Below are positions 1 through 64,000 of a DNA stretch of 64,000 nt, one piece after another. The DNA comes from Margaritispora aquatica. Taxonomy: Eukaryota > Ascomycota > Leotiomycetes > Helotiales > Discinellaceae. The stretch covers positions 498,411 through 562,410 of the forward strand of contig VJWN01000008.1 in assembly GCA_007644065.1 (NCBI GenBank), in the 5' to 3' direction. The notes under the pieces are model-generated. The model did not search any database. It had not been told where the DNA came from and worked only from the letters and a program-made list of their open reading frames with translations. A program made the translations under genes and the position numbers. Positions within the stretch are counted from its first letter, which is position 1. Each line of letters begins with the position of its first letter.

Positions 1-2875
1 GATTTCTTTTATGATAGATCACTCGATAGCAAAATCAAATGGGCAACAGTCTGGAAGCTTCTTGGAGGTCTTATAAGACATGTAGCCACACTTGATGTTT
101 TTGCAGAGTGCAAAATCACCAATCTGACCAGAATGTCGGTGTTCGACACTACAGTTCTTCACTACCTCAAAATGAGTGAAGGACGGCGACCGATTAACGA
201 ATGAGATTTCAGAGTCAGCTATCTTATAGGTGCATATAGAATATCCATTGGATCTGCTCTCCAGAGATATCTTCAAATCTTCTTCTGTAACTTTCGTGTT
301 GAGTCTGCTACAGCAAACTGCCCGTATTTATGGCAGCTTTCAGCCATCAGAGCTATCCACCTCGATGTGTGTGAAGAGAATACACAACCTAAATTCCTGA
401 TGATCATCACAATTACCGAAAATCGCCAGACTAATGTGAAGACTAGTTTACTACATATCACTTGTTGATCTGTTTCCTGATGTCAGAAGCAGTTGTCCAA
501 GAGTTGAAAGTAGTACGTGCATTCATCTACGACTCAAATATAGATGGGCTCCTGAAATATTTGCGGTACTGATGCTGAATGTTAAAGATGTCGAGGACAC
601 GCATTCTACACCTTTGAAATGTCCTCTCGAAACGCTTATCGTTTTGAGGTCAGTTGTTCAGAATATCGATTTTCCAGTTTCAAAGTATTTGAGATAGCAC
701 TTTTCGCTTCATTGTTAGAGAGACAGAAGAGAAATATCGGTGAAATGCCGACATCTGGGAGTGAGGTGTAGTTTTCAGTGATTCCGTGGTTTCTTCAAAA
801 GATTACTGGGCAATTTGATTGAGTCGTTGATGACTCGGTGTGAGAACTTTTCTCCTGCTCTGCATTACACATCTGAAGGGCGGCAACTGAGAATTGAATG
901 AGTTTGATGTATCTGTCTTTGTCGATTTGTCGAAAGATGAATTCGCAGGTGAGATGATTTAAGTGAACTATGTAGGAATGTTCTACGCTTTGTCTGTTCT
1001 AACATTGAAAAGTGAAAGTAGTCCGTGTGGATATCTCCATTTTGCCAGAGGAGATATTGGTAAGATTACCTTCCAGCCGAGCTTTGCTTTCGATACATAT
1101 CAACGAAAAAAGAATAGGCACAATCAAGCATCCGATCGATAGCCAGCGCTATTAGTATAGAACATTCACGAGATGATTTCTAGCCGCCATCATAAGCAGG
1201 CTTACCATGTACAAGGAGGACTGGCCTCAAAGGTACATGAAATCAACTACTAACTTTCTCGTAGACATGTGCAGTGGCCAACCTTTGAATCAATACCCTG
1301 GACACAGAAGTTGAGTTTATAAACTTCATCAATTTCAGTTTCTTCAATAATCACACCCTTTGGTACAGATATCCTCCCACAAATGCCGCTTTAGTCAACC
1401 TGCAAAGAGGCCTACAGAGGGTTGCAAGGGCTGTAATACGCTGGCTTTATGAATTCTTCGAGGCTATCAAAACGATTAAGCTATGTTAAGCCAACCACAA
1501 CCATCTCATGCCTAGACTTAAACGCACAGAATTCTAAAACTCTGATTTTATTATTCTTCATCACTTAATAAAGCATTACCTTCAAACAATATTGACTAAC
1601 GTGATTCCAGTGGCTCACTTTCACCTTCCTTTAGGTTAAGGGCAATCAAGCTCTACATGTCATGGGTTTTTGTTTCAATGGAATCAACCACGTTCAAAGT
1701 ATGCTTTTCGAATGTTCAAGCTCATTGAGCTTTTAGTTTCTTACAGCCACATCCTTTCGCTATAAATGAAAATGAAAGACGTTCGTAAGGCTATCGAGAG
1801 TGTCGCATTGCCTGTTTGGTACAACCCTTTCTGATGCTGTGGGCTCACAAGGTGAAGGTAGACTTGATCTAGGACATTTCTAATTTCATCATAGGCATAT
1901 TTGACGATCTCACCACCGAGCTCTGCTCCGATGAATGTAAACAAGGACGGAATAGAGACAGTACTTGTATCTAACGTGGCTACCACGCAAAATATTCGTC
2001 CACACCGTCAAGGAAGCCTCTAGTTACCCACACGCATCTCGTACACCTCACCAGCGGATTCAGCACAGCTCACATTTCCTAATCCACACCTTGGACCTCG
2101 ATCCTCTGCAATAAGGATTAGCCTAGCCTCACTCAACTCAACTCAACTCAACTCAACATAACAAAGCCAGGACAAGATCTAAGACAGCAAGGTAGTAAGT
2201 GACCTCAGATCCACCTCATATCGAAATGACAAGGACGAGAGGTGGAGGAGATGGAATACTTGAGTTTGGATACTGTGGACTGGACAGTGGACACGAGCGA
2301 GTAACGACTTTCCAAAAGTCAAAGGCAAAGTGCACGATGGATCATGCGGAGATGGGTGAATTTACTTTCAACGAACAGACGATAAGATGCTAAGCATGGA
2401 CAGGAAATAACACACTTCACAACACCGTGCCTTGAGAGATATATTTACACTATAGCAACCCCATGTTGCCTCACTAATGCCCTGTTCTGAAAGCCACCCA
2501 GTCAAGACCATGCATGGAAAAGAACCGGGAACAATGTATGTCTGGGAGTTGATCCTCTTCATTACTTTGTTCAATACACATCTGTCTCGAGCTCGCTGCC
2601 CACCTACAATGCAATGCCGTATTTCCCCCCTCCGTTTACAAAAAACACCCCCAGAAAAAACCATGCTAATTCGCAAAACAAAAAAACGCCGTCCCCCATT
2701 CCACGTCGCTTTCCATGTCCAGCACCTCAGATTGTGAGGCTTGGATATCGTGAAAGTAAAATATGTCCAGATCACAAATACACCGACGATTCTAGCTCCT
2801 TCCTCTCTTCTCTTCCCTGGAGATATCTCCACTTCATCTGCTTTTGATTTTCCAATTTCCATTAATGCCGCTTCA
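1..2875. other. gene-poor region, left end of window
   Basis: I see no supportable gene here. The open frames are short (at most 176 codons), several start only at GTG or TTG, and none joins across plausible introns into a recognisable protein. The 176-codon frame on the minus strand at 2368-2898 begins at GTG and lies in the 3' region of the next gene, so it is probably a shadow. An ACTCA pentanucleotide run lies at 2131-2157. The region could be intergenic or hold decayed sequence. Confidence 0.5.
2131..2157. repeat. ACTCA pentanucleotide microsatellite
   Basis: About five perfect tandem copies of ACTCA can be read directly. No function is implied. Confidence 0.85.
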
Positions 2876-3774
2876 CTACCAAATGACACCTGTCCCACCC
2901 ACGAACCACGTAAAGCTCAGCACAGTCAACAAGCCCATCCCCAACATGAGCCCTAACGCCCTCCTCTCCGTATCGCCCAACGCGGCACTACAAGTGGCGC
3001 ACTTGAACTCCCCTAACGGCGTATAGGCCTGGGGTGTGTACATGCCAAATGTGTACTGATTGTACACAGCCAAATATCCCGCCTGTGCAGTTGCACTAAT
3101 GCTGCTGCCAGCATCGTAGATAATCAGCGTATACGTCTGCGTCAGCAGTGGGTTTTGCACCGCCGTGGCTTGGTAAGAGCCCGTATCCCAGATGACAGCG
3201 TTGGTGTTGTTTGCGTTGACCGTTACGTTCGTGGCGATGGTGTAGAGTTGTGTGTTTGCCGTGCAGGTCGCCATTACGTTCACAGCTGTAGGTGTCGCTT
3301 GCAAAGAGGTGTAGTTCCAGCCAAAGGTCACAAACTCGCCAATCTTGAAGTACTGGGCGCCTGAAGCGACAGCTGGAGTCATCATTGAAACACCACCGGC
3401 TGGGAGACGAGCATCGTAAGATGTAGTGTGCGCTTTGGTGGTGGTTGCATTACTGGCGCCTGTTGCTTTGGGTGATGCTGTGCTGAAGCCGATTGTGTAT
3501 TTTGCTGAGCCAGCGCTTGTACTCGATCCTGTTTCTTTAGGCGATGAGGAGGATACTGTCGAGCTCACAGTATCTGTGTGCGATGTTAGATACCATAGTG
3601 AAATTGAAGCCATTCCGTGTAAGCCAACTACTTACTATTTCCACTATCCTGTCTCACAACCAGCGAATCCAACTCCGGTAGCCATCTCGGCCAATGTAAC
3701 GGCCACGCAGCAGCGAAAGTCGTGAGATATAGCAGGATAATCGATTGCAATTGGAAGGTTCGTGAAGCCCGCAT
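2876..3774 (-). CDS. DUF7137-type secreted/membrane glycoprotein
   Basis: Two exons, 2876-3573 and 3636-3774, with a 62-nt intron (GTAAGT...ACACAG). They join in phase and add an N-terminal signal peptide (starts MRASRTFQLQSIILLYLTTF) that the long downstream frame alone lacks. The rest is a Ser/Thr-rich linker, then a globular domain with the blocks FGWNYTSL, VWDTGSYQAT and YTLIIYDAG, then FKCATCSAALGDTERRA, and a C-terminal hydrophobic helix ending GMGLLTVLSFTWFVGG. This matches a fungal family annotated as DUF7137, which is weakly related to Kre9/Knh1-like beta-sandwich domains. It is probably a cell-surface or secretory-pathway membrane protein; its biochemical role is unknown. The domain name is from memory, whereas the architecture is read directly. 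Confidence 0.85.
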
Positions 3775-5385
3775 TTTGAGCGATGGACTTTGTTGACACT
3801 CCTTGAATTATGGTTTCCGAGGGTTCCAAACCACAACAATTTCAAACCGCAGATCCACAAAAGTTTCCCCTTTCAAACGAACGTAGATGTAAAGAAGGCT
3901 CCAGAATATTCAATCAAGAAATCCGAGTATTGGGTCCCGCTGAAGAATCGACAGGAAATGGGTGCGTCCTTCAGGATTTCGAAGTCTTTCTCGTTGTATG
4001 TAACCCCTGTTTGGCAGCCAGTCAGACCAGCAATTGACACAGCAACAACGCCACCACCCTCACCAACCTTAATTCCTTCTTCCTTTCCTCCTTGCAGATT
4101 CGATGCTCAACGACTAGAAATCAAAGAAGCCGAACGAGTGAGGCCTGTTGACGGAAAAAACGATGGTGGTTGAAGTCGAGAGAGACGAGAGAGAGCACAA
4201 ATGAGTAAACAGTGATGAAATGTGTTGTTGAAGAATGCAAAAGTCCAAAAGTCCGAGAACAGGAACTGGACCAGAGCTTCTTCATTCACTTTTCGTTTTT
4301 ACTTTTACGCCTCTTTCGATCTGAGACCCACCGAGACTCATGGAACCAGGGTAAATGAATGGATTGAATAGATTGAATGGATGATCAACACCCCCCCCCT
4401 CGGACCTCGTTCAGGCTTGTCTTCTCGTGTTCCGACCGATGGGGTGAGCCTCCTGAGCACGCTGGACCAATCCCTGGTGCAGAAAATGTACGAGTGCACT
4501 ATTTTTAAGCATCACACCAGTTGCACAGAAACCCACACCTACTGGACCTACTGGACCTACTGGACACACTGGACACACTGGACACACTAGGAACTTCGCC
4601 GCACCTTTCCAAAGATTTTAGTCAGTTTGCCCCTGGTTCATACAGTCAGTCCACAGGACAGGTGCATTCTTCATCGATCCATCTTCACGAATGACCCTCA
4701 CCATCCATCATAGAAATTACCAATGAATGGACACAGAAAAAAAAAGAGACTTACAAAGAAAAAGAAAAGGATGACTCTCGATATTTGGTGTTCATGCATG
4801 AGTCTGTAATTCTGTAATGGTTCATGCCAGCCAGATTCAACGATCCCAAAGAAAAGGAATTAATGCGAGACAAGAATCTCAAGCAGTGACGAGATCAAAG
4901 AATTGTGGATCCGGATGTATCATGACTGTGCAACCTGATAACTCTTAGCGGCAATGTACAAGACTTCGTATAAGTGAGGTGACATTGTAATACCACGGTA
5001 TGGAGTCATCGTCTATTTCTTTTGCAGCTCTTAATATCTTCACCAAACTGCACGGCAAGAAAATAGACTGATATTCATCTTCCCACTGGACAATTACACA
5101 ACTGACCAGTTGAGGACAGCCAAACATCTCAACTCAAGAGTAGTGTGTTAGAAAGTACTACGCTAAACATCAAGAGAAACTCTCCATGCTGATGAACAAA
5201 TTCCTCCCATATCTCTATAAGCCGCTTCCTGAAAAGGGGGCATCCCATCCATCATGAACTCCAAGCAAAATTCCTGTGTAGAAATGGCTGCTTTCCATTT
5301 TCCCAGCGCCCAATACTCAATAATCCTCCGACGCCCGCGAATGTGGTATCTCCATGCTAAATCTCTAACTATGCACACGTAGACT
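3775..5385. other. intergenic, with a minisatellite
   Basis: This stretch of 1.6 kb lies upstream of the DUF7137 gene and downstream of the stress-protein gene. I see no coding evidence. It holds the 9-bp tandem repeat at 4540-4590 and a homopurine run near 4735-4770. The first few hundred bases presumably include the promoter of the DUF7137 gene. Confidence 0.6.
4540..4590. repeat. 9-bp minisatellite (CTGGACCTA/CTGGACACA)
   Basis: About five to six tandem 9-nt units are visible. The first units read CTGGACCTA and the later ones CTGGACACA, so the array is made of two variant blocks. Confidence 0.85.
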
Positions 5386-7507
5386 TCACTCCTCCTCATC
5401 GTCTTCTTCAGCCGGATCTTTAGGACTAGAGCCAGAGCTGCCAGAATCCCCACTACCGACAGAGCCTTTCCGGCCATTTGCGAGAGCTGCTGCTTCAAGC
5501 ATCTCCATCTCGTGAAGCTTTTCCTTCTTCTTTTGGTCTTCGTCCTTCTTCTTCTGTTCCTCTGATGAAACGTTGCCTAGTAGAGCCTGCCCAGAAATGA
5601 CTTCAAACTCGCCGTCGTCATCTTCATCCTCACTAGACTCTTCACCGCTCATAATGGGACTCTCGCCATCCTCCGACTCCCTAGAATCCTGCCGAACCAT
5701 TGTCGACTCGGGAAGTAAGGAACTGTCAGTCACGAAAGGCTGGTCGTTTGGCGACAGGTTTTTGCTTCCCTTGTGGTATAATATCTCCTTCGCTGCCTTG
5801 TTACTCGCAAGGTCAAAGGACGCCGTCGGACTACCAACTTGGAAATTTGTGAGAGTAGACTCGAGAATTTCGGGAATTCCAACCGCTGCAGCTACTGCAT
5901 GTGCTTCTTCTGCCGGATCCTTGAGCGCTTCAAAACTATCGTTCGTCGAATTGTGCCCCGTTTCATGCTCGGTGACTCCGCTATCGCGTAGCAGTTTGAT
6001 ATAGTCTTGTCTATTGGGGTCTGCATTTCGTTTGCTCTTCTTCTTAGCTCTCTTCTCTGTAGGACGTACAACGACAACTGGTATTGGAGAATACTGAAGA
6101 CACCACTTGGAGAATGAGTTGCGATTGGCCATGAGTCCTTGGAAGCCTCCTAAGCTTCGACCCTTTGTCCCTACAACAAGCATAGCAGGTTCCCATAGCT
6201 GGATCTGTGGACAGTAATAATTAGCATCTGACGTGGGGTACTGCATATTTAAGCTTAAGAATTTCTCACCATGCTTTGAAATGTATCTTGCAGTTTCCCA
6301 ACTGCAAATTCTAACACAATGCAAATGGATCGGTCCTTGTCCGTCATGTTCTGGATATGGTTCATAAGGTCTGTTGCCTCCTTCTTGTACTGCCTCCTCT
6401 CCAAGTTGCGGTCACTGAGCACCTTGGAATCTTTGTCGACTACTCGGAGGCAAATAATTTGATCGCCATCGTCAACTAGCTCTTCAAGCATCCATTGCAA
6501 GGCGATATCAGAGTAATCTTTCTCATCTATGCCAACCATAAATGTTCGTGACCTCCTCTTGAACTGATAACCGGTGTGTTTGACTGTCAAAGTGAAGGCT
6601 ATCGTGTTCGTCCGAGTTGGTTCTCCATCGGTGAAATTATCGAAGGAAACATGGCGATTGAACCTACTATTGGCAGAGGTAGCAGTCAGTGGCATGATCC
6701 AGCAGATATAGAAGGATAAAGACCAGCGCGGCAGTTGAGAAAGCTATGAAGCAATACCGCAATCATGTGCGGGATTTAAGGTAGAGCGTCCAGCCTCGAG
6801 CCTGGCACACAAGGTGGGGTTGATCACTTGGTTCCCCACGCCCAAGCCGAAACGCTGCTGAACTTGAATTGTGTGGAGATCCGGTACACATCCCCGAAAA
6901 GCCTATAAATGGGACCTGATCCGCATTTTGGTTTCGTAGAGGCGACAAAGAAGTTGGACTTACGATGGTCGAGGGGGAGACTTGGCTCGGAGAATTGCAC
7001 TCTTTGGCTTCAACCCCGAAGGATTCGACCAACTGGGACCCTTTCCAGCGAAACTAACTGTTTGAAAAGCTCGAATTAGTTCACCTATCCTTTCTGTGAA
7101 AAGAAGTGTATGAAAGGAGTGCTTCCACTGGATCCTTAGGATTGCCCTGCAGGAGACTAGGAGCATGTGTGAATAAGTCGGGTGCTTTGCAACACTGGAT
7201 CTTGCGTTTCCCCAGCTGTCCAAGACCTAAAGATGATAGAGGACTCACCAGATGTGAGAGACGACTTGCGCTCATGGCGACGTGGGTCGTTCGAGATCGT
7301 ATGGTTCACTACAGCATGCTCACGAATAAGGTATAAAGGTCCCAGAGGAGTTCCATCACTGGCTGTCAATGCGATTATTGGATCCGGCGTCGCAACAACT
7401 GGAATGGCTGCACCTTCACCTTTGTCGCTCACAGGCGGTAGACGTGGCGATTGACTTTGTGGAGAAGTTCCCGACTTTGTCGAAGAGGACGCTGAGCTTG
7501 TAGCCAT
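5386..7507 (-). CDS. universal stress protein (UspA) family protein with long acidic tail
   Basis: My model has exons 7249-7507, 6964-7057, 6270-6666 and 5386-6204, giving about 522 aa. The ATG at 7507 starts MATSSASSS; the upstream frame to 7528 opens with TTG. The N-terminal third is Ser/Pro-rich. The Usp domain spans the third and fourth exons (SRTFMVGIDEKDYSDIALQW, then LVVGTKGRSLGGFQGLMANR, which contains the family's nucleotide-binding G-rich loop). The junction inside the domain (FQSM/IQLWEPA) is certain. The C-terminus is long, acidic and lysine-rich, ending DPAEEDDEEE. It resembles the fungal Usp group that includes S. pombe SPAC25B2.10. The two 5' introns (191 and 297 nt) are unusually long for this window, and the exact N-terminal exons are my least certain splice calls. 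It is probably a cytosolic ATP-binding stress protein. Confidence 0.85.
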
Positions 7508-8325
7508 CTCGTGGGATACGTGTATCAATCAGTTCAAGTGGTGAAGTGACGACAATATTCAGACTTTGAGTCTTGTGCGTCTTCTCAAGCTTGAGCCCGA
7601 GACTGATGTTGATCGAATCTGGCGAAAATCCATCGACTATAGACTATGGTTCTCTTGGAGAGTTGTGTCGTACTCAGATGGGTTTCCGAATAAAGATCAA
7701 CTCACGATGGTGAAAATGTGCTTGCTTGAGACATATGGGTCCGATGGTGGAAGGCGCAATCTAGCAAGGGATCTGTCACACCACGGCAAGATTTGATTTC
7801 AGAACATTGATCTTTGACTATTAAACCCGGTTTCTCCGAAATTGACGGTGAAGATTAAAACATATTTGTTGGTTCAACAGCATTGCTGCAAAAGCATGAG
7901 CTCAGCCATGGCCAACTTGGCACCAGCAATATTTCAGCCTTGTGTTATCTTATAGTCACTATTTTTTTCTTTTTTTCACTTTGGGTATGAATTCAATAAT
8001 CATATAGCAGAGTTCCAGCAATCGAATAGGTAAGCAAGTTTTATTTCGTTGATAAACCGCTGTCCTATTGTGCAACCTTTCGCTCTATTGGGGAAGCTGT
8101 TGGAACACCGAAGACTTTGTAAACCATTGGTGCAACTTCAACCACGTTTGCGTCTACCAGTCTCATCCCCGCACCTATTGTCTCGTATTCACTTGAAATA
8201 CACTTCTTCAAAGCTTGTCTTCACGTCTTCTTATCGAAGCATGAATATCGCTTTTTCTTCCCAACGCCAGCCCATGCAAAGTCCGACCCAAATTCATCAT
8301 GATATCACAGAAGCATATAAAGCAT
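7508..8325. other. intergenic, stress-protein promoter side
   Basis: No supportable gene. A plus-strand frame of 126 codons at 8049-8429 starts with TTG and runs antisense into the 3' exon of eIF3l, so I treat it as a shadow. The segment holds the promoter of the stress-protein gene and the 3' end of eIF3l. A short T-rich tract lies near 7960-7980. Confidence 0.6.
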
Positions 8326-9853
8326 CTAGTAGGTACGGGCAAGGTTACGGAGATACCAATCAACCAACTTTCGGCCTACCTTGGCTTCTGAGATGTGGAT
8401 CAAGTCCTATTTGGCTATTAGCTTCATGATCGTAACAGCGACATCTTGTACTTACTCCTTGCATGGCATAATCCAAATCATTTGAACTAGCAACTTCTCC
8501 ATCCAACAATCCGTTCTCAGTCCATCTAATCTGTCGGCCTCTCTGCTTGTTGACCAATAACCATCCCCTCAGCTTCTCTGGCTCAACCTCCAGGAATCCA
8601 GCCAACTTCTTCAGATCCATAGTAGTGTATAAGCGGAGATAAGACTTGACAGTTGGACTCCACATGTTGGTCTTGACCTCATCCATAAAGATAGCCAAGT
8701 GGTGCTCAAGAGGATCGACATTGAGCTCTGGGTTGTCAAAGTCAGGTGGGGTTGGTGAGATGAACTTTGGGCATGAAGCACGGAACAACTCCTCGAAGAT
8801 TGGGAGAGACTCTGGACCACCGCGTTGGAGCTTGAGCAGCTGGTCACCATACTTCTCACGTAGGGCGGTGTGGATGGTATCATCAAGTCTGATAGGGTGG
8901 AAGGCCACACAGATAGCAATCAAAGCGTACATCTGATCGTTCTTCTTGGTGATAGAATCGTACTGAGCATTCTTCTGGAAGTTCTTTGTCCGGGAGACAT
9001 AGATGAGAATGTGACTGAACATGCGGATGGCATCTGCGTATCTGCGCATCATCATGTAGGAGAATCCAACATAGTAGTATGTGGTGAAATGTGCAGCCAT
9101 GACACGGGCAAACATAGCCTTCTTGTTCAACTCGATATCATCCAGAGTCTTCAACGCGAGACTGAAGTCACCAAGGAGACAGTGAACTCTGAGGAGACCG
9201 ATGATCGAGAAGTATCCCAACATTCGGTATAAGGACTTGGAACCGTAGTCGCCAGCCACTGCCATAGGCTCCTCGTTGCGCTTCATGGCCGCAAGCTGCT
9301 CATTGATCTGCGAACGCTGGATCAAGGAGTACAAGACGTTCAAGACGCTGTAGCATCCCCATGTGTTTGGTGCCTCACGGAGGATCAGAATCTCTTCTTC
9401 ATTGGTTCCCTGGCGCGCAATACGATTCCTGTACGAGCAGAAAGAGTTGAATTGGTAGATGAACTCATCGATGACATCCCAGGCCCAGTAGTACTAGATA
9501 CGTTTAGCAGATGCGCGCAAGAAAATGGTCTGCGGAGTGCATACAGAAGGTGGTTCGAGGTCGACTGGTCCTTCAGAGTTCAAGATAAAGTGGAACAAGC
9601 TGCAATAGTTGTCATAGCTGGCAAACTTGACCTCGAGAGGCGCTGAAAAGTCCAGAGGTTGTGCGGCAGCGGCGAGTCTTGATTGAATATCGTCGGTTTG
9701 CTGTGCCATGCTCATAGAGTTCACCTGCTCCAAATCATCCATTCCCTCGTATTGAACCTGCTCTCTGTAATCTGCGGCGAGAGCTTCTTCCTCGATATCT
9801 GAATCATCGTCGATAATTCGAGCGGGCGCACCGCCATTTTGAAAGCCGCTCAT
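8326..9853 (-). CDS. translation initiation factor eIF3 subunit l
   Basis: Three exons (9545-9853, 8456-9493, 8326-8406) with introns of 51 and 49 nt give 475 aa, normal for the family. It is a PCI-domain subunit of the eIF3 complex, which organises the 43S pre-initiation complex in the cytosol. Diagnostic stretches include YYWAWDVIDEFIYQFNSFCS straight after the first splice, the helical repeats around LGYFSIIGLLRVHCLLGDFS, and a C-terminus ending KLVDWYLRNLARTY that appears only when the last 49-nt intron is removed. The in-frame TTG 15 nt upstream is not used; ATG at 9853 starts MSGFQNGG. An acidic stretch (DDDSDIEEE) follows the start, as in other fungal orthologues. Confidence 0.96.
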
Positions 9854-10342
9854 TTTGTCGTCGCTCAAAGGTGGTTGAAGTCAAAAGTTCGTGGAGGGGT
9901 ACTGTCTAAAATTGCTTCATAAGTTAGGTTCGCTAATCAATTTTTGCCCTAAGAATTTTGAATTCGTTTTAGAAGCTAACGAGAGAAACTTTACATACAA
10001 GATCCTGCTTGAAAATTGAAACTAGAGACTCGAGAAATGACCGAACGTGCAATAGATCTGTTAGGAGTCTCTGTAACTCGAGATTACAATGTGCGCGAGA
10101 CTATATCATGTCACATGACTGCCCCACTTCGAATGTCCTATTATATTCTGTACATTTGGCAAGCAGTGCACTATCATATCTACTTAAATGTGGTTCCAAG
10201 GCAATTAATTTAAATATCTAGATTCAAGACGCTGGGCTCGTGTCCCGTACATAACATCTAAAGCTATCATATATACGAATTCGGTATCCTTCCCCTTGGT
10301 CAATTTGGACTAGCTAATTGGAGACCTCGCTGCACGATTTTC
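9854..10342. other. intergenic
   Basis: This is the promoter side of eIF3l and the 3' end of the cytochrome/b561 gene. Short frames near 10009-10221 have no recognisable protein character. Nothing else is seen. Confidence 0.6.
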
Positions 10343-11900
10343 CTAGAACGATGCAGACTCATTACCACTACTTCTCTTCTTCCGCTCGATCACATAGTCC
10401 CCGGTTTCATCTCCAGTTGTCTTCCTGCTTCTGACGAAAGCAAAAACGATGACTGCCATCCACAAAAGCCACATGAAGCTCGCAACCACGCCATAAGCGA
10501 TCTCACCATTGCGTGTATTTTCAGCCAGCTGTAAGCCAAGTCCACCATTGATAATGCCGAGTGTGATGATAGCTCGACCCCACCATACGTGAGGGTATGT
10601 AGCAGCATTCGGCTTTCCGCCCCTTTTGAATAAATGATGGTCTTAAACAGTGATGGTTAGAAAAATCTACACTGAGAATGAAAGGGGGCAGAATTCTCAA
10701 GACTCACGAAGTAGACCAGTGATCGGTTGAATTAGCAAGCATCCTAAAACAACAAGACCAATGATAGAATGGTATGCACTGAGCTGTTCGGTGGTAACAG
10801 CCACCCATACACCTAAGACCATAGATGCGAGGACGATTAGGTACGTGAATATCATCCAGCCTGCATGGAACCACACCAGGCCGGGAAAGCTTAAGATGCG
10901 AATTGATATGGCGCCGAGGGGAAAGAGCAAAACGAAAGCAGCAGCCCCTCCGATTGCACTATTGTCAGAAGATCTTGTAAGCATGTCTAGTATTACTGTC
11001 GAAATAGAATGTCTTAGTGTTTGTAGATATCACTTACTGAGCCATGAGAACTTTATCCCCGTGAGAGCTTTCTTCTGATTCGGAAGAGCTTTCTATCTCT
11101 GCGCTCGTAGTTGAGGTCGACGTGCTAGTAGTTGAGGTAAATGCACCAGCAGCTGAGGTAGAGGAGGGTGAAGACCTAGAGCTTGAAGCAGTAGGCATTG
11201 AAGCGATTACGATGTTGTTTTCGAAAGCAGAGCTGTCTCCTCCGGTGGCTGCCGCGAGGCCGACGCCAACCACGTTATCGTAATTGTGCATACCAAGATT
11301 AGCGCCAACATCGTTAGAAGAGACGGAAGACCCAGTTCTGTAGGCGAAAATCCATTTGGTGGTTGAGCCTGTGTTGCCACCAGCAAGATTCATTGACCCG
11401 CCAGACCAACTATTGCAGTTCGAACCTAAGTTTGGTTAATATTTTGTATAAAGGCATCATAACAGGTGTAACCGCCCACATTTGAAATTTGCGATCATCA
11501 GACCATTTCTGATTCCCGATCCTGCGAGAAGTGCAACACTGGCAGCTGAGGGTGAAGTAGGTTGCCGTTTGCCAATTCCATTTCGAGCTGATAATGTCAC
11601 ATTGGTCCCTGCAGCATTTGCGTAGATCATGAAAATATTAGAGCCTGTCATTGACCCTCCTTGGCCCAACCCTATCCAGCTCATACTGGTCGGTCCAGAT
11701 ATTTGCATGTATATATCTCCGGTGCCAGTCGAAGCAGTCGCCGCTGGGATATTCAGTGCAAAACATGCTCCTCCTGCACATGATGTGAATGTACTCGCAA
11801 CTGCGAGGGACACTTTGAAAGATTAGCTGCTAGGTAGATCCCTCAGATGATGCACTGGCATACCAAGAGCCAAAACATATAATGTTGATAAGCGGAACAT
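10343..11900 (-). CDS. CDH-type cytochrome (iron reductase) domain + cytochrome b561 membrane protein
   Basis: Five exons (11864-11900, 11480-11812, 11038-11425, 10708-10958, 10343-10641) give 435 aa. Exon 1 encodes a signal peptide (MFRLSTLYVLAL). Then comes a cellobiose-dehydrogenase-like haem b domain with candidate axial ligands Met (in GQGGSM) and His (in LGMHNYD), plus a Cys pair (KCSNC) restored across intron 2. A Ser/Thr-rich linker (SSTSAAGAFTSTTSTSTSTT) leads to a b561 membrane domain with four conserved-type His residues (MAHAIGG, WFHAGWM, AYHSIIG, PHVWWGR). The tail is cytosolic (KKRSSGNESASF). Family knowledge suggests a plasma-membrane electron-transfer protein that moves electrons across the membrane to extracellular acceptors such as ferric iron; the substrate is unknown. 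The donor of intron 2 (GTGGGC) is weak but restores both frame and motif. Confidence 0.9.
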
Positions 11901-13855
11901 GTTGATGTGCTGTATCATGAGAGCCTGTGAGTCGCTTCGAACAGGACATATACTTTCTTATGTAGTCAAGCACACCATGGGAATAATCCATCGCTAATCT
12001 TGGCAAGTTCCAAAGCAAGACAGAGCTAGAAATAACGAGCAAGCCATCAAAATCTTGATAGAGAGGAATCTTCTTAGTTAATGGAAACTAAGACAAGATC
12101 AGACTGTGAGCCTAGACTGGCAACGCAATCGTCCCACAGCAGCAAAAGAAAGAAGGTGTGTTCTGATACTAGTTTCCCTCGAGGGGGGCGTAAGGCGTTA
12201 TTCTCCCTGCATAGCATGCACTTCGCCACAAGAAACAAGACTCACTAGCTGCATTTTTGGGGGGCTTGAAGCTGATAGACTTTAAGGGTCGCAAAATTTA
12301 GATACATAGGAACGAACAAGAAGTCTACCTAGAACCAATCTGTTGAAGTGAAGATTGTGGGAGGATCCAGGTTCTTGAACCTCGGTCCTAGATGTATCTT
12401 GCGGGATAGCTCAGAAACTAGAGCAAATACGGGTTGGAGTAGTCATGGATCTTGATCAGACTTCTTCAAGATCATAAAATTCTTCAATATACATTCCCTT
12501 CGGCAGTGCAAAGCTGCTGCCGGGGAGTTTGGTTTGCCAAGGCTTGAGCTTATGAAAAATAAATAGTAGGCTCAGATACTGCCATGAAGCTTGGAGCGAA
12601 TTTCAGGAAAGAGTAATGTGACTATGCCTTTCTTTGTTTGTTATGACGCTATCGGTGTTGTCTCTATCTCGACAGGAACAGCCTCTCGTCCAAGTCATGG
12701 TCATCAAACTTTCGAAGACTCGCAATGACATTCCTTCAAGGTAGTCGTTTTTCCTTGCTATGCTATCCTATCTACACAACACATGAATTTCGGTATCGAC
12801 ATTTTTTACTCAACAATAAGACAAATCTTCCAAAGTGAGTGATGACCGGAGGAATGCAGCAATTCGGCGACCTATGCAAGCCTCGGGGACTTCGACATCT
12901 TAACGTCGTGGCCGATAACGTGTACAAATCTGGTAGGTAAAAAAAACCTTCAGCCCGAATCACAAGAATGCTTAATTGGCTCAGACACATGGAACTTCCA
13001 TCATGTGGATGTCACGTCTACGCGTCAAAGTCAAAAAGCTTACATCAAGGTCTTACTTGCTTTTCCCCAAGTCTCATTTCTGAACCCCAGTCCTCCATGA
13101 GAGTCTTCGATGTAAATGAACTGGGGTTCAAACTTCAGACTGGCGAGAACAGGCGAGTAATGTACTCTAAGACTAAAAGCAATCACAGTGACCTTCTGTG
13201 GGTAGCAAGTTGCGCCAAATTGCATGATCCAGTAAAATGTGGTACGATGTAATCAACATATCCAGATACGTTCGGGGAATTCACTAGAGGGCGCCGAGCT
13301 ACTTCTATGAAAGAACATTGGTGCAATGACCTTTCCATTGCCATTCCTGTGATATGTGATGGAACTCGGCGTGGTTGTGGAGCATCTAGAGGTTGAGGTA
13401 AGAAATCCATGTAATCCGTATGCAAAAAATATAAGGAGCAAGCAAGACTAAGCAGTGAACAGAATATATGTAGAAGATTTCCAAAGTTTAGTTGATGTGA
13501 CCCAAATAATGTAGGTCGACGGCTCTTGGTGTCTAGAAAAGGGCCCAACGGAGGCTCCCTATGTTTCTGCGCGGGGAATATTTGGTTGATTGAGCTGACT
13601 TTGTTGATGGATCTGGTGCTCCACACAGAGCGGCCGCTCACGTGGCCTAACTTTATACCAAGCCCCATATTTGCTGAGCACGGTCCCTACCCCATACCCA
13701 CAAAACCCCATGCAAGCGCCAAAGCACGAGGCTGGAGCGGGTCTTGCAATTGTTGGTGAAACGGCTCTGCATCTGCATGTCCTGCATCTTGAACATTTCC
13801 AATTTTCATACACTAGCTGCTACTTCACTGTATCGGCGGCGTATAATCTTTCAAA
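11901..13855. other. intergenic, about 2 kb
   Basis: This is a shared upstream region for the divergent cytochrome/b561 (-) and RRM (+) genes. Frames of up to 161 codons (minus, 13183-13668) lack protein-like composition or recognisable domains and do not splice to neighbours. No RNA gene was recognised. Confidence 0.55.
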
Positions 13856-15547
13856 ATGACCTCTAAAACTGTCACCATTGATGCTGCCTACCTAGATACT
13901 CTTTTGCGCCGGTAAGCTCTCGTTTTCACTTCTACAGTTACTGCAGATTAGCAACAGAGAGCTAATTTGACCCCACCATTAGTGCTCAATTTGTATGTGT
14001 GAAGCTGAAATTTATTCGGAATAGTTCTTGACAATTTTCATTCAGTACTCTGATCGCCCAAACGATAGTGACGTTCCGCTGCCAGCACTTGGTGTGATCA
14101 GTGTTACCATTCCGAAGCAGGAGCATGATCGACTTGTAAGAGTTAAATCTAAAGCAGGTGGCATCTGCTGATTATCATAGTTGGAATCTTGTCGACAGTA
14201 CAGTATGCGACAACCATCAAAGACCTACACGCTTAGTGCTAAGTGGATTTTCAGGCAACCTGAGGAGAAATCTCTACGTTGGCGGCATTTCAGAGGAAAC
14301 CTTAGCAGTTAGTCTTGTCCCTATAAGCTTGAAATACTTTCAGTGTTAACGAATTACCATGAACAGATCTTAATTAAGGATGACACAGGTCTCAATGATG
14401 ATGACACGCCGGGTGATAGCTCAGTAGCCAACCAACTGAATGGGGGGAATTTCAATGGCAGCAGTCCTTTCTCACCACCATTTTCCCCTTCGCGTACACA
14501 ATCAAACGGACAAGAATACAAGTACAACAGGCATAATACCAATAACACACGCGCACCCCTTGGAGAGCAAGATTACAATGTTGGAGGAATTCAAAACCAC
14601 TCCTGGCGAAACAATTCCCATGGTATTGAGGAAGAGCATGGCTCCCCAGATGGCTTTTTTGACCCAGAAGACGGAAACAATGAGAACCGGAACCAGAATC
14701 GCAGTACTCGCCCACAATACGACAAATTTGCAAAGCGAACGATCTTGCTTGAGAACTTGCCAGAACAAACCACGCATGCGGATATCATTCAAGTGATCCG
14801 TGGAGGCATGCTTCTTGACATATATTTACGCACTCATGAGCGTATTGCGAGCTTTGTATGTATACTGGTTCTCGCTTCGCTCGATAACTAAGATCACTTC
14901 ATACTCCAGACTAACGACCTATAGTCATTCCTGGAAGAATCAGCAGCTCAAAACTTCTATCGGTATGCAAAGCGTCATGATCTGTACATTAAAGGAAAGA
15001 GGGTATGCCACATCAAAACTCCAGATTGTAATGCTTTCAGGTGTTCACATTTCTAGGTCGAAATCCGTTGGAGCGAGAGACAGTTTATCCTTTCTGGTCA
15101 CGTTGGAAATAAAATTGCAATGGGAGCTACTCGAAACCTGGTTATCTATAATCGAAGCCCAAAGCACACCGAGGAATCGATCCGTGACGATCTCGAACAT
15201 ATTCACAATCTAGTTGTGATCGACGTTCGATTTAGTGGCCGAAATGTTATGATTTCTCTGAACTCTGTCCATACAGCCATGTATGCGAGAACATGTATGC
15301 TCTCTAGATCGTAAGTTATGTGATTGGCCATCCTAATACAGTATTGACATACCATAGCACATACAAAGGATACAAAGTTGAGTGGGAGCAAGATGAATGT
15401 GCCTTACCACTAGAGGCTCCAGCTCAAATTCGAAAGAAGGTCAATCCTGTCAAGAAGAATGTAAAGGACAATATCGCAAACCGATTTCAGATCTTGAATC
15501 TGAATGAAGATGATGGATGTAACGAAGATGCTGATACGAGCGACTAG
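13856..15547 (+). CDS. Nrd1-like RNA-binding protein with RRM-type domains
   Basis: My model has nine exons: 13856-13911, 13983-13992, 14046-14135, 14181-14202, 14255-14307, 14367-14855, 14925-15002, 15057-15310, 15358-15547 (413 aa). All junctions keep phase. The N-terminus (MTSKTVTIDAAYLDTLLRRA) and the NLRRNLYVGGISEETLA block resemble fungal Nrd1 (negative regulator of differentiation 1) proteins. A Ser/Asn-rich linker follows. Two RRM-like units come next: TILLENLPEQTTHADIIQVI to KGKRVEIRW, then ATRNLVIYNRSPKHTEE to YKGYKVEW. It likely binds mRNA; targets are unknown. Exon 2 is only 10 nt and exon 4 only 22 nt, and the short exons explain why no single long frame shows the N-terminus. It is shorter than the four-RRM Nrd1 proteins, so it may be a relative rather than the orthologue. 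Confidence 0.85.
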
Positions 15548-16313
15548 TTGTATAACCGCAATTTTTCAGCTCGAAATCGACATTCTCGAAAAGAATTTGG
15601 CCAAGTGCCATTCGTAGGTATGAGGTGCTGTTCTCTTGTCATTATTATCAGGTCTTCTGGCGTTTGAAGGACACCTAATGGCTGGGTCCTGCTTAATAGG
15701 AGTTCAGCTTAGGTTTCTGTTTCAAATACCCCGGAATTGCTTTTGGCGTGCTGTGGGTATATTGTGCCTCGGAAGGGCTATCGTATGCTTCTGGTGGGAA
15801 GCAAATAGCTAGTTGATGGGTATTGAACCACCAAACCATAAACAATACAATTTTGTTTCATTTTGCAGGAGATGCTATATCATTTATCGCCTGAAGAATT
15901 TGAGAGACGTGCAGAAAATGTCTCATATAGCAGTTATGAAGCTATATGTGCCTGTAGATTACTCGAACGGCCTGGTCTAGATTTCCTTGCACTTAACCTA
16001 GAAGACATCTAGGTTATTAGATTGCATGTGTCCCCCGCAACCCCCCGATACTCTTGGCAGGCTCGTAGCTTTCGTAGGGACAGGCCGTTGCGGGTACCTC
16101 GCACGGCTCGCTCCACAGCTCCCCTCAGAATGTTCGGTGATAAGATAAGACGGATCGCGGGACCTGAGAGGAACGAACACTTGTTTCAACTGCATTGCAA
16201 CGTGCGAAATTGAACATCACTCACGACGCGCACTGCATCCTCCTGTCATTACACATTTAACCACGAGCAATGTAATCATCTGCCACCGAGTTGGACTTCT
16301 AAACGAGCTCCAA
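15548..16313. other. intergenic
   Basis: This is the 3' region of the RRM gene and the promoter of the GPHR gene. No coding signal or RNA gene was recognised. A C-rich stretch lies near 16030-16050. Confidence 0.6.
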
Positions 16314-17942
16314 ATGTTTCCTTCAGACAACTGTGACGAATGCGTCCCTCCAACATCAGGACATCGAATTCGAAGCTTGGCTTCTGCCTCCATGTCAGCC
16401 ATCGCGGTCTCATCCATCCCTTTCCTCGTCACTTTCCTGATAGTCACTGCAGTTGTACTGCACAGGCTATTTCCTCTGGTTTCGGGTTTCCAGCAATCAA
16501 AAGAAGACGACGAGCACTATCTTCCTAGCGATGCGCCGCCTTGTCTGCGACAAAAACAGGCCGAATATGACGCAAAAAGTGGAAGACGGAGGGTGGTTGC
16601 GATTACCTTTTCGGGAACAATTGCTCTCACAGCAGTCCTTGTGGAATTGATACTATGCGAGTTGTCAAATACGTTGAATCCAGCCTCTCGAACTCTGGCC
16701 CTCAAGATCACTGTCCCTTCACTGCTGTTCTGCCTCGTCGTCATAATTCCGTTTCTCGAACTTCAGTCGATCGTCTCTGGCTCTGGATGGTCATTCAAGA
16801 GAACAAACGGGAGATTTCCTAAAGCTGCATGGCTTCTTCAATTGTGCGGGATTGGCTTGTGGATTGGGTTATTCTGGTGGCTGGGCAAAGGTATACCAGG
16901 TACATACATCCATACAATGGCATCTCAGCCAGGCAAGAATGTTAGTGAAGCTTGTCTTGAGCGAGTTGGAATTATTGGAATATCCTTGATGGCGCTTTTG
17001 TCTGGGTTCGCAGCCGTTTCGGCTCCATGGCAAACTTTTGGCACCAAACCTAGACCAGTGACCGAAGCAGACGTCAATCGAAAGCAGGCAGGCCTGGATG
17101 CAACACACGATATGCTTGCAGAGAAACGCAGTCGGCTGAAGATTCTTCAACGTAAGCTGAAAGACGCTCCAGCGGAAGGTTTTATGACAAAAGTGCTTGG
17201 GACTATTCGTGGAAGTGCTGATGCTCAAGAGATCAAAGGACTCGAAGTTGAGATCGCAGGCCTTAGCTCAATGGCACTCAGTCTCTCATCGTCTCTCGCA
17301 GTCCTACAAAGCCGACACGCGTCTAGCCAGCGTGCATCTTCTGCTTGGGGGAAAGTATTTCTGACACCGAGCTCTTATGCATTTGCCATCTACTGCATTT
17401 ATCGTGTTCTTGCTACCTCGCTCACTACCTTCCAACGTATCTCGTCGCCAGAAACAGTGCTCACCTCCTCTGACACGGACCCCATTAACCGTATTTTATC
17501 ACTGCTAGCAAAGCACTTTGATCCTGCTCTTGATCAACTAGCTTGGTCACGCCAAATATCATTCCTGCTCAGTGGCGTCATTCTTCTTGCGTCGTTCAAC
17601 AGCGTTTTAACAACCTTCCATATGCTCACCAAACTCTCACCATCCCTTGTCTACCAGGCACAGGCCAATTTAGCGCTTATCATCGCGCAAGTTTCAGCAA
17701 CATACGTGATCTCCAGCGCGCTGCTGCTTAGAAGCAATTTGCCCACCGAAATGAAGACTGTCGTTAGCGAGGCGCTCGGTAGTCCTCTCGAGCCTGGTTT
17801 CGTAGAGAGATGGTTCGATGGCTGGTTTTTACTAGCAAGCTTCGGTACTGCGCTAGGTATCTGGGTTGGAAGGAAATTAACCGGGACTGGCGATTGGGAT
17901 GATTTAGAGAGCGATATTGAGCTGGGTCAAAAGAGATCATGA
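16314..17942 (+). CDS. GPHR / GPR89-type membrane protein (Golgi pH regulator family)
   Basis: An uninterrupted frame of 542 aa. There are several N-terminal hydrophobic helices (around IPFLVTFLIVTAVVLHRLF, IALTAVLVELILCEL, WLLQLCGIGLWIGLFWWLG). The family block SGFAAVSAPWQTFGTKPRPV is followed by a charged coiled-coil loop (KRSRLKILQRKLKDAP). C-terminal helices come last, including LASFGTALGIWVGRKL. In animals GPHR is an anion channel that acidifies the Golgi, and plant relatives are the GTG proteins once proposed as abscisic acid receptors. The fungal protein probably sits in Golgi or ER membranes; its ligand or ion is not known. Length and layout are typical and there is no intron. Confidence 0.92.
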   Translation: MFPSDNCDECVPPTSGHRIRSLASASMSAIAVSSIPFLVTFLIVTAVVLHRLFPLVSGFQQSKEDDEHYLPSDAPPCLRQKQAEYDAKSGRRRVVAITFSGTIALTAVLVELILCELSNTLNPASRTLALKITVPSLLFCLVVIIPFLELQSIVSGSGWSFKRTNGRFPKAAWLLQLCGIGLWIGLFWWLGKGIPGTYIHTMASQPGKNVSEACLERVGIIGISLMALLSGFAAVSAPWQTFGTKPRPVTEADVNRKQAGLDATHDMLAEKRSRLKILQRKLKDAPAEGFMTKVLGTIRGSADAQEIKGLEVEIAGLSSMALSLSSSLAVLQSRHASSQRASSAWGKVFLTPSSYAFAIYCIYRVLATSLTTFQRISSPETVLTSSDTDPINRILSLLAKHFDPALDQLAWSRQISFLLSGVILLASFNSVLTTFHMLTKLSPSLVYQAQANLALIIAQVSATYVISSALLLRSNLPTEMKTVVSEALGSPLEPGFVERWFDGWFLLASFGTALGIWVGRKLTGTGDWDDLESDIELGQKRS

Positions 17943-20271
17943 ATGTATGAGTTGATACCAAAATCCGGGGGGCGTTGCAGGGTCGGTTGTATATTGATTG
18001 TATGATTTGGATGAAGAATGGAGCATTGGTGCATAGGGTCTCGGTATGTATGATTTGCTGATATGTCGAGTTGTTATCCAGTAGCATGGGAATTTAGCAT
18101 GCCTAAATTAAGGTCGAGTTAGACAATGTAACCACTGTCAAGTTTCCAAATTTCCTTTTCTTGGCTCGCTCTTTCGGTGATCTTCGCTCAACATGCTGTG
18201 CAAGGGTCGTAATCAAGGAATTCCTGTCCTGAGCATAGACTGCTGCTGTCTGATGTTCATACAGGGTTGAAATTAGGCCAGTGCCACCATGTGGGAAAAT
18301 CCGCTATATCGAGCAAATCATGGCTTCGTGTCTGGATTGGACAAGTGTTAGGATATTTGGCAAAGCGTTTGGGAGCTCAAGTAGAGCAGCTGGACAAATT
18401 TCCGTAGAGGACGCTTGGAATTTTCAGCCTTGGTGAAGTGCCTAAGTTGTGTTTTCGCTGGTCAATCTTCGAGCTGGTGCTTTACTGCGAGATCTCCAAG
18501 GCTTAGCTGGCATGCTGATGATTTCCTCTGATGGTGTTAGTTGGTGCTTCAAATGGGATTGCATGATGCTCGCCTCTTCTCTTTCGGATTCAGTCTTTGT
18601 CATCAGCTCGAGGACATCATGTCTGATGCGTCATTAGCGTATTCCTTGGTTCGTTCGCGGTGCCAACAGTGGAATAACGTGGTCAGATCCGTTCTTCGTG
18701 TGTATTTCATTTCCCAAGTATAGGGCTCCGAGCTAGTTGCATCTTCGACGAGGATACGGCAATGCCTCGGAAGCTTGGGAACTGTCTGGTCGTAATATCG
18801 AACCATCAATGCAAGCGATGGATAGACTCCAAATTGTTCCTTGCTCTCGTCGTTTTATTGAAGCTCATGGAAATGCCATGGATCCTGCCAAGTTTGTTGA
18901 ATGTGGGATCATCATTTTCTTGAAATTGAAATTCGAGCTTCCATCCAATAACAGATCATGATGCGAGTTCAATTGAAGAGAGTGAATGCATAATCGAAGC
19001 AGATTGCAGAGCGTCACTAGTGTACCGAGCCCTTCTTTGAGTGCATCGATGCAGTGCAATGAATGAGAAGAGCAGTTCTAAATAACTTTAAGCAACACCA
19101 TTGTCTTGATACGGGCAATTCACAGTCTTCCCAGTGACCTTTCTCGGACTACCTCCCAACACCTAAACATGCCTTAGGTATTCCAGGCACAATAGTCGTC
19201 TCCATCCTCACCCACCGTTCAATCAAACATGCTCCTTCCCCAAAACTAAAGACCAAGGTCTTTATGAACCCCTCTGATAACTGTACAGGTCCTTATCTGT
19301 GCTTGCTCCTTTGCTTTAACTTGTTTGATGCCATTGGTACGCTACTAACTTTCCTTCTCTCCTACCTGGCACTATTAGCACCTGCCTAAAGATCAAGCCA
19401 ATTTTGGACACATCTTTTCCATGGTGGTTGGGTTGTCTTGAAGGTGGGAAGGATTTGGCATTTCAGCATTCTCTGATGCATTTCCTCACTCCTCGCTTAG
19501 GTGGGTGAAGTGTATTACCATTCCAATTTCAAGCCGGAGCTAAGGAAGGATCAAATCTCCTCGGTTCTGAAAACTGTCTTAGAATTACTTCTATCTTCTC
19601 TTTAATGGAACTCTTGTTTTAAGACCTTGAAATAAACACAAGGGTCTGCCACTTCATTCTCCTACTGAACTGACGCACCAAAATTCATTCCTAACACAAC
19701 TGAATAATTTTGCCCAGTCACTGACACAGAACAGTCATCCAGCTCACCACTTGTACATCTATCATGGCTGATGATTCGAATCACTGAAGAATATCTGATC
19801 ATCAAGCTGATGATGATCTATACACTCTAAATGACACTACCCTATTCACGACATTCACTCACTCTCACCATCATGGCTCTCATTAGATCATTTCAGGGTC
19901 ACCGAATCCAAATGTACTGATTTTGATTCCTAGTGCTTGCATTGTTAACAAAGTATCATGGACGATCATGAACCACAACTTAGAAACTGTTGCTCACTGC
20001 ACTGAGCTGTGGTAGTATATATTCTTTGTAGCTACGAGGCGGCCAAGACTTTATCCATTCTTCTTCAAATTCATTAAACTGTTGAAAAACTAACAGGCAA
20101 CCGACGAAGCATCTCCTCTTCTGCCTCGAACATCTCTGTTCCCTCGACTTACGGCATCACTACCAGAGTCTCTTTGGTGTCTGATCGTTGACAGGAAAAC
20201 ACAATAGACTGGGGCTTGCACTTCTTCTCTCTAACGACTACTCAGCTAAGTCTACATTACCAGGTTACAAG
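17943..20271. other. gene-free stretch of 2.3 kb
   Basis: No frame longer than about 75 codons has protein character, and no RNA gene was recognised. The right-hand part (CT-rich, about 19100-20270) may be a long promoter or 5' leader of the membrane-protein gene. A non-coding transcript is possible but not visible by eye. Confidence 0.5.
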
Positions 20272-21616
20272 ATGGCGCAGCTCAAACCACACAGGACATG
20301 GTGCACACCAAGCAGATTGATTTTCCTCTGGCTAAGCATAGCACAAGCGGTATTGGCTGAGGATGTAACTATCACGCTTATGTCGACAGTTTTTCCAGTT
20401 TCAACATTCTTCCCAAGTTCAACGGTCAGGGGAACGGGACCTCCTGCGCCATCATCAGTCAGTGCAACGATAGCACGCATTATAACCACTTCGAGGTAAG
20501 CTGTTACTATGTCGTAGAGCCGTAGTATTAGACTGACCATAATTTGCCAAAGAACATCATCCCGTCCATCTCAGACAATTACGTAAGATCTCAGCAAGTC
20601 TTATATCCATTGAACCCTCTCACTAATTTTTTTGTAGTCCTACCACACTCTTGTCGAGCATTATCACCTCAAGTCCTCCTACAAGTACTCAACCCATTGT
20701 GTCAAGTAATGCTATAAACCACGCTGCCGCGCCCTCTCCAACTAGTCCGACCATTTCGAATGCCAATAATGCGTCAGCCACTAGTACCCCTGCCGAAAGT
20801 TCTGCCGCCATTAGCAACACAGGAATGTATGCTGGGATAGCTGGTGTTGCTGGTGTAGTCATCCTTGTCACGTTCTTGACTTGCTGCTTATGTCGAAGGA
20901 GAAAGAAGCAAAAGAAAAAATCAGCTCAGGAGACAAATGTTGCAAACCAAGTTCCTCCATCAGAGCAAGCGTGGGATGTCGTCCCAGACAATCAAAGAGA
21001 TTCTTTACCTGTTCCAATGGAGATACCAGCGCAGTCAGCGTATACACCTTACGTCAACCAGACTTATGACGGAGGAAGGCATCCAGAAATGACGTTTTCG
21101 AATGGCTACACCATGAGAGATTCGGTTGCAAGCTCAGTTCCTGGCATGTACGACCTTCCTCCGCACAGAAGAGATGATTCAAGAGAAGACGCGAGGCATC
21201 TGGCTAGGTCAAGATTGGAAGGCAATGAGATGAGTCCTTATGGTCAACCTGCTGAAGGAATTCACCACTTCGAGGACAGTAATCCTCCATCCACTCGATA
21301 CGACAGCAACATCACACCAAGAGGGCGAGACCTTACACGACATCCTGAGCAATACGGCTTAGGGGTATCCAGAGAATCGAGGGGTATTAGTGTCGTATCA
21401 GATACGACCGACTTTTCAGGATTGAAGAGCATCTATAGCGATGTCAGCGTCTCTGATTATGCAGAAAGTGAGGTTGATCCAGGGTCACCTTCGCATTTCG
21501 ATGATATCCCCCTGAATGGCAGCGTAGTAACGCCACATCGCATTCAAGAACCCACTCCTACACCAAGAACAAATGTCAATGTTTGGCCTAGCGATACCAG
21601 TGTAATGTCAGTGTGA
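20272..21616 (+). CDS. Ser/Thr-rich single-pass membrane protein, sensor-like
   Basis: Three exons (20272-20495, 20553-20582, 20638-21616) give 410 aa. The middle exon is 30 nt. A signal peptide or N-terminal anchor (FLWLSIAQAVLAED) precedes a Ser/Thr/Pro-rich ectodomain of about 120 residues. One transmembrane helix follows (MYAGIAGVAGVVILVTFLTC) with a basic stop-transfer stretch (CRRRKKQKKK). The cytoplasmic tail of about 220 residues is predicted disordered and rich in Arg, Ser and Asp. This layout resembles fungal cell-wall stress sensors (Wsc/Mid2-like), but I see no WSC Cys domain, so no specific function is claimed. The upstream frame opening at 20188 is non-ATG, so ATG 20272 is preferred. 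Confidence 0.8.
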
Positions 21617-22216
21617 TCTCCAACTGAAAGTCAACTTCCTGCTGGCAGGACCTCGCTTGGAGGGTAACAGAAAGTTGGAGAGGCTCACCGTCGAATCAAG
21701 AGTAGCTTGGAGACGCAGTATGCGATACAGAATGATATAAATGGCGTTTGGATGAGAGCGCTGAATGGAGATGCTTTGCTGAAGAGTATGGATGTCGCAC
21801 ATTGCTATGGGTGGCAAAATTGTGGGTATTGTCGCGACAGACTTGCAGATGGGAGGTGATATACGAGGTTTGAATATTCTAGCAACACGAGTATGACTTT
21901 AATCATTGAACTCGGTCTGAAATGTCCAAAAATCGAAAGGACAAGGAATTCCCCAACCGAGCCCCTATTTGAGATCGCCTAGTTTCGGCGATAAGTTCCT
22001 CCTGGTTCGTCGGCTTTAGGGGCTTCACTTCGTGCGAACGAACGTCATCGGTTTTGGACCTGACGTAGAAGCATCAATGTGGTGAAGATCTGGGGTCGTA
22101 TGATTTTGCAGAGTTGATATAAACAGTTCTCCTTGTCTTGTCAGTTTCTTCTTTCTATTTCTCTTTATGGTATAATTCTTTACACAAAAGTAATCAATTC
22201 GAAACATACATTTACA
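21617..22216. other. intergenic
   Basis: This is the 3' region of the membrane-protein gene and the promoter of the dehydrogenase gene. Short antisense frames only; nothing recognised. Confidence 0.6.
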
Positions 22217-23081
22217 ATGTCTCCATCTGGACTTGCAATTATCATGGGTGCTGGCCCCAATACAGTAAGTGTTTTGAGAAATTTGTGACAATTTTTTCCG
22301 AAATCTCAGTCCTAAATTTACATTCTTGGCTGAACCCCGCTTCGAGAGATATACTGACCTCAACCAGGGAACAGGAATAGCCCGCATCCTCTCCCATCCC
22401 TCTCACGGAAACCTCGCCGTCGCCCTCCTAGCCCGACGACCCGAATCCCTTTCCTCCATCAAAGAGAACCTGAGCAAAATCTCACCAAATAGCATCATCG
22501 AGACTTTTCCCACGGACACTACGCCCTCCAACCTGAAATCCGCATTCGCCTCCATCCGCTCACACCCCTCCTTCGCGAACCTTAAGCTCAAAGTCGCTGT
22601 CTACTCAGTCAAGCACTCCTCCAAGAAGCCCTTCATGGAAGAGACTTTCGAGGACTTCACCGAGAGTCTAGAGTCCTACGTCGGCGGCGCCTTCGCCTTT
22701 TCCCAGGAAGCTTTGAGGCTGCTTTTCGAGCACCACGGCGAAGCACCGCTCTCTGAGACGGGAGAGAAGAAAGGGACGCTCATCTTCACCGGCACGTTGG
22801 GCGCGCTGAGATGCAGTGCTGAGTATGCGGCGTACGGGGCTGGGAGGGCGAGTGTGAGGCAGCTGGCGCAGAGTTTGGCGAGGGAGATGAGCGCGAAGGG
22901 TGTCCATGTCGTGCATACGATTGCGAATGGGAGTATTGAGGATAAGAATGGCGAGGATCAGAGGATCGGCAAGAAGATGAGTGCGGATGCCGTGGGGAAG
23001 ACGTATTTGTGGTTGGCGCAACAGGAGCCGGAGTTGTGGACGCATGAGCTGGATATGAGACCTGCTGCTGAGAAGTTCTAA
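22217..23081 (+). CDS. short-chain dehydrogenase/reductase (atypical active site)
   Basis: Two exons (22217-22264, 22368-23081), intron 103 nt, giving 253 aa. The first exon supplies the start of the Rossmann fold (MSPSGLAIIMGAGPNT); joined to exon 2 this forms the Gly-rich motif GAGPNTGTG at residues 11-19. It is a classical-size NAD(P)-binding SDR. Where the family usually has Tyr-x3-Lys, I read Y172-G-A-G-R176, an Arg in place of the catalytic Lys, after FTGTLGALRCS. Without the first exon the frame would begin inside the cofactor site, so a start at 22326 is wrong. The substrate cannot be inferred. GC content is visibly higher than in the neighbouring sequence. Confidence 0.88.
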
Positions 23082-23959
23082 GCCTGCTGACTGGTGCTGT
23101 GTTGAGACCTGTAACACAAATCTGCTTTGATATCTAATGAAGAGGTTCGTTCAACACGATGGTTTACCGTCCAAGTTCTCCTTTCTGATGATTACCATTT
23201 TCACCATTACAACCCCAGAGACTCTCAAGCTTCCTCGATTGAAATGAGAAGTTCAAGATTGGGTCTAGATTTACATGCCCAATCATCAACAATAAACCAT
23301 TCTAGTGACTCGCCTAACGTTCAATGAGCGCCAGTACTTAGACATTGAATCACATAAAAGACCGCATAATCTGGTCCAGGTTCCTCTTATCCAAACCAAG
23401 AATAGCGATGACCTCTTTGATAGCAAAACCGTGGCTTTCTTTGGATTGTGAGACAGACAATGATCAAGCAATTGACCGACTGCTTTCTGAAGATCTGTTT
23501 TTTCTGTTCAGTTGTCTTATCATCGTCGTTATGACTATATAGCACCATGATTATCGTGTGAATCGAACTCGTATATTTGGTGACGAATATCTAATGCCGA
23601 ATCTAGATCTCGTATGAGGAGGTCACTTCCTCCAGCAGGAGCTCGATGGTTAGGAGGACATGGCAAGACGGGACGTCAGCTCATGATAGCTAATTGTGAC
23701 CTCGCACGTCTGTTCGGATTATGCGCTTCTAGTATGAACAACCTGCAATAATTTAATCTACTTTGTTTTGCTCAATAAACTGAATTTCGCATGACATGAT
23801 GAGTGTCGTAGTCGCAAAGTCACAAATCCAGCCTAGCTCCAATATTCTGCCCAAGGCGGTGACTAATTTCAGTTCTCACCATCACCCTCATTATTTCAAG
23901 AATTCGCATTTCACTATCAGAATTTCGTTTGCGCATTTGTGTGTGACAATACCGCCAAG
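23082..23959. other. intergenic
   Basis: Between the dehydrogenase and the Rbg1/DRG1 gene, same strand. Frames of 60-77 codons have no recognisable content. The last 100-200 bases should contain the Rbg1 promoter. Confidence 0.6.
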
Positions 23960-25359
23960 ATGGTGAACATTACGGAGAAGATCAAGGAGTATGTCTTCTT
24001 GCTCTGTTTTCAAAGCTGAAATGCTAACTTTTGGCGCAGTATTGAGGAGGAGATGAGAAAGACGCAGAGTGAGTTTGCCCCACCATGCCCCTCCTCGACA
24101 TGAGGGGAGCGCACATATATGCATGGAATATAGCTAATTGGATGTAGAGAATAAGGCAACTGGTATGTTTCTACGCCGATTCTAAGTTGAACATGAATTG
24201 ATCTCAAAAAGAATACCATCTCGGTCTCTTAAAAGGGTACATCCTTCCCATCCACCTCATTCTCACCACAAACTCACGCACCCAACTAGAAAACTCGCTC
24301 GCTACCGCGCCCAACTCCTCGAGCCCGGCCCAGGTTCCGGAGGTGCAGGAGGAGCTGGCTTTGATGTCTCTAAGTCGGGCGATGCACGTATAGCACTCGT
24401 CGGTTTTCCCTCAGTTGGAAAATCCACTTTCTTGTCCAAGATCACCAAGACCAAGTCCGAAGTAGCAGCCTACTCATTCACGACCCTGACTGCCATTCCC
24501 GGTGTGCTCGAGTATGGCGGTGCTGAGATCCAGATCCTCGATTTACCGGGTATTATTGAAGGTGCGGCGGAGGGCAAAGGTAGAGGAAGACAGGTCATCT
24601 CGGCTGCGAAGACGAGTGATATGATCTTGATGATTTTGGATGCTACAAAGAAGGCTGAGCAGCGGTCGCTGCTGGAGGCCGAGTTGGAAGCCGTTGGCAT
24701 CAGGTTGAATCGAGAACCACCGTATGTCACTCTCCCTCATACTACCTCAAGATTAAATTAACAAAGCATGAAGCAACATCTACCTCAAGCCCAAAACAGC
24801 TGGCGGCATGAAAATCACCTTCCAAAACCCGCCTAAAAACCTCGATCAGAAGATGCTCTACAACATCCTGCGCGACTACAAGATCCTGAACTGCGAGGTG
24901 CTCGTGCGTGATGAGAACGTGACCGTCGACGACTTCATCGACGTGATCATGAAGGACCACAGGAAATACATCAAGTGTCTGTACGTGTACAACAAGATCG
25001 ACTCCGTATCTTTAGACTTCCTAGACAAGCTGGCGAGGGAACCACATACAGTGGTCATGTCGTGCGAGCTGGACTTGGGCATCCAGGATGTGGTCGAGAG
25101 GTGTTGGCAGGAGTTGAAACTGATTCGCATCTATACGAAGCGGAAGGGCGTTGATCCTGACTTCTCGGAGGCGCTGATTGTGAGGAATAAGAGCACGATT
25201 GAGGATGTGTGTGATCAGATTCATAGGACACTGAAGGATACGTTCAAATATGCATTGGTATGGGGAGCAAGTGCAAGGCATGTGCCACAGAGGGTGGGAT
25301 TGAGCCATACAGTTGCAGACGAGGATGTGGTTAGCATTGTTAGTAACTGGAGGGCGTGA
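23960..25359 (+). CDS. RBG1: ribosome-interacting GTPase Rbg1 / DRG1
   Basis: Six exons: 23960-23988, 24040-24068, 24148-24162 (15 nt), 24212-24236, 24290-24721, 24774-25359; 371 aa, close to the usual 367. It is an Obg-HflX superfamily GTPase that binds translating ribosomes with its Dfrp/Tma46 partner. The N-terminal helical segment ([19 protein letters not shown]) comes entirely from the tiny exons. G1 is GFPSVGKS at 71-78, the switch region [13 protein letters not shown]3 DLPG and G4 NKID. The C-terminal TGS domain ([13 protein letters not shown] to [11 protein letters not shown]) closes the protein. The reading frame of 24198-24761 alone would give a false N-terminus; the intron donor at 24237 corrects this. 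Confidence 0.96.
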
Positions 25360-25923
25360 TCGTGGCCTCTAGATGGGGTTTGTGGATAAAGGCATTGGCA
25401 AGTCGATTCAGAGCAGGAACACTAGCACAATATAAACCAGAAGTGTATGATCATGTTTAGTCGTTCATTGTAAATTCCAGTCGCGCAGTGGCCCAGATGC
25501 AGAAAGCATACCAACTAAGCATGCCAGTATCATGCCTAGTACATTTAACACCACAATTAAACGCCAGTAACCCAATGCCATGCCTGCCATCCATCCATCA
25601 TAAAAGCGATCGTATCGCACACGCTTATCCAGCGTAAAGTATTCTCCACAACCATACCATAGCATACCCTATCATAGTCTATCGGAATAGCATCTTATCT
25701 CCTCGTTGCCCCCAAAGATGTATTCTAACAATAGTATGAACCCATGCTGCCCTCCGCCGTCGTTATGTGAAGGATTTTGTGTAGTGTAAGAAGGGTGAAG
25801 AAAGGCTTTCGTGCCTGTCGGTCCGTCGACGAGGTGATATTCGTACAAGTCCAGAGAAGTAAAAGTACCATGTTGAAGGCAAAGACAACATCGAATAACG
25901 AAAAACCGGAGGATTTAAAGCAT
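25360..25923. other. intergenic between convergent genes
   Basis: This is the 3' region shared by the convergent Rbg1 (+) and Spo12-like (-) genes. No supportable gene; frames here are shadows. Confidence 0.6.
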
Positions 25924-26411
25924 TTACTGGCCGCCCATTTCGGTATCTTGAGACCTCTTCGGGATTGGAGCACCGAACATAGGTCCAGAGGAGCCCAGGT
26001 TCTTGGCAGATGCAGCAGCAAACAGCGAGCGTGGCTTGGTCCTTGGAGAATGTTAGCTATGTGGTTCTGGTAGAGACTCGATTGGTACTTACTTCATGGC
26101 GGCCTTGCCCTTCAAGGTGGAGAGCTTTGCAGTGCAGGGGCTCATGAGGGTATCTGATGGGGAGATGAAAGCTTGTTGAACACTGTTTGAAACACATGTT
26201 AGCAAATACTCTCTTCTCAATTGAGCTTGTAGATGTTGCTCGAAAGACAGTCTTAGCAAGGGGGGACAACATACCCAGACTCCTGCTTGGAGAGGAGATC
26301 TTTGCGGAAATGCTCCATGTTCTTGACACCACCCTTCTGGATCTGGCCAGCATCAATGGTCGCCTTGGAGGCATTGACATCCTTGTCGGCGAGGACGTTG
26401 TTGGAAGACAT
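25924..26411 (-). CDS. Spo12 family protein (mitotic exit / cell-cycle regulator)
   Basis: Three exons (26275-26411, 26093-26182, 25924-26041) give 114 aa. Splicing in phase reveals the diagnostic Spo12 box FISPSDTLMSPCTAKL in exon 2, followed by STLKGKAAMK; this box lies in a different frame from the long shadow frame, so it is only seen after splicing. The N-terminus is MSSNNVLADKDVNASKATID and the C-terminus is MFGAPIPKRSQDTEMGGQ. In yeasts Spo12 and Bns1 act in the FEAR pathway that releases Cdc14 at anaphase, and the conserved Ser-Pro sites are Cdk targets. Here SPSD and SPC supply such sites. It is a small, largely disordered nuclear-type protein, encoded convergent to Rbg1. Confidence 0.85.
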
Positions 26412-26951
26412 CTTAAAAAGACTGGTTCTGGTCTGGCTTTGGCTTTGATATCTTTTGTTGAATACGTAAAGATTGGAAAGTTGGCTTTTTTTGTTTGTTA
26501 TGTAGATTGAGTTGAGAAGAGTTCGTTATTGGGAATTGAGTTTTCAGTTATGCCAGAATTGTGTTTGGATGATGCGTTGTTGGAAAGTTTGGGGTAAGGT
26601 GGTGTCGGAAGCTTCTTATCTGGAAAAATCGTCGAGGTCATTTGTTTACTTCGAAGCAGGTAAGAAATCTAGCCGTCACCGCGGCAACCACGAACCACAA
26701 TTCTCCATCCTCCTTCCTGGTTCTCACATTGAGTCACATATCGTTGTTAAACATCTCTAGTCTGTGCAGTCTACGATCTGATGATTGTAGCCAGTCAATT
26801 GCTGAGTTCCTTTTGTTGCATTAATCTGCAAATATGGGTGAAACTCCGAGGAGCCACAACTGCCAAGACATATTCAGACAACCGCATTGTAAAGTCATGG
26901 CCAATCATTTCTTCATTTTGTTAAAACTACAATACAGCAAAGCAAAATTCC
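26412..26951. other. intergenic, Spo12-like promoter
   Basis: This is the upstream region of the Spo12-like gene and the 3' region of the acyl-CoA dehydrogenase. It contains T-rich stretches just upstream of 26411. No gene seen. Confidence 0.6.
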
Positions 26952-28522
26952 CTAAAGCTTTGATTTAGGACCAGGTTGCGACAAGCTGACGTTGTATTGC
27001 GCGAACAGGCTTTTCGTGGTCTCGGCTTGATTCTTGATCAACTGTGTAACAGCATTGCCTCGCTTGTTTTCATTCTTGCCCATCTGTTGCAAATGAACCT
27101 CATCAGGTCCATCAGCCAATCTCAAAGTTCGGATATTTGCCCACATATTGGCAAGGGGAGTATCCTGGGACACACCGGCACCACCGAAGGCTTGAACAGC
27201 ACGATCAATAACAGTAAGAGCCATAGCTGGGACGAGAACCTTGGCCTCGGCGATTTCCTTCAGAGCTCCCTTTGCACCGAACTCGTCAATCTTGATAGCT
27301 GCGTTCAACACGACAAGACGAGCAGCATCGATCTCAATTCTTGACTTCGCCACCCATTCAAGAATCACACCGTGCTCCTTCAATTGCTTACCAAATGGTG
27401 TCTTTGTTGGATCGTTGATACGCATCAACATCCAGTCGAGAGCTCGCTCAGCCTAACAATATCAGCGGATGTCATCCACGAGAAGGGAAGTTCAACTTAC
27501 AGCCCCAATGGCACGCATGGCATGGTGAATACGTCCTGGACCAAGACGACCTTGAATGATCTCAAATCCACGTCCAGGGCCAAGAACCATGTTGCTTGCC
27601 GGCACACGTACGTTCTTGAAGGTAATGTGGCCATGTCCGTGAGGAGCATCATCGTAGCCATAGACAGAAAGCATGCGGTTGATCGTGATACCTGGCGTGT
27701 TGGATGGTACGAGGATAACTGATTGCTGCTTGTATGGATCTTTGTTGGTTGGATCACTCTTGCCCATGACAATGTAAATCTTGCATCTTGGGTCACCAGC
27801 ACCGCTTGACCACCATTTCTAAGATATGTTAGCATAGATAATGCTGTACAAGTGACGCTAGACTTACATCACCGTTCAAAATCCAATCATTTCCCTCCTT
27901 CTTCATGCTCAACTTGATATTCGTAGCATCAGATGAAGCGATATCCGGCTCGGTCATCAGAAATGCAGACCTGATCTCTCCCTCCATCAATGGTGCCAGC
28001 CATTCCTTCTTCTGTGCCTCGTTTCCGTACTTTGCCAACACCTCCATATTTCCCGTATCTGGAGCTGCACAATTCACAGCCTCAGAAGCACACCTTGACT
28101 TGCCGAGCTGCTCTGCCATCAAACCATACTCTAGATTCGAGAACCCTGGTGACTCTTTGTAGTGTCCCTTTGGGAAGAACATGTTCCACAGCCCAAGCTT
28201 TCGTGCCTCAATCTTAAGATCATCGATAACTGCTGGGTGATGGTCCCATCTGCTTGAGCCGACTTGGTCGATTTGTGCGGCGAATACTGGATCGGCGCTG
28301 TGGATGTGGATGTCAGCTTAGTTGCACGTTCTTTGCTGTGTCGGCGAAGGCAAACACTTACGGAATACATCTCTCATCAACAAACTTCTTCACGATATCA
28401 AGGGTTCTCTTCGCGTTATCACTTACACGATTCGCCGCCTAGTATTCCAATTAGTGAACGAGCAAATGGCGGGGCGAAATCCAATGAAGAAAGCTTACGA
28501 GGATGGGGATTTGTGCAGACAT
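26952..28522 (-). CDS. acyl-CoA dehydrogenase, ACAD10/11-like
   Basis: Five exons (28499-28522, 28362-28438, 27868-28297, 27501-27818, 26952-27452) give 449 aa, a full-length enzyme. It is a flavoprotein that oxidises acyl-CoA to trans-2-enoyl-CoA in beta-oxidation. Visible blocks: the N-terminal helical domain ([17 protein letters not shown]), [10 protein letters not shown], the middle beta domain FAD/substrate loop [40 protein letters not shown], and the C-terminal domain with [20 protein letters not shown] and [15 protein letters not shown]. The [10 protein letters not shown] block is typical of the ACAD10/11 group, which prefers longer or branched chains, though the substrate is inferred. 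The C-terminus ends SKL, a peroxisomal targeting signal type 1, so the enzyme is probably peroxisomal. The first exon is only 24 nt. Confidence 0.94.
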
Positions 28523-29882
28523 ATTGGCAGATATCTTAATGAAACAATGTGCTGAGATTGATAATAAGTATTTCAATAGTTATTAAGATATTGAATGGCA
28601 AGAAAACAGCAGCAGGAAGCGTTTAATAATACATTTGTTCTGGATTGTTAGCTCAGGTTACCCCAAGCTTTCTCCACAACTTGGAGTTCGGCTCGGTAGA
28701 TGCAGGGGGTCACAAGCCGAGGTCCATCAATGATTCGTTAATGCAACAGATCCGGGGGGGTCTGGCCAAGAGGATCTCTTATGGATGCTTCTATCCTACT
28801 CGTCGCAGAGCACAGAATCGACTGTTAATGCACCGTACTCGTTCCAATATTACATCTTGCGGTCACAGCTGCGGGAAAGTTCCTCGGTGTCTCCGGCTAA
28901 GCAGTGCTGTATCATTGCCTACAAGTTATCAAGTTATCTCACCATTCGAAGCTGAAGTGCCTTGGTAAGGATGCTTATGTCACAACGCAAGATCACATTG
29001 TGCTGTTCTCAATCAACATGGGTTGTCCATTGAAGAGAAATCTATCAACAGAAAAGGCATCAACTTTTGCACTCAACATTTTTTGCTGAAACCACGAGAT
29101 CAGATTAGATAATAAGTGCAAATGCCCATCCTCTTTTACGTTGGCGTCATGCCGGAGGCGAAATTGAATGTATTGATCCATTCGACATTGTAGGCCTGGA
29201 AATTGAGATTGATATTTCCAAATCCGCCCATCCTCAGTTAATTAATGTATCTCAGCTTTGTTAAGATTCCAATTTTCTTTAGTAGCAGAAACCCGGAGCT
29301 CCCACGAGGTATGCGGTACAAAGTAATAATGTTGAACATGAAGTATAGGGACAGGGACGTGACAGTATGAACATGTGCAAGGGAAGCTACTCACCAGTGC
29401 AAGAGTTCAATATGCCCGTAAATGAAGGTGTATTCATAGGTGCAAATGCATGATTGAAATTGCGTTGCGTTGCAAAGCGCGTTCGGAGAAGTAAATGTAG
29501 TCTGAATGTGGAAAGCAATCAAGAAAAGCTGACAGCTTGAGCATTATCGTAGCAAATGTACACGTCTATAAGTTCAGAATGCCTCACTACTGTCATACGT
29601 ACCAATATATGATTTAGTCACTTCGGAAAAGAGCCAAATAGAGTACTAGGGGTGGCCGCAAAAGGCGGGAAATCAAATACGCAGATGAGCACATCTGGGT
29701 AATGCAACTAATTCCATTGAACTATTCCACGATAAATCTAACAATCGAGGTTATCAAGAACTTCAAAAACTCCAGCCCAATGCAATTGTCCTAACCATTC
29801 ACACCCATATGACCCAATCATGAACCCTAAGCGAGGAACAAAACAAGAATTCATAACCGCCCCGTCAATCAATTTCAACCCT
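28523..29882. other. intergenic, about 1.4 kb
   Basis: This is the upstream region of the dehydrogenase and the 3' side of Lsg1. Frames of up to 107 codons (28645-28968) lack recognisable content. No RNA gene was recognised. Confidence 0.55.
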
Positions 29883-31991
29883 TCAATCAGCGAAGTAATC
29901 TGCTCTGCGTTTTCCGTTGCCTTTGCTACCATGCTTGAAGTGTTTCTTACTTGTCAAAGTCTTCAGATCATTTGGGTCAACATCCTTCTCCATGGCAAGC
30001 ATGGTCTTCTGCTTACGACCTGAGAGCTGCTTGCCACTTGCTGTTCCTTGCTCAGTGTACTTGTGGTTGAATGGCATGCGTAGATGTGCTGAGTTGCCTT
30101 GCCCCTGTGCGAAGAATGCACCGTCGAGCTTCTTAGACTTTGATCCTTGCTCAATAGGAACCATATCGGTGTCAGCGACTGAAGCCGCATCGTCGGCTAG
30201 TGATTGCATGGCTGCTAGAGCTTGTCTTCTCTTTTCAGGGAGGTGACCTTCATCATAGAGTTCTTGGTTGAACTCCAAAGGATCAATGTCTAGAGGCGGT
30301 GGCTGACAGAACAGAAGCTTGCCATTAACATAATCCTTCAGAATGTACCTGGCTGCCCTAGACTCATCAGGCTGACCTTGACCTGTCCTAGTGAAACCAC
30401 GAGCTCTAGCATACGCTGATAGCATCTCCTCAGCAGTTGGAATACCAGTTCCACCCTCTTCAAGGGGTCTGATATTGATCTTCATTCCATACAAAGCCTC
30501 TAAGAATGGCTGTGGGATTCTCTTTGCGACAAGACCGGCTGGACCGGTGAACTCTCTCAGCTGATCAATAGGAAGAATTCCATTGCACACAAGCTCAGCT
30601 TTTGTCGTTGCAAAATTCGGGAACACCAGACCAGGACAATCGCAAAGCAGAACCTTTTCACTAAGATGGATCGTCTGGAAATGTTTTGTCTTTCCTGGAG
30701 TAGACGAGACAGAAACCTTCTTCGCTCCGATCAAAGCATTGATTGTAGACGACTTTCCTACGTTGGGATATCCGACAAGACCGATCTGTGTTTTCCTGGG
30801 AGCATCTGAATTTGCATCTAGAATATGTAAGAAAAACTCAGAGTCTGTGGGAATAGTACTAACCTTCGTTCTCCGGTGCGTGCAGAAGGAAAAGTGCTTC
30901 CAATTCATCGACAGTCAAAATCCTGGTACTTTCTTCCTCTGCATCCTCATCATCCTCACTATCTTCTGAATCCTCTTCAAGCGCCAAGTTCTTAGCCTTC
31001 TTCGATAGATCAGACGACTCCTCTTCATCCTCATCATCTTCCTCTTCGTCGTCTTCGAACTCTCTTGACTCGTTCATTTCCTTTGCAAGACTTGCCGAGA
31101 AAAACTTGTAAGAGATGCCCGCAGCCTCAAAATAATCCGCCCAGGATTGTCTCTGCTCCAAGGTCAACATATCGGCCTTGTTAACCAGAAGAAGATTCTC
31201 TTTTCGCGAGTCCACGGCCTTTACGTATCTCTCTAAATCCTCCGATCGAAACAGTAGAGGATTCCTGGCATCAACGATTTGTACAACCAAATCAGACCTC
31301 TCAATGACTCTCCAAAGCTGTCTCCAAACCTCCAAATTGCGCTCAAATGGTGTCATCAGTAAATCATTGTTCTCTTGCAACTCCGCGAGTCCTCGTCGCC
31401 ACTCCAACAGACTGTCCCTCTCCATCCTGTCGAGCTGTTCGGGTGTGGTGCTCTCATCCCATTTTGGTCGTCTAGGAACTGTAAGTCGATTACGATGTGC
31501 CTTTTGCTTTCCAACAGCTGCTCGCTCCTCTGCTGCAGAGAGGAGATATGGGTTCTTTTGATCTGTGTGTATGATTTTCACATTGTTCATTTTCTCAGCC
31601 GTGAAATCCGTGCCTGCTAGTTCTGCCGTGGATAAAAACTCATCGAGTGCCGCCTGCTCAGTTACCGATCGCATCTTGACCCAACTGGCCTCTTTCCTGT
31701 CATTTGTGACATACTGTTGCTTGTCAGTCATCTGCTTTCGCCACTTGATCGCACCAACCCACAGTCTCTCCAGTCGCATGGTTGATTCTGTGAATACCAG
31801 CAGTTGTAACCTTTTTACGATCCGATCCTTTGCCTTTGCCAAATCTATCATTCATCAAACTATTCCCCAAGCCGACGGCCTAGTACATTGTCAGCGGAAA
31901 TTCTTGGTAATCCCCAAGAAGGAACTATCACAACTCGATAGTAAACGAAAAGACCTCATTAACGTACATTTTTGGATTTTGCTAAGACCAT
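29883..31991 (-). CDS. LSG1: Lsg1 family GTPase, 60S ribosomal subunit maturation
   Basis: Four exons (31968-31991, 31763-31879, 30864-31713, 29883-30817) give 641 aa. Lsg1 is a cytoplasmic circularly permuted GTPase that triggers release of the export adaptor Nmd3 from pre-60S subunits. The first two exons restore the family N-terminus (MVLAKSKNAVGLGNSLMNDR). The permuted G motifs run G4 NKAD (225-228) before G1 GYPNVGKS (346-353), then G2-like TPGKTKHFQT and G3 DCPG. An acidic stretch (EDDEEEDDEDEEESSD) lies between G4 and G1. The C-terminus is basic (KKHFKHGSKGNGKRR). A start within 31851 would delete conserved N-terminal residues. It is divergently arranged with Ltv1 across 255 bp. Confidence 0.96.
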
Positions 31992-32246
31992 GGCTGTTGA
32001 TATTGATCACAGGATTGCTGGTTTGGTCTATTTCTCTTCAATAACGTTGTCGCAGAGACTTTAGACAAATTTGTGACGTCCCTCTAATACTTTTGTGGCG
32101 GGGTCTGAGAATGACGCTTCGGCTGCTGAAATTTTTGGAGGGGTTCCCCACACATTTCGATCGAAATTTGAACGCGATTTAACAACTTCGTACTTTTTCT
32201 TATATGCACACTTGCCACCACCCACCGCACAGCGCATAGAGTCAAA
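31992..32246. promoter_or_regulatory. bidirectional promoter between LSG1 and LTV1
   Basis: Only 255 bp separate the two divergent start codons, so both promoters must lie here. The segment contains GAAATTTTTGG at about 32127-32137, whose complement CCAAAAATTTC overlaps the yeast ribosomal-RNA-processing element (RRPE, AAAAATTTT-like) for eight bases. The motif match is partial and its function is inferred. Confidence 0.6.
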
Positions 32247-33485
32247 ATGGCTCGAAAGAAATGGATTGACAAGAAAACAGCGACGCATTTCACACTCGTT
32301 CATCGGCCTCAAAATGATCCTCTTCTTCACGATGAGTCGGCATCGTCCATGATCTTGAACCCTACAGTACGACCGAATTCAAACAAAACTAAGAAACTGG
32401 ACGATTTAGCCTCCGAGCTTGGATCTGACCTTGGAGAAATCAGAGATAATGAGGGTGAAGCTGCGAATCATGGAATCTACTACGATGATACAGAGTATGA
32501 CTATATGCAGCATATGCGCGACCTTGGGGCTACGTCTGGGGAGTCCTTTTTCGTGGAGGCACAAGGACCAAAGAACAAGGGGAAAGGAAAACAAAACCTG
32601 GAGGACATGCTACGGGATGCAAGTCTTGAAGACAGAGGAGTTGTACTAGACCCAGAAATCTTACCATCTAAGAATCTGCGAAAGGTTACATACCAAGCTC
32701 AACAAGATGTGCCTGATGCGCTTGCTGGTTTCCAACCTGATATGGATCCGCGTCTACGAGAAGCGCTCGAGGCTTTGGAGGATGATGCATATGTCGATGA
32801 GGAAGATGATATCTTTGGAGAGTTAACTAAAGGAGGAGAGGAGATTGACGAGGAAGAGTTTGAAGAAGCTGGTTGGGAGGAAGATGATGAGAATGATGAT
32901 GGTTGGGAGTCCGATGCCACTGCTAAGCCCTCCAAGGAATACAAGAATGCGCCATTACCAACAGCGGATATTGAAAATGATACCCGCGAAGATCATGGTG
33001 ATGGAGCGTGGATGGAAGACTTCAGCAAGTTCAAGAAGGACCAGAAGTCTAAGATTGGACTATTGGCCCCTTCGCAATCTGACCTACAATCCTCCTTGAT
33101 GACCACAACAACGAACGGCGGCCGGCGGAAGAAGAGAAAGGGTGCTCTGACAAACCCCTCCAACTATTCCATGACGTCTTCTTCTATGTTCCGCACTGAA
33201 GGCTTAACGAATTTGGATGCTAGATTCGAGGTTCTGGAGGAGCAATACAACGAAGATGGGGATATCGATGATGAGGCTTCGGTTTCTGTTGCTTCATCCA
33301 CTGTATCAAGCGTCACAGGTCCGGTCAGGGGAGACTTTGACAGTATCATGGATGACTTCTTGGGTAACCATTCCATGAGCGGCAAGCGGAATGTGAAGAA
33401 GGGTAAATACCAAAGTGGCATGGAGCAATTAGACGAAGTGCGAAAAGGATTGGGTCCGGCAAGAATCAGATCCAAGAAAGCTTGA
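32247..33485 (+). CDS. LTV1: Ltv1 family 40S ribosome assembly factor
   Basis: A single exon of 412 aa. Ltv1 rides on pre-40S particles and controls incorporation of Rps3/Rps20 in beak formation and nuclear export. The N-terminus [20 protein letters not shown] and the block [17 protein letters not shown] are family signatures. Long acidic stretches occupy the middle ([13 protein letters not shown]). The C-terminal [20 protein letters not shown] region matches the conserved phosphorylated Ser cluster that casein kinase 1 targets in yeast (role from family knowledge). The last residues are basic (ARIRSKKA). Confidence 0.95.
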
Positions 33486-34034
33486 TGCATCATGGTACTC
33501 GGGGCGGCGTTTGGACGGATTAACATATCGGCATATGGCGTCAATGGGCACAGGATTGATACCTCTGCTATTGAACAGTTTGTGATAGCTCTATAGCTAG
33601 GTGTCAGCGAGATTAGATAAAAGGCAGCTAGATCATAATGCACTCTCATTTCATACTCGCTGGTGTTTTTCTCTTCTATGAACATTAGTCGAATGTAATG
33701 GTGTTGATTGTGATAGTATACAGACAGATCGCGTCTAATAGGTTTGTACATATGACAGTCGACTATCAAATAAACCGTGTTTTGGAAGTTGTACAATAGG
33801 TTTTTTTTGGATTTTACTGTCCACAGGAAAATACTTAACAGTTGAAGGGAAGTTTGTCAGCCTTGCATCCAGCCTCGTCCAAAAGTAGCTTAGTGTCGCG
33901 TACCAATGTGAAGCTATTCGCAATGACAAAGGACAATGGTAACCAAATATTCACTTTAGCGGGGAAGCGCGTGTTGTTTTATAGTCTCCTCTTCTCGTCT
34001 CTGAAATCTCTCAAAATGATCAACACCAAGAATC
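33486..34034. other. intergenic, SAC3 promoter
   Basis: Between Ltv1 and Sac3, same strand. Frames here are antisense shadows. A T-rich tract lies at 33800-33808. No further feature seen. Confidence 0.6.
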
Positions 34035-37000
34035 ATGGCGCCAGGTAATCGCAGCCAGCAAGGACTCCAACATTATTCTGGTAGATCAAGAGGAAGAGGA
34101 CAAGCATCGACGAGCAGAGGAGGTTCATACTCCTCTGGTAAGTCCCAAAAATTTCATGATGGTTCAATCCCTACTGGCCCTCGCGCTCTGCGCGACACCA
34201 CTAACCAGTCAATCCCTCCAACATCGATTTATAGAGGGAGGAACTTTGACCCAAATTATTCTCTAAAGTGCTCACTAGATGAATTTACAGACAACGAACC
34301 TGAAGTCAGAAGCACACAAGACAATTTCGAAACAGCAAGACTCGAGAATGCAGCAAAGCGACTGAAGAAGGAATCGACCAAGACTTTGAACGGGCGAGGA
34401 CGAGGAAAGGCGACTGGATTGTTCACGAACAAATCCGTTCGTTTCGAGGATCATCAAAGCAATCACCACAGCAAATCGCGTGACCAAGAAAATTCGAGTA
34501 CTCCCGCGACAAACTCAGCCATGGCTGTCAATCCATCGAATGCGTTCGGTGGAGCCTCCACCCATCTTGCACCCAGCGTATTCGGCGCACCTTCACGCTC
34601 ACCCAGTCCTGGAGTCATGAGCCCTTTCGGAGCAGCATCTCAAGCAACACCAGTATCATTTGGAGCTCCCTCTGCTGGATCTGCAACATTTGGTAGACCA
34701 TCTGTGAACGCGAGCAATACCAGCATATTCGGCGCAAGCTCCAAGCTCTCCTCAAACCCAAACCCGTTCGGTAGCTCATCTACTCCATTTGCGACCCCAG
34801 GCTCCGCAAATCCTTTTGGTCAAGCTGGACCAGCTTCTTCCACGAAATCCGGGGCTCGCAACCCCTTTGAATCGGCAACTTCGAATTCACAACCGCCGTC
34901 GAGCTCTGCTGCTATCGGCAGCTTCTCTGCGTCCAAACCAACAAATACGGCTTCTAATAGCTTCCCTTTTGCAGCACAGAGCGGAGCGATTCATAAGCCA
35001 GGTTCCCTGAAACCTTCTCCAGTCTCGAACCTTCAATCCGCAGTAAATGGAGCTTCCACCACAGCATCTCCCACAGCATTCACATCTGCACAGTCCTCGA
35101 ATTTCACAAATGCCTCATCTACTACATCCCAAGATGCTGCGGCTGCGCGAAAGATTAGATTTCAAGGTCGCCCTGCCGTAACTCAATCGGCTCAAGGTGG
35201 ACAAGCAAAGAGCAAGAATCCATCAGTGAAAAGCCCATCTGGCATTCAAACAACAAAGAGTGGGTTTGGAGGACAATTTGCGCAGCCTACAAACTCAATG
35301 GAAAGTTCTAACAGAACATCGGAGTCTTTGGCAAAGAGAGTCAATGAAGTGCTCCGCCTGGAGGGTATCGTTGCTCCTTCTTGGCCTGGCTGGGATGTAA
35401 AGGACAAAAGATCAGTTGGTCAACATGAACGAATCAAGAAATATTGGAATGATTACCGAGAGTATCAGGGAAAAGTGCGAAGTGCTTTGATTCGAGCAAA
35501 TGTCATAGACAATCCTGATGTCCCGAAGAAGCTCTCTGAAGCGATAGACTTCAAGGGGACTTGCGAAGATATGTGTCCAGGATGGGAGAAAGTTGACAGA
35601 ATCATCTCTGGAAGAGTTGATGATATTGAGAAAGAAGTCTCACCTGATGGTTCTGTGTCGAAATATCCAGCACTTGAGAAGATGGTCAAGGCTTTGGCAC
35701 GCTCTGCTGCTGGACAGGAAGCACCATTGCCAGACGAAGTTCGATCCGCTGCAGCACTTAGAAGGACAGTAGACTACCTTTTTGGTACTGTGCTTGCCAA
35801 CTCAGATCTTCCCTCCGTCTATACATTTCTTTGGGATCGTACACGGGCCATTCGACGCGATTTTGTTTTTCACACTGTCATGAACAAGACCGAACTTTAT
35901 GACCAGGTCGACTGTTTGGAGAGAATTGTTAGATTTCATGTCACCGCTGCTCACCAAATGTCACGCGAGGGCATCAACACACAGGGTTTCAGTGAACAGC
36001 AAGAGCTAGAGCAATTGGGAAAGGCCTTGCTGTCACTTATGCATGCGTACGAGGATTGTAAAGCTCAAGGGGTTGAATGTGAAAACCAAATCGAGTTTCA
36101 CGCATATAACATCCTGTGGGGAGCACGTTCTAAACCTGGCATTCTAGAAGAGGTGCAAAATTCCGGATTGAATTTATGGGAACATGAGGAGATACAGCTT
36201 GCTGTGAGTCTCGTGGAAGCCCTACAAACACCTTGGGATACTCTTCCCACCAAACCCCGAGCAGAAACCGACATCGTTCACAACGCTTTTTCAAAGTTCT
36301 TCTCTGTTATCAAAGACGAGCGAGTTTCCTACACCATGGCTTGCTTCGCAGAGACTTTCTTCAACCACGTTCGCTTCTCGTTTCTAAGGACGCTTCTCAA
36401 GTCATACAAGAGACACAAGCAGCAAGCAACTGATTGGACGATTCCAGCTTTGAACTCATATCTTCACTTTGACTATGAGGAAGAGGTCCTTTCTTTCTGT
36501 GAGAGCCACGGTGTTACATTTGCTACAAATGCAAATGGTGTCAGGCATCTGTCATTAGATCTGACTCGTGAGGTTGCTCAGCCATCACCACCCTTGAAGC
36601 AAGGGTATTCAAATGACATCGTGGAGAAGAAACGAGGTCAGCATTCATTGACAGAGGCAATCAATGGACCATTGTATTACGAAGCAGACATAACTTCTAG
36701 TGCCTCCAATCAAGGTGGTGGGATGGAAGAAGAAGATTCCTTGTTCGTTACAGATAACTCGCCTGTCCAGCCACATACTGTCCCCGTGTCGACTACAAAG
36801 GCGAAGGCGGAGGTAGTCAGCCATGATGTGAGTTCGAGTCTAAAAGGCAAGGAGAAAGAACTATCAACAAGCTTTAACTCTCAGCCAGCTTCTATCTTTG
36901 ATAGGATGCCTGCGCCGAAAAGCTTCAGTGATATATTCGCTATCCCTACTACGACGACCGCCACTTCTGATTCTCAACCCTCAGCTCAGAATACGTCGCC

Positions 37001-38606
37001 CTCAATCTTCACTCAACCCTCAACTCAGAATGCCTCGCCCTCAATCTTCACTCAGCCAAAACTGCCCTCATTTCCTCAACCAGTATTGCCTCGAGCACAA
37101 GAAGAGATTTCTGCCATGAAGCCGGCTAGCCCATTTTCATTCTTGCAACAGTCACAACCCCCTGCTGTTCCAGTCTCGTCCCTCCCGAGCATTACGATGT
37201 CGCCTGCTATCCAGCAAGTCCCTCTACCATCTCCACCTGCCATTTCGTTGCCACAACCACAGAATGAGGTTCACCATCCTACGTTCAATGGACAAACATC
37301 TCTAGAAAATCAAACCTTTCCACTACCAGCACAGCCATCTTCGCCATTTGCTGGTTTCACATCTCCAAGCATTCCATCAAATTCTCTTCAAGCAGTGGAT
37401 CAGGTGGCTGTCGAGAGCATCCCTACAGCTACAGCTACTCCTTCGAATGACGCGTCGGCGCTTGTGGCCTCTGATAATAGTCATCTACCAGATACTCGCT
37501 CCGCAAAGCTCACATCTGCCACTAATTGGGTAGCTTTGGGCTCCGATGGCTTGATGGAACAATTTATTGCCAGCCAAGTGGAGCTTATTCTACACCAGGC
37601 GGCAACACTTTTCATGGCAGAGGAAGCTGCACGGCTTGCTAGGGAGGAGGATGAACAAGATGCCAGAGAGGCAGATGAGTTCAGACAATGCAGTCTAGCT
37701 ACGAAGTACATAAATAGGTGGCGAGAAATTGCCCGCCTTCTGTCACTCAAACGCAGGGGTAGGGTCTCTCGGAAAGCTAGACGTGATCACGCTGAACAAG
37801 TGATGGCATCTAAGGCAGCAAAGGCGGCCTCCTTGGTAGAAGACTTTAAGGCATCTACTAGTAGCCGTCGTCGTCGAGAAAGTCTGGCAAGCTTGTTGGA
37901 TAGTACTGGAGTTTTGGATGGCGTCCATGACTCTCAAAAAGAGGCGAATTCTATTACGCACGGATATGAATCTTCTCTGAAAAGACGACGATCTACACGG
38001 TCTACGTCGACTGCAACCTCAAAGGCTACGAAGCACAAACGCGGCCAATCAGAACAACAAAATCCGTTGCGCCGTTCTCTTTTATCTGATCCTACCTATC
38101 TCCAAGGCGGATCGAGGATTCATTTGATCCCAGACTATCATGCCAATCAGGAGTCCAAATCCCAAAAAAGTGGCGTCACTACAGATTATTTCCGTTTAAA
38201 AGCTAGGGGTATCACAACTCTTCCCGACGGTAGCCCTCTTGCCAGCTCCGTTGCTAGTCAATATCTACGAAAAAAGCGTTCCCTAGACGACTTTGTGAAA
38301 CCTGCAACGCCGATTAGCCAAAAAGTATCAGCGGCACCTCAGAGTGTTCCCGCGAAGCGACCAAGAAGCTTTGCCAATTCTCACGACGAGATACAGATGC
38401 TGAAAGCAAGAGCCAGAGAGACGATGGCGGAGGAGAGGATGTTGAGTCAAAAACGTGCATTCCAAGATGATGAAGAAGAAGAGTTATTTGAGAGGGCTAA
38501 AAGGGTGAGAGAGCAGATGGATGAGGGAGCGATGTGGTACAGACAAGAGATAGAACAAGATACAGCAAGTAGGAGCGCGTCTAGAGTTGGCAGTTACGGA
38601 CGATAA
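34035..38606 (+). CDS. SAC3: Sac3/GANP family mRNA export factor (TREX-2 scaffold)
   Basis: One unbroken frame of 1523 aa. Sac3 is the scaffold of TREX-2, which couples transcription to mRNA export at nuclear pores. The order is: a basic Arg/Gly-rich start; an FG-type region at roughly residues 170-280 (repeats of FGA, PFG, FGG and SFGAP, nucleoporin-like); the Sac3/GANP PCI-type domain at roughly 460-830, opening near FKGTCEDMCPGWEKVDRI; a Pro/Ser/Gln-rich linker with a 39-nt tandem duplication; and a helical segment (AARLAREEDEQDAREADEF to INRWREIARLLSLKRRGR) that probably corresponds to the Sus1/Cdc31-binding region. A Lys/Arg-rich coiled C-terminus follows. The absence of introns across 4.6 kb is notable beside intron-rich neighbours. 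Confidence 0.94.
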   Translation: MAPGNRSQQGLQHYSGRSRGRGQASTSRGGSYSSGKSQKFHDGSIPTGPRALRDTTNQSIPPTSIYRGRNFDPNYSLKCSLDEFTDNEPEVRSTQDNFETARLENAAKRLKKESTKTLNGRGRGKATGLFTNKSVRFEDHQSNHHSKSRDQENSSTPATNSAMAVNPSNAFGGASTHLAPSVFGAPSRSPSPGVMSPFGAASQATPVSFGAPSAGSATFGRPSVNASNTSIFGASSKLSSNPNPFGSSSTPFATPGSANPFGQAGPASSTKSGARNPFESATSNSQPPSSSAAIGSFSASKPTNTASNSFPFAAQSGAIHKPGSLKPSPVSNLQSAVNGASTTASPTAFTSAQSSNFTNASSTTSQDAAAARKIRFQGRPAVTQSAQGGQAKSKNPSVKSPSGIQTTKSGFGGQFAQPTNSMESSNRTSESLAKRVNEVLRLEGIVAPSWPGWDVKDKRSVGQHERIKKYWNDYREYQGKVRSALIRANVIDNPDVPKKLSEAIDFKGTCEDMCPGWEKVDRIISGRVDDIEKEVSPDGSVSKYPALEKMVKALARSAAGQEAPLPDEVRSAAALRRTVDYLFGTVLANSDLPSVYTFLWDRTRAIRRDFVFHTVMNKTELYDQVDCLERIVRFHVTAAHQMSREGINTQGFSEQQELEQLGKALLSLMHAYEDCKAQGVECENQIEFHAYNILWGARSKPGILEEVQNSGLNLWEHEEIQLAVSLVEALQTPWDTLPTKPRAETDIVHNAFSKFFSVIKDERVSYTMACFAETFFNHVRFSFLRTLLKSYKRHKQQATDWTIPALNSYLHFDYEEEVLSFCESHGVTFATNANGVRHLSLDLTREVAQPSPPLKQGYSNDIVEKKRGQHSLTEAINGPLYYEADITSSASNQGGGMEEEDSLFVTDNSPVQPHTVPVSTTKAKAEVVSHDVSSSLKGKEKELSTSFNSQPASIFDRMPAPKSFSDIFAIPTTTTATSDSQPSAQNTSPSIFTQPSTQNASPSIFTQPKLPSFPQPVLPRAQEEISAMKPASPFSFLQQSQPPAVPVSSLPSITMSPAIQQVPLPSPPAISLPQPQNEVHHPTFNGQTSLENQTFPLPAQPSSPFAGFTSPSIPSNSLQAVDQVAVESIPTATATPSNDASALVASDNSHLPDTRSAKLTSATNWVALGSDGLMEQFIASQVELILHQAATLFMAEEAARLAREEDEQDAREADEFRQCSLATKYINRWREIARLLSLKRRGRVSRKARRDHAEQVMASKAAKAASLVEDFKASTSSRRRRESLASLLDSTGVLDGVHDSQKEANSITHGYESSLKRRRSTRSTSTATSKATKHKRGQSEQQNPLRRSLLSDPTYLQGGSRIHLIPDYHANQESKSQKSGVTTDYFRLKARGITTLPDGSPLASSVASQYLRKKRSLDDFVKPATPISQKVSAAPQSVPAKRPRSFANSHDEIQMLKARARETMAEERMLSQKRAFQDDEEEELFERAKRVREQMDEGAMWYRQEIEQDTASRSASRVGSYGR
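36978..37055 (+). repeat. 39-nt in-frame tandem duplication within SAC3
   Basis: Two adjacent copies encode near-identical 13-residue units (NTSPSIFTQPSTQ and NASPSIFTQPKLP style). The copies differ at only a few bases, so the duplication looks recent. It lies in the disordered linker. Confidence 0.8.
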
Positions 38607-39046
38607 GCTGGACTGTATTACAATTTGAGTAGCATAGCATTGAGGCGTTTGGAGGTTCGGATACACAGGTATGAGGAGTTTTGATGAAAGGAAATGGTGC
38701 ATTTACCCGGCGTTCAAGCTTGTATAAAACCAAGAAATACCCTCTTTGGGTACTGAGAGTCAAGATAACTCAACAAATGAATACATGAAACCGTACCAAC
38801 AATAACTTTGATGTCCATTATTTGACTTTGCTTATGCTTACCTTGATCTCCTCTGTCGTGAAGTTTCAATTCTTCATGTCCTGCTACACATCATGTGACA
38901 AAATGTGCCCCACAATTGACTAGCGTTTCCGCCCTCGAAATTTCCAAAAACTTTTTGAGAGCTCCAGATATTTTGCTAACTCGACATCTCCACCACAACG
39001 AATAGGGAAGGGAAGGTACAATCTGCGCCAATCCTAAATATTCATA
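38607..39046. other. intergenic, CBF5 promoter
   Basis: Between Sac3 and Cbf5, same strand. A/T-rich blocks lie at about 38935-38965 (GAAATTTCC and AAAAACTTTTT); they faintly resemble ribosome-biogenesis promoter elements but are not a clear match. No gene. Confidence 0.55.
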
Positions 39047-40653
39047 ATGGCGATGGTTGTTTCAAAGAAAGAGGAGGTTGACTATGTCATCAAGCCTGAA
39101 GCTGTCACTCCAGCTGTTGATACCAGCTCGTGGCCATTACTGCTCAAGAACTACAACAATTGTACGAACACTTATTCGATTGAGTGCCAAAACTGACTTG
39201 TATAGTGCTCGTTCGTACTGGACACTTTACCCCAATTCCCAATGGATGTACCCCGCTCAAACGCGACCTCAAGTCCTACATCAGCTCTGGAGTGATAAAT
39301 CTCGACAAGCCCTCAAACCCTTCCAGTCACGAAGTTGTCGCATGGGTGAAGCGCATGCTAAGGTAAATGGATTGGATACTATTGGCCCATACCGCACCAG
39401 CTAATCCCATATAGAGTTGAGAAGACTGGTCACAGTGGTACTTTGGATCCAAAGGTTACTGGTTGTTTGATTGTCTGCATTGATCGCGCAACAAGACTCG
39501 TCAAGTCGCAACAAGGTGCTGGAAAGGAATATGTGTGTGTTATCAGGATGCACGACAAACTTCCAGGTGGTGAGGCACAGTTCGCGCGAGCTCTGGAGAC
39601 CTTGACTGGTGCCCTTTTCCAACGTCCTCCTTTGATTTCTGCGGTCAAGCGACAACTCCGTATCCGAACGATTCACGAGAGCAAACTCTACGAATTTGAC
39701 AATGAGAGGCATTTGGGTGTGTTCTGGGTCAGTTGCGAGGCAGGAACCTATATCCGTACACTCTGTGTGCATCTTGGTCTGCTTTTGGGTGTCGGTGCTC
39801 ACATGCAGGAGCTGCGCAGAGTACGAAGTGGAGCAATGGACGAATCAGAAAATATGGTCACCCTTCACGATGTGCTGGATGCTCAATGGATGCAGGACAA
39901 CACCAGGGATGAATCGTATCTCAGGAGAGTGATTGCGCCATTGGAGACACTTCTTACTACATACAAACGAATTGTTGTCAAGGACAGTGCAGTGAACGCA
40001 GTCTGCTACGGTGCTAAGCTTATGATTCCAGGATTGTTGAGATATGGTTGGTTTCTCCCAATCATCAATGAAAACGTGCTAATAAGTTTCCAGAGGCTGG
40101 TATTGAGGTTCACGAAGAGGTTGTTCTGATGACCACGAAAGGAGAGGCCATTGCGTTAGGTATTGCCCAAATGTCGACCGTCGAGCTCTCAACATGCGAT
40201 CACGGAGTCGTTGCAAAGGTGAAGCGTTGCATCATGGAGCGCGATCTGTATCCAAGACGATGGGGACTCGGACCAGTCGCTGTGGAAAAGAAGAAGATGA
40301 AGGCTGATGGCAAGCTCGACAAATATGGCCGACCAAATGAAGCTACACCAGCAAAGTGGAACACCGAATACAAGGACTTTAACGCTCCTCTCGATGGCAG
40401 TGCTCCAGTACCCATGATCAAAGCCAAAGAAGAGGAAGCTAAGGAAAGCAAAGCCGAGGCCAGCCCAGCTCCTTCTGCCGATGTTGATGTTTCAATGATC
40501 AGCAACGGTGCCGAAGACGGTGGAAAGAAGCGCAAGCGCCACGAGGGTGAGACAGCGGAGGAGAAGGCTGAGCGCAAGCGCAAGAAGAAGGAGAAGAAAG
40601 AGAAGAAGGCTAAGAAGGAGGGCAAGAAGGTTGAGGAGAGCGACAGCGACTAA
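39047..40653 (+). CDS. CBF5: H/ACA snoRNP pseudouridine synthase Cbf5 (dyskerin)
   Basis: Four exons (39047-39161, 39206-39362, 39415-40046, 40094-40653) give 487 aa. It catalyses RNA-guided isomerisation of uridine to pseudouridine in rRNA within nucleolar H/ACA particles. The TruB-type catalytic motif is GHSGTLDP with the nucleophile at about Asp102. Other blocks are [14 protein letters not shown] (motif I), RVRSGAMDE and the PUA domain ([19 protein letters not shown] to [10 protein letters not shown]). The C-terminus is a Lys/Glu-rich tail ([18 protein letters not shown]) ending SDSD, typical of nucleolar proteins. All splice junctions keep phase and rebuild conserved sequence. Confidence 0.96.
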
Positions 40654-40897
40654 ATTTGCTGATTCGTTTCAACTGTTTGTTCATCTGCACATTACCACAA
40701 GGGGTCATAAACTGGAAATCATGTTTCTGCTTCGGGGCTTGGCTATGCTGATTTTCTCTGGCGTTCATGATGTATCATACTGTCTGCAGGATACTTGCAG
40801 GGACGTTTGAGGGTAGGCTACAAAATGGAGTTATAGGGTTTCTCTTTGAATACTTTACAGAAATTCTCCTAAATGCAGCAATATCCCGTGAAGTGAT
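40654..40897. other. short convergent spacer
   Basis: This 244-bp spacer is shared by the 3' ends of Cbf5 (+) and the first UstYa gene (-), and marks the left edge of the candidate RiPP locus. Nothing else seen. Confidence 0.6.
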
Positions 40898-41756
40898 TTA
40901 CAAGATTCCAGATGTGTTCAGGTATCGATGCTTTTCTGCAAAGTCATAGATCAGCTGGTAATCTCGGCATTGATGTGTTACATTCCATCCATCCACTGAT
41001 TCAACATCTAGCACTGTCACTTCGATGGCTGGTTCCAAGGACATGTCTCCAGCACACATGGCGCCTTGCAACAGGTAATCGAAACAATGAGCGTAATGGT
41101 CCATTGAGTGACTGCTTTTAGTACTGTTATCTGACATTGATTCAAATGCTGCTTTCAAACTAGCCTGGGTCTATTAGTTCTGGAGTGTCAAGAGAGTCTA
41201 GCCAAACATACGATACAGTGCATCTGATGGAACATAGATATTGCATAGTACCCTCTTTCTGAGCTGTAAGTACCATCTTGAAGTTGAGTACCAGCTGGGA
41301 TGTGAACGAATCCTCTACCTTCTGTGAAGCATTTAGCAATGTATATGCTTGCTCAGTAAGAGATTATACTTACTGGGAAGCAATTCTCGCCAAGGGTCAT
41401 CGACAGACTGAGAGCTCCCTACGATTTCGTATTGCTCCGCTGGTGCGAATACCACTTTCTGGTCATGTGGTACTATCAAGTTAGCGATGCTCTTTCAAGA
41501 CATCGAATCTCGAGAGTTGCTTACTCTGTGTCCGTGCTAGCGATAAATCGTTTGCTTTGTAGTGATGGGAGGTATTCTTTGTCGTCCATGCTGCAAATAC
41601 AAGTCCGAGGGTAACGATGTATAGAATTGACAATCCCCAGAAAGCCGTTCGGTACTTGCGGTGATCCCGCTTAGAAACTGTAACAAACTGCCTTCCATCA
41701 AGCGAGTCTGAAGAATCGCCATCGTTAAGCTGTTGATACTTGATCGTAGAGTTCAT
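40898..41756 (-). CDS. UstYa-family (DUF3328) protein 1, putative RiPP-modifying oxidase
   Basis: Four exons (41525-41756, 41374-41472, 41212-41321, 40898-41164) give 235 aa. A cytosolic start (MNSTIKYQQLNDGDSS) is followed by one membrane helix at about residues 38-58 and a lumenal catalytic region. Two HxxHC motifs, the family hallmark, are intact: HQMHC at 142-146 and HYAHC at 170-174. UstYa proteins of the ustiloxin, phomopsin and asperipin pathways carry out oxidative cyclisation of ribosomal peptides in the secretory pathway; that role here is inferred from family and context. It shares strand and intron layout with the second UstYa gene, and the nearest other gene is a repeat precursor. 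UstYa proteins also occur outside RiPP clusters, so the substrate is not proven. The frame start at 41771 is TTG; ATG 41756 is preferred. Confidence 0.9.
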
Positions 41757-42843
41757 GATGCTCGAAATCAACTTTCAAATCTAGAGAAAGAGCAATAGCA
41801 GTCGCAGTAGCAGTAGCAGTAGCAAGAGGAAGATGAGCTGAGCTGAGATGAAATCAGAGGAAGTGCATCGGCTCCTTCGGATCCTTGAGAAAACCGCAGC
41901 TGTAGCTATGAATCTCAGAAACGAGCTGGTATTCGAATTGAGTGCGTGAGGAGGGATGATCGTGGTCCGATGTCGCGAGGAGAGCCGAGTCAACTCGTCG
42001 TCTCAGGTCGTCTGATCCGGAATCTTGGCTAAACTCTGTCGGTTTTGAACACACCTGCATGTTCTGTGGTTGGACTACGGGATGCTGCAGACGGTTTTCA
42101 GCTGCTTGAAGAGCATCGGTCGGGCTCGGATTGGATGAATGTCTCGCTGTGTCAGGAAAGCATATCTATGTGCGTGGAGGGTTGGTTATTCTCTCCCTTT
42201 TCATGGGGTTTTAAGCGAATCTAAGATCTCACCGACGCCTCAAGGCAGCGTACTTGCTCGACAATGTGACAGTGACTTCATCTCGTGAACAATAGATTCG
42301 CGAATGCACTTCTTAGGCTGTTGTGTCTCGTACTCACCGTCGCAATATCAACTGGTGCTTGTGGTGGATTTGCAAATACGAATTCTTCTTCCGCATGTGG
42401 TTGAGAGTGGACGGTCTCTTTTCATCACTGCAGCTTGACCGTTAGATCTTGTGTTGCGGATGACATCTAGAAGAGCCGTTACGTGCTACTGTGGCGTATG
42501 GCTCCCACGCAGTAGCAGTTGGCCATTGCTCGTGTGATGCTTCCGTGTGTTTAGTTGTGTAGGTGTTATCCAGTGATTCCAACACTGGGAGGATACTGGG
42601 GACGGCTGTAACTCCCGGCCTGTGTGATCTGTCAATACTGAAGCACAGCATCCAACTAAAGTCACTAGTATCTGTCATGTTACTCTAAGAGGACAAACAT
42701 TTCTTGAAAGCCTCACCGCTTGGGCTTCACATAACGCCAGTGCACATTCAGCAACTTTCAAGAGCAGAAGGCGAGCATGAGAATGGCTTTCATTATGTCA
42801 AGTATTTCTGGCATCATATAGCCAGTCTCGTACAACATTCACA
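41757..42843. other. intergenic between the two UstYa genes
   Basis: This is the promoter side of UstYa gene 1. It holds a triplet run at 41796-41824 and several short frames without recognisable content. No tyrosinase, methyltransferase or transporter gene is hidden here as far as I can see. Confidence 0.55.
41796..41824. repeat. imperfect AGC/GTA triplet microsatellite
   Basis: Alternating GCAGTA-type hexamer units, about four copies, lie just upstream of UstYa gene 1. Confidence 0.7.
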
Positions 42844-43850
42844 CTAGCTATCCTCTGCTGCGCCAATACGATCCCCCTTCCCATCTGGAAATGATGGACC
42901 TGAGTTCATCAGCAAACCAATCTCAAGTGACAATCACAAACTCACCTAATTCAGGATGCACAAGAACTCCAGCTGCAAAAACATCCACCGTTCGCTCCTT
43001 AGACCATTCATTCAAGCTGTCCCAATTGACACATTCATGGGGACTTGTGAAATTGGCAAGTGGGATAGCTTGGTTCTTGCCCCAGCGCATCGTGACAATT
43101 GAAGTGTCGCCTTGACATTGAATGCCTTGTCGAAGGATATCAAGGCAATGCATGCTGTGTTGACGATTGTGACGTCTTTCCACCTCGGTCATATCTGGGA
43201 AGTAGTGATCTTCATAGAAATAATGATGCAATCGTTTCTAAGCATGTCAGTGTGGAAGTCGAATATCGAAATGATGATCTCACTATGCAATGAAGTTGAT
43301 GGTAGACCATTAATGAACCAAAATATCCGCCGCCAGGGAGTGCAATTCCCTCATCAAGACGACCAGCTCTTCTCAGCTCCTCCTCCGGAATCCTTATGTT
43401 TGTATCTTTAAGTAGAATTAGCTAAAGAAGATAAACTGTTATTCTGAACATACATTGCAAGAGCTCATGCCAAGCATCATCCAATTCGGGCCTCGGCTCT
43501 CCAACATATGGACTCTCCAACTGAATTGGGACATCGAATACCTGAGATTCTTGAATCACTGGTATTCCTCCTGCGTCTGTTTCGATCAGCGTTGTCTTCT
43601 TCCACTTGTTGGGCATCATACCTGTTTTATGAGCAGTCAGCCTCCGCTGCTGTATCGCAGCAAGGAATATAATCGTATACACTCCAATCACAATCACATG
43701 TGCAATGAACGGAATCCAGGACCTCAATGGTGAATGTCTCGAATTAATGGTCGGTTGATTTGAGAGGAGAGACTCTCCCGATAGTGAGTCCTCATCAGGC
43801 TCGCGCCGATTAGGGGATTTCTTGGACGTGAAGGGTAAATATCGATCCAT
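42844..43850 (-). CDS. UstYa-family (DUF3328) protein 2, putative RiPP-modifying oxidase
   Basis: Four exons (43454-43850, 43284-43405, 42946-43237, 42844-42899) give 288 aa. A charged N-terminus (MDRYLPFTSKKSPNRREPDE) leads to one membrane helix at about 45-66 and the DUF3328 domain. Both HxxHC motifs are intact: HQLHC at 168-172 and HSMHC at 200-204. The C-terminal exon of 56 nt adds PSFPDGKGDRIGAAEDS. It is clearly diverged from UstYa protein 1, so the two may act on different residues or as a heteromer; that is inference. It is divergent from the repeat-precursor gene across 568 bp, which suggests co-regulation. An annotation relying on single frames would miss the last exon. Confidence 0.9.
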
Positions 43851-44418
43851 GGCAACCAAGTATAGAAGATTCCAAGATTTGGTTGCAATTCAAGATGATT
43901 GATGAGATGGATGTGGGCATCGAGAGATACTGGAAGTTTGTTTGCTCCTCCAAGCCCTTCCCGAACCTAAAAATCTGTGCGCATGATCCCGACGCTCAAG
44001 CATCTTGGTACGACATCGCGGCGGTGCTCAACAGCCTTGCGACACGAACTCATCGTGCCACGACATGAGATCGGATGGATTCGCGCTTTCGAGCTCATTT
44101 CTGATAGGCAAGAGTTTGAAAGGATCATTTAGCTTTGAAATGGCCGAAAGCGGAAAGTAGGTGGCTTCATGTCATCGGTCGGCCACAGTTGTCATTTTTC
44201 GTGAAGAAGAGCTTCACCGCTTCATGATAGAGCATAGGCAAGCCGGTGGAGATGGGAGTCGATTGAGAAAGGTCTGAAAGTGCAGAGGATGCGTGACTTG
44301 AATGATGCTTGGGTGAGATGATAAATAGGACTCGAAATGAGCCGAGCTCTGAATCTTGAGAACATCAAATCCTAGAAGTGCATTTTTGAAATATCAATTC
44401 GATCCCCAAAAGCCCAGC
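43851..44418. promoter_or_regulatory. divergent promoter region, UstYa gene 2 / RiPP precursor
   Basis: These 568 bp separate two divergent start codons, so both promoters lie here. I could not identify a specific transcription-factor site. A short frame at 43883-44068 has no protein character. Confidence 0.6.
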
Positions 44419-45722
44419 ATGAGGGTCACTCAACTACTTGCGTTCAGTCCATTGTTGGCATTGGTTCTCAGTAACCCTATTCCATCCGAAGGCAAGTATG
44501 ATCTCTCAGTACTTTGAACTGCAGGAGTTAACTTTATCCTTAGCAAAGGTAGATGCAGATCAAGGATATTCAACAGGTCTCAAATTTACTGACGTACCTG
44601 GGGAGGATGTACAGGCTCAAGATATCGTTGAGAAGCGAGATGTAGCCGGTGCAGGTATGTCATTTTTCCCTACTTCACAACTCATTGTGTCTTTGGTACA
44701 TTCTGACTTCTTGAAGAATACGTTGAGGCAGACCAAGGCTATGAATTCATTGTCAAATTTACGGACAAGCCCAAGGAGACTCAAACAGAGAGTGTCAATA
44801 AGCGCGAGATTGCTGGTGTTGGTATGTTTGTTGTATTTGAGCCATGCTTGATACTTTTGCATTTGCATACTGGTTCCTGACTTTAACAGAGCAGGTCGAC
44901 GCCGACCAAGGTTATGAGTTCATCGTTCGATTCACGGATAAACCAAAGGAAGCCGAGAAGGAGACCCAAAAAGAAGCCGAGACTCTACAAGGGCGTGGTG
45001 TTGGTAAGTGTGACATTGATTCCATTTACTATTCGCTCCCAGCATCATGACCTAATTTTTGTTTATTGACTTTCAACAGAAAAAGCCGACGCCGATCAAG
45101 GATACGAGTTTATTGTCAGGTTTACAGACAAGCCAGCGGAGACTGAACCTGCGGGGAAGCGAGATCTAGCCAATGTTGGTAAGTGGATCTTGTATGGTTC
45201 TTTGGCCAGAGTTGAACTTTAACATGGTCCAGAGAAGGTCGATGCTGATCAGGGATATGAGTTTATTGTCCGATTCACAGACAAGGACAAGAAGGCCACA
45301 GAGACTGTGCAGAGACGTGACCTCCCAAGTGTCGGTAGGTGTTGCACATTCTCACCCACTTAGCGTGGTATTGACCTTTCATGTCACTCAGAGCAAGTCG
45401 ATGCCGATCAAGGATACGAGTTCATCGTCAGATTCACAGACGTACCTGAAGAGAAGCCCAATAAGCGTGATGTGGCAGGTATTCCATTGAGTGAGTTGTC
45501 TTATGCCCTTTCATTAGCCGATCTATCTTGTTTCCCTCAAGGAGGCTCTCGAGGAAGTTAAACTAACAAAGACCAGCTGCCTACAAGTTGACTATCTCGT
45601 TCGGAGAAAATGGACTCCCCATCATCTCTACCGACCAGAAGCGCGCTGTGGAGTCTGATGGCTCGTATGAAAGCGGCATTTGGGTTCCTTTCACAAGCTC
45701 TGATAAGTATCTGAGTGATTGA
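44419..45722 (+). CDS. secreted repeat precursor peptide, putative dikaritin-type RiPP precursor
   Basis: Eight exons: 44419-44491, 44544-44654, 44717-44821, 44890-45003, 45080-45178, 45233-45334, 45392-45490, 45577-45722; 282 aa. All seven introns are phase 1; the first has a GC donor (GCAAGT). A signal peptide (MRVTQLLAFSPLLALVLS) is followed by six repeats beginning at about residues 25, 62, 97, 135, 168 and 202. Each contains DADQGYEFIVRFTD or a close variant; repeat 1 is diverged (DQGYSTGLKFTD). Five repeats end in a dibasic site: KR in repeats 1, 2, 4 and 6, RR in repeat 5. Repeat 3 has GR. A last KR lies in the C-terminal segment. The protein has no cysteine. This layout, beside two UstYa genes, is that of Kex2-processed dikaritin precursors. 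Alternative: an unrelated Kex2-processed secreted repeat protein. Confidence 0.85.
44544..45490 (+). repeat. six exon-encoded peptide repeats of the precursor
   Basis: Exons 2 to 7 each encode one repeat of 33-38 residues, and every one of these exons is flanked by phase-1 introns. The coding part centred on GYEFIVRFTD is strongly conserved while the linkers before the dibasic site vary in length and sequence. The intron sequences between them do not look similar by eye. Confidence 0.9.
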
Positions 45723-46864
45723 TCTGGAGAATAGCTTTCTGGGAAGAAGTGGTCAGCTCGCTTGAGATGCAGAGGTTGAGGTTCCTATTTCTATGGCTTA
45801 GCTGATGAATTGTTACCTGCCTTTTCTTCATTTACGCTTAGATAGAAGCAAGATTAAGTTCGAGATGATGTTGTGACGTTTTCCATGAGCGGATTTTGCT
45901 GATGTGCACTTGTGTGGGAGGGGTTTGATACGCGCCTCAGGTGTTTATGGCAATGAATGAACTTTGAACTTGCTTACAAATCTATCTCCCATTGCTATAA
46001 TGACCCCCAACACACGTCCAATGAATCTTTCGACGAAGTTCCAAGTCCAGGATAACCATTCGAAATAGTGTAAAACGAGAGTTTCCAGGAAACAGCGTCC
46101 ATCGTTCCTCTCCTGCACTAGTAGTGCATCTTTTTAAGGAGAATCACTTAGTATAAGAAGAAACAAGAAGCAAGAAGAAAGCGTATCCCAAACTATGCAA
46201 CTCTCTTACATCTTATAAGCTGAAGTGGAGATTTTAAAGTTCGTGTGAACCTACCACAGTTGTAGGTTCTCAGCGAGCATTGCCATCCTGATACATGCAT
46301 TCTCACTGAAGTTTTCGCAGTTCCTTCTATATCCGCCCTTTAACCCTAGCATATGACGAGAATCTATGCTAATTCCCCCTAACACCACCACGTCCCAGTC
46401 TCCCCACACTTCAACATCTGCAATCAAATCAGCCAGACCATAACAGCGGCAGGATCATCCCCCATTATCGATCTCTGCCATCTCAGTCATCACAGATGTC
46501 TTTGGAGTACATAAAGACTTATCAGTGAATATATGCTGGGTGTGACGAGGGCCCAGAGGAGGAGCCCACTCAATCATCCCATGGGGAACCGTGATTCTTT
46601 ATCTTTGTATTCTTATGTGTCTTGGTGGGCATGAAGATCGGGGTATTGGTATATGAATGCCTGGTACAAAGACGTCGTGGTTGTGGTCGAGTTATCGTGC
46701 ACTGTGTGACGAGTGGCGAAAGCGAGAAAGTCGGGGCTGACTCTGAGCTTGAAGATTGGTGTGTGGAGTTGGGATTGGGGCACATTTTGAATATCTTCGT
46801 TCTTTGGGGAGCTCTGGAGACGATGTTTAAGGGGAGAGATGTGGGGAGTATACGGCTCAATGTT

Positions 46865-46882
46865 GGGGGGGGGGGGGGGGGG
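46865..46882 (+). repeat. poly-G tract, 18 bases
   Basis: An uninterrupted run of 18 G. Such tracts are prone to sequencing error and G-quadruplex formation, so the exact length is uncertain. Confidence 0.85.
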
Positions 46883-48285
46883 TAAATGAGGTGATGTTAA
46901 ACGAATCTAGTCTGCTGTACTAGGAAACTACAAGACGACGCCGTTTGTATAGCGGAGGGCTATCATGGTGACTTAAGATAGCTAGTAGTCATGAAAATGT
47001 TCGAAAATGGCAGTGCAGAGCTTGCTTGTCTGGGTATTGCGAAGTGTAGGTAAATTGAGACATAGTTGGATTCGTAAGATCGACCTCTCGTTTTAAAGAA
47101 CACCAGTAGCTTGCAGGGAAAGTATCAAAGCCCATCAGTGATTGACGAAAACATCGCAAGTCTGCGCCATCTGATCCGCTTTCCACAATGAAGTGTTCAA
47201 CATTTGACGTCTAAATCAAGTGAGCGATTGATCTTGTAGTATTTGCCTTCGTCAGATGTAGTATTCTAAGACATGTCATTGGAAACATTGGATGTAAAGC
47301 AATGCCGTGTTTTCACATCCGATCTAGCCCCTAATTCATAAAGTCGTGAGATCCTGGTGCTAGCATCAAAGTTCGTGAGAATGGAAGACAGTATCATATG
47401 ATATATCACATGGCTCTGTCCAGCAAGCGAGCCACTCAGCGCTCGTAGCATTTCCTAGCCGCCGCTAGAACAAAACCCCTGCTCCTGCCCATGTTCCGTC
47501 TCCTTCCCTCTTAATTCTACCCCGCGGCCATGGTCGCCATCTCGACCTGGTGCTACTGCTGGTTAACGAAGGAGAATCTCTACCTCGATAGATAACTGCA
47601 AAGACTCCGCGAGACTCGATGGCCGATCATGATAACAGCTGAGGAGATAGTTGTGTGGGGTGTTCAGTTTTTGAGGTGAGCTTAGCTGCTGATACATCAA
47701 GTTTCGGCGCTCAAGCTGCTATTGCATGCGGCAACAGTCAACGGTGAATCTTCCTTCTGTATATGATACAATCGATTACAATGCATATAACACTAGATAA
47801 GTTTGCTTTGAGAACTGTCAGGAGGAGACACACCCTGACCCTTGGAAAAGCGTATGGTACACCACGCAATGCCAGGGTACAAACTCACCCTTTCGGAGCA
47901 GAAGACCAACACGGCATTCACATCGGCTCTCTGGTAAATTCAATAGGGAGAGAGAGACATTCGGGCCTTGAGCGTGGACTGTACCAGACAAACCTGATGC
48001 CGAACCGAGCCAGGTCACTTCCGACCTCCACGAGTTTTCTGTGTCCCCTTTTATGCTTTCAATAAATGCAGCTGAGCTTTGGTTAGAAATAGAGCTATTT
48101 AGATTCCATTGACTTTAATAATTAGAGGGCCGAGATGTGAGCTGTTAATCTGGATACATGATATTTCGTTCCTTGTGCCTTATGGTGTTTTTAAGAGTGT
48201 CTCATTCAGCTCAATCGCTTTGGAATATGAAATGGATATCTGTATCCACCGTCCCGACAAATGCCCTACACGCGTCAACGATATC

Positions 48286-48309
48286 CCAACAACAACAACA
48301 ACAACAACG
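48286..48309. repeat. AAC trinucleotide microsatellite
   Basis: About seven perfect AAC units in a gene-free region. Confidence 0.85.
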
Positions 48310-48956
48310 CTCAAGCACATGCATCATATGCGGGATTTTGTGTTGGTTTTGTCGCTTGGGTTCAGCGGCGCTCGAATTGCAAGTTCTCCCAAGCCTGCTT
48401 GCTCCTGAACGTGATTGGCGCACAGACGATGTGATTGACGCGTAAAGCGTTCAAACATCCTCGTCATTGGACCATATTCTTCAAAAATTTCACTTGTGTT
48501 GGTGATGGTCTCTTGCATGCAGCCAAGCGCGCTTCTAACAATTCTTCGTGGTTGCTACTGGCTCGCTTGACAGATGTTAGTGTTAGTCGTATCTCTCCCC
48601 TATTTGCTTGACGAGCACAGCCCTGTAGAACGGTGAATGGCAGATTGATAGTCTTCTACAGGGATTAAAAAGTCTCTGGGACGAGAGTCAATAGAAGAAC
48701 TTTAATGTGACAGTTCCGACAATTCGGTTTACTCGTGCGTAAGTAGTTTTGGGAAATTCTCACACCACCACCTACCTCGTATATGTTGTGAGAGTCGTCC
48801 TGGTGTGAGACATACACTTTATCCACATCATCTACAGCATCTTGCTTCAACGCCTCTGTCAATGCTAGCACAGGCTTAATTTCAACCTTTATTTTATGCT
48901 TGCACCGCTTCAAGTAGCTATTTTTAAGTGACGGATTCACAGCCAACGCTTTCATC

Positions 48957-50636
48957 ATGGCTTCATATCTTCTCACCTTGCTTGCTTTGACTTCTCTCCT
49001 TCCTACGGCCTGGTCATTGCAAGTCACACCGAACTCTCGATGTGCATCTGTCTGTATGAATCACTTGGGAACAGACCCCGACCCCTCCAACCCAAATGCT
49101 AGCAACACTCTGGGAACAGAGGTCGTGTGTCGAGACAGCGACTACAGCAACACAATGGCGGGATTGAGGTATCGAGATTGTGTCACTTGCTTGCAGACGA
49201 GCGACGCGAAATCTGGAGGAGAGAGTGACCAAGCATGGTTCCTTTGTGAGTACCATAACACTCTGCGAGTCGATTGCAATTGCTAACACGTCAGCGAAAG
49301 ACAATATTCGATATACTGTCAACAAATGCCTCTTCAAAACCCTCAACACTTCCAACCAGATTGATACCGCTTGCTCCCTGGAATCTGCGTGTAGTCCTCT
49401 CAAACCTGCCCTAGAAATTGGCATGCAAACACCATCCTTGGCCAACGAGTTCGCATATTGCACTGCAAATGAAAGTGGCATCACCTTCACAAGTCCATAT
49501 CTTGCCAGCTGCAAGAAGTGCCTCCAAAAGAATACAGACATGTATTATCTTTCGAACTGTATGTCATCTTCACACATTCACCCTTGAAGCTACAATACTG
49601 ACCAGCTCAAGTTCTTGTGGCCTTAGAAACTGGATGTAATCAACGGCCAGAAAGTGATGCGTTGATAGGTCTTAACGGTACTCTTTTCAGTCATCGTCCA
49701 ATGGAAATCATAGATCCAGTATCCAATATCGACACGACCAAGCAAACCTCACGTCAAAACCTTACTCAAGCAGCGATAGTGGGAATTTCAATTGGCGTTG
49801 CTGCCTTAATTATCATCTCAGGAGCATTTACATTCGTGTGTGTGCAAAAGCAGCGAAACTCAAAGCGACTCCTGGGACTGCGCAGTGGACTTAATCCTCG
49901 ATTTGGAGCCACAAGAATATCTGCACCCATTCAAGGAGCCTACATTTCTCCTGAGAACTCACCACCACTTCGTGAGACACACAATGCCTTGGCTCCTTTT
50001 TCTCAAGTTGAGAAAGAAGCTATCGAGATGCACCAGCCGCCATCCATGCGGAACTTCAGCAAACGAAACTATGGACTGTACCAGAATACAAGATTGGATC
50101 AAGCCACGCGAGGGGCAAAGACAGCAGAGAGCTACTCGCCAGGTCCACTGTCATTCTCACCAAACGAGGGTCGGGGTTTCATCCCCTTCTCATTTCCAGT
50201 CTCGCGCAACCACGAGCCTGTAAACCCACTTGCGTCCAATCCACCAGAACCATGCTACACATCAGAGCCATTCCGTGGGCGTGGAGCTCGCTCTGGCAGA
50301 TACATACCATCGATGTTCTCATACATCTCGATGCTACCTTCTCATACGCGGCAGCCCTCAGCGTCGAAGCCAGAAAATGTCCCTGAGGTCAAGGTACCTA
50401 AGCGAGAGGCATCACCTGGATTGCAGATTTCAGCACCGATGATGTGGGTTGGAACGCAGTTTGAGAATGATGGGGACTCACGAAGGACGAAAGACAGGCA
50501 GCAGAAAGAAGGTGTGTCGGCAACAACTATACGTAGAAATGTCTTTGGAGGAGGTGTGAAAAGCCCAACCGAGAGAGTTAGCCCGATGAGTGCGAGTACG
50601 GCCGTGAGCGAAGAAATGTGGCCAGGGAGTTTCTAA
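48957..50636 (+). CDS. Cys-rich type I membrane protein, subfamily A, copy 1 (LPXTG-domain-like)
   Basis: Three exons (48957-49245, 49301-49558, 49612-50636) give 523 aa. Signal peptide (MASYLLTLLALTSLLPTAWS), then a Cys-rich ectodomain opening LQVTPNSRCASVCMNH with CVTCLQ and CKKCLQ-type CxxC pairs. One transmembrane helix (about 236-258, AAIVGISIGVAALIII) precedes a disordered Pro/Ser-rich cytoplasmic tail ending SEEMWPGSF. Fungal homologues are often labelled 'LPXTG-domain-containing', but no sortase-type anchoring is expected in fungi. The function is unknown; a surface receptor or adhesion role is only a guess. Its exon layout (junctions in the YNIRY block and after YYLSN) is shared by all five paralogues in this cluster. 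It has no convergent subfamily B partner. Confidence 0.87.
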
Positions 50637-51834
50637 GGAGGTATATTTATTAATTATGACGATAGAGACAGATCGAATGCTTGCTTCTTCATCAAATGTC
50701 CCAGAATTGTTGAAAGTACATCTTACATCTATTTTTGCATCACGTGTGAATATCATGTTCTTGCCTCTGCTTGATCCTTTAAAGTTATGCTGCGTTCCAA
50801 TTTAACCAGCATCGATACGCATGGTTGTAAGACTAGATCATATCAGGATGACTAATGTACTTTTACCAAGCTCGAAGCGCCTATGCTTAGTTGAAGCCAA
50901 CACACAAATTATGAACTTGTCATCGAAAAACAATGAACAATAACAAAACCCAAAAATGGTTCATGATGCTATCATTGTTCCTTCGGGTACGATCGTACTG
51001 GCTGCTCTTATCAATCAATGCATTAATTAGTTCTGCGTATTGTGCCAGGGCTGTCACGGGATGCTGGGGTAACTACATCTGCCTGAATCTAACTTCTCCC
51101 AAAATGATCATTGGCTTTGCTGAATATCGGTGTGAGTATCTTCTCATGCAAGAAGCTTCCGCCACCAACCCCAATCTCCTCTGATGAGGAAGTACTTCCG
51201 TGGTCTTTGCAATTACTGGGACAGTTGAAGCTGGCGCTAAACATCTGATTTTACGGGCTCGCTTAAGCCCCTGTGAGCAGACACGCCACTACCAGGGCTC
51301 GCCATTAGCCCTCCTCCAATAAACAAGAAACAAACATGCGCACAAGCGCCATTTCATATTCGTCTCTGCAGCTACTGGTCGGAAGCACGGGACATCGACA
51401 CACGACTTCTGGCTATCCAGACTGTCGGGTCAAGTTATCTATTTTGATGGAGCTGTGGAGAGGAACAATGAAGTTATTGGCCGGAATAGACTTGAACCGT
51501 CAATGTGGAAGCAAGGGCTTCAATGACCTGCATGTTTTCTGATGCGTTTGTTGGCCAAGATTGAGAGAGCTGATGGTGTGTAGTACAAACACATGTAGAC
51601 TGATTTTCATCAGTGTGGGGTGTATATGTGTGCATTGTACCCGAAGATTGCTTTCTTTCTCCTTCTCCTTTGTGTTTTTCATCATTTAAGATCTGAAATC
51701 TCCTTAATCGAACATCCAGCCTGTTTCGATATCTGATCTGATACGTTTGTTTTACTACTTAAGGTTTTTCGGCGACCGGCATGAGGACAATTTCCCCAGA
51801 CCATAGCAAGCGACCATAATCCATCGAGGCCAAG
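50637..51834. other. intergenic
   Basis: Between subfamily A copies 1 and 2. Frames of up to about 83 codons (50933-51184) are unremarkable. No remnant of a subfamily B copy is apparent by eye. Confidence 0.55.
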
Positions 51835-53574
51835 ATGATCTCACCATCCATAGCCCTTCTCATTTTAGGGCAGCTCTTGAAACCAGTAGTGGGGCTGCAG
51901 GTCACGCCCAATTCTGCTTGCTCGAAGCTATGTATCAACGACCCTACTACAGACACCTCGAATTCAAATTCGTCCAGCATCAATGGCACCGATACAGTCT
52001 GTTCTGACAATGCATATATGAATACAGTGGCAGGCCAGAAATTCCAGAACTGTGTCAATTGTCTCCAAAATAGCACCGCTGTTACAGCGACTGAGAGTGA
52101 TCAGGAGTGGTTTCTTTGTAGGTGTCACTACTTGCCAGTTATCACGAATTATACTGACTCAGTAGATAATATTCGTTTTGCCTTCAGTACATGCTTATAT
52201 GGCTCGAAAGCCTCTTCGGAAACCTTTACAAGTCAATGTTCTAGCAGCACTACCTGTGGTCCGCTGGCTTCAGCATTACAGGCGGGCATGCTTGAGCCTT
52301 CACTCGCTAATCAATTCTCATATTGCGGCAACAACAACGAGACGTTTGGCAGCATCGACTTCAGGAACTGTGCTTCCTGTTTGAAACAGAGTTCAGAGCA
52401 ACACTATCTAGCAAACAGTATGAATCTAAACTCCTTTTACCCCTCACCGGCTTGCTCACACTTATGTATAGTTCTCACAACACTGGACGCTGGTTGCGTT
52501 CAAAGACCCTCACCGGGAGTTCCACTTCACCTTGATGGCAGTGTCTTCTCCTCCTCATACATCAACATGACCTTTCTATCCACCGCCACCACGACCACCA
52601 CCAAGAACAAAGGCCTCACTATGGGAGGAGTCATCGGCATTGCCATTGGAGGTGTCGTTCTCTTCTTCGCATTTCTCGCTTTGATATTATTCTGCTGTCG
52701 CAAGCGAATGCGTCAACGCGATGTACGTCTTGAATCGAGCCTGGACCAGCGGTATGGAAACAAAGATATCAGCAATCCAGTCTACGGAGGCTTTGCAGCG
52801 TACAGCGAAGCTAGTCCGGATACACCAACCACGAAGGAAAACATAGCCTTGATCAGAACGCCGCCGCCGGTCAAGAAGTCAGTGCTACACAGCAGATACA
52901 GCCCACCGGACTATGAGGAACGTTACTCACGACGCGATCCTTCACCGTCGTCGCAAAACTCACTTGGGAAGACGCACGAGGAGATTGCGAGAGATCTTGG
53001 CTTCAGCATGGGTGTTCCGGACCCAAGGGTCCCACGAGTTGAGACAAAAGTGGTTCCCATGCTTTACCAGCCCGAAGCCTCAGAACAAAAGCCTTATGAA
53101 GTTTCTCCCATGTCTACGCATGAAAACTCACCAGAATTCGTACGCCCAACCGCCACAACAATCGCAAATCAATCACCATCGGCCTCCAACACAGCACGAT
53201 CGCCAGTCACAGTGTTAGGCAGCTCGAATCTTCCTCCCTCCTCCGGACCCGGGCTCCCAAGTCTCCCCAAACGAAGCCCAAGCTTTTCAGGTCACAGCAA
53301 CGCTTCGAAGGCACCCTATCAAGGCTCAAGTCGGCGACACAAACGTGATTTGAGCGTCAGCCGGGGAGAAGCAGGTGCGTTGTCCACGGTTGGGCGAGCC
53401 ATGAAGCCAGGTCAGATTTCAGGTCCGATTGTGAATGTTAGGACAAGGTATGAAGATGAAGACGAGGATGCAAAGAGGAGGCGGGAGAGAAACTTTCGTG
53501 ATGGGTTTGCGAAGCGGAACGAGGACGCGACTAGGAAAACGGGTAATTATGAGAGTGATGCGGACTTATGGTGA
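51835..53574 (+). CDS. Cys-rich type I membrane protein, subfamily A, copy 2
   Basis: Three exons (51835-52117, 52166-52417, 52472-53574) give 545 aa. Signal peptide MISPSIALLILGQLLKP, ectodomain opening LQVTPNSACSKLCINDP, with FQNCVNCLQNST and CASCLKQ CxxC pairs, then LDAGCVQRPSPG. The transmembrane helix is at about 230-253 (GVIGIAIGGVVLFFAFLALI), followed by a basic CCRKRM stop-transfer. The tail is long, Pro/Ser-rich and ends in a charged segment (RTRYEDEDEDAKRRRERNF). Unlike copies 1 and 3 it lacks the terminal EEMWPG motif. It is the left member of the first convergent A/B pair. The ectodomain should be extracellular; ligand unknown. Confidence 0.87.
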   Translation: MISPSIALLILGQLLKPVVGLQVTPNSACSKLCINDPTTDTSNSNSSSINGTDTVCSDNAYMNTVAGQKFQNCVNCLQNSTAVTATESDQEWFLCRCHYLPVITNYTDSVDNIRFAFSTCLYGSKASSETFTSQCSSSTTCGPLASALQAGMLEPSLANQFSYCGNNNETFGSIDFRNCASCLKQSSEQHYLANSMNLNSFYPSPACSHLCIVLTTLDAGCVQRPSPGVPLHLDGSVFSSSYINMTFLSTATTTTTKNKGLTMGGVIGIAIGGVVLFFAFLALILFCCRKRMRQRDVRLESSLDQRYGNKDISNPVYGGFAAYSEASPDTPTTKENIALIRTPPPVKKSVLHSRYSPPDYEERYSRRDPSPSSQNSLGKTHEEIARDLGFSMGVPDPRVPRVETKVVPMLYQPEASEQKPYEVSPMSTHENSPEFVRPTATTIANQSPSASNTARSPVTVLGSSNLPPSSGPGLPSLPKRSPSFSGHSNASKAPYQGSSRRHKRDLSVSRGEAGALSTVGRAMKPGQISGPIVNVRTRYEDEDEDAKRRRERNFRDGFAKRNEDATRKTGNYESDADLW

Positions 53575-54454
53575 AGTGACGGAACATCAGGTGGGGAACT
53601 GGCTTTCACTACAAGCTGTTGGGGTTATGGACACTTTGGTATCCATTGGAGTATTATTAGGCGCAAAAGAGTGGCAAAGGAGTTTGAATGGGGATAAGGA
53701 GTTGGAGTTTTTATCTAATACCTAAATGGAGTACACAATCTCAAGTCTTATGATGTTGATTGAAATGGAAACCGCTTTACCATGGACAGGAGCATGGAAT
53801 CACCAAGTGATCATTGCCCTACAATCTTAACGTTTCTTGAAGAAACCCGACTTGTCGAGTTTTTCGTTGCTGGTTCAGGTAGTCCCACTCAGAATTAATT
53901 CTGAGAGCAAATACCCGAGTTACTATCTCCTATTTACCCTCCAGATTAATGCTACTTCGGACATCACATTCACCTGTTCAAACACTATATCACAAACATC
54001 CCATAGGTTGATCAATTGTGATCAGCTGATTTCTTATCATAGTAGGATCTCAAATCTCACATAGCATTCTGACACCGAGGTATGATTTTGCAGTCATGTT
54101 CTTCAAGCAACGCTGCAAATCAAGAAAAGAGGTGCTCTTATAATAATGCAAACAAATCAAGATTTAGATTCTACCTATCTACTTAAGAGAAATCTAAATA
54201 GACCAAGTAGATTCCTTTTGAGAAGGCTAACACGTTTGTACAAATGAGGCAAACAGAGTGCATTACAACCTCCAGTAGTGTATACAACAGGGAAAGGGAA
54301 ACCCCAACTCCAAGACAGGAAAGCTCCCACCAGCCCAACACCCGCTGAAACGAATGTCCACCGACTCCAAGTCCCTACACAGCATCTATAGAGTGGCTGA
54401 ATTACAAATGAAATTTATTCTTAGTCTTCGAGTCTTTGAAACGTTCAACAACTC
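53575..54454. other. spacer inside convergent pair 1
   Basis: This 880-bp spacer is between the 3' ends of subfamily A copy 2 and subfamily B copy 1. The equivalent spacer in pair 2 is 484 bp. No gene seen. Confidence 0.6.
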
Positions 54455-55741
54455 TCAGGCCGGTCTCCCAGGCCCAGGATGGTGCAGGACTGGAGTTGAG
54501 TCTTGCTTCCATGTCTCCCACGGACTTTTCAAAACGACCTTGGTCATCTGTATCCCCGGACCTGGCGGCGCAGGCCCCAACGACCGATCAACGGCCGGCC
54601 ATGCACCACCAACGTGACCCAGTCCATCACGAGCGCTGACTGGACTGTTGTAATTGCTGTTATACGGACTAAAGAAACTCTTGTCTGTCGTCGCACTCTG
54701 AGGCGAGCCTCGATTCCACGACAAAGTCCGGTTCAGAGGTCGTTGACTCTGAGGACTATCGAAGAAGTGCTGCTCTCGGGGCGACACGGCACTCCCGAGG
54801 TATGGAGAGCCGGGAGGACCAGCGCGGAGATTTTGCTGCCATACAGCGTATCCGCTTGCACGCTGATGGGCCGTGATGGCTGCGAGACGCTTCTTCCTGC
54901 CTCTGATGATGATGCAGGAACCTAGAGCTATGAGGATGACTACCACGCCGCCTACTGCGATGCCGATCTTGGCTCCTAGGTCGAGGCCTGAGGTTTTGGG
55001 TACGTAGGGGGCAATTGGCGTTGCTGATGTCGATGAAGCCGAGGTGATGTTCACTCTGGTGGGGGAGAACACTGTGCCTTCTATGGAAATGAGGTTTCCT
55101 TGCACGGGCTGCTGTTTGCACGCAGCGTCGAGTACAGTGACCACTTGAGTGAGGAATTAGCTTGTGAATTCGAGGATTCCATTGAACAACGTACTATTTG
55201 ACAAGTAGAACTCGCTGCCTGTTTCTCTCAAGCACTCAGTACAGCTCTTGACTGAAGCCTGACTGGCTGTGAACAGTGGACAGAACGAGTAAGTGCTCGC
55301 ATTGGGATTAAGCGAAGAGAATTCCACAGCACTTTGCAAAGGTGCACAAGAGAAACTATGAATCGTCAGCCATGTAATCACCAAGAGGGGTAAGTTTGCT
55401 TACCTTGTCAAGCAAGGCGTGTTGGCCACTTTTGTATTATTCTCGTACCCAAAAAGGCACCAGGACAAAGCATAACGAAGGTTGTAAATCGCCCAGCGAA
55501 GATCAGCCTGCTTCGTCGCTGTGTCATAATACGGACTTGCCAGCTCGCAAGCGATGCAAGCTTTGAAAGTAGTCCCGAATGCCGAAGAGTATTCGCCATC
55601 ATGGCAGGTCATTTCCGAGCCAGTTGTGGCAGAAAGTGTGTTACCGCACAGAGCAGCACATTGAGGAGAGGAGGGCACAACGAGGAGGGACTGTGCGATT
55701 GTCGACAGTAGGAGCAGGAGCGGTAGAGATTTTGACCACAT
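54455..55741 (-). CDS. Cys-rich type I membrane protein, subfamily B, copy 1
   Basis: Three exons (55404-55741, 55195-55355, 54455-55143) give 395 aa. Signal peptide (MWSKSLPLLLLLSTIAQS), then LLVVPSSPQCAALCGNTL, CIACEL and the block NLRYALSWCLFGYENNTK. Exon 2 carries CTECLRETGSEFYLSN. The transmembrane helix is at about 224-246 (GIAVGGVVVILIALGSCIII) with an RGRKKR stop-transfer. The tail contains FFDSPQSQRPLNR and SFFSPYNSNYNSPVSA and ends PVLHHPGPGRPA. The ectodomain is shorter than in subfamily A but uses the same exon junctions, so the two subfamilies are homologous. Compared with copy 2 it stops about 15 residues earlier at the C-terminus. Function unknown. Confidence 0.87.
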
Positions 55742-58700
55742 CTTGAGAATTAAGTCGGCGTTGTCCAGCAATGCCAATTGTAGTTGTCCTGTCTGTTCTG
55801 GTGTCCCTAACCTCTGTTGCCTGGAATGTTGTTGTGCCGAGTTACATGTGGACTGGAAAAATGTCCTTGCACAGAAAGCAAACGAGCTTATTGTGGAGAT
55901 GCGTGCAATGATGCGAACTGGTTTTAAGAAGGGACAACAGGACAAGTGAGGAGTATATAGATGTCCCCCAAGCTGCACGCCACCATGTTGACTATCAGAA
56001 TCTCATGCATGCATACCTCCCCTCCAAGAGCGATTTAACCGAACCTGGTGAGAATATGGGCACACATCACAACATTGGTACCCGTGTTGGACCATCGACA
56101 TGTCCTCATGCAGGAATATGTGCTTTTCTGGCAATATTCCGTGATAGTGTTGGTTTTGAGGTTGCTCGACCTTTGCGATTGGTCTGCAGTGTGGAGCAGG
56201 GGTAAAAATTGAGCGTAGTCCGGCCTCCTGAGTGGCCCATTCAAGTGATATCACAGGGAGTGGTCTGTGCACAGGGGTTAAGCGAGTAAGCGAGTCTTTC
56301 AGGCTGTGGTGGCTGTATGGATCTAGCCGTCAAGGGCTGTGGGGTTCTGAAAGCAGGTTCCCCTTGCCATGCACAGTAGCAAAGATACAGATCCAACGTC
56401 CATTTTGGGATATATCGAGTCTAATATGAGTGCCGTCACTGGCTTTGGTGTGAGACATCGATTGATTGCATCGGCAGTCACTCTGCTATACCTTTTCGTC
56501 TGGAGGTTTGCTTCCTAATTTAGATTCTTTGCTCCCTATGAAATTCGTTGCCAAAACATCTTGGATAACTACCTCGGTTTGTGTTGTCGGCATAGTTTGC
56601 TCTACTATGTTAATATTGTGCTTGATACTGGTGAGTGTATCAGTCGTCATGTTTGATTGGAATATTTTATACGAATTCGAAGGTAACAACGGTCAGTCCG
56701 CATGCATAAGAAGCGTTAAACCACCAAATGAACGAGCATGTCTTCTCGTGACAGCACAACGCGCATTTGCAGTCACGTTGCCTTTAAGCGCGCCCATGCA
56801 TATCGACATCCTTTTCCTTCCAACAGTGACCACCATCAGCAGTGACAAGCACATCCTACTGGTTACCGACAGCTGCATCTCGCCAACAGAGGTCACACGG
56901 GAAAACTCTTGCGCGGATGTGTTAACACACACTGCTGGATAATCGAGTCACTGTGCTTTCAGTCCTCAGGGATATAGATCTGTTAAGCACAAGGTGCAGA
57001 GGGCGTTGAGATCCCGATTCACCGCCATCACCACCTTCATCGAACGCTCTCATCCGAACACCACAAATGCTCTTAGCGCTGACACCTCAGCCTTATCACA
57101 CTATCATCTCAACTGCCTTATCACCTTACTTCTGTTTCGACTCCCTATATGTCACACACGATGTTCCCTTCTGTATTGGCTACCACGTTTTGTGATGCTT
57201 CGAAGAGAGACTCAATCACTGTGATGAGAAGTTGGCTGTAGCAACTACCGCTGTCATTTGTGCTTGTCATCATCGCTGCACAGCTTCAAGGAAAGCACAT
57301 TTCGTATCAGAGTTATGCTTTGCTTTCGAACTTTGCTATCGTCTTTCATGCATCAGAAGTAACAAGTCAATTCCTCGAGTATGCCCCCCTGAGTTTGGAT
57401 AGAGGTCCTCAGTTGCAGTCCCGAAGACCAGCTTTCCGTTATAGAGTAGGTAACACAGCCGAGACAAGAGTTGACTTATCGATGGAGATTTTGCTTTAGC
57501 GTAAACGCAGAGCTTGACATCTTCATGCCTACTATACGAATTGATTTCCAGCTGTTCTTAGGCAGAGCAGGAGATGATTGATACTCGAACCATGGATACC
57601 ATTGCATCAAATTGGTGATATTTATGAAAGAAATTAGGCGATTGTGTTGAAGATAATTTGAGAATATGGTTGTTCGCTGAATCCATTCGCAATGCTGATA
57701 CCTATGCTCAGAACACAGAAAGCATGACTAGATATTTGACACAAGGAGCTTGACAGACGGTTCAGATAACAATATTTGTTACCGAGTAAAAATATCGTGA
57801 CCGGATTGGAAACCGGTCACGATATGCGACAGGGTGGCTCTGCTTGAGACTCAGACCTCGTCCTTGTCTTAATCGTCGTGAGGATGACGATGCCTGAAAC
57901 AAAGAGTTATCAGACAACCAACAATCAGATGAGGTGCACGAGAAACACCCGAGCTGTCGTAAAAGCTCCTCGTATCCGTGCTGCAGCAGAGGCAGAAACC
58001 GGCCAGCAGCGGCCCTGGAGAGGACGAGAAGAGGACAAGGAGATCATCGGCCTTGTTTATGTATGTCCTACTTAGTACCAACGACAGTGATCATCGTTCT
58101 CGTCTCAAATGTAACGAATTAAACACAGAGCGCCGAAACAACATAAGAGTCTTCTTCAATGGAAGTATTCAACGTTATCTCTTACGTAGATCAGACCGTG
58201 GATCTCAAACAGAGACTATCAGCATACCTACTACAGACCGGAGATCGTTTCTGTGATTTGCCAACAGCAACACCACCATAAGTGAAGATTCGCATCACGC
58301 TTCGAACACAGCGTATAACGAGCATTACAGCGTGAAACCATCCAGTCTTCTGCACCAGCAGAGCCGAGTCCAGTCGAGTCGAGCTGACCTGAACTGAGAA
58401 CAAGCGCTCGGGAGCTTCCATCACTTGCATATGATGCCCTCAAGTGGAAATTGATTCAACAAGAGCCTCGATGGGTCTCGGTGCTTCGTGATCTATGGTC
58501 TGAGTCCACGAATATGTATGGAGCATCTGCAGCCACCATCACAATTGCCGCACCCGCGGTTAAAGGATGTTTGTGATGACAAGCTTAGACGCGATTTCCT
58601 TGGCATCTGGTCTTTCTTCCTAGGTCGTGGAAAGTTCTATACCAATGGGGCAAAATCAACAATCAACAAGTTTGATCCCTACTCTCACAACAACGCGTTG

Positions 58701-59432
58701 AAGGTCGTCAGCAAAGCTTGCACTTGTACCCCTCGCGTGTTGGTCGGGAAGAAGTCAGCATATTAATTCATGCATGATCTGGACGTTTATCCAAGGATGC
58801 CGCAGCGAAGCGCTTACCACGCCCCCCTATTGGACTCGCTTAGCCAGTTTCCCCTGCCACTGGCTGATCCATACGGATGATGGCTGGCGGCCACCAGCAT
58901 GCGACCAAGCGCGCTTTAACCGGGCCAGTGTTCCTCTTAGCAGCTTGCCATTGGCTTATTGGGAGCGATTTCCAACATCGCGAGCAACGGTTTCTCTGAT
59001 TCGGGCTCGTGAGTGGTGGAGCGAGACGTCGAGAAGCACGGATGAGGGAGGAGGTAGGGAAGTTAGGTAACTAAGTGGATTTGCGGAGAAAAAAATTGAG
59101 CCCTGCGAGGTTGGTGAGGTGTGGATGCTTGTGAGTTGTTGGAAGAGGTAGACATGTACGGAGTAGCTCACCCCAGCTGTCCGGGTGCGTATATGTTGTG
59201 AGGGCTGCCCGGTAGGTACGCATCTCGCTCTCACCTGCGTCTTTTGTTCTTAATTTGAACTCTTGAGTGAGAACTTTGTTGGTTGGTGGCTGCTGTCTCT
59301 GCAAGATATCCAGCTGCTGCTCATGCTCAGTCTCGCTAGGCTGCGAAGGTTGGAAGAGTGCGGTGCAGAGAGACTTGGTAGAAGGCATTGTCGATCACGA
59401 CCCCTAATTGCATCAAACGACTCGGAAGCTTC
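55742..59432. other. gene-free stretch of 3.7 kb between the two A/B pairs
   Basis: No supportable gene. The longest frame (56466-56942, 158 codons) starts with TTG; an internal ATG would give a hydrophobic segment, but no signal, domain or splice context supports it. The stretch lies upstream of both subfamily B copy 1 (-) and subfamily A copy 3 (+), so it should hold two divergent promoters. It could hide decayed copies. Confidence 0.5.
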
Positions 59433-61270
59433 ATGATGGCGAGCTTTATTCTGACTTGTTTGCTTGCCTTGTATGTCTCGACACCGGCATGGGCATTGCA
59501 AGTTACGCCAAATTCGAAATGCGCTTCATTGTGTATGGACTACCCGGGAGCTGATCCTTCGGACCCCAATGTTAGCAATACCTTTGGATCAGATGTTGTC
59601 TGTAAAGATGATGACTACAGCGCAACGTCAGTTGGCGTGAAATACCAAAGCTGTATAAATTGTCTCCAAAACAGTACTACCACAAGTGCAACCGAGTCAG
59701 ACCAGTCTTGGTTTTTATGTAAGTTGGCAGAATTCTTCATGCAGAGCTTCACTAAGCATTTCAATAGACAACCTCCGATATACTCTTAACACTTGTCTGT
59801 TCAACCCCGCCAACGCATCAGACCGAGTTGACACACCTTGCGCTTTAAGCTCGGTTTGCAGTCCACTCAGATCCGCTTTCATCGACGGTGTATCATCGAC
59901 CTCGATTTCGACAGAGTTCGCATACTGTACCGCCAATGGAGCAGTATTCACTAGCCAGTACCTCTCGATTTGTCAAGGATGTCTACAGCAGACCACGAAT
60001 GGTGTCTACCTGTCAAACTGTGAGCATTTCTCCATCCATGTTTCATTTATGATACTGACATTGGATGTGCACAGTCCTTATCGCTCTGAATGCAGGATGC
60101 AAACAGCAACCAGCAAACGGGACCTTGCTCGGTCTAAACAGCACACTCTTCACCCACAACCAGGTGCAAATCATAGACCCCATCACCGCCGCAATAGCAG
60201 CCGCACAAGGACCCCACAAAGTCCTCACTCATGGCGCCATAGCAGGGATAGCAGTCGGTACAGTTGGGTTTCTGCTCCTCCTCGCCGCCATCATCTTCGT
60301 CTGCATCAGGAAACGCCGCAACGAGAAATACCTCAAGCAACTCCGCAGTCCACTAGACCCCCGCTTCGGAGCCGAGAACATCACCGCCCCCAACAGCGGC
60401 GGCTTCACCTCGATGAACTCCCCACCCATCCAGAAGTACCCGTACAAGTCTGAAGAGAGCGCGGCCCAGACACCCAAGGAGACAGTGAAGATGATGCGCG
60501 CGCCGAAGATGCGGAACTTCAGCCTGCGCAACTTCAGCTTGGGTCGACACTCCGAGACCCAGAACGCGAGTTGGGAGGAGATGCAGCCCGAGCCAACGCC
60601 CTCGAGTACCCACGGGCACTCGCCGGGCCCACCGATGTACTCGCCTCCGCACGCGAACAGACGTGAGTCCTTCCCCACACACCAAGCGTACATTCCACCT
60701 CAATACGCACCTTCTACTCGGAGCTCAGTATACAACCCGCCCGTTGAGCCCGAGCCGTTATTCTCGAACCCGGCACCGCAAGCCGTGCCGGCAGCACACC
60801 CGCAACGCTTCACGCCCTCGCCGGCGTTCTCATCCCCACACGACGAGAGACCTGTGCCCTCCCCTCCCATCATGGCACGCGGGGGCCTGGGTCGAAGTCC
60901 CACCTTTACCAGTCCTGGCCCTGTGCCCGTAAGTCGGAGCAGTAGCCGCGCCAGCATTGTGCCTTTACAGCCAGCACGGAGTCACACGCCGAGCATGTCA
61001 TACCAGATCCCACCACCTCCTCCACGACCGCAGCAGCAGATAGACACCCGAGGGGACGAGACGTCTGACGGACACGAGATGCGAATCTCCGGACCGATCA
61101 TCAGAGTCGGAACACGATTCGAGAGCGATGAGGACGCGAAGAAGGCGCGAGAGAGACTCTACAGAGAGGGGATTACTGGTATGGGGATAAAGCAGCAGGA
61201 ACGGCTGAGTCCGATTAGAGGAAGCCCTGCGAGTGCCATGAGCGAGGAGATGTGGCCTGGAACTTTCTGA
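59433..61270 (+). CDS. Cys-rich type I membrane protein, subfamily A, copy 3
   Basis: Three exons (59433-59718, 59768-60019, 60075-61270) give 577 aa. Signal peptide MMASFILTCLLALYVSTPAWA, then LQVTPNSKCASLCMDYPG, YQSCINCLQNST and CQGCLQQ, then LNAGCKQQPANG. The transmembrane helix is at about 234-257 (GAIAGIAVGTVGFLLLLAAI). The tail holds a DPRFGAENITAP block and a MRNFS-type block shared with copy 1, long Pro/Ser-rich sequence, and the shared end SEEMWPGTF. The conserved tail end in copies 1 and 3 suggests a functional cytoplasmic motif. The frame from 59388 opens at TTG; the ATG at 59433 or 59436 is the start. Left member of convergent pair 2. Confidence 0.88.
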
Positions 61271-61754
61271 TTCTTTAGTGGCCACCTTTATGATGTGTGC
61301 ATTTTCATGTTTATTTTTCCTTTCGATCATGTTTGTGGAGGATAGTAGTGAGCGGGATGGAGTTCGGCGTTTGAGGTAGGGCTTCCTACACTCTTTTTGG
61401 AAGTCTTGTCTCCATTGGGTAAATACCACGATTGCTTGTGTGGAAATAGATAGTACAAGTCCAAACAATGACTAAGAAATGACCGAAAAGATTGATTGCA
61501 CTAGATATAAACACAAGTATGTGGTGATTTTACCAGGCATAGGACCAGTGGTCCATGGCAATCACAGATATTGCCATCCTAAATGGAGGGTATACGAAAC
61601 GCCGAGCCTCCAAGAGCGTGAGCTTGAGAAAAGCATTCTTGAACCAGCCAACCGAAGCGCCATGCTAACCACCAACCAAAGAACCAAAAACAAGCACACT
61701 AAGCAATAACCATTACCATCCGCAAACCAAGCAAGAACCACAATGAGCATGCAA
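61271..61754. other. spacer inside convergent pair 2
   Basis: This 484-bp spacer is between the 3' ends of subfamily A copy 3 and subfamily B copy 2. No gene seen. Confidence 0.6.
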
Positions 61755-63061
61755 TTAAACAGCATGTCCCATTTTAATATCGTAGTCCGGATAGTTTGGC
61801 ACTACACGGCCAGGACCTGGATGTGACAAGACGGGAGCTGTGTTTTCTCGCCACGTTTTACTATCTGATGTATCTACTCTCTCCATCTCGATCTCCTCTC
61901 CACGATCTTCGTGAAATCCAAAGCTCTGGAAAGCCATTTTGTTGTCCCTAGGCCACTCGTGAGGTCGACTTGGTCCTTCCACTGCACTAACTGGGCTAGT
62001 AAATTGGCTCGAGTAAGGACTAAAGTATGCCTTCTCCACAACAGCACTAGCAGGTGAATTATCTTCGTTACCCCATGCATTCGCAAACGGCCTTTGACTT
62101 TGCGGACTGTCAAAGAAGGGAGCTTCGCGCTGTTGAGGCGTGCTCACAGCAGCATTGTGATGGGTTTGCCACTCGTAGCCATTAGCTCTTGCTTTCTCGG
62201 CCAGAACTCGCCGGCGACGACGTTTGCCGCAAGATACGATAATGAAACCCGACACCATCAGTGCAAAAACAAGCCCTCCTGCGGCAATGCCAAGCTTGTC
62301 CCCAATTGATAGACCTCCAGCGCTAGGCGTGTATGAAGAGATCGGTGTGGCAGAGGGTGTGGTGATGTTTACTCGGGTGGAGGAGAAGACTGAGCCTTGA
62401 AGCGAAAGAGTCCCGCCAGCTACTGGTTGTTGCTCACAAGCGGCTTGAAGAACAGTGACAACTGGCATTTCTGGTCAGCAAAAAGATCTTATGTCTGTCT
62501 TAGACAAACTTACAGTTCATGAGATAGCGCTCATCGCTCATTTCTGCCAAACATGTTGTACATTTTGGGACAGTCACACTAGGGAGAAGTGGACAAAAGG
62601 AGTATGAGGATGCATTTGGGGACAGAGAGCTGTACTCGAAGCCACTCTGTAATGTTCCGCAAGAAAAACTATCAACACATTCGAATCAATACATGCCGGG
62701 TATCCGAATCAAGTGGTATTTACCTCGTCAAGCAAGGAGTGCTCACAGCTCGTGTATTGTTCTCCCAGCCGAACAAACACCAGGATAGAGCGTATCGCAG
62801 ATTGTATATTCCCCAGTGCAAATCCGGTACCTTCGTTTGTGGATCGAAGTATGTACTACTCAACTGGCAAGATATGCATGCCTTGAAGGCTGGGCCATAT
62901 GTCGATGTAGCATAACCGGAATCAGCGCAAGTGATTTCAGCACCGCTGGTACTGTCCAAAGTATTTCCACAGAGTTGAGCGCATGGTGATGTCGGGACCA
63001 CAAGCAGAGCTTGTGCGACCGCGATCAGGGCGAAGACGATCGATATCGTGTAGGTAAACAT
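61755..63061 (-). CDS. Cys-rich type I membrane protein, subfamily B, copy 2
   Basis: Three exons (62724-63061, 62514-62668, 61755-62461) give 399 aa. The first exon has exactly the same length (338 nt) as in subfamily B copy 1. Signal peptide (MFTYTISIVFALIAVAQA), then LLVVPTSPCAQLCGNTL, CISCQL, NLRYALSWCLFGWENNTR and CTTCLAEMSDERYLMN. The transmembrane helix is at about 221-242. The tail shares FFDSPQSQRPF, YFSPYSSQFTSPVSA and PVLSHPGPGR with copy 1, then extends to MGHAV. The acceptor of the second intron must be the later CCAG at 62462; the earlier CAG would create an immediate stop. The ATG at 63061 is used (the frame opens upstream with TTG). Function unknown. Confidence 0.87.
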
Positions 63062-64000
63062 CCTCAAAACTTCCGGCTTGTTTGTCTCGATTGAATATGT
63101 CGTCTGCTAAGCCTCGTGTCGCGTGATAAGCAATATCCTCCTACAGGGACATGTCGTTGTTGCCCTCAACCAAAGACTCCAGACTTTCCAACGCAACAGC
63201 TTTCACAGGACCGGGTTATAGGTGTGTTCTTATGGGCAAGTCATTCCTGATGTTAGTGATCCTGCAAGCGGTGCTAGGTGAAGTCCGAAAAGCTGGGAAG
63301 GGCGCCACTCATATTAGAAGCTAACATGGTCAATGGTCGTCGGTTCACCTGCACTCTTCCTCCGACAGACGATGCAAATTGACGAATGGCTGGAGTGAGA
63401 GTGCGACTTGTTCTTGTGTGGAGGATTGGTGAATGGACCCATGCATTTCTCAAGGTAAGTATCACACCCCTATTGGGATCTAGCAAGGTTTGCTGAAGCC
63501 TGAAGGAAAGCCGTGCAGTCCAATGATTGGCGATCTTAGTGCTTGGTATTGTTTGTGGCTCGGACTGCGAAGTGTCCTGACGAATGATATGCCATACATG
63601 GAGTCATTATGCATCTCTTTTCAGTCTTCCATTTCATCCATTTGCCGAAAATATAATGCATGATTGGGGGCGCCGTAATCTTTCTGATTTTCCCCCAGCC
63701 AGCGTGATGTGATGTGATGTGATGAGATGAGATGAGATGGGTGGAAAAGGGACGAGAGTTTAGAACCTCATCCAAACACATCCAATATCTTTCTGTCGTG
63801 GCTTTACCACTAGAGATATTGGACACGCCTCATTCTCCGTTTCTGTGTCTTATTCCTGTTCCACTCTGTGTCTCCTCGTACGGTAGAATGTGTACGTCGT
63901 TCGTCGTCATCAAGTCATCAAGTCATCACCAACGGTATCGGTGAGAACATGCAAGAAACTCCGGGGCGGGGAAAGATGTTGGTGATCCCTCATCCCTCCA
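63062..64000. other. intergenic, right end of window
   Basis: Promoter side of subfamily B copy 2. It has short frames only and a pentanucleotide repeat at 63705-63739. A gene could begin beyond the window edge. Confidence 0.5.
63705..63739. repeat. GATGT/GATGA pentanucleotide microsatellite
   Basis: About three GATGT units run directly into about four GATGA units, so one base change spread through half of the array. Confidence 0.85.

Follow-up and report, generated by a model that had tools for sequence, protein, structure and literature searches.

A probable dikaritin-type RiPP locus with a one-repeat-per-exon precursor in Margaritispora aquatica

As far as its sequence allows us to judge, a compact set of three genes in Margaritispora aquatica is probably responsible for a new secreted peptide with crosslinks, of the known ustiloxin/asperipin kind. 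The window, that is the whole stretch of 64,000 nucleotides analysed here, is part of a 1.86-Mb contig in a 42.4-Mb assembly and is fungal in its introns and gene content, and the set lies at 40898..45722, with a repeat-containing precursor on the forward strand and two UstYa/DUF3328 genes, UstYa-1 and UstYa-2, on the reverse strand (Table 1). The RiPPs known as dikaritins derive from KEX2-processed repeat proteins (KEPs), and UstYa homologues carry out their cyclisation (PMC10512285). We give a probability of roughly 0.7 to the reading that this is a dikaritin-type locus, in which Kex2 would cut the precursor and the UstYa pair would oxidise or crosslink its Tyr- and Phe-bearing core. The initial annotation had proposed such a locus over the same span, with a UstYa pair adjoining a Cys-free, dibasic-site repeat precursor. 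The gene models and Pfam bear out this arrangement, and the span is bounded by two stop codons, at 40898 for the distal UstYa gene and at 45722 for the precursor. The proposed class stands in that the anatomy fits, and is weakened in that UstYa genes also serve non-RiPP pathways and several KEPs yield linear peptides.

Table 1. Positions of the genes, exons and intergenic stretch of the locus within the window.
Feature	Position	Strand	Basis or remark
Precursor gene, 282 aa, 8 exons	44419..45722	+	hand-placed splice model
Precursor exons	44419-44491, 44544-44654, 44717-44821, 44890-45003, 45080-45178, 45233-45334, 45392-45490, 45577-45722	+	
Exon 1, signal-peptide-like N terminus MRVTQLLAFSPLLALVLSNPIPSE	44419..44491	+	translation
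Repeat exon 1, KVDADQGYSTGLKFTDV..EKR	44544..44654	+	translation
Repeat exon 2, YVEADQGYEFIVKFTDK..NKR	44717..44821	+	translation
Repeat exon 3, QVDADQGYEFIVRFTDK..LQGR, end without dibasic site	44890..45003	+	translation
Repeat exon 4, KADADQGYEFIVRFTDK..GKR	45080..45178	+	translation
Repeat exon 5, KVDADQGYEFIVRFTDK..QRR	45233..45334	+	translation
Repeat exon 6, QVDADQGYEFIVRFTDV..NKR	45392..45490	+	translation
Exon 8, diverged tail AYKLTISFGE..QKR + AVESDGSYESGIWVPFTSSDKYLSD, possible degenerate units 7 and 8	45577..45722	+	translation
Intergenic stretch, likely shared promoter	43851..44418	.	568 bp, precursor and UstYa-1 divergent, from gene models
UstYa-1 (nearer), 288 aa	42844..43850	-	hand-placed model; Pfam PF11807 E 3.5e-50
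UstYa-1 exons	43850-43454, 43405-43284, 43237-42946, 42899-42844	-	hand-placed
UstYa-2 (distal), 235 aa	40898..41756	-	splice-variant enumeration; Pfam PF11807 E 1e-23
UstYa-2 exons	41756-41525, 41472-41374, 41321-41212, 41164-40898	-	inner exon borders uncertain

The exons of the precursor were placed from the sequence alone by phase, splice sites, branch points and stops. All seven introns are in phase 1, and each of the symmetric exons 2–7 carries one clear repeat. Intron 1 is of the GC-AG type and the other six are GT-AG, with the donors GTAAGT, GTATGT, GTAGGT and GTGAGT. A branch-point-like [CT]T[AG]AC is present in every intron, against a mean of 0.8 out of seven in shuffled introns, with none of 2000 shuffles reaching seven; read-through meets a stop in six introns, and the seventh shifts the frame if retained. 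The one-repeat-per-exon layout probably goes back to a symmetric phase 1-1 exon that was duplicated. Pairs of introns agree in 0.80 of the aligned columns compared with 0.73 for shuffled introns, and intron homology is not claimed because part of this likeness is splice consensus.

The encoded protein contains no cysteine in its 282 residues, as had been stated, and its N terminus has a hydrophobic stretch of 11 residues with a mean Kyte-Doolittle value of 2.47, hydrophobicity being the only criterion applied. All eight matches of the precursor to its own genome (E ≤10) lie at this locus. Its Pfam matches, to eight families at E ≤10, were discounted, since a strand-like motif that recurs is likely to produce them by chance. 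The match to a nuclear-pore Ig-like domain is over the cut-off (4e-9, in three stretches) and was set aside since its best stretch covers just 30 of 120 profile positions; the other seven families are under their cut-offs, the best being the Csp protease prodomain at 4.7e-4.

The motif GYEFIVRFTD, originally put forward as the conserved repeat, is exact in four of the six clear repeats, namely units 3–6, which share the core DADQGYEFIVRFTD. The description is too strict for the other two: unit 2 (EADQGYEFIVKFTD) has K for R, and unit 1 (DADQGYSTGLKFTD) reads GYSTGLKFTD. The similarity of unit 1 to the other five units was reached by none of 2000 shuffles. In the diverged tail, unit 8 is supported as a relative of the repeats (9 of 2000 shuffles as good), whereas unit 7 shows no significant likeness to them (390 of 2000). 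A Y-x5-F pattern, that is a Tyr and a Phe able to take a side-chain crosslink, is kept in all six clear units.

How strongly the core is conserved can be read from its codons. Over the 14 core codons of five copies (units 2–6), pS is 0.96 and pN is 0.027, giving a pN/pS of 0.03, which rises over 17 codons to 0.09 for five copies and to 0.17 for all six; these ratios are a guide only, because the block was picked as conserved-looking, the copy pairs are non-independent and the synonymous sites are near saturation. Synonymous codons differ at all 14 core positions in units 2–6, and the core Arg is encoded by CGA, AGG and AGA in different copies. Since Arg is kept through three codons while every position varies synonymously, the peptide itself is under selection. 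The repeats are old, with synonymous sites near saturation, the core is almost unchanged, and there has been no recent homogenisation.

Both UstYa proteins match PF11807 over nearly the whole profile, UstYa-1 at positions 4–220 and UstYa-2 at positions 11–220 of 220. Automatic splice enumeration gave no model for UstYa-1; that of UstYa-2 is the longest of 13 variants that keep both HxxHC motifs, 10 of which were listed. Two intact motifs per protein had been claimed and are confirmed in these models, as HQLHC and HSMHC in UstYa-1 and as HQMHC and HYAHC in UstYa-2. Each protein has a membrane-anchor-like hydrophobic segment near its N terminus, starting at residue 48 in UstYa-1 and at residue 38 in UstYa-2. 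Their identity of 31%, over 102 aligned residues, shows that they are no recent duplicate pair. A search for relatives of solved structure found none at E ≤1 for UstYa-1 or one paralogue.

With six clear, similar repeats and six KR/RR sites the precursor has the repeat-and-site make-up of a KEP, and the features of a dikaritin (ust-RiPS) locus are present as clustered UstYa/DUF3328 genes, intact HxxHC motifs and a crosslinkable core residue. The core of asperipin-2a is FYYTGY, whereas here YEFIVRF lies within a longer conserved block; the core of victorin differs from YEFIVRF too. Asperipin-2a of Aspergillus flavus is otherwise similar in having a KEP precursor and UstYa-type neighbours, and is described with Tyr crosslinks (PMC7329392, PMC9233826) and with five DUF3328 genes rather than the two found here (PMC7329392). 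Ustiloxins and phomopsins likewise combine repeats between Kex2 sites with UstYa genes, and their Tyr is crosslinked; however, their cores are YAIG, YVIG or YVIP and a tyrosinase is required (PMC7329392), while no tyrosinase match lies near the present locus. As the core YEFIVRF also lacks the Y-x-I feature of the ustiloxin/phomopsin subgroup, that subgroup is excluded. Victorin and the epichloecyclins share multi-core precursors with this locus, the epichloecyclins with a different core, and their crosslinks are reported to use Phe in victorin and an internal Tyr in epichloecyclin (PMC9233826). KEPs at large have the same precursor architecture (PMC7329392, PMC6339444). UstYa neighbours, as here, accompany 22% of the 7878 KEPs of Umemura 2020, where Tyr occurs in 65.6% of the repeats of UstYa-neighboured KEPs and in 38.2% of the rest (PMC7329392).

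Several observations count against the dikaritin-type assignment. The conserved block of ~14 residues is longer than YAIG/YVIP (PMC7329392) and than the nonapeptide epichloecyclins (PMC9233826), and unit 3 ends without a dibasic site. The sole tyrosinase match of the contig is ~0.83 Mb away, and no S41 peptidase match was found on the whole contig; both families were searched exon by exon with only the best candidates scored, a procedure by which genes may be missed.

If the locus is nevertheless dikaritin-type, the precursor would, judging from its N terminus, enter the secretory pathway, where Kex2 would cut after the observed KR/RR sites in the Golgi and a carboxypeptidase would trim the basic residues, leaving peptides of ~28–33 residues around DADQGYEFIVRFTD. 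Unit 3 ends in QGR, which is not dibasic, and units 3 and 4 may therefore stay joined. The membrane-anchored-like UstYa pair would then oxidise the peptide through its HxxHC centres. By analogy with the class, the crosslink would most likely involve the Tyr, the Phe or both that are conserved in YEFIVRF, and would be expected at Tyr1, Phe3 or Phe7. The linear [M+H]+ values computed for YEFIVRF, YEFIVRFTD and DADQGYEFIVRFTD are 973.5142, 1189.5888 and 1675.7598, and a single crosslink would reduce each of them by 2.0157. The flanks VDADQG and TD probably serve as a recognition sequence or are trimmed later, and the final product would be secreted.

Could the precursor instead yield linear peptides, cut by Kex2 and secreted unmodified as a signal, surface or fibril-forming peptide, with the UstYa neighbours acting elsewhere? 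Several KEP-derived peptides are indeed linear (PMC9769878), the 15 nearest genes include no UstYa gene for 78% of KEPs (PMC7329392), and the alternating character of YEFIVRF might allow a beta strand. We consider this unlikely, although it deserves to be kept in mind, for two UstYa genes directly adjoin the precursor. UstYa matches occur at 17 places in the genome, which we grouped into ~12 genes at 10 loci; with so few in 42.4 Mb, the chance of a UstYa neighbour is, by a rough estimate, ~1 in 1000.

The dibasic sites bear on a further question, whether the precursor is processed at all. It might be an unprocessed secreted repeat protein, an effector or a wall protein, in which KR/RR sites are incidental; fungi do have repeat-containing secreted proteins (PMC5412055), and the missing dibasic site of unit 3 fits such a protein. 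Yet the Kex2-type sites, which had been recognised from the outset, are above chance: six KR/RR follow residue 25, compared with a mean of 1.55 in shuffles of that part, of which 3 of 5000 reach six. They end five of the six clear units, and the sixth follows unit 7. An unprocessed repeat protein is a highly improbable explanation. P_proprotein, a domain of Kex2-type proteases, has a match in the genome, in two pieces at one place on contig C12, as expected for Kex2.

To the left of the three genes, a TruB/CBF5-like gene (Pfam TruB_N, TruB_C_2 and PUA) and a SAC3-like gene are the neighbours, and to the right of the precursor no Pfam match was found in six frames over 45700–50500. Non-RiPP pathways, polyketide and non-ribosomal, employ UstYa proteins as well (PMC12048977), and the pair could accordingly modify a small molecule or non-ribosomal peptide from elsewhere beside a bystander precursor, but with such neighbours, and with no synthase recognised beside the UstYa genes in a Pfam scan covering 20 of the 36 open frames that reach 150 aa in the window, this has only a very slight probability. 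Over the Pfam cut-off in these 20 frames were SAC3, TruB/PUA, GPHR/ABA_GPCR, LTV and PAF67, together with a short-chain dehydrogenase, GTPase domains (two frames), an acyl-CoA dehydrogenase and DUF7137. The short-chain dehydrogenase, at 22.3–23.1 kb, is ~18 kb off UstYa-2 with housekeeping-type genes in between.

The precursor and UstYa-1 likely share the 568-bp stretch between them as a promoter. No convincing motif common to this stretch and the one upstream of UstYa-2 was found; an 11-base string occurs in both, near chance by a rough estimate, and a few CGG/CCG pairs are present. Farther right, six long frames at 49602–62474 (49602+, 51820+, 54458-, 55403-, 60059+ and 61758-) have no Pfam match, and five of them carry a motif [AG]-C-x-Q-[QR]-P ... 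[TS]-[VL]-F before a transmembrane-like stretch. This is the picture expected if related membrane proteins are encoded there side by side.

Is the core new? It had been called unfamiliar, and YEFIVRF, GYEFIV, EFIVRFTD and DADQGY are absent from the main texts of 5.39 million papers; the core can be called new within those texts. One survey counts 838 KEP types and 1758 KEPs with UstYa neighbours, whose repeats are highly diverse (PMC7329392), and with such diversity a new core is to be expected in a newly read fungus. By 2022 only five dikaritins were on record (PMC10512285), and nine dikaritin clusters are described from Venturia inaequalis alone (PMC9632046). With just three genes close together and a new core, the present locus offers a tractable test of what a UstYa pair does without a neighbouring tyrosinase.

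The least ordinary feature of the locus is the exon-per-core layout. No mention of one exon per repeat in KEP, dikaritin or repeat-effector genes was found in the titles, abstract openings and text passages searched, though it may be reported elsewhere, and the words "intron" and "exon" each occur zero times in the main texts of two KEP surveys (PMC7329392, PMC6339444). Because the cores sit in symmetric exons, exon skipping would keep the frame. A bolder and distinctly doubtful idea is that of a modular precursor, with one symmetric exon per crosslinked core, in which splicing would govern how many cores are made and in what mixture, and in which a conserved crosslinked peptide of at least 14 residues, beyond the known dikaritin cores, would have been kept long-term by selection and not by repeat homogenisation. 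The combination of exon-per-core structure with old, strongly constrained repeats makes a clean case for studying the evolution of multi-core precursors and the effect of splicing on their output.

The other UstYa loci of the genome permit a comparison. We scanned for 9-residue words in at least three copies in 18 stretches flanking the nine other UstYa loci and in the first 60 kb of the window, its last 4 kb being left out; short cores would escape such a scan. Within the window's six 10-kb blocks the scan was positive, on both strands, at the precursor only, and among the 18 stretches it was positive in three, on contigs C35, C5 and C48. At ~49.6–50.5 kb of C35, nine HTEKQIAAKK units, repeats of the HHTEKQIAAKKAKAA type, stand beside UstYa matches at 44.2–47.6 kb. 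This precursor resembles the present one in its secretion-like N terminus and its repeats near UstYa matches, but differs in that eight of the nine repeats lie in one open frame and the units are nearly identical. Even this one genome, therefore, does not follow an exon-per-repeat rule throughout. At ~621.4–622.3 kb of C5, a Gly/Leu-rich protein with eight LTGLLARE-type units in a 433-aa frame and a single KR/RR site has a UstYa match ~2 kb away, at 619.3 kb. On C48, at ~481.9 kb, three PDGEVQINWG-containing repeats, 78 bases apart within an open frame in which no signal was seen, are separated by ~4 kb from the UstYa match that is strongest in the genome.
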